From Shimia sp. R9_2 (GTDB lineage Bacteria; Pseudomonadota; Alphaproteobacteria; Rhodobacterales; Rhodobacteraceae), in assembly GCF_017743735.1 (NCBI RefSeq), contig NZ_JAGHRO010000001.1, positions 310,001-374,000 of the forward strand: a stretch of DNA of 64,000 nucleotides, read 5' to 3'. Within the stretch, counting starts at the first letter, position 1; each line of letters begins with the position of its first letter. Shown in pieces: positions 1-64,000 of the stretch. The notes below the pieces were generated by a model. The model saw only the letters and a list, made by a program, of their open reading frames with translations, was not told the DNA's origin and did no database searches. Position numbers and translations under genes: made by a program.

Positions 1-526
1 TAAAAGTGGAGTGATCCACGAGGTAATACTCCTCATCCCCATCTTCTGCCGGCTGCTTTTTGTAGTAGGTGCGATAAGCTTGGCTCGCAGCTTTCACCTG
101 CTCGGGGGAACCGGAAAGCCCGATCATGCGCGGGTGCATGTAATCCGTGTATTCCTTCATCACTTCCGGCGTATCGCGCTCTGGGTCGATGGTGATGAAT
201 ACCGGTGTGACGATATCCCCATCTTCCTCAAGGATTTCAGCGGCTTCCGCATTTCGTGTGGCGTCCAGAGGGCACACATCCGGGCAGAAGGTATAGCCGA
301 AATAGATCAGCGCAGGCTCTGTCAGAACATCCTTTTCGGTGACCGTCTGACCATCTTCATCCACCAGCTCAAAAGGCCCGCCAATCGCACTGATTCCGCC
401 CGCGACCTGCCCCTGACGGCACTGCGCAAACTGATCTGCCCCATGACCTCCGCGGCCAACAAACCACATCGCGGCCAGCGCAAAGATCGCCACAAAAACA
501 GCAACAGCTGCCACCATTCGAACCAT
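1..526 (-). CDS. senC: SCO1/SenC (PrrC) family copper protein, 3' end cut by the window
   Basis: This reading frame runs off the left edge; about 175 codons are visible. A hydrophobic N-terminal segment (about residues 4-24) would anchor it in the membrane with a periplasmic thioredoxin-like domain. The Cys-Pro-Asp-Val-Cys copper motif lies in the middle, and the conserved distal His is seen as Val-Asp-His-Ser-Thr just before the window edge. SCO proteins carry copper for cytochrome c oxidase assembly, and in Rhodobacter this one (SenC/PrrC) is encoded with the RegB/RegA redox regulators. It is divergent from the regB-like gene at 611, which fits that arrangement; regA would be expected just outside the window. 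The ATG at 526 is chosen because it directly precedes the membrane segment. Confidence 0.9.
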   Translation of the reverse strand, partial: MVRMVAAVAVFVAIFALAAMWFVGRGGHGADQFAQCRQGQVAGGISAIGGPFELVDEDGQTVTEKDVLTEPALIYFGYTFCPDVCPLDATRNAEAAEILEEDGDIVTPVFITIDPERDTPEVMKEYTDYMHPRMIGLSGSPEQVKAASQAYRTYYKKQPAEDGDEEYYLVDHSTF

Positions 527-610
527 GTCGCACCTCACCAAGTCATGTTGCGGGATATGGCCTAGAGACCTATCAAGTACGGGCAAAGACACAAGTGGAA
601 AGGCCGGAAA

Positions 611-1996
611 ATGACGGATTTGTCAGGCGAACTGCTCAGCGCAAATCGACGCAGCAACTGGATTCGCCTGCGTACATTCATCGCTTTGCGCTGGATTGCG
701 ATTGCCGGGCAAATTGTCGCGCTGCTTGTGGCGCAATTCGGCTTTGGCCTGGTTCTGGAATACGGGCTTTGCTACCTCGCGGTGGGCATTTCGGTGATCG
801 GCAATCTAGTCGCGATTTTTGTCTTTCCCGAGAACAAGTTGCTCACCGAGTCCGAGAACCGCTACATGCTGTTGTTTGACGTGCTGCAGCTTGGTTTCTT
901 GCTGTTCCTGACCGGCGGCCTACACAACCCCTTCGCCTTTCTGGTTGTCGCTCCTGTCACCATTGCCGCCTCTGTCCTATCGCTCCGCTCCGCCGTCACG
1001 CTGGCCGCGCTGGCGGTGATCATCGTCACCGCACTTCTGGAATTCCACCTGCCGCTGCGCACCCAGAATTTCTTTATTCTACAAGTGTCTGACGTGTTCT
1101 TGTTTGGCAACTGGGCCGCCATCGTGATCGCGATTTCCTTCTCCTCATTCTATTCGCGTCAGGTTGTGACAGAGATGTCCTCCATGGCCGAAGCCTTGGC
1201 CGCAACCCAAATGGCGCTCGCACGGGAGCAGAAGCTCACCGATCTTGGCGGCGTTGTCGCCGCTGCCGCCCATGAGCTGGGAACCCCCCTGGCCACCATC
1301 AAACTGGCCAGCGCGGAGCTATTTGAAGAACTGGATGACCGCCCGGATCTCCGTGAAGACGCCGCCCTGATCCGGGAGCAGACAGACCGGTGCAGAGACA
1401 TCCTGCGCTCCATGGGTCGTGCCGGCAAAGACGATCTGCACCTGCGCAAGGCACCTCTTTCCACAGTCATCGAAGAGGCAGCCGAGCCTCATATGGATCG
1501 GGGCAAAGAGATCATATTTGATCATTTTGAGATCGTGGACGGCCCGGAAATTTTGCGTCGGCCAGAGATCATCCACGGCTTGAGAAACCTCATTCAGAAC
1601 GCGGTCGACTTTGCCCGAGAGAACGTGTGGGTTGAAACAGAATGGGACGAAACGTCGATCTATTTGCGCATCCTGGATGATGGGCCCGGTTACCCGCCTC
1701 ACCTGATCGGCCGCATTGGCGACCCCTTCATGCGGCACCGCAAACCAGAGAAGGAACGCAAGAAGCGTCCGGGCTACGAGGGCATGGGGCTTGGCCTATT
1801 CATCGCAAAAACGCTGCTGGAGAGATCCGGTGCGGAGATCAGTTTTGCAAACGGTTCCAAGGTGATAGAGGAAGGCCGGTTCACCACGGCGCGCAGCGGC
1901 GCCGTGGTAGAGGTCATCTGGCCGCGGCAAAAAATCGAGGCGAACCTCAATCTCAATCTTGTTGGAAGCGGCGAAAATCCGGTGCATCAAACATAG
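611..1996 (+). CDS. regB: RegB/PrrB redox-responsive sensor histidine kinase
   Basis: The protein has 461 residues: about six membrane segments in the first 190 residues, then HisKA and HATPase_c domains. Three RegB hallmarks are visible. The quinone-sensing heptapeptide Gly-Gly-Leu-His-Asn-Pro-Phe is at 102-108, the phosphorylated His is at 221 (Ala-His-Glu-Leu-Gly-Thr-Pro), and the redox-active Cys is at 261 (Asp-Arg-Cys-Arg-Asp). In the family, RegB phosphorylates RegA when the quinone pool is reduced and controls photosynthesis, respiration, carbon and nitrogen fixation genes. It is divergent from the SCO gene with an 84-base gap, where shared promoters must lie. RegA is not in the window. 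Confidence 0.95.
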   Translation: MTDLSGELLSANRRSNWIRLRTFIALRWIAIAGQIVALLVAQFGFGLVLEYGLCYLAVGISVIGNLVAIFVFPENKLLTESENRYMLLFDVLQLGFLLFLTGGLHNPFAFLVVAPVTIAASVLSLRSAVTLAALAVIIVTALLEFHLPLRTQNFFILQVSDVFLFGNWAAIVIAISFSSFYSRQVVTEMSSMAEALAATQMALAREQKLTDLGGVVAAAAHELGTPLATIKLASAELFEELDDRPDLREDAALIREQTDRCRDILRSMGRAGKDDLHLRKAPLSTVIEEAAEPHMDRGKEIIFDHFEIVDGPEILRRPEIIHGLRNLIQNAVDFARENVWVETEWDETSIYLRILDDGPGYPPHLIGRIGDPFMRHRKPEKERKKRPGYEGMGLGLFIAKTLLERSGAEISFANGSKVIEEGRFTTARSGAVVEVIWPRQKIEANLNLNLVGSGENPVHQT

Positions 1997-2096
1997 GCCT
2001 GAGCAGATAAATCTTGCAAAACAAGCGGATTCTTGCACACTCTTAACGAATTCAACGAAGACCTTCCTCTCCACTACGTTGCTAATGGAGACTTCC

Positions 2097-3623
2097 ATGT
2101 TGTTAACGAGTACTCAGCTTCTGTTTGTTTTGGCCGTTTCGGTCTTATTTGTGACCTGCGTCTGGATGATGACCCGACGCCTGCCGCCAAACACCCGACC
2201 GCCAACAGAGATCGCACCAAACGCCACCAAAGCCTGCTTTCTGTTTCGCTCCGGAAGTTTGGTTGATGCCAATCCCGCAGCGCTTCAGATATGTGCTGAG
2301 ACGCCGGTTGAGACTTTTGACTGGTCCGCGCTCCACCAGAAGATGACGCCGCTCTTTCCGGATTTCCCAAGAATTCAAGGCGCCAGTCAGGATCGCGACG
2401 TTACCATTTTACGGTCGCAAGATCCGGAAGACGGCTCCATCGTGACCATAGATCAATGGGACGAAGTCGCCCGCATCACCATCGCGCAAGACGATGCGCC
2501 CGATGCGGCCCGTCGCACCGCGATTATGCAGGCCATGTTTCAAGCTCCCAATCCGATCTGGAAATCAGACACCGAGGGAAACGTGGTCTGGCGCAATGGG
2601 TCATATAAGAACCTGGTTGGGCAGCTAGGCCATCAGTCCAGAAATGAGCCGATTTTTGACGTCCGCGAGTTGATCGTTGGGGAACCTTCCAAACGATTGC
2701 AAGTCACCGACAAAATCGGCGCCACGACCCGATGGTTTGACGTGACCGCGGTGCAGGCGGGCAACAACGTGATGTATTATGCCACTGAGGCAGATGCCGT
2801 CGTATCCGCTTTGGATGCACAGCGCAGTTTTGTGCAAATCTTCTCCAAGACCTTTGCGCATCTTTCAACCGGACTGGCAATTTTTGACCGTGATCGCCGA
2901 CTGATCCTCTTTAACCCTGCTCTTATGTCGCTCACCGGGCTCAGCGCGGAGTTTCTATCCAAGCGCTGTGACGCGAAATCTTTCTTTGATCAGCTCAGGG
3001 AAATGCACGTAGCGCCCAACATCAGCACCAACAAAAGCTGGGCGGAGCAGGTTGAAATCATCATGCAGGCGGCACTTGAGGACCGCTATAGCAAGACCTG
3101 GACCTTGCCCTCTGGCGTCACCTATCGCGTCACGGGCCGCCCACATCCGGATGGCGCTTTAGTCTTTCTGGTGGAAGACATCACAGCGGAAATCACCGTC
3201 ACACGACGTTTTCGCGCCGAGCTGGATCAGTGTCACGGCGTATTGGATACGATCAAATCTGCGCTTGTTCTGTTTTCCTCCACCGGCCAGCTGCAGCTTT
3301 GCAACGAAGCTTACCGGCGTCTCTGGAAATCAGACCCGGACAGCAGCTTTGCCAAATACACCCTCACAGACGCCCTCGCCCACTGGCGCAGTGATTGCCT
3401 GCCCAATGAGATATGGCCGCAGCTCCAAAACCGTATCCTGTCGACCTCCATTCGAGAGCACTGGCATGCTACCATCACGCTGAAAACACTCACTGCTGTG
3501 CGTCTGACACTGACGCCCATAGCAGGAGGAATGACGCTGGTTGCCTTTGACAAGATCTTGCCCTTTGGCACGCCGGATCCGATAAGAGTGGAAACACAGG
3601 AAGAGACACCCATTCACGGCTGA
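2097..3623 (+). CDS. Membrane-anchored multi-PAS protein without a kinase domain (DivL-position gene)
   Basis: The protein has 508 residues. A membrane segment at about 5-24 is followed by three regions that read as PAS folds (about 45-110, 140-240 and 250-480). The frame is open to 1959, but the ATG at 2097 follows a GGAG at 2087-2090 with ideal spacing and directly precedes the membrane segment. No HisKA or HATPase motif is present: the protein ends after the last PAS-like region, and tsaE follows 41 bases later. In other alphaproteobacteria, as I recall the gene order, the gene before tsaE is divL, a PAS-containing tyrosine pseudokinase of the CckA-CtrA cell-cycle pathway. I infer a DivL relative that has lost its catalytic half. 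It could also be an unrelated PAS sensor. Confidence 0.75.
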   Translation: MLLTSTQLLFVLAVSVLFVTCVWMMTRRLPPNTRPPTEIAPNATKACFLFRSGSLVDANPAALQICAETPVETFDWSALHQKMTPLFPDFPRIQGASQDRDVTILRSQDPEDGSIVTIDQWDEVARITIAQDDAPDAARRTAIMQAMFQAPNPIWKSDTEGNVVWRNGSYKNLVGQLGHQSRNEPIFDVRELIVGEPSKRLQVTDKIGATTRWFDVTAVQAGNNVMYYATEADAVVSALDAQRSFVQIFSKTFAHLSTGLAIFDRDRRLILFNPALMSLTGLSAEFLSKRCDAKSFFDQLREMHVAPNISTNKSWAEQVEIIMQAALEDRYSKTWTLPSGVTYRVTGRPHPDGALVFLVEDITAEITVTRRFRAELDQCHGVLDTIKSALVLFSSTGQLQLCNEAYRRLWKSDPDSSFAKYTLTDALAHWRSDCLPNEIWPQLQNRILSTSIREHWHATITLKTLTAVRLTLTPIAGGMTLVAFDKILPFGTPDPIRVETQEETPIHG

Positions 3624-3664
3624 TCTCGCTTGCAGCCTCCGGCCGCGATTTTTACTGTGGCCGC

Positions 3665-4138
3665 ATGACTGTCCTCCAGCTTTCCCTCGATCTTTCTTCT
3701 GCCGACGCAACGCGGCAATTGGCCATGCGTATCGGCACAACACTCACACCGGGTGATGTTGTGCTTCTGGAAGGTCCGATAGGTGCCGGCAAAACGCATT
3801 TTGCCCGCAGCCTGATCCAATCCCTTTTGCCGATTGTGGAAGATGTGCCCTCCCCCACGTTCACACTGGTGCAGGTCTATGATGGACCTAAGAGCGAAAT
3901 CTGGCACGCGGATCTCTATCGCCTCTCTGCCCCCGATGAGGTGGTTGAGCTTGGCCTAACCGATGCTTTTGAAGAAGCTATTTGTCTGGTGGAGTGGCCT
4001 GACCGCCTTGCGGAGCTGCAACCTGAAAACGCCCTAACGCTTTCCTTTGCCCTCGCCGAAGAGGAAGACAGGCGTCAACTGACCCTGTCAGCGACCGCGC
4101 CGCGCTGGTCCGATCTGTTTGAAAGCCTGTCCGAATGA
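3665..4138 (+). CDS. tsaE: tRNA t6A37 biosynthesis ATPase TsaE
   Basis: The 157-residue length is typical of TsaE. The Walker A loop Gly-Pro-Ile-Gly-Ala-Gly-Lys-Thr is at 37-44, and the conserved Ser-Pro-Thr-Phe and Glu-Trp-Pro-Asp elements are present. TsaE is the ATPase partner of the TsaB-TsaD complex, which puts threonylcarbamoyl on A37 of ANN-reading tRNAs. The stop overlaps the start of the next gene (ATGA at 4135-4138), so translation is probably coupled through the following sugar kinase, nucleotidyltransferase and addBA genes. Confidence 0.95.
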   Translation: MTVLQLSLDLSSADATRQLAMRIGTTLTPGDVVLLEGPIGAGKTHFARSLIQSLLPIVEDVPSPTFTLVQVYDGPKSEIWHADLYRLSAPDEVVELGLTDAFEEAICLVEWPDRLAELQPENALTLSFALAEEEDRRQLTLSATAPRWSDLFESLSE

Positions 4139-5157
4139 CCGTGCGTGCGCCCTTGATCGCTGCATTTTTGCAAGAAACCCAGTGGTCTGATGCTGCGCAG
4201 ACGCCGCTTGCCGGGGATGCCTCCGCACGTCGTTATATCCGGTTACAACACCCATCCGGGGAGACTGCCATATTGATGGATGCGCCCAAGGAAAACGGTG
4301 AAGACATTCGCCCTTTCTTGCGGATCGCGCAGTTTTTGACGGCGCATGGTTTCTCCGCGCCGGAGATCTGGCACGCGTCAGAAGACGCTGGTTCGATTGT
4401 GATGGAAGACCTTGGCGACGACCTTTTTGTAAAGGTCATGGCGGATGGGACAGCCGATCAGCTTTCGCTTTATCAGGCCGCTGTGGATGTGCTGCTTGAA
4501 CTGCAAGCGCTGGCTCCGCCCGCCGATCTGGCGGTGATGGATCACAAAACGCTCGCGGAAATGACTGAGCCCGCTTTCACTTGGTATTGCGACGCACCTG
4601 CCAAGGGGATCGATGAAGCCTTCGCAAGTTTTGTGGGGGCGTTACAGCACCTGTTGGAGACTTACCTTCCCGAACCAAGCGTACTTGTGTTGCGCGATTT
4701 TCATGCGGAGAACCTGATCTGGCTGCCCGATCGCGCCGACAGCGCACGTGTGGGGCTGTTGGATTTTCAGGACGCTTTGATAGGCCATCCAGCCTATGAT
4801 CTGGTATCGATGCTGCAGGACGCGCGTCGGGATGTGCCTGAAGATATCGAGCGTGCGACCAAGGCCTATTACCAACGCAAAACCCAGTCAGATCCTGAAA
4901 CCTTTGATGCCGGCTACCACCTGTTTGGTTTGCAGCGAAACCTTCGCATCCTCGGCATCTTTGCCCGATTGTGTAAGCAGGCCGGGAAACCGCATTATGT
5001 AGATTTCATACCGCGCGTTCATGCCCATGTGATCCGCAATCTGGCCCACCCTGCCCTGCAGGACATCGCCAGAGTGCTAAAATCTGTTCTGCCTGAACCA
5101 ACCCCAAAATTTCTCCAATCTTTGAAAGATCAATGCGCCACACACCCGAAGCCATAA
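4135..5157 (+). CDS. amgK: Phosphotransferase of the AmgK type (N-acetylmuramate/N-acetylglucosamine kinase)
   Basis: A 340-residue APH-fold kinase. The catalytic loop reads Arg-Asp188-Phe-His-Ala-Glu-Asn193, and the metal-binding Asp210 sits in Leu-Leu-Asp-Phe-Gln-Asp. In Pseudomonas, AmgK phosphorylates MurNAc at the anomeric position and MurU converts the product to UDP-MurNAc, bypassing de novo synthesis. Here the kinase overlaps tsaE by 4 bases and a MurU-like nucleotidyltransferase by 25 bases, the same kinase-nucleotidyltransferase pairing. The specific sugar substrate is inferred from that pairing and is not shown by any residue I can name. Confidence 0.8.
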   Translation: MTVRAPLIAAFLQETQWSDAAQTPLAGDASARRYIRLQHPSGETAILMDAPKENGEDIRPFLRIAQFLTAHGFSAPEIWHASEDAGSIVMEDLGDDLFVKVMADGTADQLSLYQAAVDVLLELQALAPPADLAVMDHKTLAEMTEPAFTWYCDAPAKGIDEAFASFVGALQHLLETYLPEPSVLVLRDFHAENLIWLPDRADSARVGLLDFQDALIGHPAYDLVSMLQDARRDVPEDIERATKAYYQRKTQSDPETFDAGYHLFGLQRNLRILGIFARLCKQAGKPHYVDFIPRVHAHVIRNLAHPALQDIARVLKSVLPEPTPKFLQSLKDQCATHPKP

Positions 5158-5825
5158 TGCTGTTCGCCGCCGGTTTTGGCACGCGCATGGGCACACTGAC
5201 CAAAGACCGCCCCAAACCGCTTTTGTCCGTTGGGGGCAAAACGCTGTTGGACCACACACTGGACCTGGCACAAGCCGTTTCCCCTCAGAAAATTGTGGTG
5301 AATGCACACTATCACTATGTTCAGATTGGAGCCCATCTGGCGCACAAAGATGTGGCGGTTTCTGTCGAGTCTCCTGACATTCTGGAAACTGGCGGTGGGT
5401 TGCGGCATGCCCTGCCCCTGTTGGGCGAAGGTCCTGTTTTCACCAGCAACACAGACGCGGTTTGGCGCGGTCCAAATCCCTTTGAATTGCTAAAATCCGC
5501 GTGGAACCCCGAGAGCATGGATGCATTGCTGCTTTGCGTTCCGAAAGAACACGCTGTTGGCCATGTGCGTTCTGGCGATTTCTTGGTGGACGCTGACGGA
5601 AAACTCACACGTGGACCGGGGCAGATCTACACCGGGGTGCAAATTCTGAAAACGCAGGGGTTGTCCGAGATCAGAGAAACGGCTTTTTCGCTAAACCTAT
5701 TGTGGGACCGTATGCTGGAGAACGACCGTCTGTTCGGCCTCACATACCCGGGATCGTGGTGCGACGTGGGTTCGCCAGAAGGCATCGCGCTCGCTGAAAC
5801 CATGTTGGAGGCCCACGATGTTTGA
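5133..5825 (+). CDS. murU: Sugar-1-phosphate nucleotidyltransferase, MurU type
   Basis: A 230-residue nucleotidyltransferase. The signature Phe-Ala-Ala-Gly-Phe-Gly-Thr-Arg-Met-Gly is near residues 11-20, followed by Asp-Arg-Pro-Lys-Pro. MurU makes UDP-MurNAc from MurNAc-1-phosphate and UTP in peptidoglycan recycling. The gene begins inside the end of the kinase gene. An alternative ATG at 5157 overlaps the kinase stop (TAATG) and would remove eight residues, and both starts are plausible. The 3' end overlaps addB by 8 bases. Substrate assignment rests on the neighbouring AmgK-like kinase. Confidence 0.8.
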   Translation: MRHTPEAIMLFAAGFGTRMGTLTKDRPKPLLSVGGKTLLDHTLDLAQAVSPQKIVVNAHYHYVQIGAHLAHKDVAVSVESPDILETGGGLRHALPLLGEGPVFTSNTDAVWRGPNPFELLKSAWNPESMDALLLCVPKEHAVGHVRSGDFLVDADGKLTRGPGQIYTGVQILKTQGLSEIRETAFSLNLLWDRMLENDRLFGLTYPGSWCDVGSPEGIALAETMLEAHDV

Positions 5826-8754
5826 GCCAAGCGAGACGCCGCGCGTTTTTGCGCTCGCACCCGGCGTGGATTTTCCCGAGGCCTTTGTGAAGGGACTGCG
5901 CACGCGGTTTGACGGCAAGCCACCACAGGACATTGCCCACGCGCAGGTGATTGTGAACACCGCCCGTATGGCGCGCCGCATCCAGACGCTTTTTGACAAC
6001 GGCCCGGCGACGCTCTTGCCGCGCATTCAATTACTTGGAGATTTTGCCAACACAGAATCCGCAGACCTGCCCAAGGCATCCTCGCCCATCCACCAACGCT
6101 TTGAGCTGATCCAGCTGGTCACGCGCTTGCTGGAACAACAGCCCGACTTGGCTGCGCGGGCCTCTGTCTATGACCTCGCCGACAGTCTCGCCTCTCTGTT
6201 TGATGAGATGGCCGGAGAAGGTGTGGCCGTGGACACCATTGAGACACTTGATGTGGCTGATCAGTCCGGTCACTGGGCGCGCGCGCAGTCATTCTTTGCG
6301 ATTGCCCGGCATTTTCTGGAAGATCTCGAAAGCGCACCGGGTGCCGAGGCGCGTCAACGTCGTGCCATTGAGGCCATCATCGCGCGTTGGGAAACTGCAC
6401 CCCCGACCCATCCAATCATATTGGCGGGCTCCACCGGGTCTCGCGGCACCATGCAGCTTCTGATGCGGGCCGTTGCGCAGCTTCCGAAAGGTGCGATTGT
6501 TTTGCCCGGTTTTGATTTTGACATGCCTGCGGCCACCTGGGGGCATCTCAGCACAGCTTTGGAAAGTGAAGATCACCCGCAGTTCCGGTATCATGCCTTG
6601 CTGGCGTCATTGGATCTGCCGATCAAAGATGTTCAAACATGGGATCCCTGCCCGGCTCCCTCACCTGCGCGCAATCGGCTGGTTTCGCTCGCGCTGCGAC
6701 CTGCCCCGGTCACGGACCAGTGGCTTAGCGAAGGCCCGACGCTTGGAGATCTGCTTCCCGCCACCAAGGATGTCACTTTGGTTGAGGCAACAACGCAGCG
6801 CGAAGAAGCTCTCACCATCGCCGCTCGCATGCGCAAAGCCGCAGAAGACGGACAAACCTGCGCGTTGATCACGCCCGACCGGATGCTCACACGCCAAGTC
6901 ACTGCGGCGTTGGATCGCTGGGGGATCGTGCCCGACGACAGCGCCGGGCAACCTCTTCAACTCTCCCCTCCAGGCCGTTTCCTGCGCCATGTTGTGACTC
7001 TGTTTCATCAAAAACTTACCTCTGAGATGCTGCTGACGCTGCTGAAACACCCGTTGGCGCACAGCGGAGCAGAACGTGGCAAACACCTGCGCTATACAAG
7101 GGAGCTAGAGCTTTGGCTGCGCCGAAAAGGCGTCACCTATCCAGAGGCAGAAACGCTCAGCGCTTGGGCGCAGACCCAGAAAGACGATATGTCAGAGTGG
7201 ATCGCCTGGCTCACGGGGTGCTTCTGCGATCAGCTCCGCGGGGCCTCAGATATGGCCGACCTGCTTGAGGCGCATCTTTTGCTTTCAGAAAAGATCGCCG
7301 ATGGTCCCCAAGGGGATGAAGAAACGGGAAGCTGCGCGCTTTGGCAGGAAGCTGCTGGGCGTGTGGCCGTGCGGGTTTTGGCCGATATCAAGGACCATGC
7401 GCCTGTTGTTGGCGAGATTTCGTCAACAGATTACGCGGATCTCATAGGAGCGCTTCTTTCGCGTGGAGAGGTTCGTGATCGTGATGCAGGCCACCCACAC
7501 ATTCTGATCTGGGGCACGTTGGAAGCTCGTGTTCAAGGGGCGGATCTTGTGATCCTCGGTGGCCTAAACGAAGGCAGCTGGCCAGAAGCGCCCAGCCCTG
7601 ACCCGTGGCTCAACCGGAAAATGCGCCACGATGCCGGCTTGCTGCTGCCTGAACGCCGCATCGGTCTTGCTGCGCATGATTTCCAACAGGCCGTTGGCGC
7701 GCCAGAGGTCTGGATCACCCGCGCGATCCGATCTGACGAAGCCGAAACCGTACCTTCGCGCTGGGTCAATCGCCTAATCAACCTTTTGGGCGGCTTGCCA
7801 CAGCAAAACGGTCCGGAGGCTTTGGCAGAAATGCGCGGGCGTGCACAGTTTTGGCTTGATCGCGTTCGAGCCTTAGAAACCGTGCCGCTTGTGCCAGCCG
7901 CAAAACGTCCTTCGCCCACTCCGCCTGCTGCAGCGCGCCCGCGAAAGCTCTCCGTTACAGAAATCAAGCGCCTGATCCGCGATCCATATGCGATTTACGC
8001 CAAACACGTGCTGCGCTTGCGCCCGCTTGATCCTCTGATGCGCACACCGGATGCCCTGTTGCGCGGGATCGTCGTACATGAGGTTCTTGAAACGCTGATC
8101 AAGGAAAGCCGTGATCAGGATATTCCTGTGACCCGCGCGCGCATTTTGGAGATATCAGATACTGTTTTGGCACAAAACGTCCCCTGGGCCACTGCGCGTG
8201 CGCTTTGGTTGGCCCGCCTCGCGCGCGTTTCAGATCACATTGTACATGGCGAGGAACGACGCCGGAAACGCGCCACTCCGCTGGCTTTTGAAGCGGAAAC
8301 ACGCGCACGGATTGAAGAGTTGGATTTCACGCTCACGGCCACGGCGGACAGGATCGACCGCACCGAGAAAGGCGATCTGATCCTTTATGACTACAAAACC
8401 GGTGCGCCGCCTTCCAAGGACGAGCAGACCTATTTTGACAAACAGCTGCTTTTGGAAGCGGCCATGGCGGAACAGAACGGTTTTAAGGACATTGATCCGG
8501 CGCAGGTCGCTGATGCGATTTATATCGGCCTGGGAACCACCCCCAAGGATCAACCAGCCCCGCTGGCCGAAACACCCACTGAAAAGGTTTGGGAGGAGTT
8601 TTCGACCCTCATCGGCCACTACCTTGAAGACGGGAAAGGATTCACCTCCCGCCGCGCCATGCAATCGGAGCGCGACGAAGGTCTTTATGATCAGCTCGCC
8701 CGGTTTGGCGAGTGGGACGCGACGGATGAACCTGCGCCGGAGGAGTTAACATGA
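5818..8754 (+). CDS. addB: Double-strand break repair protein AddB (alphaproteobacterial type)
   Basis: The protein has 978 residues. The N-terminal part is a degenerate helicase-like region. The C-terminal third holds a PD-(D/E)XK nuclease, recognised by Ile-Lys-Arg-Leu-Ile-Arg-Asp-Pro-Tyr near 720 and Leu-Tyr-Asp-Tyr-Lys-Thr-Gly near 860. AddB forms with AddA a heterodimeric helicase-nuclease that resects broken DNA ends for RecA. The gene overlaps its neighbours at both ends, 8 bases with the nucleotidyltransferase and 4 with addA (ATGA at 8751-8754). That suggests equal production of both subunits. Confidence 0.93.
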   Translation: MFEPSETPRVFALAPGVDFPEAFVKGLRTRFDGKPPQDIAHAQVIVNTARMARRIQTLFDNGPATLLPRIQLLGDFANTESADLPKASSPIHQRFELIQLVTRLLEQQPDLAARASVYDLADSLASLFDEMAGEGVAVDTIETLDVADQSGHWARAQSFFAIARHFLEDLESAPGAEARQRRAIEAIIARWETAPPTHPIILAGSTGSRGTMQLLMRAVAQLPKGAIVLPGFDFDMPAATWGHLSTALESEDHPQFRYHALLASLDLPIKDVQTWDPCPAPSPARNRLVSLALRPAPVTDQWLSEGPTLGDLLPATKDVTLVEATTQREEALTIAARMRKAAEDGQTCALITPDRMLTRQVTAALDRWGIVPDDSAGQPLQLSPPGRFLRHVVTLFHQKLTSEMLLTLLKHPLAHSGAERGKHLRYTRELELWLRRKGVTYPEAETLSAWAQTQKDDMSEWIAWLTGCFCDQLRGASDMADLLEAHLLLSEKIADGPQGDEETGSCALWQEAAGRVAVRVLADIKDHAPVVGEISSTDYADLIGALLSRGEVRDRDAGHPHILIWGTLEARVQGADLVILGGLNEGSWPEAPSPDPWLNRKMRHDAGLLLPERRIGLAAHDFQQAVGAPEVWITRAIRSDEAETVPSRWVNRLINLLGGLPQQNGPEALAEMRGRAQFWLDRVRALETVPLVPAAKRPSPTPPAAARPRKLSVTEIKRLIRDPYAIYAKHVLRLRPLDPLMRTPDALLRGIVVHEVLETLIKESRDQDIPVTRARILEISDTVLAQNVPWATARALWLARLARVSDHIVHGEERRRKRATPLAFEAETRARIEELDFTLTATADRIDRTEKGDLILYDYKTGAPPSKDEQTYFDKQLLLEAAMAEQNGFKDIDPAQVADAIYIGLGTTPKDQPAPLAETPTEKVWEEFSTLIGHYLEDGKGFTSRRAMQSERDEGLYDQLARFGEWDATDEPAPEELT

Positions 8755-11700
8755 ACGCACCAAACGACGCGACCCTGCGCCAGATCTCTGCCGCGCGCCC
8801 CGATGCCAGCACATGGCTCTCAGCCAACGCCGGATCCGGCAAAACCCGCGTGCTGACCGACCGCGTGGCCCGGCTCCTGCTCGAAGGGGTCCTGCCTCAG
8901 CATATCCTTTGCCTGACCTACACAAAGGCAGCCGCAAGTGAGATGCAAAACCGACTTTTCAAGCGCCTTGGCAGTTGGGCCATGAAAAGTGATGAAGAGC
9001 TTGCTGCCGAGTTGGCCGAGCTCGGCGTGGCAGGCAAAGCCAATTCAGAAGACCTGCGCCAAGCGCGCACGCTGTTTGCCCGCGCGATTGAGACACCGGG
9101 CGGTTTGAAAATTCAGACCATCCACTCTTTCTGCGCCTCTCTGCTCCGCCGTTTCCCATTGGAGGCCGGTGTGTCTCCGTTGTTTTCTGAGATGGAAGAC
9201 CGTGCCGCGGCGCTCCTTCGGGAAGACATCGTCGAAGACATGGCGGAGGGCAAGGATGCGCCGCTTCTTCGTGATGTCGCGGTGCATTTTACCGGCGCAG
9301 CCCTCGAAGAGCTTTCAGCGGCTATCACACGGCACGCAGACCGGCTGCGAAATGGAAAATCCAGCTCTGAACTCGGTGCCTTGTTGGGATTGCCGGATGG
9401 ATACGATCAAACGCAGTTGCTCGCTGAGGTTTTTCTTGGCGGAGAAATTGAGCTGATCACGCGGGTCATCGCTATGCTGCGTACTGGCGGGACAAACGAC
9501 AACCGCGCTGCGGATAAGCTTGCTGCAATTTCCGCGCCAAACCTTGCCGCGCTGGAAATCTTGGAAACCGTTCTGCTCAACGGTAAGGCGGCAAAATCAC
9601 CATTTTCAGCCAAGTTAGACACTTTTCCAACTAAAGGGCTGCGCACCAAACACCCAGATCTGATTGATCACCTTCAGCCCTTGATGCTGCGTGTGGAGGA
9701 TGTGCGTCCTCGCCGCGTCGCGCTGCGGGCCACGGAACGCAGTGCAGCGCTTCATGCTTTTGCCGCACGTTTCCTTGCGCACTATGACAAAGCCAAGCAG
9801 CAGCGCGGATGGCTCGACTTTGATGACCTGATCCTACGTGCGCGCAATCTGCTCAACGAACCCGCTGTCGCCGAGTGGGTGCTTTATCGTCTGGATGGTG
9901 GTATTGACCACATTCTCGTGGATGAGGCTCAGGATACGAGCCCAGTGCAGTGGCAAGTGATCGAACGACTGGCACAGGAATTCACATCCGGCACCGGTGC
10001 GCGCAGCGATATCACGCGTACGATATTTGTTGTGGGAGACCAAAAACAGTCGATCTACAGCTTTCAAGGCGCTGATCCCGCGGAGTTTGACCGCATGCGC
10101 GAAGAGTTCGCCGCCCGTTTGGAGCCGACGGGTAATCAACTGCAAAACCTATGCCTTGAATATTCTTTCCGCTCTTCGCCAGCAGTGCTCAATCTGGTGG
10201 ACACCTGCTTTGAGCATCATGTGGAAGCCGGGTTCCCCGCTGGCAATCGTCACATAGCGTTCAACGATGATATGCCCGGTCGCGTTGATTTGTGGCCTGT
10301 GGTCGAACCTGTTGGAAAAGCAGAGAAAGACGAGTGGTTTGATCCGGTTGATCGCCTTGGAGACACCCACCATACGGTGATCCTTGCCGAACGCGTCGCA
10401 GCGCAAATCGCACGCATGATCAAACAGGACACAATTGCGGATAAACGCGGGCCGGACGGAAAATTCACGCAACGCGCCATTGAACCTGGTGATTTCCTGA
10501 TCTTGGTGCAGCGGCGCTCTGATCTTTTCCATGAGATTATCCGGGCCTGCAAACTCCAAGGGCTGCCAATCGCAGGGGCCGACCGCCTTAAGGTGGGCGG
10601 GGAAATGGCCGTGCGCGATCTTGGTGCACTCCTGTCCTTCCTCGCCACGCCGGAAGATGATCTTTCACTTGCCACAGTCCTGCGTTCACCGCTGTTTGGC
10701 TGGTCTGAACAGCACCTGTTTGATCTGGCGCATCGCCGAAAGCCGGGGTCCTATCTTTGGACTGCGCTACGAGATCGCAGCGCAGAGTTTCCAGAGACCA
10801 TGGCCATTCTGAATGACATGCGCGGACAGACCGACTTTTTGCGCCCTTATGATTTGATCGAGCGGATCCTGACCCGGCACAAGGGCCGGCACGCATTGCT
10901 CGCCAGACTGGGGGCTGAGGCGGAAGACGGCATCAACGCGCTGCTGAGCCAAGCTCTGGCTTATGAAAAATCCTCGGTGCCCAGCCTGACCGGTTTCCTT
11001 CAGTGGATGGAAACCGACGATCTGGAGATCAAGCGCCAGATGGACAGCGCCTCCAACCGTATTCGCGTGATGACCGTGCATGGCTCCAAAGGGTTGGAGG
11101 CGCCAATTGTGATTATGCCGGACACAGGCAAACGTCTCATCAAAACCGATGCGCCGATTGTGCCGGTGGGGCAGACAGCCTTGTGGAATATGTCCGCAGA
11201 TGCGGCACCTGACGCTCTTTCAGATGCGCGTGCTGAAATGGCTGAAGCACAGGCAGCGGAAAGGCTTCGCTTGCTTTATGTTGCCATGACGCGGGCGGAA
11301 AAATGGCTGATCGTTGCGGCGGCGGGTGATCTCGGCAAAGATGGCAACAGTTGGTATGACATTGTGCGCAGCGCGATGGTGGCTTCAGACGCGGAGCCGT
11401 ACAAGTTTCAGGGCGGCGAGGGCCTGCGGCTCGATCACGGAGATTGGACAGGATCCGCTACAAAACCGCCTGAAACCGTGCCTGACATCAAACCTGATAT
11501 TCCGGAGTATTTGCAAACCGCGGCCGCGGAGCCGTTGCCAAAATCCGGCACACTGAGCCCTTCAGACCTCGGGGGCGCCAAGGCTTTGGCTGGTGAGCAG
11601 GGGCTTGATCAGGAAGCGGCCATGCAACGGGGAACGTGGTTGCACGTGTTGCTGGAACACTTGCCAATGCATCCACAAGAGCGCTGGAAAGAAGTCGCAG

Positions 11701-12146
11701 AGAACCTGCTGCAGGATGATCTTGTTGAGATGGAAGACGGCCTTTTTTCAGCATTGCTTGATGAAGCTCAAACCAATCTTACTGCATCGGAACTGACCTG
11801 GATCTTTGCGCAGGAAGCCCTGGCTGAGGTACCAATCACGGCAGATTTAGGGACGCATCGCTTACATGGGATCATCGATCGGCTTGTCATTCAGGACGAT
11901 TGTATCTGGGCCGTCGACTTCAAAACCAACGCTGTTGTTCCCGAAAATCCCAAGGCCACACCCGAAGGGATTTTGCGGCAGATGGGGGCCTATACCCATG
12001 CTTTGGAACAGGTTTTCCCCGGCAAAGCCATACGGACTGCTATCCTATGGACAGCCAAAGCAGAGCTTATGGAATTGCCACACGATCTTGTGACAAATGC
12101 ACTGCGCGCCACAGCATATCTTGACGCCCTGCCGCCGCAAACCTAG
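8751..12146 (+). CDS. addA: Double-strand break repair helicase AddA
   Basis: The protein has 1131 residues and a UvrD/Rep superfamily I helicase core. Walker A (Ala-Gly-Ser-Gly-Lys-Thr) is at 27-32 and Walker B (Val-Asp-Glu-Ala-Gln-Asp) at 390-395. Further helicase motifs are Val-Gly-Asp-Gln-Lys-Gln-Ser-Ile-Tyr, Val-His-Gly-Ser-Lys-Gly-Leu-Glu and Leu-Tyr-Val-Ala-Met-Thr-Arg-Ala. A C-terminal nuclease domain has Asp1056 and Lys1058 in Val-Asp-Phe-Lys-Thr. It is the motor and one of two nucleases of AddAB. The start ATG overlaps the addB stop. The gene closes the repair operon just before trxA. Confidence 0.96.
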
Positions 12147-12193
12147 GTTCCACCAGACCAAAACTTATCCAATTCCCTTTCAGGAGACCTCCA

Positions 12194-12514
12194 ATGGCAA
12201 CCGTCGCTGTCACCGACGCCACTTTTGACGAAGAAGTAAAAAACGCCGACGTGCCCGTCGTCGTAGATTTCTGGGCCGAGTGGTGCGGCCCTTGTAAGCA
12301 AATCGGCCCAGCTCTCGAAGAGCTGTCTGCTGAGCTGGACGGTAAGGTGAAAATCGCCAAGGTTGATGTCGACAGCAACCCGAACGCCGCTGCTGCTCTG
12401 GGTGTGCGCGGTATTCCGGCGCTGTTCATCTTCAAAGACGGTCAGGTGATCTCCAACCGCGCAGGCGCTGCTCCGAAAGCTGCGCTGCAAAGCTGGATTG
12501 AAGACTCTCTGTGA
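12194..12514 (+). CDS. trxA: Thioredoxin
   Basis: A 106-residue classical thioredoxin with the active site Trp30-Cys-Gly-Pro-Cys34 and the cis-proline region Arg-Gly-Ile-Pro-Ala. It reduces protein disulfides in the cytoplasm with NADPH and thioredoxin reductase. An AGGAG at 12182-12186 precedes the ATG at a good distance. The gene follows addA after 47 bases and ends at a clear hairpin terminator (12538-12566), so it can be the last gene of the tsaE-addBA transcript or have its own promoter. Confidence 0.98.
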
Positions 12515-12537
12515 TCTGACAACAACTCAGACACAGC

Positions 12538-12566
12538 AAAGGCGTCCCATAAGGGGCGCCTTTTTC
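12538..12566 (+). terminator. Rho-independent terminator after trxA
   Basis: The stem AAAGGCGTCCC pairs with GGGGCGCCTTT around the loop ATAA with one T-G wobble, followed by a run of five T. It also faces the convergent gene that ends at 12585. Confidence 0.8.
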
Positions 12567-12584
12567 ATTTAAGACACCGGCCAG

Positions 12585-13493
12585 TTAAGACACGGGCCAA
12601 CCAAATTCGGCCAAACGGGCACGAATATGATCTTGTGCATCACTGCGGCCAGCGTTGATCGACATGTGCTGAAGGAACCACCAGAGATACTGAGGGTAGG
12701 GAGGTCGCATGTCGCGCACCTTCTCAAACGCCCCTTGTACGCCCAGAGTCTCTACATTGGCCGCGATATGGTGGAAATCGATACGGCCAAAAAGCACCGC
12801 AGGCTTCTTGAAAAGATACCCTGCAAAGGCAACGCTGGAGTTCATGGTCACAACACAATCGCAGCAGGGCAACAGGCTCTCCATGCCTCCAAGCTGAACA
12901 GACAACTGTGCGTGTTTCTCCACCAACTGGTCGAGCCTTGTACGCTCATCCAAAGAATATTCTTCTCCCGGATGCAAAGTCGCGACAACTTTGGTTCCAG
13001 AATTTTGCTCCACCACATGTTCGATCATTTGCACGGGGCTACAGGTCTGAAAGGAGCGCTGCTCCAATAACCGCCCTTGCAGCGGTACGTAAATAAAACC
13101 GCCCTTTTCGACCTTTCCCAGCAGCGGCCCATAAAGGCGCTTGCGCCATGTATGAAAAAACTTTCGCGCCTCAGCTTCATCAATCTTGGCGGGATCAAAA
13201 TGCGTATTGGCCACATCCCAATACCAGCGCTCGTTTGTGCGCTCGATATGCCAGAATGGATAGTAATAGGCCCGCCGAAACGAAACCGAATTGCGCGCGA
13301 AGGGTTCCCGCATAAAAAAGAGGGAATACTCTTCTTTGCGGGGCAAAGCGTTTTCAGGAACATCAAAGGACACCCTGAAACCTGCACTCTGCAGTACCTC
13401 TGAGATTTTATTGATAAAACTATGTTCACCGCGCACTGCACGCTGACGCAGCGTTTCATGCAGATAAAAGCGGGCCTGATGGTTTTTGCTCAT
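12585..13493 (-). CDS. Capsule polysaccharide export/synthesis-like protein
   Basis: The protein has 302 residues, with no signal peptide or membrane segment. The second half resembles capsule-transfer proteins of the KpsC/KpsS family. It has Tyr-Val-Pro-Leu-Gln-Gly-Arg near 150, a Thr-Leu-His-Pro-Gly-Glu near 195, then an Asn-Ser-Ser-Val-Ala-Phe-Ala-Gly-Tyr-Leu...Lys-Pro-Ala-Val-Leu-Phe-Gly block near 235-260, the sugar-nucleotide-binding pattern of that group. No capsule operon surrounds it; it sits alone, convergent with trxA and divergent from hslV. The family assignment is by pattern only, and the substrate is unknown. Confidence 0.6.
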   Translation of the reverse strand: MSKNHQARFYLHETLRQRAVRGEHSFINKISEVLQSAGFRVSFDVPENALPRKEEYSLFFMREPFARNSVSFRRAYYYPFWHIERTNERWYWDVANTHFDPAKIDEAEARKFFHTWRKRLYGPLLGKVEKGGFIYVPLQGRLLEQRSFQTCSPVQMIEHVVEQNSGTKVVATLHPGEEYSLDERTRLDQLVEKHAQLSVQLGGMESLLPCCDCVVTMNSSVAFAGYLFKKPAVLFGRIDFHHIAANVETLGVQGAFEKVRDMRPPYPQYLWWFLQHMSINAGRSDAQDHIRARLAEFGWPVS

Positions 13494-13535
13494 GCGGCGA
13501 CGCTATGCGCTTGGCCCCAGAGGAGCAAGTCTCAC

Positions 13536-13570
13536 CCTTGTGCGCAAACCGCGACAGGCTCATATAAGAG
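13536..13570 (+). promoter_or_regulatory. Possible heat-shock (RpoH-type) promoter of hslV
   Basis: CCCTTG at 13535-13540 and CTCATATAAG at 13559-13568 resemble the -35 and -10 of sigma-32 promoters, and they lie 24 bases before the hslV ATG. The spacing is a little long. Heat-shock control of hslVU is established in other bacteria; this assignment is an inference from similarity. Confidence 0.35.
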
Positions 13571-13591
13571 CGCAGACAAAAGGAGCTTTTC

Positions 13592-14149
13592 ATGTCAGAG
13601 GATCAATTCCCCGGTTGGCACGGCACCACGATCATCGGTGTGAAAAAAGGCGGCGAAGTTGTGATTGCCGGCGACGGTCAGGTCTCGCTTGGTCAAACAG
13701 TCATCAAGGGCACTGCGCGCAAGGTGCGCCGTCTTTCCCCGGGTGGACATGAAATCGTGGCGGGTTTCGCAGGCTCTACTGCGGACGCTTTCACACTTCT
13801 GGAACGCTTGGAGGCCAAACTCGAGGCAACGCCGGGCCAACTCGCGCGCGCCTCTGTGGAACTGGCCAAGGATTGGCGGACAGACAAATACCTGCAAAAG
13901 CTTGAGGCGATGCTGATCGTTTCCGATGGCACAGACATTTTTGTCATCACCGGGGCAGGGGACGTGTTGGAACCGGAGCATGACGTCACCGCGATTGGCT
14001 CAGGCGGTAACTTCGCGCTCGCCGCAGGTCGCGCGTTGATGGACACCGATCTGACAGCTGAGGAAGTGGCGCGCAAAGCCATGGCAATCGCCGGCGATAT
14101 TTGCGTGTACACCAATGGCAACCTCACATTGGAGACCATCAAAAAATGA
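13592..14149 (+). CDS. hslV: ATP-dependent protease subunit HslV (ClpQ)
   Basis: The protein has 185 residues. The catalytic Thr is Thr12 (His-Gly-Thr-Thr-Ile-Ile-Gly-Val), followed by Ala-Gly-Asp-Gly-Gln and [10 protein letters not shown]. HslV forms two stacked hexameric rings capped by the HslU unfoldase. In E. coli the Thr directly follows Met1, whereas here 11 residues precede it and must be removed for activity. AGGAG at 13581-13585 supports the ATG at 13592. The stop overlaps the next gene by four bases (ATGA). Confidence 0.96.
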
Positions 14150-15180
14150 CCGAGATGACCTACACACGTATGGGAAATTCCGGGCTGGTGGTTTCCCGCC
14201 TGGCGCTTGGAACCATGACGTTCACGCATGGTTCAGACTGGATCCCCGGCGTGGCCAAAGTAGGTCTTCAAGATGCACAGCGCATGGTGGATGTGGCCCT
14301 TGATGGCGGTATCAACTTCTTTGATGCTGCGGATGGTTATTCCAATGGCGAGGCCGAAGACATCCTCGGCCAAACCCTCAAAGGCAAGCGCAACGAGGCG
14401 GTGATCTGTACCAAGCTGGGCTTTCGCCAGAATGACCGGATCAACAATGCCGGACTGTCCCGTGGCCATATCCTTTCGTCGGTGGATGGCTGCTTGAAAC
14501 GCCTAAATACCGATTGGATCGACCTGCTTGTCTTACACAAGACAGACTTTACCACGCCGATGGAAGAAACCCTTTCAACGCTGCAAAACGTCATAGACGC
14601 TGGCAAAGTGCGCCATATCGGCGTGTCCAACTGGCCTGCGTGGAAGGTTGCACAAGCGGTGCAATTTCAGCGCGACAATAACATGAGCCAGTTTGTGGCC
14701 GGGCAATACCTTTACAACGCCGTGGGTCGCGACATCGAGATGGATGTTCTGCGCATGGGCGAAGAGCTGGGCTTAGGTTTAATGGCCTGGTCCCCATTGG
14801 CAGGTGGGTTGCTCACCGGGAAATATGATCTGAACAAACTGGAAGACAGCGATGGCCGTTTGGCCGAAGGGGACTTCCTTCAGGTTTCCAAAGAACAAGC
14901 ACAGATCGCGCTGGACGCTCTGAGCTCAGCGGCCGAGGTCCACGACGCCACCCAAGCGCAAATCGCGCAGGCCTGGATTTTGAACAAACGCCGTGACCAC
15001 ACGGTTATCATTGGCGCTTCCAAGCTCAGCCAGCTTGAAACCGCAATCTCTGCGGCCAATATCACCCTGAGTGCAGATGAAATGGCCGCGCTTGATGCCG
15101 CTGCTGCGCCGGGCCGTCGCTATCCCGAGTGGTTTGACGACATGATGAAAGACGAGTTGTTTGCCAAAGTGCTCGCGTAA
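14146..15180 (+). CDS. Aldo/keto reductase
   Basis: The protein has 344 residues and a TIM-barrel. The AKR catalytic tetrad is recognisable: Asp and Tyr in Phe-Phe-Asp-Ala-Ala-Asp-Gly-Tyr near 60, Lys in Cys-Thr-Lys-Leu-Gly near 85, and His in Leu-Val-Leu-His-Lys near 128. It would reduce carbonyl substrates with NADPH; the substrate is unknown. The start is placed at 14146, overlapping the hslV stop as ATGA; a second ATG lies three codons on. Its place between hslV and hslU implies co-transcription with the heat-shock protease. Confidence 0.9.
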
Positions 15181-15199
15181 AAAGAGATGTTGAACCCAC

Positions 15200-16264
15200 A
15201 TGATTTCCAAAGATGACCTACGCGCCGCTGTCGGCTCCGGCCTTTTAAACGAGACTCAAGCCGCTTCGCTTGCGGCTCTGGCTGACAGCCGACGTGGCGC
15301 GCGCGAAGATCTTGCGCCCGGTGATGAACCCTTTGAGCTGTTTAAGGGGTTCAATGAGATTTTCATTGTCATCGGCCTTCTGATCCTCGCCGGTGGGTGG
15401 GCCGCGGTGAATGGCCTCTCCATGGCGGTAGAAATCGTCGACTACAAAAGCAAACTGGTGACCACTGCAGGCGTTTCTGCCCTCGTTCTGTGGGGCTTGT
15501 CGGAGTATTTTATACGCCGTCGCCGCATGGTGGCGCCAGCAATTGCGCTTTCCTGTCTTTGGGCGATCAACGCAGTTTCCGGCATCACGGCCTATTTCGC
15601 GCAACCCTTCATGGTGGCACAGGAGGACTTCTCCAGCCTGCAATTCCCGCTCGCGCTCACCACAGTGGCGATGTTTCTTTACTGGCTACGTTTCCGTGTT
15701 CCCTTCGCCATGGCGTTGATTGCCCTTGGTGTATTTGGCGTCGCGATGATGGTCGGCGCCAATCAAGCGGGCACTCCGGCAAGCTTCTCTGATATGTTCC
15801 TTCTGTCTGCAGGCGGACCATTTGCCTTCATCACGCTGGCTGTGGGAGCCGGTGTTTTTGCCGTTGCCATGATCTTTGATATGTCCGATCCACATCGTGT
15901 CACACGGCGCGCTGCGCAGGGTTTCTGGCTTCATGTCATCGCGGCACCGGCACTTGTAAACACGATCGCCCTCAGCCTTCTGGAGCGAGACAGCTCCGGT
16001 GCAAACACAACACTCTTTGCAGTGTTGTTGCTCTTCGCTTTCATCGCCATCATCATCGACCGCCGTTCGTTCCTCATTGCCGCCATTGGCTACACTGTTG
16101 CTCTTGCCGGCACAGTTTTTGAGGGCGAGGGCGCGGCAATGACGATTTTCCTCCTTGGTATCTTCCTTGTGGTGCTCGGCGCATTCTGGGCCCGCATTCG
16201 CGCGGCACTTCTGGCGCCGCTTTCGGGCATCCTGCCATTGCACCGCCTCCCGCCGTCTCACTGA
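15200..16264 (+). CDS. Multi-spanning membrane protein, DUF2157-like
   Basis: The protein has 354 residues. A soluble N-terminus of about 50 residues, with a Gly-Leu-Leu-Asn-Glu-Thr-Gln-Ala element like DUF2157 proteins, is followed by about ten hydrophobic segments and almost no loops. It has no catalytic signature that I recognise. It lies 19 bases after the aldo/keto reductase and 11 before hslU, inside the hslV-hslU transcription unit. Function is unknown. Confidence 0.7.
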
Positions 16265-16275
16265 TTGGACCCTTT

Positions 16276-17586
16276 ATGACTGATCTCACACCCCGCGAAA
16301 TCGTATCTGAGCTTGACCGCTTCATCATCGGTCAGAAAGACGCCAAACGCGCCGTTGCTGTTGCCCTGCGCAATCGTTGGCGGCGCAAGCAGCTGTCTGA
16401 TGACATTCGCGAAGAGGTTTACCCAAAAAACATCCTGATGATCGGCCCAACCGGTGTTGGTAAAACCGAAATCAGCCGCCGTCTTGCCAAGCTTGCCCGC
16501 GCCCCCTTCATCAAAGTGGAAGCCACCAAATTCACGGAAGTGGGCTATGTTGGCCGCGACGTGGAACAAATCGTGCGTGATCTGGTGGACGCAGCGATCA
16601 TCCAGACCCGCGAGCACATGCGTGAAGATGTAAAAGTCAAAGCGCATGCTGCCGCCGAGGACCGCGTGATCGAAGCCATTGCAGGCACTGATGCCCGCCA
16701 AGCGACGCGCGAAATGTTCCGCAAGAAGCTCAAAGATGGCTTGCTGGACGACACGGAGATCGAGCTGGAAGTGGCGGACACCTCCAACCCGATGGGCGGT
16801 ATGTTCGACATCCCCGGCCAGCCCGGTGGCCAGATGGGTATGATGAACCTCGGCGATATCTTCGGCAAAGCGCTTGGCGGGCGCACTGTCAAAAAGCGCA
16901 TGACCGTGGCCGAGAGCTACGAGGTGCTGATTTCTGACGAAGCAGACAAGTTGCTGGACGACGAAACCGTCAACACCGCCGCGCTAAAAGCTGTTGAGCA
17001 AAACGGCATCGTGTTCCTGGATGAAATCGACAAGGTCTGCGCCCGCCAAGAAGTGCGTGGCGGCGACGTCTCCCGCGAAGGGGTTCAGCGTGACTTGCTC
17101 CCCTTGATCGAAGGCACCACAGTTTCCACCAAGCATGGTCCCGTGAAAACCGACCACATCCTCTTTATTGCCTCGGGTGCGTTCCACATCGCAAAGCCCT
17201 CTGACTTGCTGCCGGAACTTCAGGGCCGTCTGCCTATTCGCGTGGAATTGCGCGCGCTCACCGAAGAGGATTTCGTACGCATCCTGACAGAAACCGACAA
17301 TGCGCTGACACGTCAGTACACTGCTTTGATGGGCACCGAAGAGGTCACTGTAACCTTCACCGACGATGGCATTGCAGCCCTAGCCAAGATCGCTGCGGAA
17401 GTAAACCAATCGGTGGAAAACATCGGCGCGCGTCGCCTCTACACGGTGATGGAGCGGGTTTTTGAGGAACTCAGCTTCTCCGCACCAGACCGATCCGGCG
17501 AGGAAATCACCGTCGATGCGGCCTTTGTAGAGACGAATTTGGGCGAATTGGCAAAATCCATGGACGTCAGCCGCTACGTGCTCTGA
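16276..17586 (+). CDS. hslU: ATP-dependent protease ATPase subunit HslU (ClpY)
   Basis: The protein has 436 residues, the usual length. Walker A (Gly-Pro-Thr-Gly-Val-Gly-Lys-Thr) is at 57-64, the pore motif Gly-Tyr-Val-Gly-Arg is near 92, and Walker B is Val-Phe-Leu-Asp-Glu-Ile-Asp-Lys. The C-terminus ends Ser-Arg-Tyr-Val-Leu, a variant of the tail that docks into HslV. An inserted I-domain of about 130 residues lies between. HslU unfolds substrates and feeds them to HslV. The gene ends at a hairpin terminator at 17619-17653. Confidence 0.97.
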
Positions 17587-17618
17587 TTTCTTCTGGTTCA
17601 AAAACACGAAGCCAGCCA

Positions 17619-17653
17619 TAGTCCCGGAGAGTTATCTTTCCGGGGCTTTCTTT
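17619..17653 (+). terminator. Rho-independent terminator after hslU
   Basis: The stem TCCCGGA (17622-17628) pairs with TCCGGGG (17639-17645) with flanking pairs, followed by a T-rich stretch (TTTCTTTT). It closes the hslV-hslU unit. Confidence 0.75.
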
Positions 17654-17695
17654 TGCGCGCTGTGCACAAAGCCCCAACCACATTGAGCCAATACA

Positions 17696-18919
17696 ATGAT
17701 TTCCACCCGCGCATTCCTGCGGCAAAACGGGCGCTTTCTCTTGCCCGGTGCCGCGTTGATGTTTCTGTCTTGTTTTGGGCAGACCTTCTTCATCGGAACC
17801 TTTGCAGCCGATATTCGCGCCTATTTTGACCTGTCTCATGGAGACTGGGGTGCCATCTATATGCTGGGTACAGGGACTTCCGCTTTGGTCATGCTGTGGG
17901 CTGGCACATTGGCTGATCGGATCCGTGTGCGCCTGCTGGGTCCGATGATGCTCATCCTGCTGGCATGTGCGTGTTTTGCACTTTCACAATTCACATGGGT
18001 CTGGGCATTGCCTCTCGTGATACTTGCGCTGCGGTTTACCGCTCAGGGCATGCTGCCACATATTTCGGCGGTGGCCATGGCTCGGTGGTTTTCCGCATCT
18101 CGCGGCCGTGCGTTGGCCTTTGCAACAATGGGCTTCATGCTGGCAGAGGCAATCATGCCCGTCACGGTGGTTTGGCTCAAAGCCCGTGTGGAATGGCAAA
18201 TGATTTGGATCACAGCCGCTTGTTTTTGTCTGATCATGGCGCCGGTCATTTTCGTGCTCTTGCGCCAAGAGCGGGAGCCCAACAGCATCGTTTCCGAAAA
18301 CTCCACCTTTGGTATGCAAGGCCGCAACTGGACGCGTTGGGAAGCCATTCAGCATCCGGTTTTCCTGTCTGCCATTCCTGCGATGATGGCGTTTCCGGCA
18401 TTCGCCACCGTGTTTTTCTTCCAGCAGGCCTATTTTGCAGAGATCAAGGGTTGGTCCCATCTCTCCCTCGTCGCTGTCTTCCCGCTTGGCACCATTTCGT
18501 TTGGGGCGTCGACCTTGATCTATGGCTGGTTGATCGACCGATTTGGCGCCGCGCGTCTCATGCCATTTTACCTGCTCCCACTTGTGGCCGCGTTCACGAT
18601 CCATGCATGGGCACCCTCAGTGAGTTGGGTCGCGATGGGCGTCGCTTTGATGGGGATGGCAGGAGGAGGCATGGCAACATTGCCTGCATCGGTCTGGTCC
18701 GAGTTCTTTGGTACGGCGCATCTTGGCGCAATCAAAGCCACAGTGGCTGCCTTTGGCGTGCTGGGATCTGCGCTTGGACCAGGTTTGTCCGGATGGCTGA
18801 TTGATGCAGGTGTCTCCTATGAAAGCCAGCTCCAGAGCTTTGCCGTTTGTTTTGCTCTCGCAAGCGCCGCGATGGTAATCCCCTTTGCACGGGCGCGCCG
18901 CAGCCTACCGACGCCGTAA
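17696..18919 (+). CDS. Major facilitator superfamily transporter
   Basis: A 407-residue protein with about twelve hydrophobic segments in two halves. An MFS loop motif Gly-Thr-Leu-Ala-Asp-Arg-Ile-Arg-Val-Arg follows the second segment, and a related Gly-Trp-Leu-Ile-Asp-Arg-Phe-Gly is in the second half. The substrate cannot be read from the sequence. It stands alone after the hslU terminator, and its 3' end overlaps the convergent Smr gene by 15 bases. Confidence 0.88.
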   Translation: MISTRAFLRQNGRFLLPGAALMFLSCFGQTFFIGTFAADIRAYFDLSHGDWGAIYMLGTGTSALVMLWAGTLADRIRVRLLGPMMLILLACACFALSQFTWVWALPLVILALRFTAQGMLPHISAVAMARWFSASRGRALAFATMGFMLAEAIMPVTVVWLKARVEWQMIWITAACFCLIMAPVIFVLLRQEREPNSIVSENSTFGMQGRNWTRWEAIQHPVFLSAIPAMMAFPAFATVFFFQQAYFAEIKGWSHLSLVAVFPLGTISFGASTLIYGWLIDRFGAARLMPFYLLPLVAAFTIHAWAPSVSWVAMGVALMGMAGGGMATLPASVWSEFFGTAHLGAIKATVAAFGVLGSALGPGLSGWLIDAGVSYESQLQSFAVCFALASAAMVIPFARARRSLPTP

Positions 18920-19498
18920 ATAAACGTAATACGCCCCGGTGCCACCGTGTTTGATGTGCGCTTCAGCAACCTGCAAAATGCAACTCTTCATCGGGGGCAG
19001 GGCAAACCACTGCGGGACTTGATGTTTGAGAACACCACGACGCGTCGGGATTGGTCCGTCATCACGTTTGGATTTGCCTTTGCCTGTGATGACCAAAACC
19101 AGTCTTTTTCCCTCGGCATGGGATCGCATGATGAAGCCGGACAACGCCCCATGCGCCTGATCGGCAGTCATTCCATGCAGATCGATTTTGCCTTCAGGAA
19201 CCAGTTTCCCGCGTTTCATACGGCCAAAGGCTTTCTTATCCATTTGCACAGGCTGTCGCGCCACGCGATCTGAGACAGAGCCCATCAGATCATGCCCGCG
19301 CAAATCACTCGATGCCCGTGAGCCAACTTCAAATGCGGGTAGAGCAGGGGACGCGTCCCGCGCCCTTGGTTTCTTCTGCGGTTTGGGCTTGGGCAGCGGC
19401 AGATCATGCGACTTCGCTGTTGGGTTTAGTCGTTCAGCCGTGTCAGCCACCTTGCGCCAAAGCGCAACTTCATCTTCGCTCAGTTTTCGGCGTGTCAC
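18905..19498 (-). CDS. Smr-domain protein
   Basis: A 197-residue protein. The N-terminal 90 residues are basic and low in complexity (Lys-Pro-Lys-Pro-Gln-Lys-Lys-Pro). The Smr domain follows, with Ile-Asp-Leu-His-Gly-Met-Thr near 105 and Val-Ile-Thr-Gly-Lys-Gly near 137. Smr domains are nicking or RNA-cutting endonucleases; the cellular role of this short form is not known. It is translationally coupled to mltA (ATGA overlap 19495-19498). Confidence 0.85.
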   Translation of the reverse strand: MTRRKLSEDEVALWRKVADTAERLNPTAKSHDLPLPKPKPQKKPRARDASPALPAFEVGSRASSDLRGHDLMGSVSDRVARQPVQMDKKAFGRMKRGKLVPEGKIDLHGMTADQAHGALSGFIMRSHAEGKRLVLVITGKGKSKRDDGPIPTRRGVLKHQVPQWFALPPMKSCILQVAEAHIKHGGTGAYYVYLRRR

Positions 19499-20547
19499 AG
19501 AACGGACTCCGGCAGCATTGCATAGGCGCGTTGGATAGGCAGCAGAACCACCATCCGGCCGGGATCCTTCAACGTCCCAGCAGCGCGACCCGCTGCGTCT
19601 CCGGTGCCAAAGAAAATATCAGCACGCTGTGCGCCTTTGATGGCAGAACCGGTGTCCTGTGCGATCATAAGACGGCGCAGAGGGCCTTTGCCGTCCTTCT
19701 CCACCCAAACTGGGGCGCCAAGCGGCGTAAAAGCCGGATCAACGGCAACAGAGCGCATCTCGGTAATGGATCGGTTCATGGCGCCAAGCGGGCCCTTGTG
19801 CGCTGGCACACGGCTGACTTCCCGAAAAAACACAAAGCTGTCGTTGTGCCGCAACAGCTCCGCCCCTTCGGCAGGGTTGCGCTTCACCCAGTTTTTGATG
19901 ACCTGCGCGCTCACCTGATGCGCGCCGTAGATCCCGCGCCGCACAAGCTCTGCACCAACTGAGCGATACTCATGCCCGTTCGCACCGCCATAGCCAACGC
20001 GAATATAGCCACCATCAGGCAAACGTACCCGCCCAGATCCCTGAATTTGTAGAAAGAAAAGTTCAACTGGGTCGTCGACCCAAGCAATTTCCAACCCGCG
20101 GCCGTCCATCGCTGCACTGGTTTCAATCTCTCGCCGTGTCAACCATTGCCCGCCACGCCGCACCTCTGGCGGCACGCGATAAATCGGAAACTGATATGGC
20201 CCACCTGGTCGACGCGCGCCGTCGAGTTCTGGCTCAAAATATCCGGTAAACAACGCATCCCGATCTGCTTCCTCTATCAAGACAGGTCGAAACAGCAGCT
20301 CAAAGAACTTACGCGCATCAGAAATGCCCGAGGCCGCGGCACAGACGGTTTGCCAATCTGGCGCATCCAGATCAGCACATGTGTTCAAAAACACTTGGCG
20401 GGCAGCCTCGTGATCATCCTCTGCCCAGCCTTCAAGCTCTTCAAATGATAGGATTTTCATGGTTGTTTCGGACATCGCTGCGCTCCCGGACATGACACCA
20501 GCCATCACATGGGCTGCGGCCAACGCCGCCCGAAACATCCCAATCAT
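19495..20547 (-). CDS. mltA: Membrane-bound lytic murein transglycosylase A
   Basis: A 350-residue protein. An N-terminal hydrophobic export signal (about 1-24) is followed by the MltA domain (Phe-Thr-Gly-Tyr-Phe-Glu-Pro-Glu near 100). The C-terminal 3D domain has the Asp residues in Ala-Gln-Asp-Thr-Gly-Ser-Ala and Arg-Ala-Asp-Ile-Phe-Phe-Gly. MltA cleaves peptidoglycan between MurNAc and GlcNAc, releasing anhydromuropeptides. No lipobox Cys is visible, so it may be periplasmic and not lipid-anchored. It overlaps the Tim44-like gene upstream and the smr gene downstream by four bases each, forming a tight three-gene operon. Confidence 0.93.
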   Translation of the reverse strand: MIGMFRAALAAAHVMAGVMSGSAAMSETTMKILSFEELEGWAEDDHEAARQVFLNTCADLDAPDWQTVCAAASGISDARKFFELLFRPVLIEEADRDALFTGYFEPELDGARRPGGPYQFPIYRVPPEVRRGGQWLTRREIETSAAMDGRGLEIAWVDDPVELFFLQIQGSGRVRLPDGGYIRVGYGGANGHEYRSVGAELVRRGIYGAHQVSAQVIKNWVKRNPAEGAELLRHNDSFVFFREVSRVPAHKGPLGAMNRSITEMRSVAVDPAFTPLGAPVWVEKDGKGPLRRLMIAQDTGSAIKGAQRADIFFGTGDAAGRAAGTLKDPGRMVVLLPIQRAYAMLPESVL

Positions 20548-21203
20548 TCGCCAGTGGCAACAAGCTGCCAGTTCGGGTCATCAGATCCCATGACACGGGC
20601 AAAGGTCCAAACGTCTTTCTGGCGTTTGATCTGGCTTTCGCTGCCTTCAACGATATCGCCGCCATTGTCGCGCACAACATGGGTCAATTCCCCGATGAAG
20701 CGCACAGAAATTTCGCCTTCCTTGGTCGCATCATCAAAGGTCGCATCCTGAAGCACCATTTCACGAACACCAATGAATTCGCTTTCAACGGTCAGGCCTT
20801 TGTCTTCGCGCATCTGAACAACGTAGGCGAAGCTCTCATAAACCTCTTCGCCCAGGAAATCCTTGATCGACGCAAGATCGCCTTTTTCAAAGGCCATCAG
20901 GATCATCTCATAGGCGCCACGTGCACCGCCAAGGAAGTCATTCACGCCAAACTGCGGTTCTGCGGACTTCATTTTAGCAAGAGCTTCAGCCTGTGGGCTG
21001 CCCTCTTCTGCATGGTCAAGAATGTCCTGATCCGGACCACCTTCGATCACTTCGAGCTCCGGCCCGCGACGACGTGATGGTGCTATTGTTTCCTGACGAG
21101 GAGGCTCAAAGCCGTCACGTGTGCCCAAAACATTGCGAAGGCGCAGGATGAGAAACACAGCAATACCGGCAAGAACCAGAAGTTGAAGTAGGGAGGAGTT
21201 CAT
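20544..21203 (-). CDS. Tim44-like membrane-anchored protein
   Basis: A 219-residue protein. One N-terminal membrane segment (about 5-21) is followed by a charged linker and a Tim44-like domain from about residue 75, including Phe-Glu-Lys-Gly-Asp and Trp-Thr-Phe-Ala-Arg. In alphaproteobacteria such proteins are relatives of the mitochondrial import subunit Tim44, and this one sits close to secB. It is the first gene of the Tim44-mltA-smr operon, divergent from fxsA. Confidence 0.88.
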   Translation of the reverse strand: MNSSLLQLLVLAGIAVFLILRLRNVLGTRDGFEPPRQETIAPSRRRGPELEVIEGGPDQDILDHAEEGSPQAEALAKMKSAEPQFGVNDFLGGARGAYEMILMAFEKGDLASIKDFLGEEVYESFAYVVQMREDKGLTVESEFIGVREMVLQDATFDDATKEGEISVRFIGELTHVVRDNGGDIVEGSESQIKRQKDVWTFARVMGSDDPNWQLVATGE

Positions 21204-21307
21204 TTGAACCTCTTGTTGGGCATGGAAACAACTGTCTCACGCACTTATGTAAGTTACAGTCGGGGTCAAGTCCACCTCACCGGAGATGACATTGGAGTAA
21301 AGCGAAG

Positions 21308-21850
21308 ATGTGGCTGTTGTTGGCCTTTGTTGCGGTCCCGATGATTGAGATCGCCCTGTTTATCAGCGTTGGCGGTGCGATTGGCTTGTGGCCAACGCTT
21401 GCGATTGTGCTTTTGACCGCGATGCTTGGCACGCATCTCGTGCGCTCTCAAGGGCTCGCCGCGATTGGAAATGTACAAAGATCTTTCAACGAATTGAATG
21501 ATCCTACCGAGCCTTTGGCGCATGGAGCCATGATCCTGATCGCTGGCGTCCTGTTGCTGACACCTGGTTTCTTTACCGACGCGCTTGGTTTTGCCTTACT
21601 GACGCCGCCATTTCGCTCCGCTGTATTTCATTACGCACGCAAACGCGTTCGGGTGCAAAGTTTCACAATGGGAAGCGCAGGTTCTGCTCAGTTTCACGCA
21701 AACACGCCACAACGCCCGACCCACGGCGCGCAGGCTGACATTATTGACGGGGAGTTTTCCGAAATCGATCCGGATGCGAAACCTGTGACCAATCAGGATG
21801 AGACGGTCAAAAAGCCCACACATTCACCCTCAGGTTGGACAAAGCATTGA
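21308..21850 (+). CDS. fxsA: FxsA family membrane protein
   Basis: A 180-residue protein. The first 110 residues hold the FxsA core with three to four membrane segments (Pro-Met-Ile-Glu-Ile near 10, and a Thr-Pro-Gly-Phe-Phe-Thr-Asp near 82). A soluble tail follows. In E. coli, FxsA is named for relief of F-plasmid exclusion of phage T7, but its normal cell function is not known. It is divergent from the Tim44 gene and is followed by secB. Confidence 0.9.
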   Translation: MWLLLAFVAVPMIEIALFISVGGAIGLWPTLAIVLLTAMLGTHLVRSQGLAAIGNVQRSFNELNDPTEPLAHGAMILIAGVLLLTPGFFTDALGFALLTPPFRSAVFHYARKRVRVQSFTMGSAGSAQFHANTPQRPTHGAQADIIDGEFSEIDPDAKPVTNQDETVKKPTHSPSGWTKH

Positions 21851-21904
21851 GGCACTAAGTCTGACCTGATAAAGCAGGCCAAACGTGTTTTTTTGGAGAT
21901 CCCA

Positions 21905-22399
21905 ATGGCGGAAACAGAAAACGGTGCTGCACAGCAGGCACCTCAGCTGAAGATGAATGTTCTGACCCAATTCGTGCGCGATATGTCGTTCGAAAACATT
22001 CTGGCGCAAAAGGGCTCCAGCGCGAACCCGCAGCCTGATGTTCAGGTTCAGGTCAATCTAGACGCCAAAAAGCGCGCAGCAGACAACCAATTTGAAGTGG
22101 CCATCAAGCTTAACATCACCGCCAAGAACAAAGATGACGGTGCTGAAATGTTCATCCTGGAAATGGACTACGCCGGTGTCTTCCACATTGAGGGCGTGCC
22201 TGAAGATCAGCTGCACCCGTTCCTTCTGATCGAATGCCCACGCATGTTGTTCCCATTCGTGCGTCGCATCGTGTCTGACGTGACCCGTGACGGCGGCTTC
22301 CCGCCGCTGAACCTTGAAACAATTGATTTTGTTGCACTTTATCGCGCTGAACTGGCGCGTCGTGCGCAAGAACAGAGCGAACAACCTGTCGCAAACTGA
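21905..22399 (+). CDS. secB: Protein-export chaperone SecB
   Basis: A 164-residue SecB with Gln-Tyr/Phe-Val-Arg-Asp-Met-Ser-Phe-Glu-Asn near 25 and Leu-Leu-Ile-Glu-Cys-Pro...Leu-Phe-Pro-Phe-Val-Arg near 110. It keeps precursor proteins unfolded and delivers them to SecA. The frame is open to 21893, but GGAG at 21895-21898 places the start at 21905. The gene is convergent with dnaQ, and a perfect hairpin lies between them. Confidence 0.95.
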   Translation: MAETENGAAQQAPQLKMNVLTQFVRDMSFENILAQKGSSANPQPDVQVQVNLDAKKRAADNQFEVAIKLNITAKNKDDGAEMFILEMDYAGVFHIEGVPEDQLHPFLLIECPRMLFPFVRRIVSDVTRDGGFPPLNLETIDFVALYRAELARRAQEQSEQPVAN

Positions 22400-22406
22400 T
22401 CAATTT

Positions 22407-22428
22407 GGCGCTGCCCTTTGGCAGCGCC
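22407..22428. terminator. Perfect hairpin between secB and dnaQ
   Basis: GGCGCTGCC pairs perfectly with GGCAGCGCC around the loop CTTT, eight bases after secB and nine before the end of dnaQ. Neither side has a strong T run, so it may act as a bidirectional barrier or RNA-end stabiliser and not a classical intrinsic terminator. Confidence 0.5.
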
Positions 22429-22436
22429 TCACCAAA

Positions 22437-23174
22437 CTAGCCGAGTTTGGTCCAGAGGGCATTTTCGCCCATTTTCTCCACAAAACCTCTATGCGCTTCT
22501 GCTTCAGCCTCTGTAAGCCGGGACGGCAATGGCGTTGGTCGGGCGCTCGGCCGCCAATCATCCTGAATGGCGGTGCTTTTCTTTTCTGAAGTGTTATCAG
22601 ACGCCAGAACCAGATCTGGTTGCCGTCCACCGATCAGCTCAAGATACACCTCTGCCAGAATTTCGGAGTCAAGAAGCGCGCCGTGCAGCGTCCGTGAGGA
22701 GTTGTCGATCCCAAATCTTCGGCAAAGAGCATCCAGCGTGGCAGGAGACCCCGGAAACTTCTTACGCGCCATTTCCAACGTATCAACAGCGCGTTCCATC
22801 GGGATTTGCGGCAGGTTCATCCAGCTCAATTCGGCATTTAAGAATTTCATGTCGAACTTGGCATTGTGGATGACAAGCTTGCTATCATCGCCGATGAAAT
22901 CGAGAAACTTTTGACCAAACGCGTTAAACACAGGTTTGTCGCGCAGCGTCACCTCTCCCGGCGCGGCGTCACGGGGGATATCCAGGAGATCTGGGCCAAT
23001 CCCGTGCACCTTGAATGCCTCATCCGGCATGGATCGCTCCGGATTGATGTAGACATGAAATGTCTCGCCGGTGGGCAGGTGATTGTAGAGTTCCAAAGCA
23101 CCGATTTCGACGATGCGGTCGCCAGAAAACGGATCAAAACCTGTGGTTTCCGTATCAAGTACGATTTCACGCAT
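22437..23174 (-). CDS. dnaQ: DNA polymerase III epsilon subunit (proofreading 3'-5' exonuclease)
   Basis: A 245-residue protein with the DEDDh exonuclease motifs: Leu-Asp-Thr-Glu-Thr-Thr-Gly-Phe at 6-13, a central Val-Ile-His-Asn-Ala-Lys-Phe-Asp, and the C-terminal His-Gly-Ala-Leu-Leu-Asp. It proofreads for the replicative polymerase. It is the last gene of the maf-aroE-coaE-dnaQ operon that leads away from the origin, and it overlaps coaE by 8 bases. Confidence 0.95.
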
Positions 23175-23769
23175 GATCCAACTGTCCTCTGATGGTTTTC
23201 ACAATCTTCTCCACCTGAGACCGGGCATGGTCAAGTGTATCCGTTTCTACCACATAGTCTGACAATGCCCGTTTTTCTTCATTTGGCATCTGCTTTGACC
23301 AAATGTGTTCAAACTGAGATTCGCTCATCGTGCCGCGTTCCAGCACGCGACTTCTCTGCAATTCAGGTGAAACAGAGACGCATATAACCGCGTCCATCGC
23401 TGCATCGCCACCTGTTTCAAAGAGCAACGGAATATCAAAAACGAGGATTTCAGAGTCAGTCTCGTTAATGAATTCCGCGCGATCCTGGGCAACCAAAGGA
23501 TGGACGATCTTTTCGATGGTGCTCAACACAGACGTATCTTGTGCAATCAGCTCTTTCAACCGATCGCGCGAAACCGCTCCATCTTCAATCGCGTCTGGTA
23601 GCGCCGCTGAAATAGGAGCTACAGCAGCGCCTCCCTTTGCGTAAATCCGGTGCACCGCTGCATCCGCATCCCAAACCGGGCAACCCAATTCTGAAAAAAA
23701 CCGAGCTGTCGTCGATTTCCCCATGCCGATTGAGCCGGTCAAGCCGAGCCTGAATACCTTTTTGGTCAT
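23167..23769 (-). CDS. coaE: Dephospho-CoA kinase
   Basis: A 200-residue kinase. The P-loop [11 protein letters not shown] is at 9-19, then Val-Trp-Asp-Ala-Asp-Ala, where many relatives have Asp-Ala-Asp. It phosphorylates dephospho-CoA, the last step of coenzyme A synthesis. It overlaps dnaQ by 8 bases and aroE by 4. Confidence 0.95.
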
Positions 23770-24599
23770 CCCAAAACCACCTGCCGTGTGGCTTCATCCA
23801 CAACAGGGCGGCGGCCAAACCAACGCTCAAAACCCGGCACCGCCTGATGCAGCAACATACCAAGGCCATCAACGGTCACACATCCGCGCTCTTGAGCCGT
23901 CTTCAGGAAATTTGTGATCAGAGGATTATAAACCAGATCCGTGACAACAGTTTCGCTGCGCAATCCGTCCATGGGAATCCGAAGCTCCGATTTTCCAGCC
24001 ATGCCGAGAGAGGTTGTGTTTACGAGCGTGGCGGCTTCTTCGAGAATGTTGCCAGCCTGGACCCATTCGACGACTTTGACACGCGCGCCAAAATCCTCCC
24101 GCAACCGATCTGCACGCACGCGGGTCCGGTTGGTCAGTAAAATTTCTGGTACACCTGCGTCTAGAAGTGAGGCAACCACAGCACGCGCGGCGCCACCTGC
24201 ACCCAAGACCACCGCTGGACCGGCCTCCGCCTGCCACTCAGGCGCGCCATGACGCAAATTTTCAATAAAGCCGTATCCATCGGTGTTGTCGCCAACGATG
24301 CTGCCATCTGGACGGAAAATCAACGTGTTCACTGCGCCAATCAAGGTCGCCCGATCTGTGATCTGGTCAACAAACTGAACGACACGCTCTTTATGAGGGA
24401 TGGTGACGTTACATCCCACAAACCCCATTTGCGGCATCGCCTTAAGGACGGCCTCCAGATGCTCTGCGTCCACTTCAAGCGGCACATAATGTCCTGTGAT
24501 GCCGTAGGTCTTCAGCCAATGACCATGCAGAAGTGGGGATTTGGAATGGGCGATGGGATTGCCAATCACTCCGGCAAGGGGGATCGAGGGCAAAGTCAT
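23766..24599 (-). CDS. aroE: Shikimate dehydrogenase
   Basis: A 277-residue protein. The substrate site is Asn-Pro-Ile-Ala-His-Ser-Lys-Ser-Pro near 14-22, the catalytic Lys is in Val-Thr-Ile-Pro-His-Lys, and the NADP site Gly-Ala-Gly-Gly-Ala-Ala-Arg-Ala is near 132. It reduces 3-dehydroshikimate to shikimate in aromatic amino acid synthesis. It overlaps maf and coaE by four bases each. Confidence 0.95.
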   Translation of the reverse strand: MTLPSIPLAGVIGNPIAHSKSPLLHGHWLKTYGITGHYVPLEVDAEHLEAVLKAMPQMGFVGCNVTIPHKERVVQFVDQITDRATLIGAVNTLIFRPDGSIVGDNTDGYGFIENLRHGAPEWQAEAGPAVVLGAGGAARAVVASLLDAGVPEILLTNRTRVRADRLREDFGARVKVVEWVQAGNILEEAATLVNTTSLGMAGKSELRIPMDGLRSETVVTDLVYNPLITNFLKTAQERGCVTVDGLGMLLHQAVPGFERWFGRRPVVDEATRQVVLG

Positions 24600-25195
24600 T
24601 GTGGCAGTTCTCCCCGCAAGGTAAGATATGAGAGTATTTCAACAAGTGGCATTCCAAGGACTGTAAAGTAGTCTCCGTCTACTTTTTCAAAAAGCCGGAC
24701 GCCTTCTTCCTCGAGTTTATACCCGCCGACCGAATGGCGTATGCTCTCAAAGTTGCGGGCCAGATAGTCGTCAAGAAACGCATCGCTAAAGTTTCTCATG
24801 AACAGGCGTACCACACCGACAAACCGCCATAGTGGCTCGCCATTCTGATAGATCACCGCGGCAGACAAGAGCATATGGCGATTTCCGCGTAGCATCAGGA
24901 GCTGATTGCGCGCGTCATCGATGCTCGCGGGTTTGGAAAAGATCGTGCCCTGAAAATCAAGTACCTGATCACAGCCAAGCACCATGGCCTCCGGCCGCTT
25001 CAGGCTCACCTTACGCGCTTTGGCCTCCGCGAGCGCATCCGCTACATCTCTTGGTGGCGCGCCTTCCGCCTGCAAAGATCGGCGGATCATTTCTTCATCA
25101 ACACGTGGCTTAACGACTTCGTAACCAAGATTGGCTTTATATAGGAGCTGAGCCCGTATCTCGGAACCCGAAGCAAGGATCAGGGGTGCGGCCAT
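24596..25195 (-). CDS. maf: Maf-family nucleotide pyrophosphatase
   Basis: A 199-residue protein. It begins Met-Ala-Ala-Pro-Leu-Ile-Leu-Ala-Ser-Gly-Ser-Glu-Ile-Arg, the usual Maf N-terminus, and has the later Gly-Cys-Asp-Gln-Val and Gly-Gly-Tyr-Lys-Leu-Glu-Glu-Glu-Gly elements. Maf proteins hydrolyse non-canonical nucleoside triphosphates. The frame is open 60 codons further upstream to 25375, but that stretch is origin sequence and lacks family similarity. The ATG overlaps a perfect DnaA box (25195-25203). It is the first gene left of the origin. Confidence 0.93.
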   Translation of the reverse strand: MAAPLILASGSEIRAQLLYKANLGYEVVKPRVDEEMIRRSLQAEGAPPRDVADALAEAKARKVSLKRPEAMVLGCDQVLDFQGTIFSKPASIDDARNQLLMLRGNRHMLLSAAVIYQNGEPLWRFVGVVRLFMRNFSDAFLDDYLARNFESIRHSVGGYKLEEEGVRLFEKVDGDYFTVLGMPLVEILSYLTLRGELPQ

Positions 25196-25203
25196 GTGGA
25201 TAA
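25195..25203 (-). promoter_or_regulatory. DnaA box, perfect match
   Basis: TGTGGATAA is the reverse complement of the consensus TTATCCACA. Its first base is the A of the maf start codon, so DnaA bound here would cover the maf translation start. Confidence 0.75.
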
Positions 25204-25377
25204 GTCCGTGGAGAAGGAAAGGAACATCTGGTGAGTCCTTTCTGGAAATTTCTGTGAGATTTTGCAAGCTGGGGAAACTCACCCGGACTTCACGGAAATC
25301 CCCCGTTTTTCTGCACCGTGGATGAGGAAAACTTTGCTTGGGGGAGGAATCAGCCACATACCGGTTCATCCTCACGT

Positions 25378-25386
25378 TTATCCACA
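25378..25386 (+). promoter_or_regulatory. DnaA box, perfect match
   Basis: TTATCCACA matches the consensus exactly. The next box begins ten bases later on the same strand, one helical turn away. Confidence 0.8.
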
Positions 25387-25387
25387 G

Positions 25388-25396
25388 TCATCCACA
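25388..25396 (+). promoter_or_regulatory. DnaA box, one mismatch
   Basis: TCATCCACA differs from the consensus at position 2 and lies in helical phase with the perfect box at 25378, as expected for cooperative DnaA binding. Confidence 0.6.
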
Positions 25397-25510
25397 CATC
25401 ATCTTATTCTCAAGTCTTTGACTCTCATAGACTCTTTTCACTTTAGCCCCAGATGTGGGAGTCTTCTTAGATATTCTATCCTCCTGTGTAAAACTGCGGG
25501 GGAACACCCA

Positions 25511-25519
25511 TAATCCACA
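25511..25519 (+). promoter_or_regulatory. DnaA box, one mismatch, next to the A/T run
   Basis: TAATCCACA differs from the consensus at position 2. It is the box closest to the A/T-rich stretch, 35 bases away. Confidence 0.55.
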
Positions 25520-25550
25520 GGTTTGGAGCTCCCAACAAAATCATCATCCT

Positions 25551-25575
25551 TTTCTAAATATATTTATTTATTTAG
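25551..25575. other. A/T-rich candidate DNA unwinding element
   Basis: Twenty consecutive A/T bases (25555-25574) with repeated TATTTATTTA-type units, unlike the GC-richer surroundings. It sits at the hemJ edge of the origin next to the last DnaA box. Confidence 0.6.
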
Positions 25576-25608
25576 AGAGGGTGAGCTCGTACCAAGGATC
25601 GAAACCGC

Positions 25609-26058
25609 ATGGGTTACTTTCTCGTAGACATTTACCCCTATGTCCTCGCTTTCCATATCATGGCCGTGATCAGCTGGATGGCAGGGCTGTTCTATCTCCC
25701 ACGATTATTTGTCTATCATGCGGAACGTGCAGAGCAGGGGGATCAACTCGACGAAACGCTTAAGATCATGGAATACAAGCTTCAGCGCTATATCATGGCA
25801 CCAGCCAGCGTTGCTACTTGGCTTGCAGGTCTCACGCTGGTGTTTACGCCGGGTATAGTCGATTGGTCGTCAGTTTGGCCTTACACCAAAGCGTTTGCTG
25901 TGATTGCCATGACAGGGTTTGATCACTGGCTCATGCAAATGCGAAAGAAATTTGATCGCAACGAGAACACGCTTACTGGGCGCCAGTTTCGAATGATGAA
26001 CGAAGTACCGACAATTTTGATGGTGATCATCGTTGTCTCGGTTGTAGTGAAATTCTGA
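25609..26058 (+). CDS. hemJ: Protoporphyrinogen oxidase HemJ
   Basis: A 149-residue protein with four membrane segments. Phe-His-Ile-Met-Ala-Val-Ile-Ser-Trp-Met-Ala is near 15-25, and the C-terminus has Asn-Glu-Val-Pro-Thr-Ile-Leu-Met; these are HemJ family patterns. HemJ oxidises protoporphyrinogen IX to protoporphyrin IX in bacteria that lack HemG and HemY. AAGGA at 25593-25597 precedes the ATG. It is the first gene to the right of the origin. The hemE gene often found here in other alphaproteobacteria is absent. Confidence 0.92.
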   Translation: MGYFLVDIYPYVLAFHIMAVISWMAGLFYLPRLFVYHAERAEQGDQLDETLKIMEYKLQRYIMAPASVATWLAGLTLVFTPGIVDWSSVWPYTKAFAVIAMTGFDHWLMQMRKKFDRNENTLTGRQFRMMNEVPTILMVIIVVSVVVKF

Positions 26059-26063
26059 ATTTA

Positions 26064-26116
26064 TTGACTCAGAAGAGCGAAAGCCCTATCTGAGTCGATA
26101 ACTGACCCGTCCGGGT
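26064..26116 (+). promoter_or_regulatory. Rho upstream region with inverted repeats and a possible promoter
   Basis: GACTCAG (26066-26072) and CTGAGTC (26090-26096) form a perfect inverted repeat whose arms each contain a GANTC site. TTGACT (26064-26069) and TATCTG (26087-26092), 17 bases apart, resemble -35 and -10 elements and overlap the repeat. A second small repeat, ACCCG/CGGGT, lies at 26105-26116. Confidence 0.4.
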
Positions 26117-26178
26117 TAAGTGTATCCCTTATATAGAGCACATGATCTGCCCCGTTTCGGGCAGTACAGGATTGTTTC

Positions 26179-27450
26179 ATGACACAAGAAAAGCTCGCTC
26201 TTGGCGATCTGAAAGCCAAAAGCCCTAAAGCGCTCTTGGCGATGGCCGAAGAGCTGGAGATCGAAAACGCCTCCACCATGCGTAAGGGCGAGATGATGTT
26301 CCAGATTCTGCGCGAACGCGCGGATGATGGCTGGGAAATCTCCGGTGATGGTGTGCTTGAAGTACTTCAGGATGGTTTTGGCTTCCTACGCTCTCCAGAA
26401 GCCAACTATTTGCCGGGTCCGGATGATATCTATGTCAGCCCAGAGATGATCCGTCAGCATTCTCTGCGCACCGGTGACACCGTGAATGGCGTTATGACCG
26501 CGCCAGGCGACAACGAGCGCTATTTCGCACTGACTGGCGTGTCTCAGATCAACTTTGAAGCGCCAGAGAAAGCCAAGCACAAGATCGCGTTTGACAACCT
26601 CACGCCGCTTTATCCCGATGAGCGCCTGAAGATGGAGATCGAAGATCCCACCATCAAAGATCGCTCTGCACGGGTTATCGATCTGGTTGCGCCGATTGGT
26701 AAGGGCCAGCGTTCCCTGATTGTTGCGCCGCCGCGCACTGGTAAAACCGTTCTGTTGCAAAACATCGCGCACAGCATCGAAGCGAACCATCCGGAGTGTT
26801 ACCTGATCGTTCTTCTGATCGACGAACGTCCGGAAGAGGTGACGGACATGCAGCGGTCTGTGAAAGGTGAGGTGATTTCCTCTACCTTTGACGAACCGGC
26901 CACGCGTCACGTTGCTGTGTCTGAAATGGTAATCGAAAAGGCAAAGCGCCTCGTAGAACACAAACGAGATGTTGTGATCCTTCTGGACTCCATCACAAGA
27001 CTTGGTCGCGCCTTCAACACTGTGGTGCCATCTTCCGGTAAAGTTCTGACCGGTGGTGTGGACGCAAACGCTCTTCAGCGTCCCAAACGTTTCTTTGGCG
27101 CTGCCCGTAACATCGAAGAGGGTGGCTCACTCACCATCATCTCGACCGCGCTGATCGACACTGGCTCGCGCATGGACGAGGTGATCTTTGAAGAATTCAA
27201 AGGGACTGGTAACTCTGAGATTGTTCTGGATCGTAAGGTGGCAGACAAACGTGTCTTCCCTGCGATCGATATTCTCAAATCTGGTACCCGGAAAGAGGAT
27301 CTGCTCGTCGACAAAGGTGATTTGGCCAAGACATTCGTATTGCGCCGTATCCTCAATCCGATGGGCACCACGGATGCCGTGGAGTTCCTGCTTGGCAAAC
27401 TCAAGCAGACCAAAACAAATGGCGAGTTCTTTGACTCGATGAACACTTAA
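26179..27450 (+). CDS. rho: Transcription termination factor Rho
   Basis: A 423-residue protein of typical length. An N-terminal RNA-binding domain contains Gly-Phe-Gly-Phe-Leu-Arg near 70. The ATPase P-loop Ala-Pro-Pro-Arg-Thr-Gly-Lys-Thr is at 183-190, with [10 protein letters not shown] and Leu-Leu-Asp-Ser-Ile-Thr-Arg further on. Rho is a hexameric helicase that ends transcription. It lies ten bases before mnmE. Confidence 0.98.
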
Positions 27451-27460
27451 GGAATGTGAC

Positions 27461-28759
27461 ATGGCCTATGTGCCAGACACAATTTTCGCCTTAGCAACGG
27501 CCCCCGGTAAAGCGGGGGTCGCTGTCGTTCGTGTGTCCGGTTCCCGAGCCGCAGAGGCGGGGAGGGCGCTTTTCGGCGATCTGCCCAAACCACGCTACGC
27601 TGCTTTGAAGATCCTGAAAGACAGTGAAGACCGTCGTTTGGATCAGGCCTTGGTGCTCTACTTTCCGAATAAGAACAGCTTTACTGGCGAAGAGGTTCTT
27701 GAGCTGCACTTGCATGGTTCAACTGCCGTGGTGAATGCGGTTCTTCGGGGACTCTCTGAGATGGATGGGCTTCGCTTGGCAGAGGCAGGGGAGTTCACCC
27801 GCCGTTCTTTGGAAAACGGATGCCTTGATCTGGCCCAGGTCGAGGGGCTCGCTGATCTGATTGATGCCGAGACCGAGGCTCAGCGGCGTCAAGCCTTGCG
27901 GGTTTTGTCAGGCGATCTTGGGAAACTTGCAGGCAAATGGCGCACAGATTTGATCCGCGCCGCTGCTTTGATTGAAGCGACAATCGACTTTGCCGACGAG
28001 GAAGTCCCTGTAGATGTCACGCCGGAAGTCACTGAACTCCTGTCTGGCGTGCGAAGTGAGCTCGACCGTGAGATCGCTGGTGTCGATACGGCTGAACGCA
28101 TCCGCACGGGTTTCGAAGTCGCCATCCTCGGTGCGCCAAATGTTGGCAAGTCCACGCTGCTCAACGCGCTTGCTGGTCGCGAGGCGGCAATCACCTCTGA
28201 ATACGCGGGGACAACGCGTGACGTGATCGAAGTCCGCATGGAGCTAAACGGATTGCCGGTGACTTTGCTGGATACTGCTGGGCTTCGTGAGACTGAGGAT
28301 CACGTGGAGGGGATCGGCATTCAGCGTGCACGCGAGAGGGCAGAGGCTGCGGATCTCCGTGTATTCCTTCAAACTCAGGATGAAGCGCCGGATTTCGAAC
28401 CTCTGCCAGAGGATGTGATCAGAACGGCGAAGGCAGATACTTTGTCTGATCCAAAAAATGCGATTTCAGGCAAAACCGGTTTCGGCATCAGCGAATTGGT
28501 TTCTGAGATCACTGAAAAGCTCTCTGAACAGGCTGGTCGATCCGGAGTGGCGACGCGCGAGAGACATCGGATTGCGATGAAACGCGCGTCAGAAGCACTG
28601 GATACAGCGCGTGCTGTTCTCGCACTTGGACCCGATCACTATGATATTGGTGCTGAAGAGCTACGAACCGCGATTCGTGCTCTTGATTCCATCGTTGGTC
28701 ATGTCGATGTAGAGAACCTGTTGGACGAAATCTTTTCGAGCTTTTGTATCGGAAAGTGA
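27461..28759 (+). CDS. mnmE: tRNA modification GTPase MnmE
   Basis: A 432-residue protein. The N-terminal folate-binding domain is followed by a G domain with Gly-Ala-Pro-Asn-Val-Gly-Lys-Ser at 224-231 and Asp-Thr-Ala-Gly. The C-terminus is Phe-Cys-Ile-Gly-Lys, the MnmE signature. With MnmG it adds carboxymethylaminomethyl groups to U34 of tRNAs, and mnmG follows immediately. Confidence 0.97.
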
Positions 28760-28774
28760 ATCAAATCTGAGGAG

Positions 28775-28790
28775 TGTTTCACGTGAAACA
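28775..28790. promoter_or_regulatory. parS: parS centromere site 1 (perfect)
   Basis: TGTTTCACGTGAAACA is the canonical 16-base parS palindrome bound by ParB. It lies about 3.4 kb from the origin and spans the mnmG translation start, between the ribosome binding site and the GTG at 28783. Confidence 0.95.
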
Positions 28791-30645
28791 TTTTGACGTC
28801 ATTGTTGTGGGCGGAGGACACGCCGGGACGGATGCTGCGTCGGCAGCGGCGCGTATGGGCGCTTCAACAGCTCTGGTGACTTTGAAGAAATCAGGCATTG
28901 GCGTCATGTCTTGCAACCCTGCCATTGGCGGTCTTGGAAAAGGTCATCTTGTGCGTGAAGTCGACGCGCTTGATGGGGTCATGGGGCGTATCGCAGATAG
29001 GGCTGGAATTCAGTTTCGACTGCTTAACCGTCGTAAAGGCCCAGCTGTACAGGGCCCACGAGCGCAGGCAGATCGAAAGATCTATCGCGAAGAAATGTTG
29101 GCGGAAATCGAAGCCACACCCAATTTGACCATCGTTGAGGGCGAGGCAACTGACTTCCGGATGGAGGGGCAGGCGGTGCGGGGAGTCGTCCTAGCGGATG
29201 GTTCAGAGATCTCGGCGCATTCTGTTGTACTCACCACAGGGACTTTCCTGCGCGGCGTCATCCACATCGGGGATGTTTCTCGCCCTGGCGGCAGAATGGG
29301 GGACGACCCGTCTGTCAAACTTGCGGAGCGCATTGACAGTTTTGACTTGCCGCTTGGCCGGTTGAAAACAGGCACGCCTCCACGTTTGAATGGTAAGACA
29401 ATCAAATGGGATCTACTCGACAGCCAGCCGGGTGATGATGATCCGGTGGTTTTCTCGTTCTTGAACAAGGCGCCGAGCGCTCGGCAGATTTCCTGCGGTA
29501 TCACGCATACGAATGAGAAAACGCATGATATTATCCGGAAAAACCTAGATCGCTCGGCGATGTACGGTGGCCATATCGAAGGCGTTGGGCCGCGGTATTG
29601 CCCATCTATCGAAGATAAGATTGTGCGTTTTGCGGATAAGACCTCGCATCAGGTTTTTCTGGAACCAGAAGGTCTGGACGATCACACGGTCTACCCAAAC
29701 GGCATTTCGACGTCGCTACCAGTGGACGTTCAGGAAAGCTATGTGCGGTCGATGTATGGTTTGGAAGATGCGGAAATTCTACAGCCAGGGTATGCGATTG
29801 AATACGACTATGTCGATCCGCGAGCTCTGGATGCGGCGCTTGGTGTTAAGGGCGTACCTGGTCTATATCTTGCAGGACAAATCAACGGAACCACTGGGTA
29901 TGAGGAAGCTGCGGCACAAGGGCTCGTTGCCGGCCTGAACGCAGCTTTGGCGGCACAAGGCAAAGAGCCCCACCATTTCAGCCGATCGGACAGCTATATC
30001 GGCGTCATGGTTGATGATCTTATCACGCGCGGTGTCACAGAGCCCTATCGCATGTTCACGTCTCGTGCAGAGTTTCGTCTTTCTTTGCGTGCGGATAACG
30101 CAGATCAGAGGCTCACACCAATTGGGTTGGAGCTGGGTCTCATTGGCGAAACGCGCAAGTCGGTGTTTGCAAGCAAGCAGGAGAAGCTTACGTCGGGCAA
30201 AGCCCTCCTCGAAGAAACTGGCTATACGCCAAAACAAATTAATTCTGCGGGTATTTCAGTTAACCAAGATGGTAACCGTCGCACAGCATTCCAGGTTCTC
30301 GCTTTCCCTGAAGTGAGCTTCGGAGATGTTGTGGAGCTGGATCCTCGCTTTGCCGAAATAAGCGAAGATATCCAACTTCAGCTTGAGCGTGATGCGCTTT
30401 ATGCAAATTACATCGAGCGCCAAAAGCGCGATGTCGAGGCAATGCGCAGAGATGAAACGCAGTTTATCCCGTCTGATTTCGACTTCGATGTGATCGAAGG
30501 TTTGAGCAACGAGTTGAAATCCAAGTTGAATGCCGTACGTCCAGCGAATTTGGGGCAGGCCGGGCGGATTGATGGCATGACACCTGCGGCTCTTACACTG
30601 CTTCTTGCGAAGTTGCGCCAGGCCCAGAAAGCGAAAACCGCCTGA
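28783..30645 (+). CDS. mnmG: tRNA modification enzyme MnmG (GidA)
   Basis: A 620-residue protein. The FAD dinucleotide site Gly-Gly-Gly-His-Ala-Gly is near residue 10, followed by [12 protein letters not shown]. It works with MnmE on U34 of tRNAs. A GTG at 28774 is also in frame, but it overlaps the GAGGAG at 28769-28774, while the GTG at 28783 lies eight bases after that sequence, so 28783 is preferred. The stop overlaps the rsmG start by one base. Confidence 0.95.
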
Positions 30646-31283
30646 TGAACTGTCCAGAGAACATTCGTGACGCACTGGATGTTTCACGTGAAACATTTCA
30701 GCGTCTTCAGGTCTTGGCGGACTTGCTGGTTAAGTGGAACCCGAGAATTAACCTCGTTTCCAAGTCCACACTCGACGCCTTATGGGAACGTCATATCCTG
30801 GATTCGGTTCAGGTGATGCGTAGCGCACCTCATAATGTGGCGCATTGGGTGGACATTGGCAGCGGAGGTGGTTTCCCTGGATTGGTCATTGCGTTGATGT
30901 CGGAAGAGCCAACTGCGCCGCAGAAGGTAACGTTGATTGAGAGTGATCAACGTAAGTGTGCCTTTTTGCGGACGGTTTTGCGAGAGACCGGCGTAAAGGC
31001 AGCTGTTTTGACAGAACGTATCGAGAAAGTGTCTCCGCAGAATGCCGACGTTCTTTCTGCACGCGCGCTGGCGGATCTTCCGCTGTTGTTTGACTTTACA
31101 GAGCGACATTTGCGGGCAGATGGCGTTGGGCTGTTTCCAAAGGGAGCAAGCTGGCAAAAAGAGCTTAAATCCGTACAGGAATCGTGGTCATTTGATTGCG
31201 AAGTGGTAAAGAGTATTACGGACTCTCAAGCAGTCATCCTGAAGGTCGGAGAACTGAAACGTGACGGATCCAACGCGCCCTAA
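30645..31283 (+). CDS. rsmG: 16S rRNA G527 N7-methyltransferase RsmG (GidB)
   Basis: A 212-residue SAM-dependent methyltransferase. [11 protein letters not shown] near 68-78 is the SAM-binding GidB signature. Codons 12-17 are made from parS site 2. The start overlaps mnmG and the end overlaps parA by 23 bases, so the whole mnmE-parB group is probably one transcript. Confidence 0.96.
30680..30695. promoter_or_regulatory. parS: parS centromere site 2 (perfect)
   Basis: A second exact TGTTTCACGTGAAACA, inside the rsmG reading frame, 1905 bases after site 1. The coding sequence tolerates it as Val-Ser-Arg-Glu-Thr. Confidence 0.95.
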
Positions 31284-32070
31284 GGGCCCCAAGATTATCG
31301 CTGTTGCCAACCAAAAAGGTGGGGTTGGCAAAACCACAACAGCCATAAATCTCGCAGCTGCTCTCGCAGAGCAGAAATGTCGTGTGCTTTTGGTGGATCT
31401 TGATCCGCAGGGCAACGCTTCAACGGGGTTGGGCGTCGAAGTCGAGGATCGTCAGAACACAACATATGACCTGTTGACCGGTGAAGCCGAACTTGAAGAC
31501 GTGATTCAAACGACGGACTCGGAAACCATGTGGATCGTTCCGGCAACTGTCGATCTGAGCTCGGCGGACATTGAGTTGATGACCAATGAAAAGCGTAGCT
31601 TCTTGTTGCATGACGCCCTGCGTCAGCATGCTATGGATGCCTATGATCTGGACTACATATTGATTGATTGTCCGCCATCTCTCAACTTGTTGACTGTCAA
31701 TGCAATGATCGCTGCGCATTCGGTCTTGATTCCGCTTCAAAGCGAATTTTTCGCACTTGAGGGATTGTCGCAACTTATGCTGACCGTGCGTGAAGTGCGA
31801 CAAACCGCCAATTCAGGTCTGCGCATTGAGGGTATTGTGCTGACGATGTTCGATGCACGTAACAACCTGTCTCAACAAGTGGAGCAGGATGCGCGCGATA
31901 ACCTTGGTGAATTGGTGTTCGAAACCAAAATCCCTCGGAATGTGCGTGTTTCTGAGGCTCCCTCTTACGCGCAGCCGGTTTTGGAGTATGATCCAACATC
32001 CAAGGGCGCAGAGGCATATCGAGCCCTGGCCAAGGAACTATTGGTCAAAAACTATAAAGTCGCTGCATAA
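31261..32070 (+). CDS. parA: Chromosome partitioning ATPase ParA
   Basis: A 269-residue protein with the deviant Walker A Lys-Gly-Gly-Val-Gly-Lys-Thr-Thr at 19-26 and Val-Asp-Leu-Asp-Pro-Gln-Gly-Asn following. ParA binds DNA non-specifically and moves the ParB-parS complex of the newly copied origin. The start is a GTG at 31261 inside the end of rsmG. ParB follows after 11 bases with a good AGGAGG at 32070-32075. Confidence 0.97.
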
Positions 32071-32081
32071 AGGAGGCCGGT

Positions 32082-32972
32082 ATGGCAGAGAAGAAGAAAC
32101 CACGTGGCCTTGGCCGCGGCCTCAGTGCATTGATGGCGGATGTGACCGAAGATAAGAGCGCGCAAGTTGCGCAAACACCTCGTCGGGCAGATTTGGTTGT
32201 CCCAATCGAGCGGATTGAGCCAAATCCAGATCAGCCGCGCCGTGATTTTACACCTGAACAGTTAGACGATCTGGCGAATTCCATTCGCGAAAAGGGCGTC
32301 ATTCAGCCGCTTATCGTTCGGAAGAAATCTGGAGATCGATACGAGATTGTCGCTGGCGAACGCCGTTGGCGCGCGTCCCAGATGGCGAAGCTGCATGAGC
32401 TTCCGGTTATCGTCAGAGAGTATGATGACACTGAAGTTCTCGAGATTGCGATCATCGAGAACATTCAACGTGCGGATTTGAACCCGGTTGAAGAGGCGAT
32501 GGGCTATCGCCAACTTATGCAAAAGTTCGGTCACACGCAGGAGAAGGTATCTGAAGCGCTCGGCAAAAGTCGAAGCCATATCGCAAACTTGATGCGTCTG
32601 CTCAATCTACCGGATGACGTTCAGATGCTGTTGCGCGAGGGAGACCTATCGGCTGGTCATGCACGCGCTCTGGTGACCTCGGAAAATGCCTCAGAGCTGG
32701 CCAAGAAAGTTGTGAAGGATGGTCTTTCTGTTCGCCAGACTGAAAAACTTGCGAAAAAAACAGGCTCTCTCGTCGAGCAAATTAAAAAATCTCGACCAAA
32801 GACCCATAAGGACGCCGATACAGTCGCGCTAGAAGGCGATCTTTCCGCTAATTTGGGCATGAAAGTCAGCGTCGATCATACGTCTGGCGGAGAATCTGGT
32901 AAAATTACCATTAATTATCAGACACTTGATGATCTAGACGAACTGTGCCGGATTCTGTCCTCTACGCGTTAG
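32082..32972 (+). CDS. parB: Chromosome partitioning protein ParB
   Basis: A 296-residue protein. The N-terminal Gly-Leu-Gly-Arg-Gly-Leu binds ParA. The CTP-binding box Gly-Glu-Arg-Arg-Trp-Arg is at 92-97, Glu-Asn-Ile-Gln-Arg follows, then a helix-turn-helix (Val-Ser-Glu-Ala-Leu-Gly-Lys-Ser-Arg-Ser-His) and a C-terminal dimer domain. It loads on the parS sites at 28775, 30680 and probably 41740. Its last 11 bases overlap the end of the convergent YbaN-like gene. Confidence 0.97.
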   Translation: MAEKKKPRGLGRGLSALMADVTEDKSAQVAQTPRRADLVVPIERIEPNPDQPRRDFTPEQLDDLANSIREKGVIQPLIVRKKSGDRYEIVAGERRWRASQMAKLHELPVIVREYDDTEVLEIAIIENIQRADLNPVEEAMGYRQLMQKFGHTQEKVSEALGKSRSHIANLMRLLNLPDDVQMLLREGDLSAGHARALVTSENASELAKKVVKDGLSVRQTEKLAKKTGSLVEQIKKSRPKTHKDADTVALEGDLSANLGMKVSVDHTSGGESGKITINYQTLDDLDELCRILSSTR

Positions 32973-33315
32973 GTCGCGTCCAGAGGAAAAAAAGTACCGC
33001 GCTTAAAACCACCGCTTGGATGATTAAAACGGTGGTTTTGACACCCAAAGCCAATGAAATTGCAAATACCAACATTATGGACAGTGTTGCTGCCCTTTTT
33101 GCGCTTGGTCTGATCGCACCATTGCGATGCCAATCATCAATCATCGGACCGAAGAGTTTGTGACTGAGGAGCCAATTGTGCAGCCTCTCTGATGAACGTG
33201 CAAAACAGAAAGCTGCGAGCAACAAAAAGGGGACAGTTGGCAAGAGGGGGAGCACAACGCCGACCAACGCAAACGCGACACACATCAATCCGCAGATCAG
33301 CCAAATCGCGCGCAT
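32962..33315 (-). CDS. YbaN/DUF454 family inner-membrane protein
   Basis: A 117-residue protein with three to four membrane segments and the DUF454 patterns Val-Leu-Pro-Leu-Leu-Pro-Thr-Val-Pro-Phe (near 22) and Ala-Ala-Phe-Cys-Phe-Ala-Arg-Ser-Ser. Function is unknown. It is directly adjacent to hemW with no gap and is probably the last gene of the rph-rdgB-hemW transcript. Confidence 0.88.
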   Translation of the reverse strand: MRAIWLICGLMCVAFALVGVVLPLLPTVPFLLLAAFCFARSSERLHNWLLSHKLFGPMIDDWHRNGAIRPSAKRAATLSIMLVFAISLALGVKTTVLIIQAVVLSAVLFFLWTRPNA

Positions 33316-34488
33316 TTAGTCCACCAAAAGTTCCGACAGGACAGAATTTAGCACCATGCGCCCTTGTGGCAAGACGCGCAGATGTCGCGACGACTTTTCA
33401 ATCATACCTATTTCGATCAAGTGATCCACGCGGGGCCCTTCAAGAGTATGCCCGGAGAGGGCCTCGTAGCGGGCCAGATCGATACCCTCGCTCAAGCGAA
33501 GTCCCATTAGAAGGAATTCTGCGGCTTGCCCGTCCCTGGAAATAACCTCGTGCAGACTTTCACCATTTCCGGCTTCCGCAGTCTCCAGCCACTTGTTCGG
33601 ATTTTTCCAGGTCTCTATCGCGTGACGTTTCCCGTTAAGTGTCAGCCGGGCATGCGCCCCTGGCCCAATTCCTGCGTAATCGCCGTAGCGCCAATAGATT
33701 TGATTGTGCCGCGATTCAGAGCCTATGGCTGCATAGTTAGAAACTTCATAAGGCAACATGCCAGCTTCAGCGCAGATCTCCTGCGTTGTTTCATACATGT
33801 CTGCAGCAAGGTCGTCTTCTGGCAAACCGCGCAGCTTTCCGCGGTTGTAGCGATCGCCGAAGGCTGTGCCTTGTTCAATTGTGAGTTGATAAAGCGAAAG
33901 ATGATCTATGGCCATCGACAGAGCTTCTTTCAACTCGGCCTGCCAATCACTTAAGGATTGATCCTGGCGTGCATAGATCAGGTCGAAACTCACCCGATCA
34001 AAGGTTTTCCGCGCTATTTCGAAGGCTTTCTTGGCCTCTGATACAGAGTGAATGCGGCCTAGACGTTGTAGATCTCCGTCATTAAGCGCCTGAATGCCCA
34101 TGGAAATTCGGTTTACCCCGCCTGCGCGATAAGCCGCGAACCGACCTGCTTCAACAGATCCTGGATTCGCCTCAAGCGTGATTTCCATGTCGTTTGATGT
34201 GGGCCAGAGTTTTCGCACGCGTTCCAGAATGGATGCGACGATATCAGGATCCATTAGGCTTGGGGTGCCGCCACCAAAGAAGACAGTGTTAAGCACACGC
34301 CCCGGCGTCTGAGTTGCGACGCGGTCCAGTTCGCTGAGATAGGCGTGTAGCCAGCGATTTTGGTCGATTTCACGGCTTACATGGCTGTTGAAATCGCAAT
34401 AGGGGCATTTGGCCTGACAAAACGGCCAATGTATATACAGGCCAAAGCCCCCGTTTTGCCAATCCTCAGCCAAAACAACCCGCCACAA
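33316..34488 (-). CDS. hemW: Radical SAM heme chaperone HemW
   Basis: A 390-residue protein. The radical SAM cluster is Cys24-x3-Cys28-x2-Cys31 in His-Trp-Pro-Phe-Cys...Cys-Pro-Tyr-Cys-Asp-Phe-Asn-Ser-His, and Gly-Gly-Gly-Thr-Pro-Ser follows. These are HemW features. HemN, the coproporphyrinogen dehydrogenase, has a further Cys in the cluster motif, so older annotation as coproporphyrinogen III oxidase is likely wrong. HemW binds heme and is thought to insert it into respiratory proteins. The ATG at 34488 overlaps the end of rdgB by 23 bases. Confidence 0.93.
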   Translation of the reverse strand: MWRVVLAEDWQNGGFGLYIHWPFCQAKCPYCDFNSHVSREIDQNRWLHAYLSELDRVATQTPGRVLNTVFFGGGTPSLMDPDIVASILERVRKLWPTSNDMEITLEANPGSVEAGRFAAYRAGGVNRISMGIQALNDGDLQRLGRIHSVSEAKKAFEIARKTFDRVSFDLIYARQDQSLSDWQAELKEALSMAIDHLSLYQLTIEQGTAFGDRYNRGKLRGLPEDDLAADMYETTQEICAEAGMLPYEVSNYAAIGSESRHNQIYWRYGDYAGIGPGAHARLTLNGKRHAIETWKNPNKWLETAEAGNGESLHEVISRDGQAAEFLLMGLRLSEGIDLARYEALSGHTLEGPRVDHLIEIGMIEKSSRHLRVLPQGRMVLNSVLSELLVD

Positions 34489-35077
34489 AGGCTTTCACCG
34501 CACGGCCGCGATGGCTGATCTTATTTTTGGCCCAGCGGTCCATTTCCGCGAAGGTGACGTCATGCCCTTCGGGCACAAACATCGGGTCATAGCCGAAGCC
34601 ATCTTTGCCGCGCATGGGCCATACAAGATGCCCGGGAGCCACGCCCTCAAACACCTCATCATGCCCGTCAGGCCAAGCCAGAACCAGCGTGGAGCGGAAT
34701 TGCGCGAGCCTTGGGTGCGGAGCGTTTACCGCTTCGAGTTCATTGTGGGCCCGGGTCATTGCCATCACAAAGTCGCGGCCATTCTCGGTCTCGGCCCAGT
34801 CCGCTGTATAGACGCCGGGCGCGCCGTTGAGCGCGTCAATCGTGATGCCACTGTCGTCTGACAGGGCAGGCAGACCGGTCGCCTTTGCCGCAGCGTGGGC
34901 TTTGATCCGGGCGTTTCCGACAAATGTGTCTTCGGTCTCTTCCGGTTCTGGCAGATCCATTTCTCCAGCACCGACAACTTTAACGCCAAAGGGCTCAAGG
35001 AGATGAATCATCTCCTCAAGTTTGCCTTTGTTGTGTGTCGCCATCAGCAGCGTTTTATCCGTGAACTTCCGCGTCAT
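34466..35077 (-). CDS. rdgB: XTP/dITP pyrophosphatase RdgB
   Basis: A 203-residue protein beginning near [11 protein letters not shown] with the later Leu-Ser-Asp-Asp-Ser-Gly-Ile and Gly-Phe-Gly-Tyr-Asp-Pro-Met-Phe, all HAM1 family signatures. It removes inosine and xanthosine triphosphates from the nucleotide pool. It overlaps rph by four bases and hemW by 23. Confidence 0.95.
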
Positions 35078-35787
35078 GACACGGCTGCCTCTTGCGCGGC
35101 AACGAGCTCTGCCACGCCTTTTTCTGCGAGATCAAGCAGTTGGTTCATCTGATCGCGGGAGTAGGTCGCACCTTCGGCAGACATCTGGGTTTCAATCATC
35201 TGCCCGTTGGCCAGCATGATGAAGTTGCCATCCACACCTGCCTCGCTGTCTTCTGGATAGTCCAGATCAAGCACTGGCTGACCTGCATATATGCCGCAAG
35301 ACACTGCCGCGACCGGAGAAATAAGCGGGTCAGTGGTGACGTCGCCGGCTTTCATGAGCTTGTTCACTGCCAAACGCAGGGCAACCCAGCCACCGGTGAT
35401 TGAAGCACAGCGCGTGCCGCCATCAGCTTGGATTACGTCACAATCCACGGTGATTTGACGCTCGCCCAAAGCCACACGGTCCACGCCTGCGCGCAGGGAA
35501 CGGCCGATCAGGCGCTGAATTTCTACGGTGCGGCCGCCTTGCTTGCCGGCAGCAGCTTCGCGCCGCATGCGGGAAGAGGTAGAGCGTGGCAGCATCCCGT
35601 ATTCTGCTGTCACCCAACCCAAACCGGAGCCTTTGATAAACGGCGGTACGCGCGCTTCCAGAGAGGCGGTGCAGAGCACATGCGTATCGCCCATTTTGAT
35701 CAGGCAAGAGCCTTCTGCATGTTTGGTTACATTGGTCTCAATCGACACGGCACGCATTTCATTGAGCTGACGTCCAGAGGGGCGCAT
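35074..35787 (-). CDS. rph: Ribonuclease PH
   Basis: A 237-residue protein starting Met-Arg-Pro-Ser-Gly-Arg, the usual RNase PH N-terminus. It has [11 protein letters not shown] near 60, and the Asp residues of the phosphate site are in [12 protein letters not shown]. It trims tRNA 3' ends with phosphate. The frame is open 24 codons further upstream, but the family length and AAGGA favour 35787. It is divergent from hrcA. Confidence 0.95.
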
Positions 35788-35865
35788 GGGAATTTCCTTC
35801 TCTTGATTTCTTTTGGGCATAGCCGCGCGGGCAGGGCGGGTGCAACCCCGATTGACCAACGCCGA

Positions 35866-35894
35866 TTGACCTTTGTGCTTGAGCCTATTTTATT
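35866..35894 (+). promoter_or_regulatory. Possible sigma-70 type promoter of hrcA-grpE
   Basis: TTGACC at 35866-35871 and TTTATT at 35889-35894 are 17 bases apart, and the ATG of hrcA is at 35917. No CIRCE inverted repeat, the usual HrcA operator, is visible in this gap. Confidence 0.35.
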
Positions 35895-35916
35895 GAAGAG
35901 CAGAAGGCACGGGCAG

Positions 35917-36981
35917 ATGACAGACACCACTAAAATCCTCGAAGAAATGAATGAACGCAGCCGAGAGGTGTTTCGCCGTGTGGTCGAAGGCTATCTTGAA
36001 ACCGGCGATCCGGTTGGATCGCGCACGCTCACCCGGTCTCTGTCAGAGAAAGTTAGTGCGGCGACCATTCGCAATGTGATGCAGGATCTGGAATACCTTG
36101 GCCTTCTGGACAGTCCGCATGTTTCGGCTGGCCGCGTGCCGACGCAGCAAGGCCTTCGTATGTTTGTGGACGGGCTGCTCGAAGTTGGCGATTTGGATCA
36201 CGGAGATCGCAAGAGGATCGATGCCACGTTGGGCGAAGGTGATAAGGATGTGAGCAACATGCTTGATCGCGTCAGCACGGCTCTGTCTGGTGTCACACAG
36301 GGGGCTTCGCTGGTTCTGGCACCCAAACATGAGGCACCAGTCAAACACATCGAATTTGTCTCCCTTGCGCATGATCGTGCTCTGGTGGTCTTGGTGTTTG
36401 CGGATGGCCATGTGGAGAACCGTCTTTTCACGCCGCCTCCGGGGCAAACCCCCAGTTCCATGCGCGAGGCCGCGAATTTCCTCAATGCTGTGGCTGAAGG
36501 GCGCACGCTGAGTGAGGTAGGCAAAGCCGTACGGGAAGAGATCGCGCGTCGGCGCCAGGAAATCGATACGCTGGCTGCTGACCTTGTGGAAAGCGGTTTG
36601 GCACTTTGGGCCGGTGAGGGCGGACAGGAAGAACGCCTCATCGTCCGCGGGAGGGCGAATCTTCTTGGTTCCGGTGGTGAAGAGCAGGATCTGGAGCGTA
36701 TCCGCACGTTGTTTGATGACCTTGAACGTAAGCGCGACATTGCCGATTTTCTGGATCTTGCCGAACAAGGCGATGGTGTGCGCATTTTTATTGGCTCAGA
36801 GAACAAACTTTTTTCACTTTCGGGTTCCTCTTTGGTGGTGTCTCCCTATATGAACGCTGATCGAAAGATCGTGGGTGCTGTCGGGGTCATTGGACCCAAG
36901 CGCCTAAACTATGGACGTATTGTGCCGATCGTGGATTACACGGCGCAACTGGTTGGAAAATTGATCTCCGACCGCGGTTAG
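35917..36981 (+). CDS. hrcA: Heat-inducible transcription repressor HrcA
   Basis: A 354-residue protein. A winged helix at the N-terminus has Pro-Val-Gly-Ser-Arg-Thr-Leu near 30 and Ser-Ala-Ala-Thr-Ile-Arg-Asn-Val-Met-Gln-Asp-Leu-Glu near 48. HrcA patterns (Ser-Ala-Gly-Arg-Val-Pro-Thr and the C-terminal Gly-Pro-Lys-Arg-Leu-Asn-Tyr) follow. HrcA represses chaperone operons at CIRCE sites and is itself held active by GroEL. The frame is open far upstream to 35428 over rph; the ATG at 35917 fits the family. grpE follows nine bases later. Confidence 0.95.
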   Translation: MTDTTKILEEMNERSREVFRRVVEGYLETGDPVGSRTLTRSLSEKVSAATIRNVMQDLEYLGLLDSPHVSAGRVPTQQGLRMFVDGLLEVGDLDHGDRKRIDATLGEGDKDVSNMLDRVSTALSGVTQGASLVLAPKHEAPVKHIEFVSLAHDRALVVLVFADGHVENRLFTPPPGQTPSSMREAANFLNAVAEGRTLSEVGKAVREEIARRRQEIDTLAADLVESGLALWAGEGGQEERLIVRGRANLLGSGGEEQDLERIRTLFDDLERKRDIADFLDLAEQGDGVRIFIGSENKLFSLSGSSLVVSPYMNADRKIVGAVGVIGPKRLNYGRIVPIVDYTAQLVGKLISDRG

Positions 36982-36990
36982 AGGTGAAAA

Positions 36991-37551
36991 ATGGCTGAGC
37001 CGAAAGACAACGAGTTTCTGGACGACATCGCAGAAGCCGAAGCCGAAGAATTTGCTCAGAGCCTTGATGAGCTCGCAGATGAGGCGGTGGAACTGGATGA
37101 GCTACGTGCCGAGCGTGATGAGCTGAAAGACCGCTGGATGCGTGCGCTGGCAGATGCTGAGAATGCCCGCAAACGCGGCGACAAAGCGCGTCGCGATGCT
37201 GAGCAGTACGGTGGCTCCAAGTTGGCCCGTGACATGCTGCCTGTCTTTGACAACATGAAACGCGCAGTTGAATCGATCACTGAGGAGCAGAAAGAGGCCT
37301 CCTCTGCGCTGATCGAAGGTATTGAGCTGACCATGCGCGAGCTGCTGAAAACTTTCTCCAAGCATGGCATCGAAATGATCTCCCCTGAAGTGGGCGATAA
37401 ATTTGATCCAAACGTGCACGAAGCGATGTTTGAAGCGCCCGTTCCCGGCACCAAGGCGGGTGACATCATTCAAGTTTCCGCTCAGGGCTTTATGCTGCAC
37501 GACCGCCTTCTGCGCCCAGCCCAAGTTGGCGTGAGCTCCACTCCAGCCTAA
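36991..37551 (+). CDS. grpE: Nucleotide exchange factor GrpE
   Basis: A 186-residue protein. An acidic start and a long coiled coil (about 25-95) are followed by the GrpE head domain with Val-Phe-Asp-Asn-Met-Lys-Arg-Ala near 85 and the C-terminal Gly-Phe-Met-Leu-His-Asp-Arg-Leu-Leu-Arg-Pro-Ala. It exchanges ADP for ATP on DnaK. It is in operon with hrcA and ends at a strong terminator. Confidence 0.96.
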   Translation: MAEPKDNEFLDDIAEAEAEEFAQSLDELADEAVELDELRAERDELKDRWMRALADAENARKRGDKARRDAEQYGGSKLARDMLPVFDNMKRAVESITEEQKEASSALIEGIELTMRELLKTFSKHGIEMISPEVGDKFDPNVHEAMFEAPVPGTKAGDIIQVSAQGFMLHDRLLRPAQVGVSSTPA

Positions 37552-37570
37552 CTGGCAAAGATATAGAACC

Positions 37571-37605
37571 AAAAAAGCCTCCGATCATTCGGAGGCTTTT
37601 TCTTT
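37571..37605. terminator. Bidirectional Rho-independent terminator between grpE and mutS
   Basis: GCCTCCGA pairs perfectly with TCGGAGGC around TCAT, with a T run on one side and an A run on the other, so it serves both the plus-strand grpE and the minus-strand mutS. Confidence 0.92.
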
Positions 37606-37620
37606 GGGCAAAGGGGAGAA

Positions 37621-40266
37621 TTAGTTCTCCGCCATATCCTTCAATTCATAAATGAGATTCAAAGCCTCCCGTGGGCTCAATGTGTCTGGATGCACATCTG
37701 CGAGCTTCTCTTGCAAGGGAGTTGGTCCCGCTGGTGCAGAGGGCACAGGCGCAGGCGTCGCGGCAAAGAGCGGCAGATCATCAATCAGCGCTTTCTGTGC
37801 CTGGCCTTCCCGCTCACCCTTTTCCAATGCATCCAGCACCACACGTGCACGCGATACCACCGCAGCCGGCAAGCCCGCCAGCTGCGCCACTTGAACCCCA
37901 TAAGAGCGATCTGCGGCCCCCTGCGTGACCTCATGCAGGAAGATCACTTCACCTTCCCATTCACGCACCGCAACTGTCGCATTGTCCACACCTGCCATCT
38001 TCCCGGCAAGCTGTGTCATCTCGTGATAGTGCGTTGCAAAGAGCGCGCGGGACTTGTTCACATCGTGCAGGTGCTCCAGTGTTGCCCAGGCAATCGACAA
38101 GCCGTCATAGGTCGCGGTCCCGCGTCCAATCTCATCCAAAATGACCAATGCGCGGTCGTCAGCTTGATTGAGGATTGCGGCGGTTTCGACCATCTCCACC
38201 ATAAATGTGGACCGCCCTCGCGCCAGATCATCGCTCGCGCCCACGCGACTGAAAAGCTGGCTGACCAACCCGATCCGCGCACTGTTTGCAGGCACAAAAC
38301 TTCCCATCTGCGCAAGTAGGGCAATGAGTGCATTCTGGCGTAGGAAGGTCGATTTACCGGCCATGTTTGGGCCTGTCAGAAGCCAGATGCTCGCCGCATC
38401 GCCGCCTGATAGATCACAATCATTGGCAACAAACGGGTCACCGGTTTTGCGTAAAGCTGCTTCAACAACGGGATGTCGCCCACCTTCGATGGCAAAATCC
38501 CGGCTGTCATTGACCTCAGGACGGGTCCATTTCTCATTCGCTGCAAGCTCCGCCAAAGCCGCAGATAAATCAAACTCCGCAAGTCCTCTGGAAGCTGCCG
38601 CAACCTCAGCGGAGCGATCCAAAATCGCGCTTTTTAAGCTGTCATAGAGCCGCTTTTCGATCTCGAGTGCCCGGTTTCCGGCATTCAGGATCTTGGTTTC
38701 CATTTCGCTCAACTCAACGGTGGTAAAGCGCACCTGATTGGCGGTGGTCTGACGATGTATAAAGGTTTCAGACAGGGGCGGAGACATCATCGTATCCGCA
38801 TGCTTTGCGGTGGTTTCGATGAAATATCCTAGCACATTGTTGTGCTTGATCTTAAGCGCGGTGATGCCGGTTTGCTCGCTATACTGTGCTTGCATGCCAG
38901 CAATCACACCACGCCCTTGATCGCGCAGCTCACGGCTTTCATCCAGCTCCGGGTCAAATCCGGGAGCGATAAAGCCACCATCGCGGGCAAGAAGCGGCGG
39001 CTCTGCGATCAGCGCGTCTTCCAGAAGATCAAGCAATTCCTCATGTCCGGACAGTGCTCGTCGTGCCTCGGTCAAATCATCTGGCAAATCACCAGAAAAA
39101 GCTCTTTCTGCCAAAAGACTTGCTTGCCCGAGGCCGTTCCGGATGGCTGCCAAATCTCTAGGACCGCCTCGGTCCAACGCCAGCCTAGACAGGGCGCGGT
39201 CCAAATCTGGAACCTTGCGCAAAGCTTCACGTAGATCCGCTGCCTCGCCACGTTGATCAGCCATATAGCTGACCGCATCCAGCCGCTCGCGAATGGCTGC
39301 CAAGCGCAGCGAGGGCGAGGACAGTCTTTGCTCCAACAGGCGTGCGCCACCGGCGGTCACTGTCCGGTCAATTGTTGCGAGAAGGGATCCGACCCGGCCG
39401 CCAGAAAGGCTTGCCGTTAGCTCCAAGTTCCGCCGAGTCGCCGCATCAATTTGCATTACACCCTGCGTCGCTTCGCGCACTGGCGGCTGCAACAGCGGCA
39501 ATTTTCCTTTTTGGGTCAGCTCCAAGTAGTCGACAATGGCACCGAGAGCTCCAGCCTCGGGCCGCGAAAATGTGCCAAAGGCTTCAAGAGACGACGCTTT
39601 GAACAGCGCAGAAACCCGTTTTTCTGCTGAAACTGAGTCAAAACTACCGCGTGATACAGATGTCAGCGGAACCCCCATATCATCGACAACTGGTCCGAGC
39701 TCACCTTCCGAGCCTTCTGCCATCAACAGCTCACTTGGCGCCAAGCGTGCAAGTTCAGGCCCCAGTCGCACCGGCGCCAATGGCATCACATGTAGCGCAC
39801 CTGTCGAAATATCGGCCCAGGCCAGCGCCGCTTCATCTCGCACCACAGCATAAGCTGCCAGAAAGTTGTGTCGCCGTGCATCCAGCAGGCTGTCTTCGGT
39901 CAATGTGCCCGGCGTCACCAGCCGCACCACATCCCGTTTCACCACCGCTTTGTAGCCACGTTTTTTTGCCTCTGCCGGGCTTTCAAGTTGTTCACAAACG
40001 GCGACACGAAAGCCCTTGCGGATGAGGGTTAGAAAATACCCCTCTGCGGCGTGATGCGGGACGCCACACATGGGGATCTCATTGCCTTCATGTTTGCCAC
40101 GTTTGGTCAGGGCAATATCGAGCGCCTCTGCCGCCGCCACAGCGTCGTCAAAGAACATCTCATAAAAATCACCCATCCGGTAAAACAACAGCGCATCCTG
40201 ATACTGCGCTTTGATGTCCAGATATTGCGCCATCATCGGCGTGACGCCCGGCTTGTCGCCCTTCAC
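37621..40266 (-). CDS. mutS: DNA mismatch repair protein MutS
   Basis: An 881-residue protein. The mismatch-wedging Phe-x-Glu is seen in Gly-Asp-Phe-Tyr-Glu-Met-Phe near 34. The ATPase domain has Gly-Pro-Asn-Met-Ala-Gly-Lys-Ser-Thr, Val-Ile-Leu-Asp-Glu-Ile-Gly-Arg-Gly-Thr and Phe-Ala-Thr-His-Tyr-His-Glu. It recognises mismatches and starts repair with MutL. It is divergent from the PfkB kinase gene and ends 16 bases before the shared terminator. Confidence 0.97.
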   Translation of the reverse strand: MKGDKPGVTPMMAQYLDIKAQYQDALLFYRMGDFYEMFFDDAVAAAEALDIALTKRGKHEGNEIPMCGVPHHAAEGYFLTLIRKGFRVAVCEQLESPAEAKKRGYKAVVKRDVVRLVTPGTLTEDSLLDARRHNFLAAYAVVRDEAALAWADISTGALHVMPLAPVRLGPELARLAPSELLMAEGSEGELGPVVDDMGVPLTSVSRGSFDSVSAEKRVSALFKASSLEAFGTFSRPEAGALGAIVDYLELTQKGKLPLLQPPVREATQGVMQIDAATRRNLELTASLSGGRVGSLLATIDRTVTAGGARLLEQRLSSPSLRLAAIRERLDAVSYMADQRGEAADLREALRKVPDLDRALSRLALDRGGPRDLAAIRNGLGQASLLAERAFSGDLPDDLTEARRALSGHEELLDLLEDALIAEPPLLARDGGFIAPGFDPELDESRELRDQGRGVIAGMQAQYSEQTGITALKIKHNNVLGYFIETTAKHADTMMSPPLSETFIHRQTTANQVRFTTVELSEMETKILNAGNRALEIEKRLYDSLKSAILDRSAEVAAASRGLAEFDLSAALAELAANEKWTRPEVNDSRDFAIEGGRHPVVEAALRKTGDPFVANDCDLSGGDAASIWLLTGPNMAGKSTFLRQNALIALLAQMGSFVPANSARIGLVSQLFSRVGASDDLARGRSTFMVEMVETAAILNQADDRALVILDEIGRGTATYDGLSIAWATLEHLHDVNKSRALFATHYHEMTQLAGKMAGVDNATVAVREWEGEVIFLHEVTQGAADRSYGVQVAQLAGLPAAVVSRARVVLDALEKGEREGQAQKALIDDLPLFAATPAPVPSAPAGPTPLQEKLADVHPDTLSPREALNLIYELKDMAEN

Positions 40267-40417
40267 TGCTCAGAACCCCCAAGGTTTGGTTTTCCTCAGA
40301 TAGCAAACCTCGGTCCCTATGGAAAAGCGCAAAACCTCAGGTAAGGTCATTGCCAATAGACAAGCGTGCAAATTTTTGATCGTTAGATCAAAGAAACCAG
40401 AAACACGGCGTATTCTC

Positions 40418-41287
40418 ATGGCGATTTACAACCTCGGCTCCATCAACGCCGATTTCTTTTATCATGTACCTCATTTGCCGGGGCCAGGCGAAACGCTTGC
40501 AGCGACCAAGTTGACTCGGGGCCTTGGCGGCAAAGGGGCAAATATGAGCGTTGCCGCCGCACGTGCAGGTGCGCATACAGTGCATGTTGGCGCGGTTGGG
40601 CATGATGGGCATTGGGCGGCCGACCGTATGATGGAGTTCGGCGTGGATACACGCCACATCAGCAAGCTTCCGGACACTCCAAATGGCCAAGCTCACATCT
40701 ATGTGGATGCGGGCGGTGAAAACAGCATCGTTCTTTTCCAAGGTGCCAATCATCAAATACCGGCCGAAACCATTTCTGCAGCGCTGTCAGAGGCGAGTAC
40801 AGGCGACACGTTATTGATGCAGAATGAGACCAAAGATCAGCCCGAGGCCGCAAAAATTGCGCGGGAGCTTGGTCTCTATGTCGCTTATGCCGCTGCGCCA
40901 TTTGAGGCGGAGGCTGTTGAGGCTGTTCTTCCTCACCTCGATTTCTTGATCCTGAATGAGGTGGAGGCTGAGCAATTGGAAGAGGCGACTGGCAAATCTC
41001 CGGATGTTCTGGGTGTCACCGACGTGATCATTACGCTTGGTGCGAAAGGTGCGCGCTGGCTGCATGAGGGGCAGTCTCGCGATTTTCCTGCAATGCCTGT
41101 GACACCGGTCGACACCACGGGTGCTGGGGACACCTTCACGGGCTATGTGCTTGCTGCGCGTGACCGTGGCCTGCCCATGGAGCAGGCTATTGCTCTCGCG
41201 ATGCGCGCAGGTGCCCTGATGGTGACCCGACAGGGAACCGCAGATGTGATCCCTGATTTAAAAGAAGTGGACGAGGCGCGTTTCTAA
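40418..41287 (+). CDS. PfkB-family carbohydrate kinase (ribokinase-like)
   Basis: A 289-residue protein. Gly-Gly-Lys-Gly-Ala-Asn near 40 binds the sugar, and the C-terminal Asp-Thr-Thr-Gly-Ala-Gly-Asp-Thr-Phe holds the catalytic base and anion hole. Ribokinase is the nearest familiar relative, but no ribose transport genes are adjacent, so the substrate is open. The frame extends 33 codons further upstream, but the ATG at 40418 starts right before the conserved first strand (Ile-Tyr-Asn-Leu-Gly-Ser-Ile-Asn). Confidence 0.88.
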   Translation: MAIYNLGSINADFFYHVPHLPGPGETLAATKLTRGLGGKGANMSVAAARAGAHTVHVGAVGHDGHWAADRMMEFGVDTRHISKLPDTPNGQAHIYVDAGGENSIVLFQGANHQIPAETISAALSEASTGDTLLMQNETKDQPEAAKIARELGLYVAYAAAPFEAEAVEAVLPHLDFLILNEVEAEQLEEATGKSPDVLGVTDVIITLGAKGARWLHEGQSRDFPAMPVTPVDTTGAGDTFTGYVLAARDRGLPMEQAIALAMRAGALMVTRQGTADVIPDLKEVDEARF

Positions 41288-41373
41288 GCACTGCCTCGCA
41301 CATAATTTTGGCTAGAAATGACCCTCGAGGGTATCGTAGCTCTACCGCGATGGGGCCAAAACCCTGAGGGGCC

Positions 41374-42036
41374 TTAGTGGCCTACAAATGGAGCAGCGCT
41401 TCCCCAAAGTTCTTTTACGCGCGCATCCCGGCCGCATGCTTTGCGATAGCGCTTATAGGCTTCGCTCTGCTTTTTCGGCCCAAAGCGGGTCAATACAATC
41501 TTGCTGCCTTTGTAGTAGTCCTGATGATAGGCTTCTGCCTCATAGAAGGTTCCGGCCTGCAAAATTGGCGTCACAATTGTCCGCCCCAACTGAGCCTGGG
41601 CTTTCACTTTTGCGGCTTGAGCCTTGCTTTGTTCGCTTTGATTGGCGACAAAAATCGCGGTGCGGTAGCTGTCGCCTCGGTCGCAAAATTGACCGCCGGC
41701 ATCTGTGGGATCAACAGAGCGGAAGAACAGATCTAGCAGCGTTTCACGTGAAACTTTGGAGGGATCGAAAGTAATCTCTACCGCCTCGTAGTGACCTGTC
41801 CCACCTTTGGTGACCTGTTTATAGCTTGGGTTGGCTGTGTTGCCGCCGATAAAGCCGGACCGCGCTTCCTGAACACCTTTGACACTTTCAAAGTCGCTCT
41901 CCACGCACCAGAAGCATCCACCGGCGACGATCAGTTTTTCCGTGTTCATGGCGTAGGCACGCTCGCTGTGAGCAAATGTTCCCAGAACAATCAGAGCGGA
42001 TAGGGCTGCGGTTTTCAGGTTCTGCAGTTTTTTCAT
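41374..42036 (-). CDS. msrA: Exported peptide methionine sulfoxide reductase MsrA
   Basis: A 220-residue protein with a signal peptide at about 1-29 (Lys-Lys, a hydrophobic core, then Ala-Tyr-Ala), so it probably acts in the periplasm. The catalytic motif Gly-Gly-Cys41-Phe-Trp-Cys and the Tyr-Glu-Ala-Glu-Ala-Tyr-His-Gln-Asp-Tyr block define MsrA. It reduces methionine-S-sulfoxide in oxidised proteins. AAGGAG precedes the ATG at 42036. The frame is open to 42138 without similarity. The coding sequence contains a near-perfect parS site. Confidence 0.94.
   Translation of the reverse strand: MKKLQNLKTAALSALIVLGTFAHSERAYAMNTEKLIVAGGCFWCVESDFESVKGVQEARSGFIGGNTANPSYKQVTKGGTGHYEAVEITFDPSKVSRETLLDLFFRSVDPTDAGGQFCDRGDSYRTAIFVANQSEQSKAQAAKVKAQAQLGRTIVTPILQAGTFYEAEAYHQDYYKGSKIVLTRFGPKKQSEAYKRYRKACGRDARVKELWGSAAPFVGH
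41740..41755. promoter_or_regulatory. parS: parS-like site 3, inside msrA
   Basis: The 14-base palindrome core GTTTCACGTGAAAC (41741-41754) is intact; the outer pair is C/T where sites 1 and 2 have T/A. It lies about 16 kb from the origin and is read as Val-Ser-Arg-Glu-Thr within MsrA. Confidence 0.8.
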
Positions 42037-42150
42037 CAGACAACTCCTTGTTGCCCCAATCTTGCGCTGGCTCTTCGTGAGTCTCAATCCTATGAAACCT
42101 GTTGTCACACCAAGGTGAAAGGCGGTGAGTAGGAGCAACCTGAGCCGTTT

Positions 42151-42798
42151 CTACCCACGCTTCCGAGAGCGGTAGACTGGTGAAACTCTGCGAAAAACTG
42201 TTGCAACGGTGAGCCGTTGATCACTGCAAAGAGTTCGTTTCTTCGCATAAAGCACATCCAGCTTTGCCTTTGTCGGTACGCATCGACGCTCGTAAACAGC
42301 TTCAGTTTCTTCAGCTGTCTGGCAATTGGCCAGCAAGCGTTCTTCCGTTTGGTGATAGATTAGCGTTGCCAGGCCAGTCACTCCTGGGCGATCCTTCAGA
42401 ACCTCGGCGTAGAGGCCTGGAAAGCGCTCAACATAACGGCGCAGCGGCGGGCGAGGACCAACAAAACTGATGTCACCGCGCAAGATATTGATCAGCTGCG
42501 GCAATTCATCCAGTCGATATTTGCGCAGGAAGAGCCCAATTTTTGTGATCCGGTGCGCTTTATTGCCGCCAGATACGCCGCTGTCATGAGAGACATTTGT
42601 CATCGTACGGAATTTGAGCAGTTGGAATCCCTGGGTGGGCGTTTTCATACGCTCGGAAATGTAGAACACGGGACGGCCGTCTTGGATCAAGATGAGAACA
42701 GAAAGGACGAGCATGACTGGCCATAGCAACGCGAGCAGAAAAAGCACCCACGCTAAATCCATGAGGCGCCTACCCAAAGTCGTACCACTTCCGATCAT
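42151..42798 (-). CDS. Bacterial sugar transferase (undecaprenyl-phosphate sugar phosphotransferase)
   Basis: A 215-residue protein. One N-terminal hydrophobic hairpin (about 13-37) is followed by the catalytic domain of the WbaP/PglC superfamily, with Phe-Lys-Phe/Leu-Arg-Thr-Met near 62, Tyr-Arg-Leu-Asp-Glu-Leu-Pro-Gln near 92 and Val-Gly-Pro-Arg-Pro near 112. Such enzymes start glycan chains by moving a sugar-1-phosphate onto undecaprenyl phosphate. The start overlaps the epimerase gene by four bases (42795-42798). No other glycan genes are beside them. Confidence 0.92.
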   Translation of the reverse strand: MIGSGTTLGRRLMDLAWVLFLLALLWPVMLVLSVLILIQDGRPVFYISERMKTPTQGFQLLKFRTMTNVSHDSGVSGGNKAHRITKIGLFLRKYRLDELPQLINILRGDISFVGPRPPLRRYVERFPGLYAEVLKDRPGVTGLATLIYHQTEERLLANCQTAEETEAVYERRCVPTKAKLDVLYAKKRTLCSDQRLTVATVFRRVSPVYRSRKRG

Positions 42799-43727
42799 AC
42801 CAAAGCCTTACGCGTTGAACGCCATTCTTCAATCATCTGAGCTGCTGTCACATGCAAGTCTGATCCGGTCAACTGTTGAAGTAAGCTGACGTCAAGTGAG
42901 ACCTCCGCGACTGCGCTTTCCGGTGCGTCTTGCCAGTCGAAAGTATGATTTGCAGCCCGAAGCAGGTCATGCATTGCGACAGGTTTTGAGGCGGCCACAT
43001 TCACGATGTCAGGTGGATTCTCGGCGCTAATCACAGCGTCTATGGCGGCCCAAACAAGTTTTGGCGTTGCATAGCTCCGCAAGGGGCTCATGCCATTTGG
43101 AAAGCGATCAAGCTTCAAGGTGCCGCCGCCGTTTAACGCCTCAAACAAGCTGTCAGCACCCACGACATTGGCAAGCCTAAAGATGGTCGATTTTTTCGAC
43201 GAATTTGAGTTACGGTGGATGGTCAGAGCAGCTTCTTCCATCGCAACTTTCGCGGCACCATAGTCGTTTGCAGGCGCTGGTTTCGATATTTCAGAAAGCG
43301 CCTGTCCTGGGCCGTAGACTGCGCTGCTGGAGCAATGCATGATATGTGTTGCTCCACATAGTGACGCGATCTCGTTTGCGCGTCTCGCAAGATTTGTGTT
43401 TTGTGAGAGGTCTCCGCTGCTGGGTACCACCCCCCAAAGCGCCAGCACAGCGTCTGCTGTGGGAAATGCGCGTGTTTCAGATGTAACCACCAAGTCCAAA
43501 TCTGCCGCCAAGTCGCGCCCGCACCAAATTGGCTTCCAATCATTAAGAAGGGTAGGAGCCAGCTGGAGAGAATAGCGCATCAGCCGGGCAAGTTTTCCGG
43601 TGCTGCCCAGTATAAGCAAGGTTTTTTGATCGGCTAAATTTGGAGATATCGGAGAGTAGATTGACGTCAAAATGAGGCCCTGAAAGGTCGCGCGGTGCGC
43701 AATTGCATCGATATCACAGAATGGCAT
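42795..43727 (-). CDS. NAD-dependent epimerase/dehydratase family protein
   Basis: A 310-residue protein. A Rossmann start (Leu-Ile-Leu-Gly-Ser-Thr-Gly-Lys-Leu-Ala near 38) is followed by an SDR-type Tyr-Gly-Ala-Ala-Lys with an upstream Ser-Ser-Ser-Ala-Val-Tyr. This is the extended SDR family, which makes or modifies nucleotide sugars. It is coupled to the sugar transferase, so it probably supplies that enzyme's nucleotide sugar. The first 30 residues before the Rossmann strand are longer than usual and the true start may lie further in; no clear ribosome binding site decides it. Confidence 0.85.
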   Translation of the reverse strand: MPFCDIDAIAHRATFQGLILTSIYSPISPNLADQKTLLILGSTGKLARLMRYSLQLAPTLLNDWKPIWCGRDLAADLDLVVTSETRAFPTADAVLALWGVVPSSGDLSQNTNLARRANEIASLCGATHIMHCSSSAVYGPGQALSEISKPAPANDYGAAKVAMEEAALTIHRNSNSSKKSTIFRLANVVGADSLFEALNGGGTLKLDRFPNGMSPLRSYATPKLVWAAIDAVISAENPPDIVNVAASKPVAMHDLLRAANHTFDWQDAPESAVAEVSLDVSLLQQLTGSDLHVTAAQMIEEWRSTRKALV

Positions 43728-43905
43728 TCAACGTTGTCAGTTACCAGAAGCATTTGCTCTTGGTCTTAGTGCAGGTGCGCGCTAGCGTCTGCGAAAATCA
43801 ACGGTATCAAAGCTATCATAGGTTGTGTGTGGGCGACTGAGTGACCCCAAAATCCACTTCCGCAATACAGCCGTGATACCGACGCAATACAGAAGGGGGA
43901 TTTTG

Positions 43906-44619
43906 ATGAAGATAGCGATGTGGAGTGGGCCGCGAAATCTGTCCACGGCGATGATGTATGCTTTTGGCAATCGCTCGGATTGTGCAGTGGTGGATGAACC
44001 TTTTTACGCGGCTTACCTTGCAAAAACCGGCCTAGATCATCCGATGAGCGCAGAGATCCTGAGGTCACAACATCAGGATCCACAAGTGGTGGCTTCAGCG
44101 CTCTCAGGCGACAACCCAGATGGTAAACCCGTTTTTTATCAAAAACATATGACGCAGCATATGATTGATGGCGTTCCCAGAGAGTGGATGAAGGATGCAA
44201 AAAATGTATTTTTGCTGCGCCATCCGGCACGCGTGATCGCCTCATATGCGGCCAAACGAGAGAACCCTACACTTGAGGATATTGGTTTTCCTCAACAGCT
44301 AGCGCTTCTCAAAAAAGTGCGCGACTGGGGGCGAGATGTCGTCATCGTTGACAGCCATGACATTCGGGAAAATCCCGAGGATGCGCTGAGAAAGCTATGT
44401 AACGATATAGGTTTAGATTACGATCCGGCGATGCTCAGCTGGCCCAAAGGTGGGCATAAGGATGATGGCGTTTGGGCCAAACACTGGTATGGCGCAGTTT
44501 GGAATTCCACAGGATTTGCAGGTGCAGAGGGCCCGTTGCCAGAGGTTCCTGATAACCTCCAGCCGGTGCTTGATGCGGCTTTGCCAATCTACGAAGAGAT
44601 GAAATCGCAAAAGCGCTGA
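43906..44619 (+). CDS. Sulfotransferase-like P-loop protein
   Basis: A 237-residue protein. The N-terminal Trp-Ser-Gly-Pro-Arg-Asn-Leu-Ser-Thr-Ala matches the 5'-phosphosulfate-binding loop of sulfotransferases, and Leu-Leu-Arg-His-Pro-Ala-Arg near 107 matches the second PAPS-binding element. AAGGGGG at 43893-43899 supports the ATG at 43906; the frame is open to 43825. Acceptor substrate unknown. Divergent from the epimerase/sugar transferase pair, so sulfation of a glycan is possible but unproven. Confidence 0.8.
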   Translation: MKIAMWSGPRNLSTAMMYAFGNRSDCAVVDEPFYAAYLAKTGLDHPMSAEILRSQHQDPQVVASALSGDNPDGKPVFYQKHMTQHMIDGVPREWMKDAKNVFLLRHPARVIASYAAKRENPTLEDIGFPQQLALLKKVRDWGRDVVIVDSHDIRENPEDALRKLCNDIGLDYDPAMLSWPKGGHKDDGVWAKHWYGAVWNSTGFAGAEGPLPEVPDNLQPVLDAALPIYEEMKSQKR

Positions 44620-44629
44620 GCGTCCTCAA

Positions 44630-44657
44630 CACGGAGGTAGGGAACACTGCCTCCGTG
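44630..44657. terminator. Hairpin between the sulfotransferase and SCP2 genes
   Basis: CACGGAGGTAG pairs with CTGCCTCCGTG around GGAACA with one wobble. Neither side has a T run, so termination activity is uncertain. Confidence 0.4.
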
Positions 44658-44680
44658 AAGAAGAGTCTGGAAACAGATAT

Positions 44681-44962
44681 TTAGGCCAGCAACTGTCCCA
44701 ACTTCATGGCTACGCCCATGTCACCCGACACTTTGAGCTTGCCCAACATTAAAGCTGTGGTTGGCTTGAGATCTCCCGCCAGAAGCTTCGAGAGATTGTC
44801 CGCAGAGATTTTGACGGTACAGTCGGTATCACGATCATCGGTAGACGCTGTCCCGTCTGCCAGAACGAGCACTCCGGCGTCGCCACAATCAAATTTCAGC
44901 GTGTTATCAAACGCTTGATCTTTCAACCCTTCGCGCATTTGCGCCGCAATCTCTTCCAGCAT
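44681..44962 (-). CDS. SCP2 sterol-binding-domain protein
   Basis: A 93-residue protein that consists of one SCP2-like lipid-binding domain: Ile-Ser-Ala-Asp-Asn-Leu-Ser-Lys-Leu-Leu-Ala-Gly near 55, Leu-Lys-Pro-Thr-Thr-Ala-Leu-Met, and Leu-Lys-Val-Ser-Gly-Asp-Met-Gly-Val-Ala at the end. These domains bind lipids or acyl-CoA; the ligand here is unknown. GGAGG before the ATG at 44962 sets the start, although the frame is open to 45010. Confidence 0.88.
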   Translation of the reverse strand: MLEEIAAQMREGLKDQAFDNTLKFDCGDAGVLVLADGTASTDDRDTDCTVKISADNLSKLLAGDLKPTTALMLGKLKVSGDMGVAMKLGQLLA

Positions 44963-45208
44963 GTATCCTCCAAAAATAAGTCTCTCGCGAGCATTTAATC
45001 GCAGCCACATTGCGTTGCTGCAAGAGTTACGTTGGATTGGTTACCTCGACGTTAAGTGGCAAAGCTTCAGAGAAATCTGTCGTGCTCTTCTGGATTTCAG
45101 CGTTCTGTCCGAAACTATCAAGTTGTTGGCTCTTGGTGCCATGTTTTGTCTGATTGCGAAGAATAAATAGCTGATCGAACCAAAATTACACTTTTTATGG
45201 AGATCACC

Positions 45209-45391
45209 ATGCGCCCTCTGATCCTGATAGCCTGTTTAGTCACCTTCATTTCCGCTTGCTCAGACGCGGGAAGATATCCAATTACCGGATGTGACAGCAA
45301 TGCGACCTACCCTCTGACTTGTAAACCGCATGAAGAGCAGGATCCTGTACACAAAATGGACTCTACCGGCTTTACCTCTGTATTCAACTGA
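45209..45391 (+). CDS. Small predicted lipoprotein
   Basis: A 60-residue protein. A signal sequence (Arg-Pro then Leu-Ile-Leu-Ile-Ala-Cys-Leu-Val-Thr-Phe) ends in Ile-Ser-Ala-Cys, a good lipobox, so a lipid-anchored peptide of about 43 residues is predicted, with two further Cys. GGAG at 45199-45202 favours the ATG at 45209 over one at 45197. It stands alone and ends before a strong terminator. No family recognised. Confidence 0.6.
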   Translation: MRPLILIACLVTFISACSDAGRYPITGCDSNATYPLTCKPHEEQDPVHKMDSTGFTSVFN

Positions 45392-45422
45392 ACTGTCGGT
45401 TTGATAGCAAACTGCCGGAAAC

Positions 45423-45450
45423 AAAAAACCCGCCCATTGGGCGGGTTTTA
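45423..45450. terminator. Bidirectional Rho-independent terminator between the lipoprotein gene and argG
   Basis: CCCGCCC pairs with GGGCGGG around a short loop, flanked by a run of A on the left and T on the right, so it works for argG on the minus strand and the lipoprotein gene on the plus strand. Confidence 0.9.
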
Positions 45451-45469
45451 GTGTCTAAACTCTGACTGT

Positions 45470-46696
45470 TTAATCCGCGTTGCGCTTGTTGCGCATCGCG
45501 ATCAGTTTTAGTCGCAGCGCTTGTAGTTGAATGAAGCCGGCTGCGTCTTTTTGGTCATAAGCTCCTGCGTCATCTTCAAAGGTTACGTGCTCTTCCGAAT
45601 AAAGAGAATAGTCGGACCAGCGGCCTACAGTGGTCGCGCTGCCTTTGTAGAGCTTGATGCGCACGGTGCCTGTGACGTGCTCTTGGGATTTGTCGATCGC
45701 GGCCTGGAGCATCTCACGCTCCGGAGAATACCAGAAGCCGTTGTAGATCAGCTCCGCGTACTTTGGCATCAACTCATCTTTGAGATGCATCGCGCCACGG
45801 TCCATGGTGATGGACTCGATACCGCGATGGGCTTCCAAAAGTACGGTGCCACCTGGTGTTTCATAGATGCCACGAGATTTCATGCCCACGAAGCGGCCTT
45901 CTACGAGGTCCAGGCGGCCAATGCCGTGTTTGCCACCATACTCGTTCAGCTTGGTCAGGATGGTTGCCGGGCTCATAGCCGCGCCATTGATGCTGACCGC
46001 ATCACCCTTTTCAAATCCGATTTCGATGAATTCTGGCTCGTTTGGCGCGTCTTCAGGATGGACGGTACGCTGATAGACATAGTCCGGAGCCGCGACGGCC
46101 GGATCTTCCAGTACTTTACCTTCCGAAGAGGTGTGCAAAAGGTTCGCGTCCACCGAGAAAGGCGCTTCGCCGCGTTTGTCTTTGGCGATTGGAATCTGAT
46201 GCTGTTCGGCAAAGTCGATCAGTTTGGTTCTGGAAGAAAGATCCCACTCGCGCCAAGGCGCAATCACTTTGATGTCTGGGTTCAGCGCATAGGCGGCCAG
46301 CTCAAAGCGCACCTGGTCATTGCCTTTACCGGTTGCGCCATGTGCGACTGCATCTGCGCCCGTTGTTTCCGCAATCTCGATCAGACGTTTTGAGATCAGC
46401 GGGCGTGCAATCGACGTGCCCAGCAGGTAGAGGCCTTCATAAACTGCATTGGCGCGGAACATTGGGAAAACGAAATCTCGTACAAACTCTTCGCGCACAT
46501 CTTCGATGTAGATGTTCTCAGGTTTGATACCCAGCAGTTCCGCCTTTTGGCGGGCCGGTTCAAGCTCTTCACCTTGACCCAAATCTGCGGTGAAGGTCAC
46601 CACCTCACAGCCATATTCGGTTTGCAGCCACTTCAGGATGATCGAGGTATCCAGGCCACCGGAATAGGCCAGCACAACTTTCTTCGGAGCCGACAT
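45470..46696 (-). CDS. argG: Argininosuccinate synthase
   Basis: A 408-residue protein starting [18 protein letters not shown], the ATP-pyrophosphatase loop of ArgG. Thr-Ala-Asp-Leu-Gly-Gln-Gly-Glu-Glu and [10 protein letters not shown] follow. It joins citrulline and aspartate in arginine synthesis. The frame is open to a GTG at 46795, but the ATG at 46696 with AGGGA upstream gives the family length. Confidence 0.97.
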
Positions 46697-46855
46697 GTCT
46701 TTTCCCTTCGTCCATATAACGCTCGCGCGATAGCGGTTTTTGACCGCTTGGGCAAGGAGAGGCTCCCTCCGGAGCCGATAATGATTGTTAAACACTCAAA
46801 AAAGGTCTGGATCCCGTCGGGTAGCCGCTCATGGTAAAGACAAATGATCTCGTGT

Positions 46856-46883
46856 TTGATTGCGGACCCTTGCGCGCTAAACC
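46856..46883 (+). promoter_or_regulatory. Possible promoter of the tRNA-Thr gene
   Basis: TTGATT at 46856-46861 and TAAACC at 46878-46883 are 16 bases apart and end 27 bases before the tRNA. The match to a -10 element is weak. Confidence 0.25.
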
Positions 46884-46910
46884 GTTAGCGGTTAGACGAA
46901 CGGGCGCAGT

Positions 46911-46986
46911 GCCTCAATAGCTCAGCTGGTAGAGCAGGTCCTTCGTAAGGACAAGGTCGGGGGTTCGAGTCCCTCTTGAGGCACCA
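46911..46986 (+). tRNA. tRNA-Thr, anticodon CGU
   Basis: A 76-base cloverleaf with encoded CCA. The acceptor stem is GCCTCAA/TTGAGGC, the D arm is GCTC...GAGC, the anticodon loop TTCGTAA gives anticodon CGU for ACG codons, and the T arm contains TTCGAGT. The pair at 27-43 is a G/A mismatch. No integrase or att-like repeat lies next to it. Confidence 0.97.
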
Positions 46987-47042
46987 TCTTTCAGTTTCAA
47001 AATTGCCGCTACACTTACCACAAACCTAAAGGCACGATTTGT

Positions 47043-49808
47043 CTATGAGCGGGCTCCGGTTTTTGGTTCGCGCATGTCTGACTGAGATGAAACGATTTTT
47101 GGCTTTGCGAATTCCCAAAGCAGGTCGAGCAGCTCTTCTTTCTTGAAGGGCTTTGAAAGGACAGCGTTCATTTTTTGGGCGAGATAGGTCTCACGATCTT
47201 CTTTGCTTGCATTGGCTGTTAGAGCGATGATGGAGGTGGGTGCTAAGCCGTGCACAAGTTCGAATTCTCGAATGCGCAGTGTTGCTTCCAACCCGCCCAT
47301 TATCGGCATGGATATGTCCATGAGCACGACAGAGAAACTCGGGTCATCTTGGAAGGCATCTACCGCCTCTTGTCCGTTTACGCAGAACTGAAATTCAACA
47401 GGCTGATTTTTGAACAACTTCTCCAATACCAACCGATTGACCTTGTTGTCATCCGCAGCAAGGATCCGCCAATTGGGCAATTCTGTTTTCGTATCTCGTG
47501 GGGTATTCAACGCGTCTTCTTCGGGAGACAAGCGTTCTATGAGAGTGGAGTTAGTCATCAACGGACTCAGTGATGGATACTTACCTCTCGTTTGGTCGCT
47601 ATCGCCGATCTCAAATACATGGCACTTCGACTTTTCCACGTTCTGCTGCGCCGATTTCGGAAGCTTCGATCCACCAACTAGGATCGCATGACGATTCATC
47701 AGTGGAAGATTGAATTCGCTCATACGCAGTAGGACAACTTCTGCACCAACATAAGCCAATCGGTCTTGCCAGAACCGCGCTAAATCCGGTGAGTCTTGGG
47801 TTAATATGGCGATGTGTTTACCATTCAGATTGTTAATTGGGGCGTGACCGCAGCCCGTCGTGCACAGGGGCAGAACAATCGTGAATGTGGTTCCTTCACC
47901 CAGAACGGATGACACGGAGATTTGGCCCTCCATGACATCAATCAGCCCCTTTGTAATCGCGAGCCCCAAGCCGCTGCCATCAAAGGTGCGCGTTGCAGAA
48001 TTGTCCACCTGTTTAAATGCTTCAAACACCCGGTCCAGCTTGTCTTCGGCGATGCCGACGCCGGTGTCGGAAACATGTATTTCGAAAGAGTCGTCTTGTG
48101 TGTGGGCGCGTCTTTGGAGGGAAACTCGGACACGTCCGCTTAGGGTGAATTTGTTCGCATTCCCAACGACATTCAGCAGGATTTGCCGCAGTCTTTTGGC
48201 GTCGGACCAAATCACTCTTGGCATGGCTTTATCTAATGTCACTTCAAAGGCCACGTCAGGTTTTTCGAGCCCCTGTTTGACCAGACCAACAACTTCGTAG
48301 ACCAGATCGTCAATCAAAACAGGCTCGCTTGATGTTTCAAACTGTCCTGCTTCCAACTTTGAAAAGTCCAAGATATCGTTGATAATCCCGACAAGAGCTA
48401 AACCAGAAGAGCGGATGACGTTCACCGATTCCCGTGCTTCGGTGGAAAGGTCTTCGTCCAACAAAACTTCTGACATGCCAATGATCCCATTCATCGGCGT
48501 TCTGATTTCGTGGCTCATATTGGCTAGAAAACGGCTCTTGGTTTTGTTGGCTTCTTCAGCCTCAAGCGCTGCCTGATTGAGGCGCTTTTCGTGTACCTTT
48601 TGGCGTGTAGTGTCCCGCTCCACTGCAATCAGACGCACCAACGTACCGCACTCATCAAAAACCGGGTTGATCGCGACCTCCACCCAATAGGGGCGCCCGT
48701 CTTTTGCATGGTTGATCAATTCAACAGTCACCGCCTTTCCAGCGTTTAGATTGCGAGACATGGTTGCAATGGCTTTTGGATCAGACAGTTCGCCCTGAAG
48801 TAGCGCACCCGGAGATTTTCCGAGAACCTCTCCCAGTTTATAGCCTGTTAGGTTTTCAAACGCTGGGTTGACCCAGGTGATCAGCCTGTTTTTATCCGTG
48901 ATGACCACTGCATCATTGGAACGGATGGCGACTTCTGACAGTTCCCTATGTTTCTGTTCTAGTTCCTCCATTTCGGTTTTGGCTTTCTCTAGGGCTTTGA
49001 CAGGCCTAACCAACAGCCGATGGCCGAGCAGTGACATACATGGCGCCGCCACCATCAGAATTCCGAAAATCGCCCATGTGAGAGATCGCAAAAGTGCCGT
49101 TCGTGCCTGATCCAGCGCCGCTGCGTCCCACTGCACTTGAAGGGTTAGGCCGGTGCCTTCCATGTTGCTTGCAAACGACCAATTTGCGGGATCTTGTTGC
49201 TGGGTTCGCGTCAGCGTCAAGGCTTTTACCCCAGACGGGATGACTTGAGCCGGCAAACTCCATTCGGCGTCAATAGCTACTAGAACGCCTTCGACAAATC
49301 CGTTTGCCAGTACCGGCACGCCTACCATTAATGTTGGCGTGCTCTCAAAATAGACGACGTCAAACAGCGTTTGTTCGGTTGCGACAACGCGCTGCGCTAA
49401 GAGATTGGTATGATCTGAGATGCGCTTGTTTAGAATGTTGTTTGCGTCTAGCCGGAGAATTTCTTCCGGGAGAAAATCGTACAAGAGAGTGCCGTCAAAA
49501 GGGGCAATTTCAAGATAGCGGTCAAAGATCGCATCTGCATAGGTGTCCGTTTGCACATCTCCCAAGACGCGATTTACGATGGCCGGTTGCGTGGCAAGAA
49601 AAGCCAGACCTAAGCCCAGCTGATCCATATGAGTGTGCAACCGATCCGCAAGTGCGTCACCTTCAACTTTTGCAAATTCCTGTTGGGAGCTCAGAGTTTG
49701 TTCTGACACCGAAAAACGCACCACGGCGCTCGTGAAGGCCCCTGATACCAAAGAGGCGAGCACAACGAAGATATTGAAGAACAACGTGTAGCGCATTGAG
49801 CTGGCCAT
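47043..49808 (-). CDS. Hybrid sensor histidine kinase with periplasmic, PAS and receiver domains
   Basis: A 921-residue protein. A membrane segment at about 8-27, a periplasmic region to about 225 and a second membrane segment near 240-260 are followed by a PAS/PAC domain (about 295-420). The HisKA domain has His433 in Met-Ser-His-Glu-Ile-Arg-Thr-Pro, with HATPase_c to about 670. A middle region (about 675-760) looks like a receiver that lacks a clear phospho-Asp motif, and a full receiver follows with Asp831 in Val-Leu-Met-Asp-Ile-Ser-Met-Pro. The gene begins two bases after the stop of a periplasmic binding protein gene, so the two proteins are probably partners in sensing. No output regulator is adjacent, which suggests a phosphotransfer to a distant one. 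Confidence 0.92.
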   Translation of the reverse strand: MASSMRYTLFFNIFVVLASLVSGAFTSAVVRFSVSEQTLSSQQEFAKVEGDALADRLHTHMDQLGLGLAFLATQPAIVNRVLGDVQTDTYADAIFDRYLEIAPFDGTLLYDFLPEEILRLDANNILNKRISDHTNLLAQRVVATEQTLFDVVYFESTPTLMVGVPVLANGFVEGVLVAIDAEWSLPAQVIPSGVKALTLTRTQQQDPANWSFASNMEGTGLTLQVQWDAAALDQARTALLRSLTWAIFGILMVAAPCMSLLGHRLLVRPVKALEKAKTEMEELEQKHRELSEVAIRSNDAVVITDKNRLITWVNPAFENLTGYKLGEVLGKSPGALLQGELSDPKAIATMSRNLNAGKAVTVELINHAKDGRPYWVEVAINPVFDECGTLVRLIAVERDTTRQKVHEKRLNQAALEAEEANKTKSRFLANMSHEIRTPMNGIIGMSEVLLDEDLSTEARESVNVIRSSGLALVGIINDILDFSKLEAGQFETSSEPVLIDDLVYEVVGLVKQGLEKPDVAFEVTLDKAMPRVIWSDAKRLRQILLNVVGNANKFTLSGRVRVSLQRRAHTQDDSFEIHVSDTGVGIAEDKLDRVFEAFKQVDNSATRTFDGSGLGLAITKGLIDVMEGQISVSSVLGEGTTFTIVLPLCTTGCGHAPINNLNGKHIAILTQDSPDLARFWQDRLAYVGAEVVLLRMSEFNLPLMNRHAILVGGSKLPKSAQQNVEKSKCHVFEIGDSDQTRGKYPSLSPLMTNSTLIERLSPEEDALNTPRDTKTELPNWRILAADDNKVNRLVLEKLFKNQPVEFQFCVNGQEAVDAFQDDPSFSVVLMDISMPIMGGLEATLRIREFELVHGLAPTSIIALTANASKEDRETYLAQKMNAVLSKPFKKEELLDLLWEFAKPKIVSSQSDMREPKTGARS

Positions 49809-49810
49809 TT

Positions 49811-51013
49811 TTAGAAGTGATCAGACTTGGCGGTAACAATACGGTCCTCGTTGTCGAAACGCGCCATACAGAAGTCTCCTACTTCGAGTGCTTCATGCGC
49901 TTCCGGATTTTGAGTCGCGTATTCCGAAAAAGGAAACTCATAGCGGCGAAGCAACCCGTCGATCGGGCCTTCGATATTGGTCAATGCTTTGATCAACATC
50001 GCGCGTTGTGTCGCAATATCGGCTTCGACCTCGATGTTTCTCAATGCTTCAATGAGCAAAAGGCCAAGATCATATCCGTGAAAGAACCCGGCTGGCGCTC
50101 GCAAATAGCCACTTTCATCAAAATCCTCACCATAGGTTTTGACGATCTGCTTTAGGCGCACACCGGAAGATCCTGCCGGTGGTTCGAAACTGAAGCAGGG
50201 CTGAATGAAACGGAGTTGCAACCCGTCGCGCACTGCGGCCGGAACATCTTCTTCGAAGTCTCCTCCGGTAATGCCCCAATGGCTGAGCATTCTGGTTTTC
50301 ATATCTGTTTTGTGGAGCGCGGTGAAAATGACAGAAGCATCTTTCGCATTGCCCACATAAATGGCGCAATCACTGCCCGCGGCATCCAATGCGTTGGCAA
50401 GAGACAAGGCATCAGCCTCCCCCAAGTTACCCTCAAAATAGCGGATGTTATAGCGACCAAACCCGAGAGATTTCATCTCTGCGGTCATGGTACGCTCGTT
50501 GGATTCTCCCCATCCTGACCGCCACAAGATCAGGGTGATATGCTGGCATTTGTCCTGTGTTACGGCCTGCGGAACAAGGATTTTTGCTGCTTTCGCATCA
50601 TCTAGAGACAGGCGAAAAATGCTGTTTCGAGCAGTCTGTGCACGTGTGAGTGGGGCAGCGGCCGACCAAGGCAATAGCAATGGTATGCCATTTTCATTCA
50701 CATAGTCTTTGGAGGAGAGATAAGGCGGGGAGTGCAGGCCTCCCACGACCGCGATTGCCTGAGGGTCGTCTAGAAACTGCTGGAGATGTCTCTTTGAGCG
50801 TTTGCTATTGGCGCGGTGATCAAGAGGCACAAATTCAATCTCGCGTCCATTGACAACACGATCTACCTCGTCAAACGCGGCCAGAATACCAATCTCGATT
50901 GACCGTGCAGAGGCATAATTGGAAGTCCGATCCGCATCCAAATACACCTTGTAGACGTCGGCCGAAGCCATCCCAGATAGGCCGCAGAGCAGCGCAAACA
51001 CACGCAGAAACAT
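49811..51013 (-). CDS. Periplasmic binding protein of the branched-chain amino acid (LivJ-like) type
   Basis: A 400-residue protein from the ATG at 51013, with a signal peptide (Phe-Leu-Arg-Val-Phe-Ala-Leu-Leu... ending Met-Ala-Ser-Ala). A type I solute-binding fold follows, seen in Val-Val-Gly-Gly-Leu-His-Ser near 88, Gly-Ile-Pro-Leu-Leu-Leu-Pro-Trp-Ser-Ala and Gly-Tyr-Asp-Leu-Gly-Leu-Leu-Leu-Ile-Glu-Ala-Leu. An in-frame start at 51040 would add nine residues before the signal. No permease or ATPase gene is near, and the hybrid kinase follows two bases later. I infer a ligand-sensing role, not transport. The ligand is unknown. Confidence 0.85.
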   Translation of the reverse strand: MFLRVFALLCGLSGMASADVYKVYLDADRTSNYASARSIEIGILAAFDEVDRVVNGREIEFVPLDHRANSKRSKRHLQQFLDDPQAIAVVGGLHSPPYLSSKDYVNENGIPLLLPWSAAAPLTRAQTARNSIFRLSLDDAKAAKILVPQAVTQDKCQHITLILWRSGWGESNERTMTAEMKSLGFGRYNIRYFEGNLGEADALSLANALDAAGSDCAIYVGNAKDASVIFTALHKTDMKTRMLSHWGITGGDFEEDVPAAVRDGLQLRFIQPCFSFEPPAGSSGVRLKQIVKTYGEDFDESGYLRAPAGFFHGYDLGLLLIEALRNIEVEADIATQRAMLIKALTNIEGPIDGLLRRYEFPFSEYATQNPEAHEALEVGDFCMARFDNEDRIVTAKSDHF

Positions 51014-51145
51014 AACAACACCAGAACAAAACACATACACTTGATCCGAAAAGAGTAAGAAGAAAACCTTAACAAAGCCTCTAGCCGGCTTTGCGCAGAA
51101 AGGGCGCGGAGGATCGATGGTGTTTTGAGCGGAGCAGCCTGTTGC

Positions 51146-51877
51146 TTATGCGGGCTTCAGGACCTTCCTGCCGGAACTTTCCAAGGTCCAGACATCTGAG
51201 CCTTCAAAGACGGCCACTGAAATAGGCTTTCCGTAGCCAGCTCCTGTGTCCAGGTCGATGCGATTGCCTTTGTGTTCGACGGTTTTAACAACCGTATGGC
51301 CGTGTACCACCAGCCAGGGATGTGGCCGGGGATCGGAAAGAAAATCGTCTCTGATCCAGCATAAATCGTCTTCTGACTGATCTTCCAACGCGGTGCCCGG
51401 TCGAATGCCGGCATGTACAAAGAGGATAGGATCCATGAGGTGAAACAAAGGCAGGCTCGATATGAACTCTATGTGCTCTTTGGGAACAAGCGCGAGCGCG
51501 TCAGCATGAATGTCCTCGACAGCACGATCGACGTGAGCATCTACACCATAGCTGGCCAGCGTTTCAGCGCCGCCCAGTCGCGGATGAAGCCAAGTGAGTT
51601 CTGGTCGTAGGCGGGGATCATGCTTTGGTTGTGCGCCCATGAAGTATTCAAACATGCGATCATGATTGCCTTTCACCACGGTCCAAGGGCGGCCTTCATT
51701 GCGCGCGCGCATAAGCCTATCGACCACACCGCAACTGTTTGGTCCGCGATCAACAAGGTCTCCCAGAAAGACAATACGCGCATCGGGACCGCCGTCTGCC
51801 TCAATGCGCGCGAGTATGTCTTCTAGCTTCTCGAGATGCCCGTGAATGTCGCCGATGGCGTAAACTGGATCTGTCAT
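51146..51877 (-). CDS. PPP-family metallophosphatase
   Basis: A 243-residue protein with the PPP motifs Gly-Asp-Ile-His-Gly (9-13), Gly-Asp-Leu-Val-Asp-Arg-Gly (near 39) and Gly-Asn-His-Asp (near 70), and a later Val-His-Gly-His-Thr. These ligate two metal ions. Known members are serine/threonine phosphatases and ApaH-type dinucleotide hydrolases, and the sequence does not decide between them. The start overlaps the ClpP-like gene by four bases (51874-51877). Confidence 0.9.
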   Translation of the reverse strand: MTDPVYAIGDIHGHLEKLEDILARIEADGGPDARIVFLGDLVDRGPNSCGVVDRLMRARNEGRPWTVVKGNHDRMFEYFMGAQPKHDPRLRPELTWLHPRLGGAETLASYGVDAHVDRAVEDIHADALALVPKEHIEFISSLPLFHLMDPILFVHAGIRPGTALEDQSEDDLCWIRDDFLSDPRPHPWLVVHGHTVVKTVEHKGNRIDLDTGAGYGKPISVAVFEGSDVWTLESSGRKVLKPA

Positions 51878-52461
51878 CGGAGTTCATCTGCTGTTTGAAT
51901 AATCTGCCCAACAAGACCGTAGTCGACCGCTTCCTGCGCTGTAAGCCAAAAATCTCGTTGAGTGTCGTTGGCTATTTGTTCCGGAGTATGGCCGGTCGCT
52001 TCGGCAAACATAGTGTCAAAGCGGGCACGCATCATCCGAATTTGTTGCGCTTGAATTTCCATGTCGGATGCCTGTCCGGCAATGCCGCCAGAAGGTTGGT
52101 GGAGCAAGAAACGAGTATTGGGCAGGCAAAACCGATTTTCAGCCTGTGCACCGACAAAAATCAACGCACCTGCACTTGCCACCCAGCCGGTGCCGATTGT
52201 GCGTACTTTGGGTCGGATGAAGCGGATGACATCGTGCACCATATCGCCGCTTTCCACATGCCCACCGGGAGAGGAGATAAAAACGTTGATCGGATCATCT
52301 CCAGCTTCAGCAAGCGAGAGTAGATGGGTCACTGTGCGACGGGCGAGAACATCGTTGATTTCTCCGGCAACAATCACGTTGCGGCTTTGGAAAAAAAGTT
52401 GGCCAATCGGGCCGGAAACAGTGGGCGAGTGCTGGTCAGCGTCACGCATTTGGGGAAACAT
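51874..52461 (-). CDS. ClpP-like serine protease (second ClpP)
   Basis: A 195-residue protein with the ClpP fold: Phe-Ile-Ser-Ser-Pro-Gly-Gly near 61-67, the nucleophile Ser96 in Val-Ala-Ser-Ala-Gly, His121 in Leu-Leu-His-Gln-Pro, and Asp166 in Asn-Asp-Thr-Gln-Arg-Asp. The triad is complete. The usual ClpP neighbours clpX and tig are missing, so this is likely a paralogue and not the housekeeping subunit. It is coupled to a PPP phosphatase gene, an unusual pairing. Confidence 0.88.
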   Translation of the reverse strand: MFPQMRDADQHSPTVSGPIGQLFFQSRNVIVAGEINDVLARRTVTHLLSLAEAGDDPINVFISSPGGHVESGDMVHDVIRFIRPKVRTIGTGWVASAGALIFVGAQAENRFCLPNTRFLLHQPSGGIAGQASDMEIQAQQIRMMRARFDTMFAEATGHTPEQIANDTQRDFWLTAQEAVDYGLVGQIIQTADELR

Positions 52462-52551
52462 GGAAACCTCCTAAACCGACTATGTGTAAACACCCCCACT
52501 GTTGATTGGAGATCTTCTGAGCACAACCCCAGAGGATCTTTCAGAGGCAAC

Positions 52552-52584
52552 AAAAAAGCGCCGCCAAAACGAGGCGGCGCTTTT
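52552..52584 (-). terminator. Rho-independent terminator after serA
   Basis: On the minus strand GCGCCGCC pairs perfectly with GGCGGCGC around TCGTTTT, followed by six T. It lies 18 bases after serA and upstream of the ClpP-like gene. Confidence 0.92.
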
Positions 52585-52601
52585 GTTGGCTTTGTCACAG
52601 T

Positions 52602-54197
52602 TTAAGCGACGTCAAAGGCCAGTGGTTTGATTTGGCGGAACATATCGGTTTCTGCCAGTTTCGCACGCGCTTCGGCCGGGACCGGTTCATCCACGTAAAG
52701 GAGTGCAATCGCTTCGCCGCCGACGTCCGCACGACCCAATGTAAAGTTTGCGATGTTCACGCCATTGTCGCCCAATGTCTGACCCAGCGTACCGATGATG
52801 CCTGGCACGTCCTCATTGGTGGTGTAGAGCATGTTGGCCCCGATCTCGGCATCGATATTGATGCCTTTGATCTGGATGAAGCGCGGCTTGCCATCCGAGA
52901 AGACGGTGCCTGCGATGGAGCGTTCACGCTTGTCGGTCACCACTGTCACTTTGATGTAGCCATCAAAGGTGCCGGACTTGTCCTGGTTGGTGGTCGAAAT
53001 CTGAATACCACGCTCTTTAGCGACCACAGGGGCGGAAACCATGTTCACGTCTGGGTTGGCCTTTTTCATGATCCCAGCCACCACAGCGCAATTCAGAGCT
53101 GCAAGATTCATATCCGCGGCCACGCCGTCATAGAGGATGTTGATGGCTTTGATCGGCTCGTCCGTCATTTGGCCAGAAAAGGCGCCAAGATGGTCTGCCA
53201 GTTTGATCCAGGGTCCCATCACCTTGGCTTCCTCAGCAGTCACCGACGGCATGTTGAGCGCATTTTCAACAGCGCCGGTCAGCAGGTAGTTGGACATTTG
53301 CTCCGCCACTTGCAGAGCGACATTCTCCTGTGCCTCAGTGGTCGCTGCGCCAAGGTGCGGGGTGCAGACCACGTTGGGCAGATTGAAGAGTGCGTTTTCT
53401 TTGGCAGGTTCTTCTGAGAACACGTCAAAGGCCGCGCCAGCGACATGGCCGGATTTCAGCAGCTCTGCCAGTGCTTTTTCGTCCACCAGGCCACCGCGGG
53501 CACAGTTTATGATCCGCACGCCCTTTTTGGTCTTCTCAAGGTTCTCGCGGCTCAGGATATTGGCGGTTTGTTCGGTGAATGGCACATGCAGCGTGATGAA
53601 ATCAGCGCGGGCGAGCAATTCGTCCAGCTCCACTTTTTCCACACCCATCTTGTCGGCCTTCTCGGCGGACAAGAATGGATCATAAGCCACGACTTTCATC
53701 TTCAGCCCACGGGCGCGATCACAAACGATGCCACCAATGTTGCCGGCACCGATCACGCCGAGGGTTTTGTTGGTCAGTTCGACCCCCATAAATTTAGACT
53801 TTTCCCATTTCCCGGCATGGGTCGATGTGCTGGCTTCCGGGATTTGGCGCGCCACAGCAAACATCATCGCTATGGCGTGTTCCGCAGTTGTGATCATGTT
53901 GCCAAAAGGCGTGTTCATTACGATCACACCCTTTTTAGAAGCAGCGTCCTTGTCCACATTGTCGGTGCCAATGCCCGCGCGGCCAACCACTTTGAGGTTG
54001 GTGGCAGCATTCAAGATTGTCGGGGTCACCTTGGTGGCGGAGCGGATCGCCAACCCGTCATATTGACCAATCACTTCGGCCAGTTTCTCTTTGTCTTTGC
54101 CAAGGTCAGGCATGAAATCGACGTCGATGCCTCGGTCGCGGAAAATTTGAACGGCGGTTTCGCTGAGTTTGTCGGATACGAGTACTTTGGGAGCCAT
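52602..54197 (-). CDS. serA: D-3-phosphoglycerate dehydrogenase
   Basis: A 531-residue long form. An NAD-binding domain (Gly-Ala-Gly-Asn-Ile-Gly-Gly near 147) has the catalytic Arg/Glu/His set (Cys-Thr-Pro-His-Leu-Gly-Ala near 280). An intervening domain and a C-terminal ACT domain (from about 455) follow. It oxidises 3-phosphoglycerate, the first step of serine synthesis; the ACT domain usually binds serine for feedback control. Downstream of serC on the same strand, 86 bases apart. Confidence 0.97.
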   Translation of the reverse strand: MAPKVLVSDKLSETAVQIFRDRGIDVDFMPDLGKDKEKLAEVIGQYDGLAIRSATKVTPTILNAATNLKVVGRAGIGTDNVDKDAASKKGVIVMNTPFGNMITTAEHAIAMMFAVARQIPEASTSTHAGKWEKSKFMGVELTNKTLGVIGAGNIGGIVCDRARGLKMKVVAYDPFLSAEKADKMGVEKVELDELLARADFITLHVPFTEQTANILSRENLEKTKKGVRIINCARGGLVDEKALAELLKSGHVAGAAFDVFSEEPAKENALFNLPNVVCTPHLGAATTEAQENVALQVAEQMSNYLLTGAVENALNMPSVTAEEAKVMGPWIKLADHLGAFSGQMTDEPIKAINILYDGVAADMNLAALNCAVVAGIMKKANPDVNMVSAPVVAKERGIQISTTNQDKSGTFDGYIKVTVVTDKRERSIAGTVFSDGKPRFIQIKGINIDAEIGANMLYTTNEDVPGIIGTLGQTLGDNGVNIANFTLGRADVGGEAIALLYVDEPVPAEARAKLAETDMFRQIKPLAFDVA

Positions 54198-54248
54198 TTT
54201 AAGCGTCCTTTGGAAAATCTAGTTCAGGGAAGATGCGCAACAACTGCG

Positions 54249-54264
54249 CACCCTACGTAGGGTG
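54249..54264. repeat. Perfect 16-base palindrome between serC and serA
   Basis: CACCCTACGTAGGGTG is fully palindromic, flanked by GC-rich sequence, 20 bases after the serC stop and 52 before serA. It may be an operator, a dispersed extragenic repeat or an RNA hairpin; the sequence alone does not decide. Confidence 0.6.
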
Positions 54265-54283
54265 TGCCCTCGGGGCGCCCCTC

Positions 54284-55432
54284 TTAGGCTTGCGCTGCGA
54301 TTTCGGCCTCAAAGGCCCATGTGAGCCAAGGCAGCATGGCCTGCAGATCGGAGGTCTCAACCGTGCCGCCACACCAGATGCGAAGGCCAGCAGGTGCGTC
54401 GCGATAGGCGCCGATGTCCAAGGCGATGTTCTCTGCCTCAAGACGTTTGGCCACCGCTTTTGCGAATGCTGCACCGTCTTGAATGCGGTCGTCTGAGAAC
54501 TTCAGGCAAACCGATGTGTTGGAACGCGTGGCTTCGTCTTCGGCGAGGTTCGTGATCCAGTCGTTTCCGTCACAGAAATCGAAAACCGCTTTGGCATTGG
54601 CATCCGCGCGCGCGATGAGCCCATTAAGGCCACCCACAGACCGCGCCCAATCCAGCGCAAAGAGATAGTCTTCGACTGCCAGCATGGAGGGGGTGTTGAT
54701 GGTGGCGCCGGTAAAAATACCTTCGATCAGCTTGCCGCCTTTGGTCAGACGGAAGATCTTTGGCAGCGGCCAGGCCGGTGTGTAGCTTTCCAGTCGTTCC
54801 ACAGCGCGCGGGCTCAGGACAATCACGCCATGCGCCGCTTCGCCACCCAGCACTTTCTGCCAGGAGAAGGTGGTCACATCCAGCTTGTCCCAGGGCAGAT
54901 CCATCGCAAATGCGGCGGAGGTCGCATCACAGATTGTCAGCCCTTCACGGTCATTCGCAATCCAATCGGCATTTGGCACGCGCACACCGGAGGTGGTGCC
55001 GTTCCATGTGAAGACGACATCGTTGTTCTTGGTGTCGACTGTCGCCAGGTCCACGATCTGACCATAGTCGGCGGTCTTGACCTCGGCATCAATCTTAAGC
55101 TGCTTCACCACATCGGTGACCCAGCCAGCGCCAAAGCTCTCCCATGCCAGCATTTCGATTTTGCGCGCGCCCAGAAGGGACCAGAGCGCCATTTCAACCG
55201 CGCCTGTGTCAGAAGCGGGCACGATACCAATACGGTACTCTGCGGGGATGCCCAGGATCTCGCGCGTGCCTTCAATCGCGGCCTTCAGCTTGTCCTTGCC
55301 GATGGCGGCACGGTGGCTGCGGCCGAGAGCGGCATCTGCGAGCTTGGAGACATCAAATGTGGGGGGTTTGGCACAAGGGCCAGAGGAGAAACGCGGATTC
55401 GCCGGGCGAACCGCCGGTTGTTGAGTAGCCAT
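54284..55432 (-). CDS. serC: Phosphoserine aminotransferase
   Basis: A 382-residue class V aminotransferase. [11 protein letters not shown] near 13 and the PLP-binding Lys in Phe-Ser-Trp-Gln-Lys-Val-Leu-Gly-Gly near 195 match the alphaproteobacterial SerC type. It converts 3-phosphohydroxypyruvate to phosphoserine. It precedes serA, and its upstream region carries a candidate leader RNA. Confidence 0.96.
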
Positions 55433-55500
55433 AAATGCTATCCTTCCAGATAAATGCCTCTCGTTGGGGAGAGGTGTCCCACGGACCGACTTAGGCGGAG
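55433..55500 (-). ncRNA. Candidate serC leader RNA
   Basis: On the minus strand, CCTCTC and GAGAGG form a hairpin around CCCAAC. It is followed by CATTTATCTGGAAGGATAGC, in which TATC and GATA can pair and place the ribosome binding sequence (AAGGA) in the small loop. It ends at the serC ATG. This arrangement, and the text around it, match my memory of the serC RNA motif reported upstream of serC in alphaproteobacteria. Confidence 0.6.
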
Positions 55501-55727
55501 TGGCGGGATCTCACAACAGGAAAAATCCGCATTGGCGACAGTTTGTGATTCAAAAACGACGCTAAATGACCACTATCGGAAACATTCGGTCACATGAACG
55601 ATGTGGGTGCGACAGCTGCAGATTCTGATGAATAAAACCTTACGGCCAGAAATATCCGAGACTGGAAACATCTTTGATGCCGTGCTCTATGGCGCTCAAG
55701 CTAACTTCAAATCTGTTGAGGCCCCTG

Positions 55728-56606
55728 ATGTTCACTGCCACGCTTTTGACCAATCCGACGTTACCAAGTCTTGATGGGACGCTTGTGGAGAATTTGCGTA
55801 ATGCGTGGGGAGGTGACACCGTACATTGGCTCGCAGTTGAAGAGGCTGCGGAGTTTGCTCTGCCTGCCAAACCCGACAATCTTTGGGAGGTTTGGGCTGA
55901 TTTGCAGAAGATGGGTGTGGATCTCGTTGTTCAGCCGACTGAAGGCCGCCGGAAGAAGATGCTTCTGGCGGACATGGACAGCACAATGATCGAGCAAGAG
56001 TGCATCGATGAGTTGGCTGACGAAGCGGGTGTCGGGGATCGCGTCAAAGACATCACCGCAAGGGCGATGAACGGAGAACTCGATTTTGAAGGTGCATTGA
56101 CGGAGCGCGTTGGCCTGTTGAAGGGCTTGGATCAGGGGGTGATCGCCGAGGTGCTCGCAGAACGCATCACTTTCATGCCCGGGGGGAAAGCGCTTTTGGC
56201 GACAATGAAAGCGGAAGGCGCCTACGCAGCGTTAGTTTCAGGCGGTTTCACAGCCTTTACCGCCAAAGTAGCAACCGAACTTGGATTTGACGAAAACCGC
56301 GCCAACACGCTCTTGGTTGCAGATGAAAAACTGACCGGGGATGTGGGGCGCCCTATCTTGGGGCGCGAAGCGAAGGTGCAGGCGCTCAAAGAGATCACCG
56401 AACGACTTGGGTTTGCGCATGAAGATGTGATGGCTGTGGGTGATGGTGCCAATGACCTTGGCATGCTGGGGCTCGCTGGGGCAGGGGTGGCCTTACACGC
56501 AAAGCCCTCAGTCGCGGCAGAATGTGACATCCGCATCAACCACGGCGACCTCACTGCGCTGCTGTATATCCAAGGCTATGCTAAGTCTGAGTTCGCGGGC
56601 CTCTAA
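55728..56606 (+). CDS. serB: Phosphoserine phosphatase
   Basis: A 292-residue protein. An N-terminal regulatory half is followed by a HAD phosphatase with Asp82-Met-Asp84-Ser-Thr, then Ser-Gly-Gly-Phe-Thr and Gly-Asp-Gly-Ala-Asn-Asp. It makes serine from phosphoserine, completing the pathway begun by serA and serC on the other strand. GAGG at 55717-55720 supports the ATG at 55728; the frame is open to 55674. The TSUP gene follows after three bases. Confidence 0.96.
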   Translation: MFTATLLTNPTLPSLDGTLVENLRNAWGGDTVHWLAVEEAAEFALPAKPDNLWEVWADLQKMGVDLVVQPTEGRRKKMLLADMDSTMIEQECIDELADEAGVGDRVKDITARAMNGELDFEGALTERVGLLKGLDQGVIAEVLAERITFMPGGKALLATMKAEGAYAALVSGGFTAFTAKVATELGFDENRANTLLVADEKLTGDVGRPILGREAKVQALKEITERLGFAHEDVMAVGDGANDLGMLGLAGAGVALHAKPSVAAECDIRINHGDLTALLYIQGYAKSEFAGL

Positions 56607-56609
56607 TAC

Positions 56610-57368
56610 ATGCTGGAATTTGGGGTTGAGGGGCTGCTGCTCTTGCTGGCAGCAGGATTTTTTGCGGGCTTCGTGGATGCGATAGCTGGTGGCGGCGGAT
56701 TGGTCACGGTGCCGGCGTTGATGATTGCCGGTGTGCCGCCCGTGCAAGCACTCGCAACAAACAAGATACAAGGGATGTTTGGATCGGGCACCGCTGCCTA
56801 TTCCTATGCAAAGAGTGGCTTGGTCGACCTGCGCGCTCAGGCTGGACCTGCACTGTTGGCGTTTATCGCATCGCTTGGCGGTGCACTCCTTGTATCCGTT
56901 TTGCCAACAGACTGGATTCGGCTGATCTTGCCGGTTCTGCTGATCGGAATTGCGCTGTTCTTTGCCCTTCGCAAAGATCCCGGCGAGATGGATCGTACAG
57001 CGCGTCTCAAACCCATCATCTTTTCCCTGACGGCTGTTCCGGTTGTTGCCTTCTATGACGGTATCTTGGGGCCGGGCGCGGGCAGTTTCTATATGATCGC
57101 CTTCGTTGCGCTGGGCGGCTACGGCATCTTGAAAGCGACCGCGCATACCAAGCTTCTGAATTTCGCTTCCAATGTTGGCGGGCTCGCCGGGTTTATCCTC
57201 GTTGCCAACCCGCTTTGGGCTATTGGCTTAGCTATGGGCGCGATGCAAATTTTGGGCGCTCGGCTTGGTGCCAAGGTGGCCATGGCGAAAGGGGCAAGGT
57301 TGATCCGCCCGCTTTTGGTGGCAACCTCCGTCGCATTGGCGCTCAAACTGCTCTGGGATGTGCTCTGA
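56610..57368 (+). CDS. TSUP family (TauE/SafE) membrane carrier
   Basis: A 252-residue protein with about seven to eight hydrophobic segments and the TSUP signature Gly-Phe-Val-Asp-Ala-Ile-Ala-Gly-Gly-Gly-Gly-Leu near 20-31, repeated as Asp-Gly-Ile-Leu-Gly-Pro-Gly-Ala-Gly-Ser near 150. Members move sulfite, sulfoacetate or other anions; the substrate here is not known. It is co-transcribed with serB. Confidence 0.9.
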   Translation: MLEFGVEGLLLLLAAGFFAGFVDAIAGGGGLVTVPALMIAGVPPVQALATNKIQGMFGSGTAAYSYAKSGLVDLRAQAGPALLAFIASLGGALLVSVLPTDWIRLILPVLLIGIALFFALRKDPGEMDRTARLKPIIFSLTAVPVVAFYDGILGPGAGSFYMIAFVALGGYGILKATAHTKLLNFASNVGGLAGFILVANPLWAIGLAMGAMQILGARLGAKVAMAKGARLIRPLLVATSVALALKLLWDVL

Positions 57369-57378
57369 CAGACTTGAA

Positions 57379-57398
57379 ATTTAACATTTGTGTTAAAT
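57379..57398. promoter_or_regulatory. Operator-like inverted repeat before the ArsR gene
   Basis: ATTTAACATTTGTGTTAAAT has two perfect 8-base arms around TTTG. It ends 24 bases before the ArsR start, the usual place for autoregulation by an ArsR-type repressor. Confidence 0.65.
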
Positions 57399-57422
57399 AG
57401 AGAATCCCCTCAAGATCAGGCT

Positions 57423-57743
57423 ATGACCTGTCTGGCCACAACCTTTGCTGCCCTTTCCGATGAAACCCGCCTTGCCATGATGGAGCGTCTTATGGCTGTT
57501 GGGGAGCTTCCAGCCGGTGATCTTGTGGCAGACGCGTCGATCAGCGGTCCTGCGGTGTCTCGCCATCTTAAAGTGCTGCGCAAAGCAGGTCTGGTGACAC
57601 AGCGCGCAGAGGGCACAAAACGTCTTTACAGCGTTCGACCGGAAGCGCTGCAAGCCGTTGCAGGATGGACAATGGACCATAAAGCGTTTTGGCAGTCAGG
57701 CTTGGAGCGTTTGGATGCCCTGTTGGCGGAGGAAACGTCGTGA
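57423..57743 (+). CDS. ArsR-family winged-helix regulator
   Basis: A 106-residue protein. Phe-Ala-Ala-Leu-Ser-Asp-Glu-Thr-Arg-Leu near 8-17 and Ile-Ser-Gly-Pro-Ala-Val-Ser-Arg-His-Leu-Lys-Val-Leu near 40-52 are the ArsR DNA-binding pattern. No metal-binding Cys pair is seen in the recognition helix, so it is likely not a metal sensor. In this subfamily the regulator is commonly followed by an SRPBCC gene, as here (overlap GTGA at 57740-57743). The frame is open to 57390, but that would start inside the operator. Confidence 0.9.
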   Translation: MTCLATTFAALSDETRLAMMERLMAVGELPAGDLVADASISGPAVSRHLKVLRKAGLVTQRAEGTKRLYSVRPEALQAVAGWTMDHKAFWQSGLERLDALLAEETS

Positions 57744-58168
57744 GCGATGCGCGATTGGAAAGGGAGTTCTCTGTCTCGCCTGAGCGCCTCTACGCTGCGA
57801 TCACAAATCCGGCTGACCTGAGCCGTTGGTGGGGGCCGGAAGGCATGACATTGGGCGACCACACTTTAGATTTTACGCGACTTGGCCCGTGGCATTCTGT
57901 CAAAATCAGTGACGCTGGTCGGCAGATGAAAATGTCAGGCCAAGTGACAAGTATCGATCCGCCACATTCGGTCGGGTTTACTTGGGCTTGGCACGACGAA
58001 AATGATCAACGTGGACATGAAAGTCATGTCACATTCACCGTTGAGGCGACGGCGCGGGGCGCCAAGCTAATTATAGATCACAAGAACTTGCAGGACGAAG
58101 AAGCTGTGCGTGGCCACAGTTGGGGCTGGAACAGTTCTACCAATAGGCTGCAGGCGCTTCTCGAATAA
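57740..58168 (+). CDS. SRPBCC (AHSA1-like) domain protein
   Basis: A 142-residue protein with the START/AHSA1 fold: an N-terminal Pro-Glu-Arg-Leu-Tyr-Ala-Ala-Ile-Thr-Asn-Pro, then Trp-Trp-Gly-Pro-Glu-Gly, and Trp-Ala-Trp-type strands. These proteins bind hydrophobic ligands in a cavity; ligand unknown. The GTG start overlaps the ArsR stop, and a YCII-family gene follows after 36 bases. Confidence 0.87.
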   Translation: MSDARLEREFSVSPERLYAAITNPADLSRWWGPEGMTLGDHTLDFTRLGPWHSVKISDAGRQMKMSGQVTSIDPPHSVGFTWAWHDENDQRGHESHVTFTVEATARGAKLIIDHKNLQDEEAVRGHSWGWNSSTNRLQALLE

Positions 58169-58204
58169 ATTTGGATCAAGACCCTTCAACAAAGGAGACT
58201 TCAA

Positions 58205-58519
58205 ATGCCAAAATTTATGTTCATTTATCACGGAGGTGGGCGCCCGGAAACGCCGGAGGAAGGCGAGAAAGTCATGGCAGCCTGGATGAAGTGGATGGAA
58301 GGGATAGGCGCTGATCTCGTCGATGGTGGCAACCCGGCAGGTATGTCAAAAACCGTCAGCGCAGATGGCGTCGCGAATGATGGCGGTGCCAACCCGGTCT
58401 CCGGCTACACGCTTGTCAATGCGTCCGATATCGACGCGGCCTGCGAAATCGCAAAAGGCTGCCCAATCCTGGAGGGCGGGATGGGCACAGTGGAAGTGGC
58501 CGAAGCGATGGAGATGTAG
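58205..58519 (+). CDS. YCII-related (YciI/DGPF) domain protein
   Basis: A 104-residue protein of the YCII family: Phe-Met-Phe-Ile-Tyr-His-Gly-Gly, then Trp-Met-Lys-Trp-Met-Glu, Asp-Gly-Gly-Asn-Pro and a C-terminal Glu-Gly-Gly-Met-Gly-Thr-Val-Glu-Val. These are dimeric ferredoxin-like folds with poorly known functions. AAAGGAG at 58191-58197 supports the start. It is the third gene of the ArsR operon. Confidence 0.85.
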   Translation: MPKFMFIYHGGGRPETPEEGEKVMAAWMKWMEGIGADLVDGGNPAGMSKTVSADGVANDGGANPVSGYTLVNASDIDAACEIAKGCPILEGGMGTVEVAEAMEM

Positions 58520-58539
58520 CCAAACCAGACTAAATGAAG

Positions 58540-58569
58540 CGCCGGTGGCATATGTCGATGCCTCCGGCG
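58540..58569. repeat. Imperfect inverted repeat after the ArsR operon
   Basis: CGCCGGTGGCAT and ATGCCTCCGGCG pair except for one T/T mismatch, around ATGTCG. The right half plus GGAGTATTT resembles a short element I associate with gene ends in roseobacters. There is only a weak T run, so termination is possible but not certain. Confidence 0.45.
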
Positions 58570-58606
58570 GGAGTATTTCTGCAGAGTGAAGCTGGAGTGG
58601 TGAAAT

Positions 58607-59602
58607 TCAGCGCATCACCTCTGTGGCGCGCATAATCCCGGTTTGTAGACCGTCCCAATTTCTGATTGGCGAATCGAGATATTTGGTCGCTTCCGGATGG
58701 TTAGGGTCTAAAACACCGAGCTTCGCCAAAATCGCCGCAATCGCATTTTCAGAGGCGCGTGTGCCGCCATCAATGATCTTCAGTGCGACACCCAGTTTCT
58801 GTTCGGGCAATATGGCGATGAAGAAGGCCTCAGCACCAGTTTTGATCGCGATTTTATGGTTCATTGCGCGCATCAGATTGGTGCACGCGCGGCCTTCGCC
58901 AGCCACATACTCCGGATGTTTGGCCATAGCATCCCGCAAGCGTGCAGCGGCTGTTTCGCGGGCGCCTTCGCCCTCACGAGCGGCTGCAAAGAATGCCATA
59001 GCGCGGGCCATGCCCTTAAGTGTGCTGGCGTGATTGGGAGCAGAGCAGCCATCAATGCCGTAGCCTGTGCTGGTTTCCTGTGTCAGCTCTTCATGCGCTG
59101 CCAGAACGGCTTTTTGAACAGGATGGTTGATATCTGTGTAGTTTTTCTCTGCGCCGAGATGTTTGGTCAGAGTGAGGAAACCCGTGTGTTTGCCGGAACA
59201 GTTGTTGTGTACGCGGCAGACTGGGTCATTGCAGCGGATCAACTCATCACGAATACCGATGTCGCGCGGTTCCTGAGGTCCGCAAATCAGATCTTCGTCG
59301 GAAAATCCTTGTGCCGCGAGCCAGGCATTCACCATGTCATTGTGGATGGCAGACGCGTTATGGGACGCGCAGGCCAGCGCCAAGTGCTGCTCCGTCAAAC
59401 CCGCGGCATCGGCTGCGCCGCTTTCCACCAAAGGCAATGCTTGGATCATTTTTGAGGAGCTGCGAGGCAACACAATGGCATCCGGATCGCCCCATGCATG
59501 CACAATCTCCCCGTCGGCATTGCAGACCACGGCATGGCCGCTGTGGACACTCTCAAGAATGTCTCCTCGCCAGAGTTCGGTCATCGGCACGGCTTTGGTC
59601 AT
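58607..59602 (-). CDS. Asparaginase of the Rhizobium etli ReAV type
   Basis: A 331-residue protein unrelated to the classical E. coli asparaginases. It has Leu-Pro-Arg-Ser-Ser-Ser-Lys-Met-Ile-Gln-Ala near 46, Asn-Asn-Cys-Ser-Gly-Lys-His-Thr-Gly near 130 and a Gly-Cys-Ser-Ala-Pro-Asn near 180, the Ser-Lys pairs typical of the inducible rhizobial enzyme. It should hydrolyse asparagine to aspartate and ammonia. Starts at 59602 or 59584 are possible; the upstream one has GAGAG before it. The frame is open to 59662. Confidence 0.85.
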   Translation of the reverse strand: MTKAVPMTELWRGDILESVHSGHAVVCNADGEIVHAWGDPDAIVLPRSSSKMIQALPLVESGAADAAGLTEQHLALACASHNASAIHNDMVNAWLAAQGFSDEDLICGPQEPRDIGIRDELIRCNDPVCRVHNNCSGKHTGFLTLTKHLGAEKNYTDINHPVQKAVLAAHEELTQETSTGYGIDGCSAPNHASTLKGMARAMAFFAAAREGEGARETAAARLRDAMAKHPEYVAGEGRACTNLMRAMNHKIAIKTGAEAFFIAILPEQKLGVALKIIDGGTRASENAIAAILAKLGVLDPNHPEATKYLDSPIRNWDGLQTGIMRATEVMR

Positions 59603-59771
59603 AAATCTCTCGCTTTCATGGGCAAATTTGTGCCAACGGGTCTTTCGTCTCGCGGCAAACATGGGCTAAGCTTATTCTATCGCGTATAATAATCTCCGGC
59701 CCAACACAAATGGTGCAAAACCAGCGGGCAGGAACCAGAGGCAACACACAGCTTGGAGGCTGTAGAAGAGC

Positions 59772-60302
59772 ATGACATCACGTTGGATGACGGCGCTGGC
59801 CATGGCGGCGACGCTTTGGAGTGGCAGTGTTTCGGCACAGGCATCAAGCGAAAATCAGGTCAACGCCATCACGGATTGGAGCGTCTTTGAGCACAAAGAC
59901 GGTGACAAACGTGAATGCTGGGCGGTGAGCACAGCCAAAGAGAGCGTGAACACCCGTGGTGGACAGGTTGTGGCCGTACGCCGCAGCGACATTCTACTGA
60001 TGGTGTCTTTCTTGCCCCATGAGAGCGTCTCGGCGCAGGTTGGGTTTACCGGTGGATATCCCTTTGCTGGTGGATCCACCGTTGAAGTGAGCATTGACGG
60101 TCAGAGTTTTGTGATGATCACAGAAGGTGAATGGGCTTGGCCTGCGTCTTCTGGCGATGATGCCAAAATTGTTGCGGCCATGAAACGCGGGGCAGATGCG
60201 ACGCTGACGGCGCGCTCTTCACGCGGGACCAAAACCGCCGATACGTTTTCCCTGCGCGGCTTTACCGCTGCCGTCGAAGACGCTGAGAAACGCTGTAACT
60301 AA
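59772..60302 (+). CDS. Invasion-associated locus B (IalB) family protein
   Basis: A 176-residue exported protein with a signal peptide at about 1-23 (ending Ser-Ala-Gln-Ala). The IalB fold follows, with Asp-Trp-Ser-Val-Phe near 36 and two Cys (Glu-Cys-Trp-Ala-Val and the penultimate Cys). The family is named from Bartonella but is common in free-living alphaproteobacteria, where its role is unclear. TATAAT at 59685-59690 is a possible -10 element. Confidence 0.82.
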   Translation: MTSRWMTALAMAATLWSGSVSAQASSENQVNAITDWSVFEHKDGDKRECWAVSTAKESVNTRGGQVVAVRRSDILLMVSFLPHESVSAQVGFTGGYPFAGGSTVEVSIDGQSFVMITEGEWAWPASSGDDAKIVAAMKRGADATLTARSSRGTKTADTFSLRGFTAAVEDAEKRCN

Positions 60303-60356
60303 GATCAACAAAGCTCCTGCCAGGGCCTAACACGCATCCAACGTCAGCATGGGGGA

Positions 60357-60381
60357 GATCGATCGGAACAACCGGTCGATC
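60357..60381 (+). repeat. Strong hairpin in the leader of the Hint-domain gene
   Basis: GATCGATCGG pairs with CCGGTCGATC around AACAA with a single wobble. It ends 22 bases before the ATG, just upstream of the ribosome binding region. Confidence 0.5.
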
Positions 60382-60403
60382 AAATGGCCATGGGAGAGCA
60401 AAA

Positions 60404-61045
60404 ATGGCGCAGGCAGAAACAGCATACACAAATGGCCGGCAGTGTCCGGTGCAACAGCTGGGCTCAAAAGATGTGAGCCTGGTTGCGAGAAACACAAAGA
60501 TCGCAACCCGACAAGGAGAGGTGGCGGTCGAAACGCTTCGCGCTGGTGATGAAGTGGTTAGCCGAGATCTGGGGCTTATCCGTGTGCGTTGGGTTGGAAT
60601 GTTGCAGGCAATTGAGCATCCAATCCGCGTTCCTGCTGGCGCTTTGGGGAGAAATGTTCCTGCACGCGATTGTTTGCTTGCGCCAAATTCTCGGATCTGG
60701 ATGCGGGGCTCTGAGTTTGAGGCTGCCTTCGCTGCACGTGAAGTGATGGTTCCGGTGAAGGATCTCGTCGGTTGGCACGGGATAACAGAGCATGTTTCAC
60801 ATGCGCCCTCGACCGACTATTTCCTCGTGCTATGTGACACACCGCAAATCCTGACATTGGATGGCATGCAGGTGGAGATGCGCCACGCTGGAGCCGATAT
60901 GCCGGAATTTGATACGGTGGATGCGGACGAAATGGCCGTCCTGTTTCCGGAACTTCTGGCTCTCAATCCAAAATCGGATAAATGGCGTCGCCGTTTGGAC
61001 AAACACGAAGCGGCTCACGTAGTTGAGGTCAAAAAACGCGCTTAG
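60404..61045 (+). CDS. Hint (hedgehog/intein) domain protein with lost catalytic residues
   Basis: A 213-residue protein that matches the Hint domain of roseobacter proteins: Thr-Lys-Ile-Ala-Thr-Arg-Gln-Gly-Glu-Val-Ala-Val-Glu at 31-43, Ala-Gly-Asp-Glu-Val near 47, Arg-Val-Arg-Trp-Val-Gly at 60-65. The usual start Cys of the domain is replaced by Leu26, and the His of the Ser-Pro-x-His-Arg motif by Ser96 (Ala-Pro-Asn-Ser-Arg). Self-splicing or self-cleavage is therefore unlikely. There is no signal peptide. The 3' end overlaps the convergent WYL regulator by four bases. Confidence 0.75.
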   Translation: MAQAETAYTNGRQCPVQQLGSKDVSLVARNTKIATRQGEVAVETLRAGDEVVSRDLGLIRVRWVGMLQAIEHPIRVPAGALGRNVPARDCLLAPNSRIWMRGSEFEAAFAAREVMVPVKDLVGWHGITEHVSHAPSTDYFLVLCDTPQILTLDGMQVEMRHAGADMPEFDTVDADEMAVLFPELLALNPKSDKWRRRLDKHEAAHVVEVKKRA

Positions 61046-61722
61046 GGTGCTTCGAAGCGTTTGAGATATTCCAAAAGAGATTTTTCTGGCTCCTCGTCAA
61101 AAATCTGCCCAGCCAGCAATGCCTCGTTGATGTGGTCGACCCGAAAGACCCGGAAGTCTTCACGGGTTTCGCACCACGCAGTGCAGGTCCAGGCGCGACC
61201 CCAATATTCCATCTGCAGAGGTCGAATACGTCTTCGGCTTTGGCGGCCATCCAGTGTGGTATAGTCGATCATCAGCACCTGCCTTTCGCGGATGGCGCGG
61301 CGAATGATCGGCATTTGGGCAAAACTTGCTGCCACTTCAGGGGCTGCAAAGATCTCTTTGCCAAAACCGTCAATCCCACCAAACATGGGCTCAGGCATGG
61401 CGCGATCCACTTTGCTCAACATACGTTCGGCGGCTTCTTGCAATTCCGGATCAGCGGTTTGCCGCACCAGAGCGGCGCCAAGGTGCAATGCCTCAAGCTC
61501 GACCTGTGTCAGTGCCATAGGGGGCATGAATACGGGCGCGCGCAGAATGTAGCCCACCCCGCGTTCACCCTCCACTGGAATGCCTGAGGCAACCAGTGTG
61601 TCCATATCCCGATAGATCGTGCGGACCGACACCTCCATTTTCTCGGCGAGGTTTGATGCCTTGTGCAGGCGTCCATCGCGCAGAAGTTGGATCAGATCAA
61701 AGAGGCGGTCGGTCCGGCGCAT
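61042..61722 (-). CDS. WYL-domain transcription regulator (YafY type)
   Basis: A 226-residue protein. An N-terminal helix-turn-helix (Leu-Ala-Glu-Lys-Met-Glu-Val-Ser-Val-Arg-Thr-Ile-Tyr-Arg-Asp-Met near 25-40) is followed by a WYL domain from about 140 (Ile-Asp-Tyr-Thr-Thr-Leu-Asp-Gly...Arg-Ile-Arg-Pro-Leu). WYL regulators sense a ligand and usually control their own operon. One base separates it from the gene at 61724, so both are co-transcribed from the region that holds a perfect palindrome (62077-62101). Confidence 0.9.
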   Translation of the reverse strand: MRRTDRLFDLIQLLRDGRLHKASNLAEKMEVSVRTIYRDMDTLVASGIPVEGERGVGYILRAPVFMPPMALTQVELEALHLGAALVRQTADPELQEAAERMLSKVDRAMPEPMFGGIDGFGKEIFAAPEVAASFAQMPIIRRAIRERQVLMIDYTTLDGRQSRRRIRPLQMEYWGRAWTCTAWCETREDFRVFRVDHINEALLAGQIFDEEPEKSLLEYLKRFEAP

Positions 61723-61723
61723 T

Positions 61724-62029
61724 TTATGACGTGCTGCCTTTGATGGTGTAGTGGGACATGCTCATGGAACTCTGATCCAGAACCGCCATCAGGTCCATCA
61801 GTTCCGGATGTGCCTCTGGGTTGAACGCTGCGGAAGCCGCATGCGCATCCGCAAGCGTTTCCCATTCCACCTCGTCGATCCAATCACCTTCCGCGGTGAC
61901 TGCGACACGGCGGCGGAGAAAGCCTGCCTGTGCCGTTGCAAAGCTCTGCGATTTTTCCCATGCGGCTATGGCTTGTTCCGGTTTGACGTCGGCGTTCAGG
62001 CGGTAGCGCACAATTTCAATAACAGACAT
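61724..62029 (-). CDS. Small ferredoxin-like (dimeric alpha-beta barrel) protein
   Basis: A 101-residue protein of the EthD/antibiotic-monooxygenase-like fold, judged by the N-terminal Ile-Glu-Ile-Val-Arg-Tyr-Arg-Leu strand, the central Gly-Phe-Leu-Arg-Arg-Arg and the Glu-Trp-Glu-Thr-Leu-Ala-Asp-Ala-His-Ala-Ala helix start. Function unknown. It is paired with the WYL regulator and is the likely target of its control. Confidence 0.7.
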   Translation of the reverse strand: MSVIEIVRYRLNADVKPEQAIAAWEKSQSFATAQAGFLRRRVAVTAEGDWIDEVEWETLADAHAASAAFNPEAHPELMDLMAVLDQSSMSMSHYTIKGSTS

Positions 62030-62076
62030 TTTGGTCTCCTATGTGGTCTGTTTCGATATCCGCCTTGTGTCACAGC

Positions 62077-62101
62077 CCAACTGACACGGTCTGTCAGTTG
62101 G
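62077..62101. promoter_or_regulatory. Perfect palindrome, candidate operator of the WYL operon
   Basis: CCAACTGACA and TGTCAGTTGG are perfect 10-base arms around CGGTC. The site is 48 bases upstream of the gene at 61724-62029 and 93 upstream of rlmN. TTTT follows on the plus strand, so a terminator is an alternative reading, but no gene ends here. Confidence 0.6.
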
Positions 62102-62193
62102 TTTTGGAGTCAGCCAGGTTTTCTGGCAATATTTGCAAAACGCCCTAAATGGTGTATCTGCACCGCTTGAATTCCCAGATGAGTCCCTGAGCC

Positions 62194-63387
62194 ATGAGTA
62201 CCTCCGCGCCAATCACGCAGGACGTGATGACCATTCCCCGTAAGCTGCCTGAGGGCGGCAAGATCAATCTCGTTGGTTTGACCCGTGATCAGATGCGGGA
62301 AGTTCTGATTTCTAATGGGACCAAGGAGAAGCAGGCCAAGATGCGCGTTGGGCAAATCTGGCAGTGGATTTATCAATGGGGCGTGCGTGATTTTCACGAG
62401 ATGACCAACCTGTCCAAAGCCTATCGGGCAGAGTTGGATGAGGTCTTTGAAATTGCCATTCCTGAAGTCATCACCAAACAGGTGAGCGAGGACGGGACCC
62501 GGAAATATCTGGTGCGTATTGCCGGCGGGCATGAGGTAGAGGTGGTCTACATCCCAGAGGATGATCGTGGTACGCTATGTATCTCCTCTCAGGTCGGGTG
62601 CACGCTGACCTGCTCTTTCTGCCATACAGGCACACAGAAACTGGTGCGCAATTTGACGGCGGCGGAAATTATCGGTCAGCTGATGATGGCGCGTGATGAT
62701 CTTGAAGAATGGCCGGTGCCTGGTGCGCCTAAAGACGAGACGCGCCTGCTCTCCAATATTGTTCTGATGGGCATGGGTGAGCCGCTCTACAATTTCGATA
62801 ATGTGCGTGACGCGATGAAGATTGCGATGGACCCGGAAGGGATTTCTCTGTCTCGTCGCCGTATCACGCTGTCGACCTCTGGCGTTGTTCCGGAGATTGC
62901 ACGCACGGCTGAAGAGATTGGCTGTCTGCTCGCGATTTCCTTCCATGCCACGACCAACGAAACCCGTGACGTGTTGGTTCCGATCAACAAGCGTTGGAAC
63001 ATTGACGAGTTGTTGCAGGCCCTTGCCGATTATCCAAAAGTCTCCAACTCCGAGCGGATCACCTTTGAGTATGTGATGTTGGATGGTGTGAACGATACCG
63101 ACGAAGACGCCCACCGTCTGATCGACCATATCAAACGCTACAACATTCCGGCCAAGATCAACCTAATCCCCTTCAACGAATGGCCTGGCGCGCCTTATAA
63201 ACGCAGCTCCAACAACCGCATCCGCGCGTTTGCCAATATCATTTATCAGGCGGGCTATGCCTCCCCGATCCGCAAGACCCGCGGTGAAGATATCATGGCG
63301 GCTTGCGGTCAGTTGAAATCCGCAACAGAGCGGGCGCGCAAATCGCGCAAGCAAATTGCGGAAGAGGCGGGGCTTTCACAGCCCTAA
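62194..63387 (+). CDS. rlmN: 23S rRNA A2503 / tRNA A37 C2-methyltransferase RlmN
   Basis: A 397-residue radical SAM protein with the cluster Cys136-x3-Cys140-x2-Cys143 (Cys-Thr-Leu-Thr-Cys-Ser-Phe-Cys), Gly-Met-Gly-Glu-Pro-Leu near 193 and the C-terminal Ala-Ala-Cys-Gly-Gln whose Cys completes methyl transfer. It methylates A2503 of 23S rRNA and A37 of some tRNAs. Confidence 0.96.
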
Positions 63388-63466
63388 GCCTTTGGCGCTG
63401 CAACGGGTTGGAAAGCTTTGCAAATTTGGGTAATCTGATTGTGGTTTTCATCACGGAAGAGTTGTT

Positions 63467-63868
63467 ATGCCCAAATTTGTGCTTTCCACCGCTGCGCATC
63501 TGATCGCCAACGCGGTCGGCCTTATCCTAGCCAGTGTTCTGCTGCCAGGGTTTTCCATTGGCATCTTGGGCGCAATCATTGTGACATTGGTTTTCACGGT
63601 GGTGTCGGTTGTGCTTCTGCCAGTGGTTCGCAAAATTGCGGAGAAGAAGCTGCCGGAGCTTTTGGGTGGCATTTCACTTGTTGTGTCCTTCGCTGGCTTG
63701 CTCATCACCGAACTGCTTGTTTCAGATTTTACCATCGGCGGGGTCGCCAACCTGCTCGCAGCGACATTGATTGTCTGGCTTGGCGCGTTGATTTCAGGGG
63801 TGTTGCTGCCGAAGTATCTGTTCCCATCTTTGGCAGAGGCCAAATCCCAAAAGGTTAACAAAGCCTAA
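63467..63868 (+). CDS. Phage holin family (DUF/holin IV superfamily) membrane protein
   Basis: A 133-residue protein with four hydrophobic segments and a Leu-Leu-Pro-Gly-Phe-Ser-Ile pattern near 25, like the phage_holin_4_2 family. Despite the name, these are widespread chromosomal membrane proteins and no phage genes are near. Alone between rlmN and the right edge. Confidence 0.75.
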   Translation: MPKFVLSTAAHLIANAVGLILASVLLPGFSIGILGAIIVTLVFTVVSVVLLPVVRKIAEKKLPELLGGISLVVSFAGLLITELLVSDFTIGGVANLLAATLIVWLGALISGVLLPKYLFPSLAEAKSQKVNKA

Positions 63869-63947
63869 AACTTTTCACAGTTAGGCGCCAATTCAGTCGA
63901 GATCGGTCTTCAGTTTCCTTTCTGTAAACAACGGGAAGGAAGGCACG

Positions 63948-64000
63948 ATGATACCTACTCAAATTCTTAGCACTGAGATTGAAGCACCTGTCTTGGATAT
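63948..64000 (+). CDS. 5' end of a gene cut by the right edge
   Basis: An ATG at 63948 preceded by GGAAGGAAGG starts an open frame of 17 full codons (Met-Ile-Pro-Thr-Gln-Ile-Leu) to the end of the window. Too short to identify. Confidence 0.55.
   Translation, partial: MIPTQILSTEIEAPVLD

Follow-up and report, generated by a model that had tools for sequence, protein, structure and literature searches.

The maf-hemJ gap of a Shimia genome as the very probable chromosomal origin of replication, with a triplet tract resembling a variant DnaA-trio

The 413-bp gap between the divergent genes maf and hemJ is very probably the chromosomal origin of replication (oriC) of this Shimia-like Roseobacter. 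The computed support consists of the position of the gap, the skew minimum of its contig, a cluster of DnaA boxes, nearby parS sites and a spacing conserved in relatives. These lines of evidence, including the recurrence of both gap length and boxes in relatives, agree with one another and uphold the original prediction of an origin at this place. New beyond that prediction is a putative module, read from the sequence, in which a DnaA box, 13 bp, a triplet tract and A/T-rich DNA follow each other, placed and oriented as in the Bacillus DnaA-trio; it identifies a 65-bp core (25511-25575) within the Roseobacter origin.

The window, meaning the whole stretch of 64,000 nucleotides that was analysed, corresponds to C11:310001-374000. 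The assembly totals 4.47 Mb and has 25 contigs, with contig C11 (973,634 bp) representing 22% of the genome. NCBIfam models identify dnaQ, coaE, aroE and maf on the minus strand to the left of the gap, and hemJ, rho, mnmE, mnmG, rsmG and a ParA-type ATPase on the plus strand to its right; the maf and ParA-type matches are strong, yet score under the curated cut-offs of their models. The left flank, maf (24596..25195, minus strand), has Maf models as its best NCBIfam matches (E 1.7e-57), and its start at 25195 was placed with the help of the 80-gap alignment described below. The right flank, hemJ (25609..26058, plus strand), matches TIGR00701 with 140.2 bits at a cut-off of 138.05; the encoded protein is 95% identical to HemJ of Shimia sp. 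R10_1, and the closest loci are mostly from Shimia. Both flanking genes run away from the gap, as had been predicted. The accompanying statement that the window has no other long gap is not obviously correct, as other stretches are free of open reading frames of at least 100 aa (e.g., 45011-45469, judged by the list of open reading frames rather than by annotation). The dnaA gene is found 291 kb from the window on the same contig.

Cumulative GC skew, which had been named as the check on the prediction, was computed over the 973,634 bases of contig C11 and has its minimum at C11:335659, or window position 25659, which is 50 bp downstream of the hemJ start; it lies nowhere else on this contig, which covers the stated 22% of the genome. 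A two-segment fit to the skew beats all 500 block shuffles and places its break at 423 kb, away from the minimum. In 10-kb bins around the minimum the skew is near zero, and the left arm of the contig is weakly skewed with mixed sign. In a complete genome of the same family (G115), with hemJ at 123 kb, the skew changes from positive to negative between 2.1 and 2.4 Mb, an interval that contains the antipode of hemJ at 2.22 Mb. The return change falls between 0.3 and 0.6 Mb, so that the origin side is not sharp relative to hemJ at ~0.12 Mb; sampling was coarse in this genome (14 stretches of 20 kb), and only the terminus-side change fits well.

DnaA boxes are likewise concentrated here. The window contains 18 boxes with at most one mismatch, compared to a mean of 8.26 in 100 shuffles, none of which reaches 18. 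The densest 420-bp stretch of the whole contig is this gap, with four such boxes, compared to a maximum of two elsewhere, and thus the maf-hemJ gap combines an intergenic position with a box cluster beyond chance. Two perfect parS sites, the only ones on contig C11, both fall inside the window at 3-5 kb from the gap, bearing out the claim of two parS within 6 kb. The first (28775..28790, plus strand) lies inside the first codons of mnmG, and the second (30680..30695, plus strand) inside rsmG. Both are within coding sequence: the former begins on base 2 of the start codon of mnmG, and the latter spans rsmG codons 12-17. A third, parS-like palindrome with two mismatches is present at 41740-41755. 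The same observations weigh on a different view of the gap, namely that it is a DnaA-regulated divergent maf/hemJ promoter or a DnaA-titration site, with the origin elsewhere. The divergent intergenic setting and the contact of the first box with the maf start codon would suit such a role, but the skew minimum of the contig sits at the gap, the parS pair is nearby and the gap lies in the gene block that also harbours the alphaproteobacterial origins already described (PMC1914354), which makes this explanation highly improbable. Similarly to the origin assigned here, Ori-Finder predictions for 101 Rhodobacteraceae (PMC6699656) assign each chromosome one origin, selected for its proximity to the skew minimum and to parAB; by contrast, neither maf nor hemE is named in the main text there (0 occurrences), and excerpts of that study give no motif anatomy.

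The arrangement of maf, origin and hemJ is not special to the Shimia genome. Among 80 relatives fetched with HemJ, 79 carry maf and hemJ divergently at a distance of 374-426 bp. The remaining one, a Paracoccus MAG (L058), has no maf match and was dropped from the gap alignment, which thus comprises 79 loci and the Shimia window (80 gaps). In this MAG, aroE is the nearest left neighbour of the gap preceding hemJ among the genes searched. Two Primorskyibacter loci (L024 and L049) show no aroE match between coaE and maf, and their dnaQ and coaE are nearer to the origin than in most loci.

In Caulobacter and Rickettsia, hemE and COG1806 are the border genes of the origin (PMC1914354). The Shimia gap shares with Caulobacter Cori and the Rickettsia prowazekii origin (PMC1914354) the gene neighbourhood that surrounds hemE-hemJ in the class, a length of ~400 bp, several DnaA boxes and an A/T-rich element, but differs from them in having neither a hemE nor a COG1806 (PF03618) border and no CtrA or IHF consensus. 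In Shimia, hemE is located on contig C21 and the gap is bounded directly by maf and hemJ, as predicted; PF03618 has no match anywhere in the genome. The absence of hemE is therefore real for this genome, whereas it is no peculiarity, being the common state among the sampled relatives. This was assessed by eye on gene tables from two draws of genomes. In a draw of 143 genomes from the class, 115 combine a HemJ match with a strong HemE match, and in 101 of these hemE lies on the same strand as hemJ and within 3 kb of it, the rule applied for the class; in the three members of Shimia's family included in this draw, hemE is not near hemJ. In a draw of 80 genomes from the family, hemE is directly beside hemJ in only five of the 60 genomes with a strong HemJ match (E ≤1e-38). 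Two of these five (L178 and L186) have a box and a triplet tract upstream of hemE, together with A/T-rich DNA in L178. In the best 30 HemJ loci of the family draw, maf and hemJ are separated by 300-520 bp in 25 and by 1.2-1.3 kb in three, and hemE is kept in two. The most economical interpretation is that most of the sampled family lost hemE from the origin side and the origin stayed, a loss that brought hemJ next to the origin. In the three loci with the wider spacing (L176, L185 and L191) hemE is elsewhere, indicating that something else lies between maf and hemJ. Furthermore, only a weak HemJ match (E >1e-25) is present in 18 of the 78 family genomes that have one at all, and hence the origin of those lineages may lack hemJ.

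The anatomy of the gap agrees with the predicted two perfect and two one-mismatch DnaA boxes, which are located at 25195 (minus strand), 25378, 25388 and 25511. The first is a perfect TTATCCACA (25195..25203, minus strand) that overlaps the maf start codon by one base and occupies a slot with the strongly conserved consensus CATGTGGA.AA in the 80-gap alignment. The second perfect TTATCCACA (25378..25386, plus strand), whose slot is also conserved, is followed at one helical turn (10 bp) by the one-mismatch box TCATCCACA (25388..25396, plus strand), the box pair that had been foreseen; the latter has no conserved alignment block. The one-mismatch box TAATCCACA (25511..25519, plus strand) is strongly conserved and adjoins the predicted unwinding region. 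Two weaker candidates lie between these boxes. A weak box-like site, AGGAAAACT (25325..25333, minus strand), coincides with a conserved block of consensus AGGATAACT and would have some affinity for DnaA, and a weak box, TTTTACACA (25485..25493, minus strand), fits a relaxed pattern and falls on a slot with the box-like reverse consensus TG.GGA.AA. By itself, the relaxed pattern shows no enrichment across the window, with 6 matches compared to 3.92 expected.

Across the 80 gaps, boxes with at most one mismatch occur at a mean of 3.30 per gap, compared to 0.111 in mononucleotide shuffles; at least one perfect TTATCCACA is found in 36 of the gaps and none in the other 44. The alignment resolves into islands in the order of the box at the maf start codon, AGGATAACT, TTATCC.CA, TG.GGA.AA, TAATCCAC and finally CCCTAC-AAAA.CATCATCC-TTT ahead of A/T-rich DNA, the last two being among the best conserved. 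A DNA search of three relatives with window positions 25150-25620 matched two, with the best matches covering 25511-25581 (81%) and 25510-25574 (76%). Full-consensus CtrA (TTAA-N7-TTAA) and IHF sites are absent from the Shimia gap; across the 80 gaps a CtrA site is present in three and the IHF consensus in 13. Five GANTC (CcrM-type) sites fall within 25195-25608 including 12 flanking bases on each side. As the mean over the 80 gaps is only 2.25 compared to 1.60 in shuffles, these sites are not used as an argument.

One of the best-conserved parts of the gap is organised around the TAATCCACA box. In the order TAATCCACA, 13 bp, triplet tract and A/T-rich DNA, the module spans 25511-25575, and its box-plus-tract pattern occurs only once in the Shimia genome. 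The tract reads CAA CAA AAT CAT CAT CC (25533..25549, plus strand) and is proposed to be a divergent DnaA-trio, in which case the bound strand would be the minus strand. It is followed by an A/T-rich element (25550..25575, plus strand), the probable site of unwinding, which includes the predicted 20-base A/T run at 25555-25574. The tract begins 13 bp after the box in the window, and at 13 or 14 bp in 69 of the 80 gaps. Counting from the start of the tract, C is found at index 0 in 72 gaps, at 3 in 73, at 9 in 80, at 12 in 80 and at 15 in 70; these counts are somewhat favoured, because the place of the tract in each gap was chosen by a score that rewards phased C and is blind to A versus T. The 80-gap alignment, which was made without this score, has the same C columns. 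Seen from the box outwards, in the 3' to 5' direction of the complementary strand, the tract thus becomes G-N-N repeated, with G at every third base. In the family draw, the tract threshold was reached within 150 bp of hemJ in 20 of the best 30 loci; of the ten loci that did not reach it, two carry an intervening hemE.

In B. subtilis the DnaA-trio has the sequence 3'-GAT-5', whose central A is essential (PMC8287927, PMC10721633), and thymine at the trio centre impairs opening (PMC10721633). A survey that looked for three or more 3'-NAN-5' no further than 16 bp from a box identified such elements in 1755 of 2070 origins, and the same study allows for deviant trios that lack the central adenine (PMC8287927). 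Its survey tree marks five classes of Proteobacteria, and so alphaproteobacterial predictions may stand in its supplement; opening was tested biochemically there with DnaA of six other species, none of them alphaproteobacterial (PMC8287927). Compared to this basal unwinding system, the Shimia module has the same order and orientation of box, spacer, triplet repeat and A/T-rich DNA, the same period of three and the same G in first position (PMC8287927, PMC10721633). All elements are co-oriented, and the spacer of 13 bp in the window is within the 16 bp allowed. It differs in that the central base, in the register set by the conserved G, is mostly not A. The box-proximal triplet of the 80 gaps is mostly 3'-GAT-5' (CTA on the top strand, 57/80) and has a central A in 66, the Shimia window excepted; in the following triplets the central base is T in 62, 78, 76 and 58 of 80. 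In the Shimia window itself the trio strand has a central T in all five triplets (CAA CAA AAT CAT CAT).

The absence of a central A depends on the register, because a reading shifted by one base keeps a central A in two triplets (3'-TAG-5'). Three or more consecutive 3'-NAN-5', which are absent from the conserved-G register, are partly present one base over, at a longer spacer. The origin could therefore be correctly placed and the tract be an ordinary DnaA-trio one base over (3'-TAG-TAG-GAA-5') with a long spacer and the central A retained. The two triplets of this register have their central A in 73 of the 80 family gaps, which speaks for such a trio. Nevertheless, its spacer would be ~23 bp, longer than the survey's limit of 16 bp and its 10-13 bp peak (PMC8287927), A in the preceding triplet is found in only 37 of 80 gaps, and three consecutive 3'-NAN-5' occur in just four of 38 class origins with at least four phased C. 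On balance, we regard a shifted ordinary trio as rather unlikely.

The tract upstream of hemE was analysed in 40 class origins outside the family, selected non-randomly, roughly by HemE score, from the 101 genomes with hemE near hemJ; they are not independent, because several pairs share one family. A looser first scan found the tract in 32 of the 40, but also in 15.3 of 40 in local shuffles and in 10 of 40 on the minus strand, and it was replaced by a strict score because of this high background. The strict score leaves the central base unrewarded, penalises G anywhere and penalises out-of-phase C weakly. A score of at least 10 was reached in 24 of the 40 origins compared to 2.33 expected in local shuffles, with none on the reverse strand and none in the upstream control region. 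At a threshold of 11 the numbers are 19 compared to 0.48 expected, at 9 they are 29 compared to 5.55 (one on the reverse strand and two in the upstream control), and at 8 they are 33 compared to 11.25 (six and two, respectively). The best windows of 38 of the 40 origins have C in at least four of six phases, four of these 38 being doubtful with scores of 2 or less. These windows were picked for phased C, and with the four doubtful ones included they contain 202 C-led triplets, whose middle base on the top strand is A in 80, T in 62, C in 54 and G in 6 (T, A, G and C on the trio strand). The commonest triplets in the class are CTA, CAA and CCA, with the first and third base fixed and the middle one variable. 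The count of four in 38 for three consecutive 3'-NAN-5' holds for any register, in a scan of the tract with the six bases before and three after it. As a comparison set outside the class, the regions upstream of dnaA in 27 loci yielded no convincing origins, three of the loci being too short.

Might the tract not be read by DnaA as a single strand? A different conserved protein could bind it, it could serve the loading of primase or helicase, or its composition could simply be a by-product of bordering the A/T-rich DNA. This would accommodate the composition CTA, CAA and CCA, which departs from the trio consensus, and the missing clear tract in some class members, and the binding of DnaA to the tract is a prediction. 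However, the tract sits between a DnaA box and the A/T-rich element, with the matching orientation and a period of three, and at a spacing of 13 or 14 bp in 69 of 80 gaps. We consider a tract not read by DnaA in this way unlikely.

We then turn to the protein. In B. subtilis DnaA, the central A is contacted by Asn187 and Glu183 and the G by Arg202 and Glu228 (PMC10721633). Alignment of Shimia DnaA with the B. subtilis structure 8btg, on which residue positions were counted throughout, places Tyr200 at Asn187, Lys215 at Arg202, Glu241 at Glu228 and Glu196 at Glu183. Shimia DnaA therefore keeps glutamate at both Glu228 and Glu183 and has lysine at Arg202, and differs in bearing tyrosine in place of Asn187, the reader of the central base (PMC8287927, PMC10721633). 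Tyr200 alone does not exclude the system from DnaA-trio membership, because no DnaA contact residue is universally conserved, although residue properties generally are (PMC10721633). In the first set of class DnaA proteins, made up of the 30 best-scoring class loci and the window's own, the Asn187 position of the 30 loci holds Y in 27, F in two and H in one. In a second set of 30 (20 from the origin genomes and 10 mostly chosen for low DnaA scores) it holds Y in 23, F in two, H in one and V, Q, N and S once each. Outside the class, a draw of 60 genomes from the phylum Pseudomonadota gave 30 loci, of which 27 remained after removal of three class members; here the position holds A in seven, Q in four, T in eight and N in eight, and Y, F or H in none. 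The G-contact positions are Lys and Glu in all 31 DnaA proteins of the first class set, Shimia's among them, and in 29 of 30 in the second set, and in the 27 non-class loci they are Lys (19) or Arg (8) with Glu in all 27.

Together, the Shimia tract and the DnaA residue look like a variant of the Bacillus opening mechanism. DnaA would load on the outer boxes first and then on the box at 25511, from where a DnaA-ATP filament may extend into the A/T-rich element on the minus strand at three bases per protomer. Within the tract (25533-25549), the filament would grip the G that recurs every three bases, and the central base of the triplets, T in all five in Shimia, would be relaxed, with Tyr200 of DnaA replacing Asn187. 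The tract would thus act like a DnaA-trio with altered base reading. For the alphaproteobacteria at large, we tentatively propose a recoded DnaA-trio, a serious possibility at present, in which the G is fixed and T, A or G may stand at the centre, because the DnaA position that recognises the central A in Bacillus is aromatic, usually Tyr, in most class members read. Under this recoded reading, the code would have shifted jointly in origin and initiator.

The grip of DnaA on single-stranded bases sets where a chromosome opens, and the published rule for it, a central adenine read by Asn187, was derived in Bacillus. If recoding holds true, a class with another tract and another contact residue shows that the code can drift, and a clear prediction follows for a DnaA swap experiment; searches that demand a central A might then miss or misplace such origins. 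The titles and abstract openings retrieved from an open-access library describe neither DnaA-trios in alphaproteobacterial origins nor a maf-hemJ origin; PMC5043019 contains both 'DnaA-trio' and 'alphaproteobacteria', and excerpts of PMC10797057 and PMC10225481 mention the boxes of Caulobacter and, in general terms, trios, but none from alphaproteobacteria.

Within the class, the covariation of DnaA residue and tract is imperfect. In ten further origins, from genomes with unusual DnaA, only three (G009, G110 and G058) reach a score of at least 8 within 160 bp of hemE. Two genomes of one family of the class (f51), G051 with H and G141 with Y at the Asn187 position, have no clear tract upstream of hemE; their DnaA proteins are low-scoring, and they possibly open their origins in a different way. 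In G048, which has an Asn-bearing DnaA, the triplets are of the CAA type all the same.
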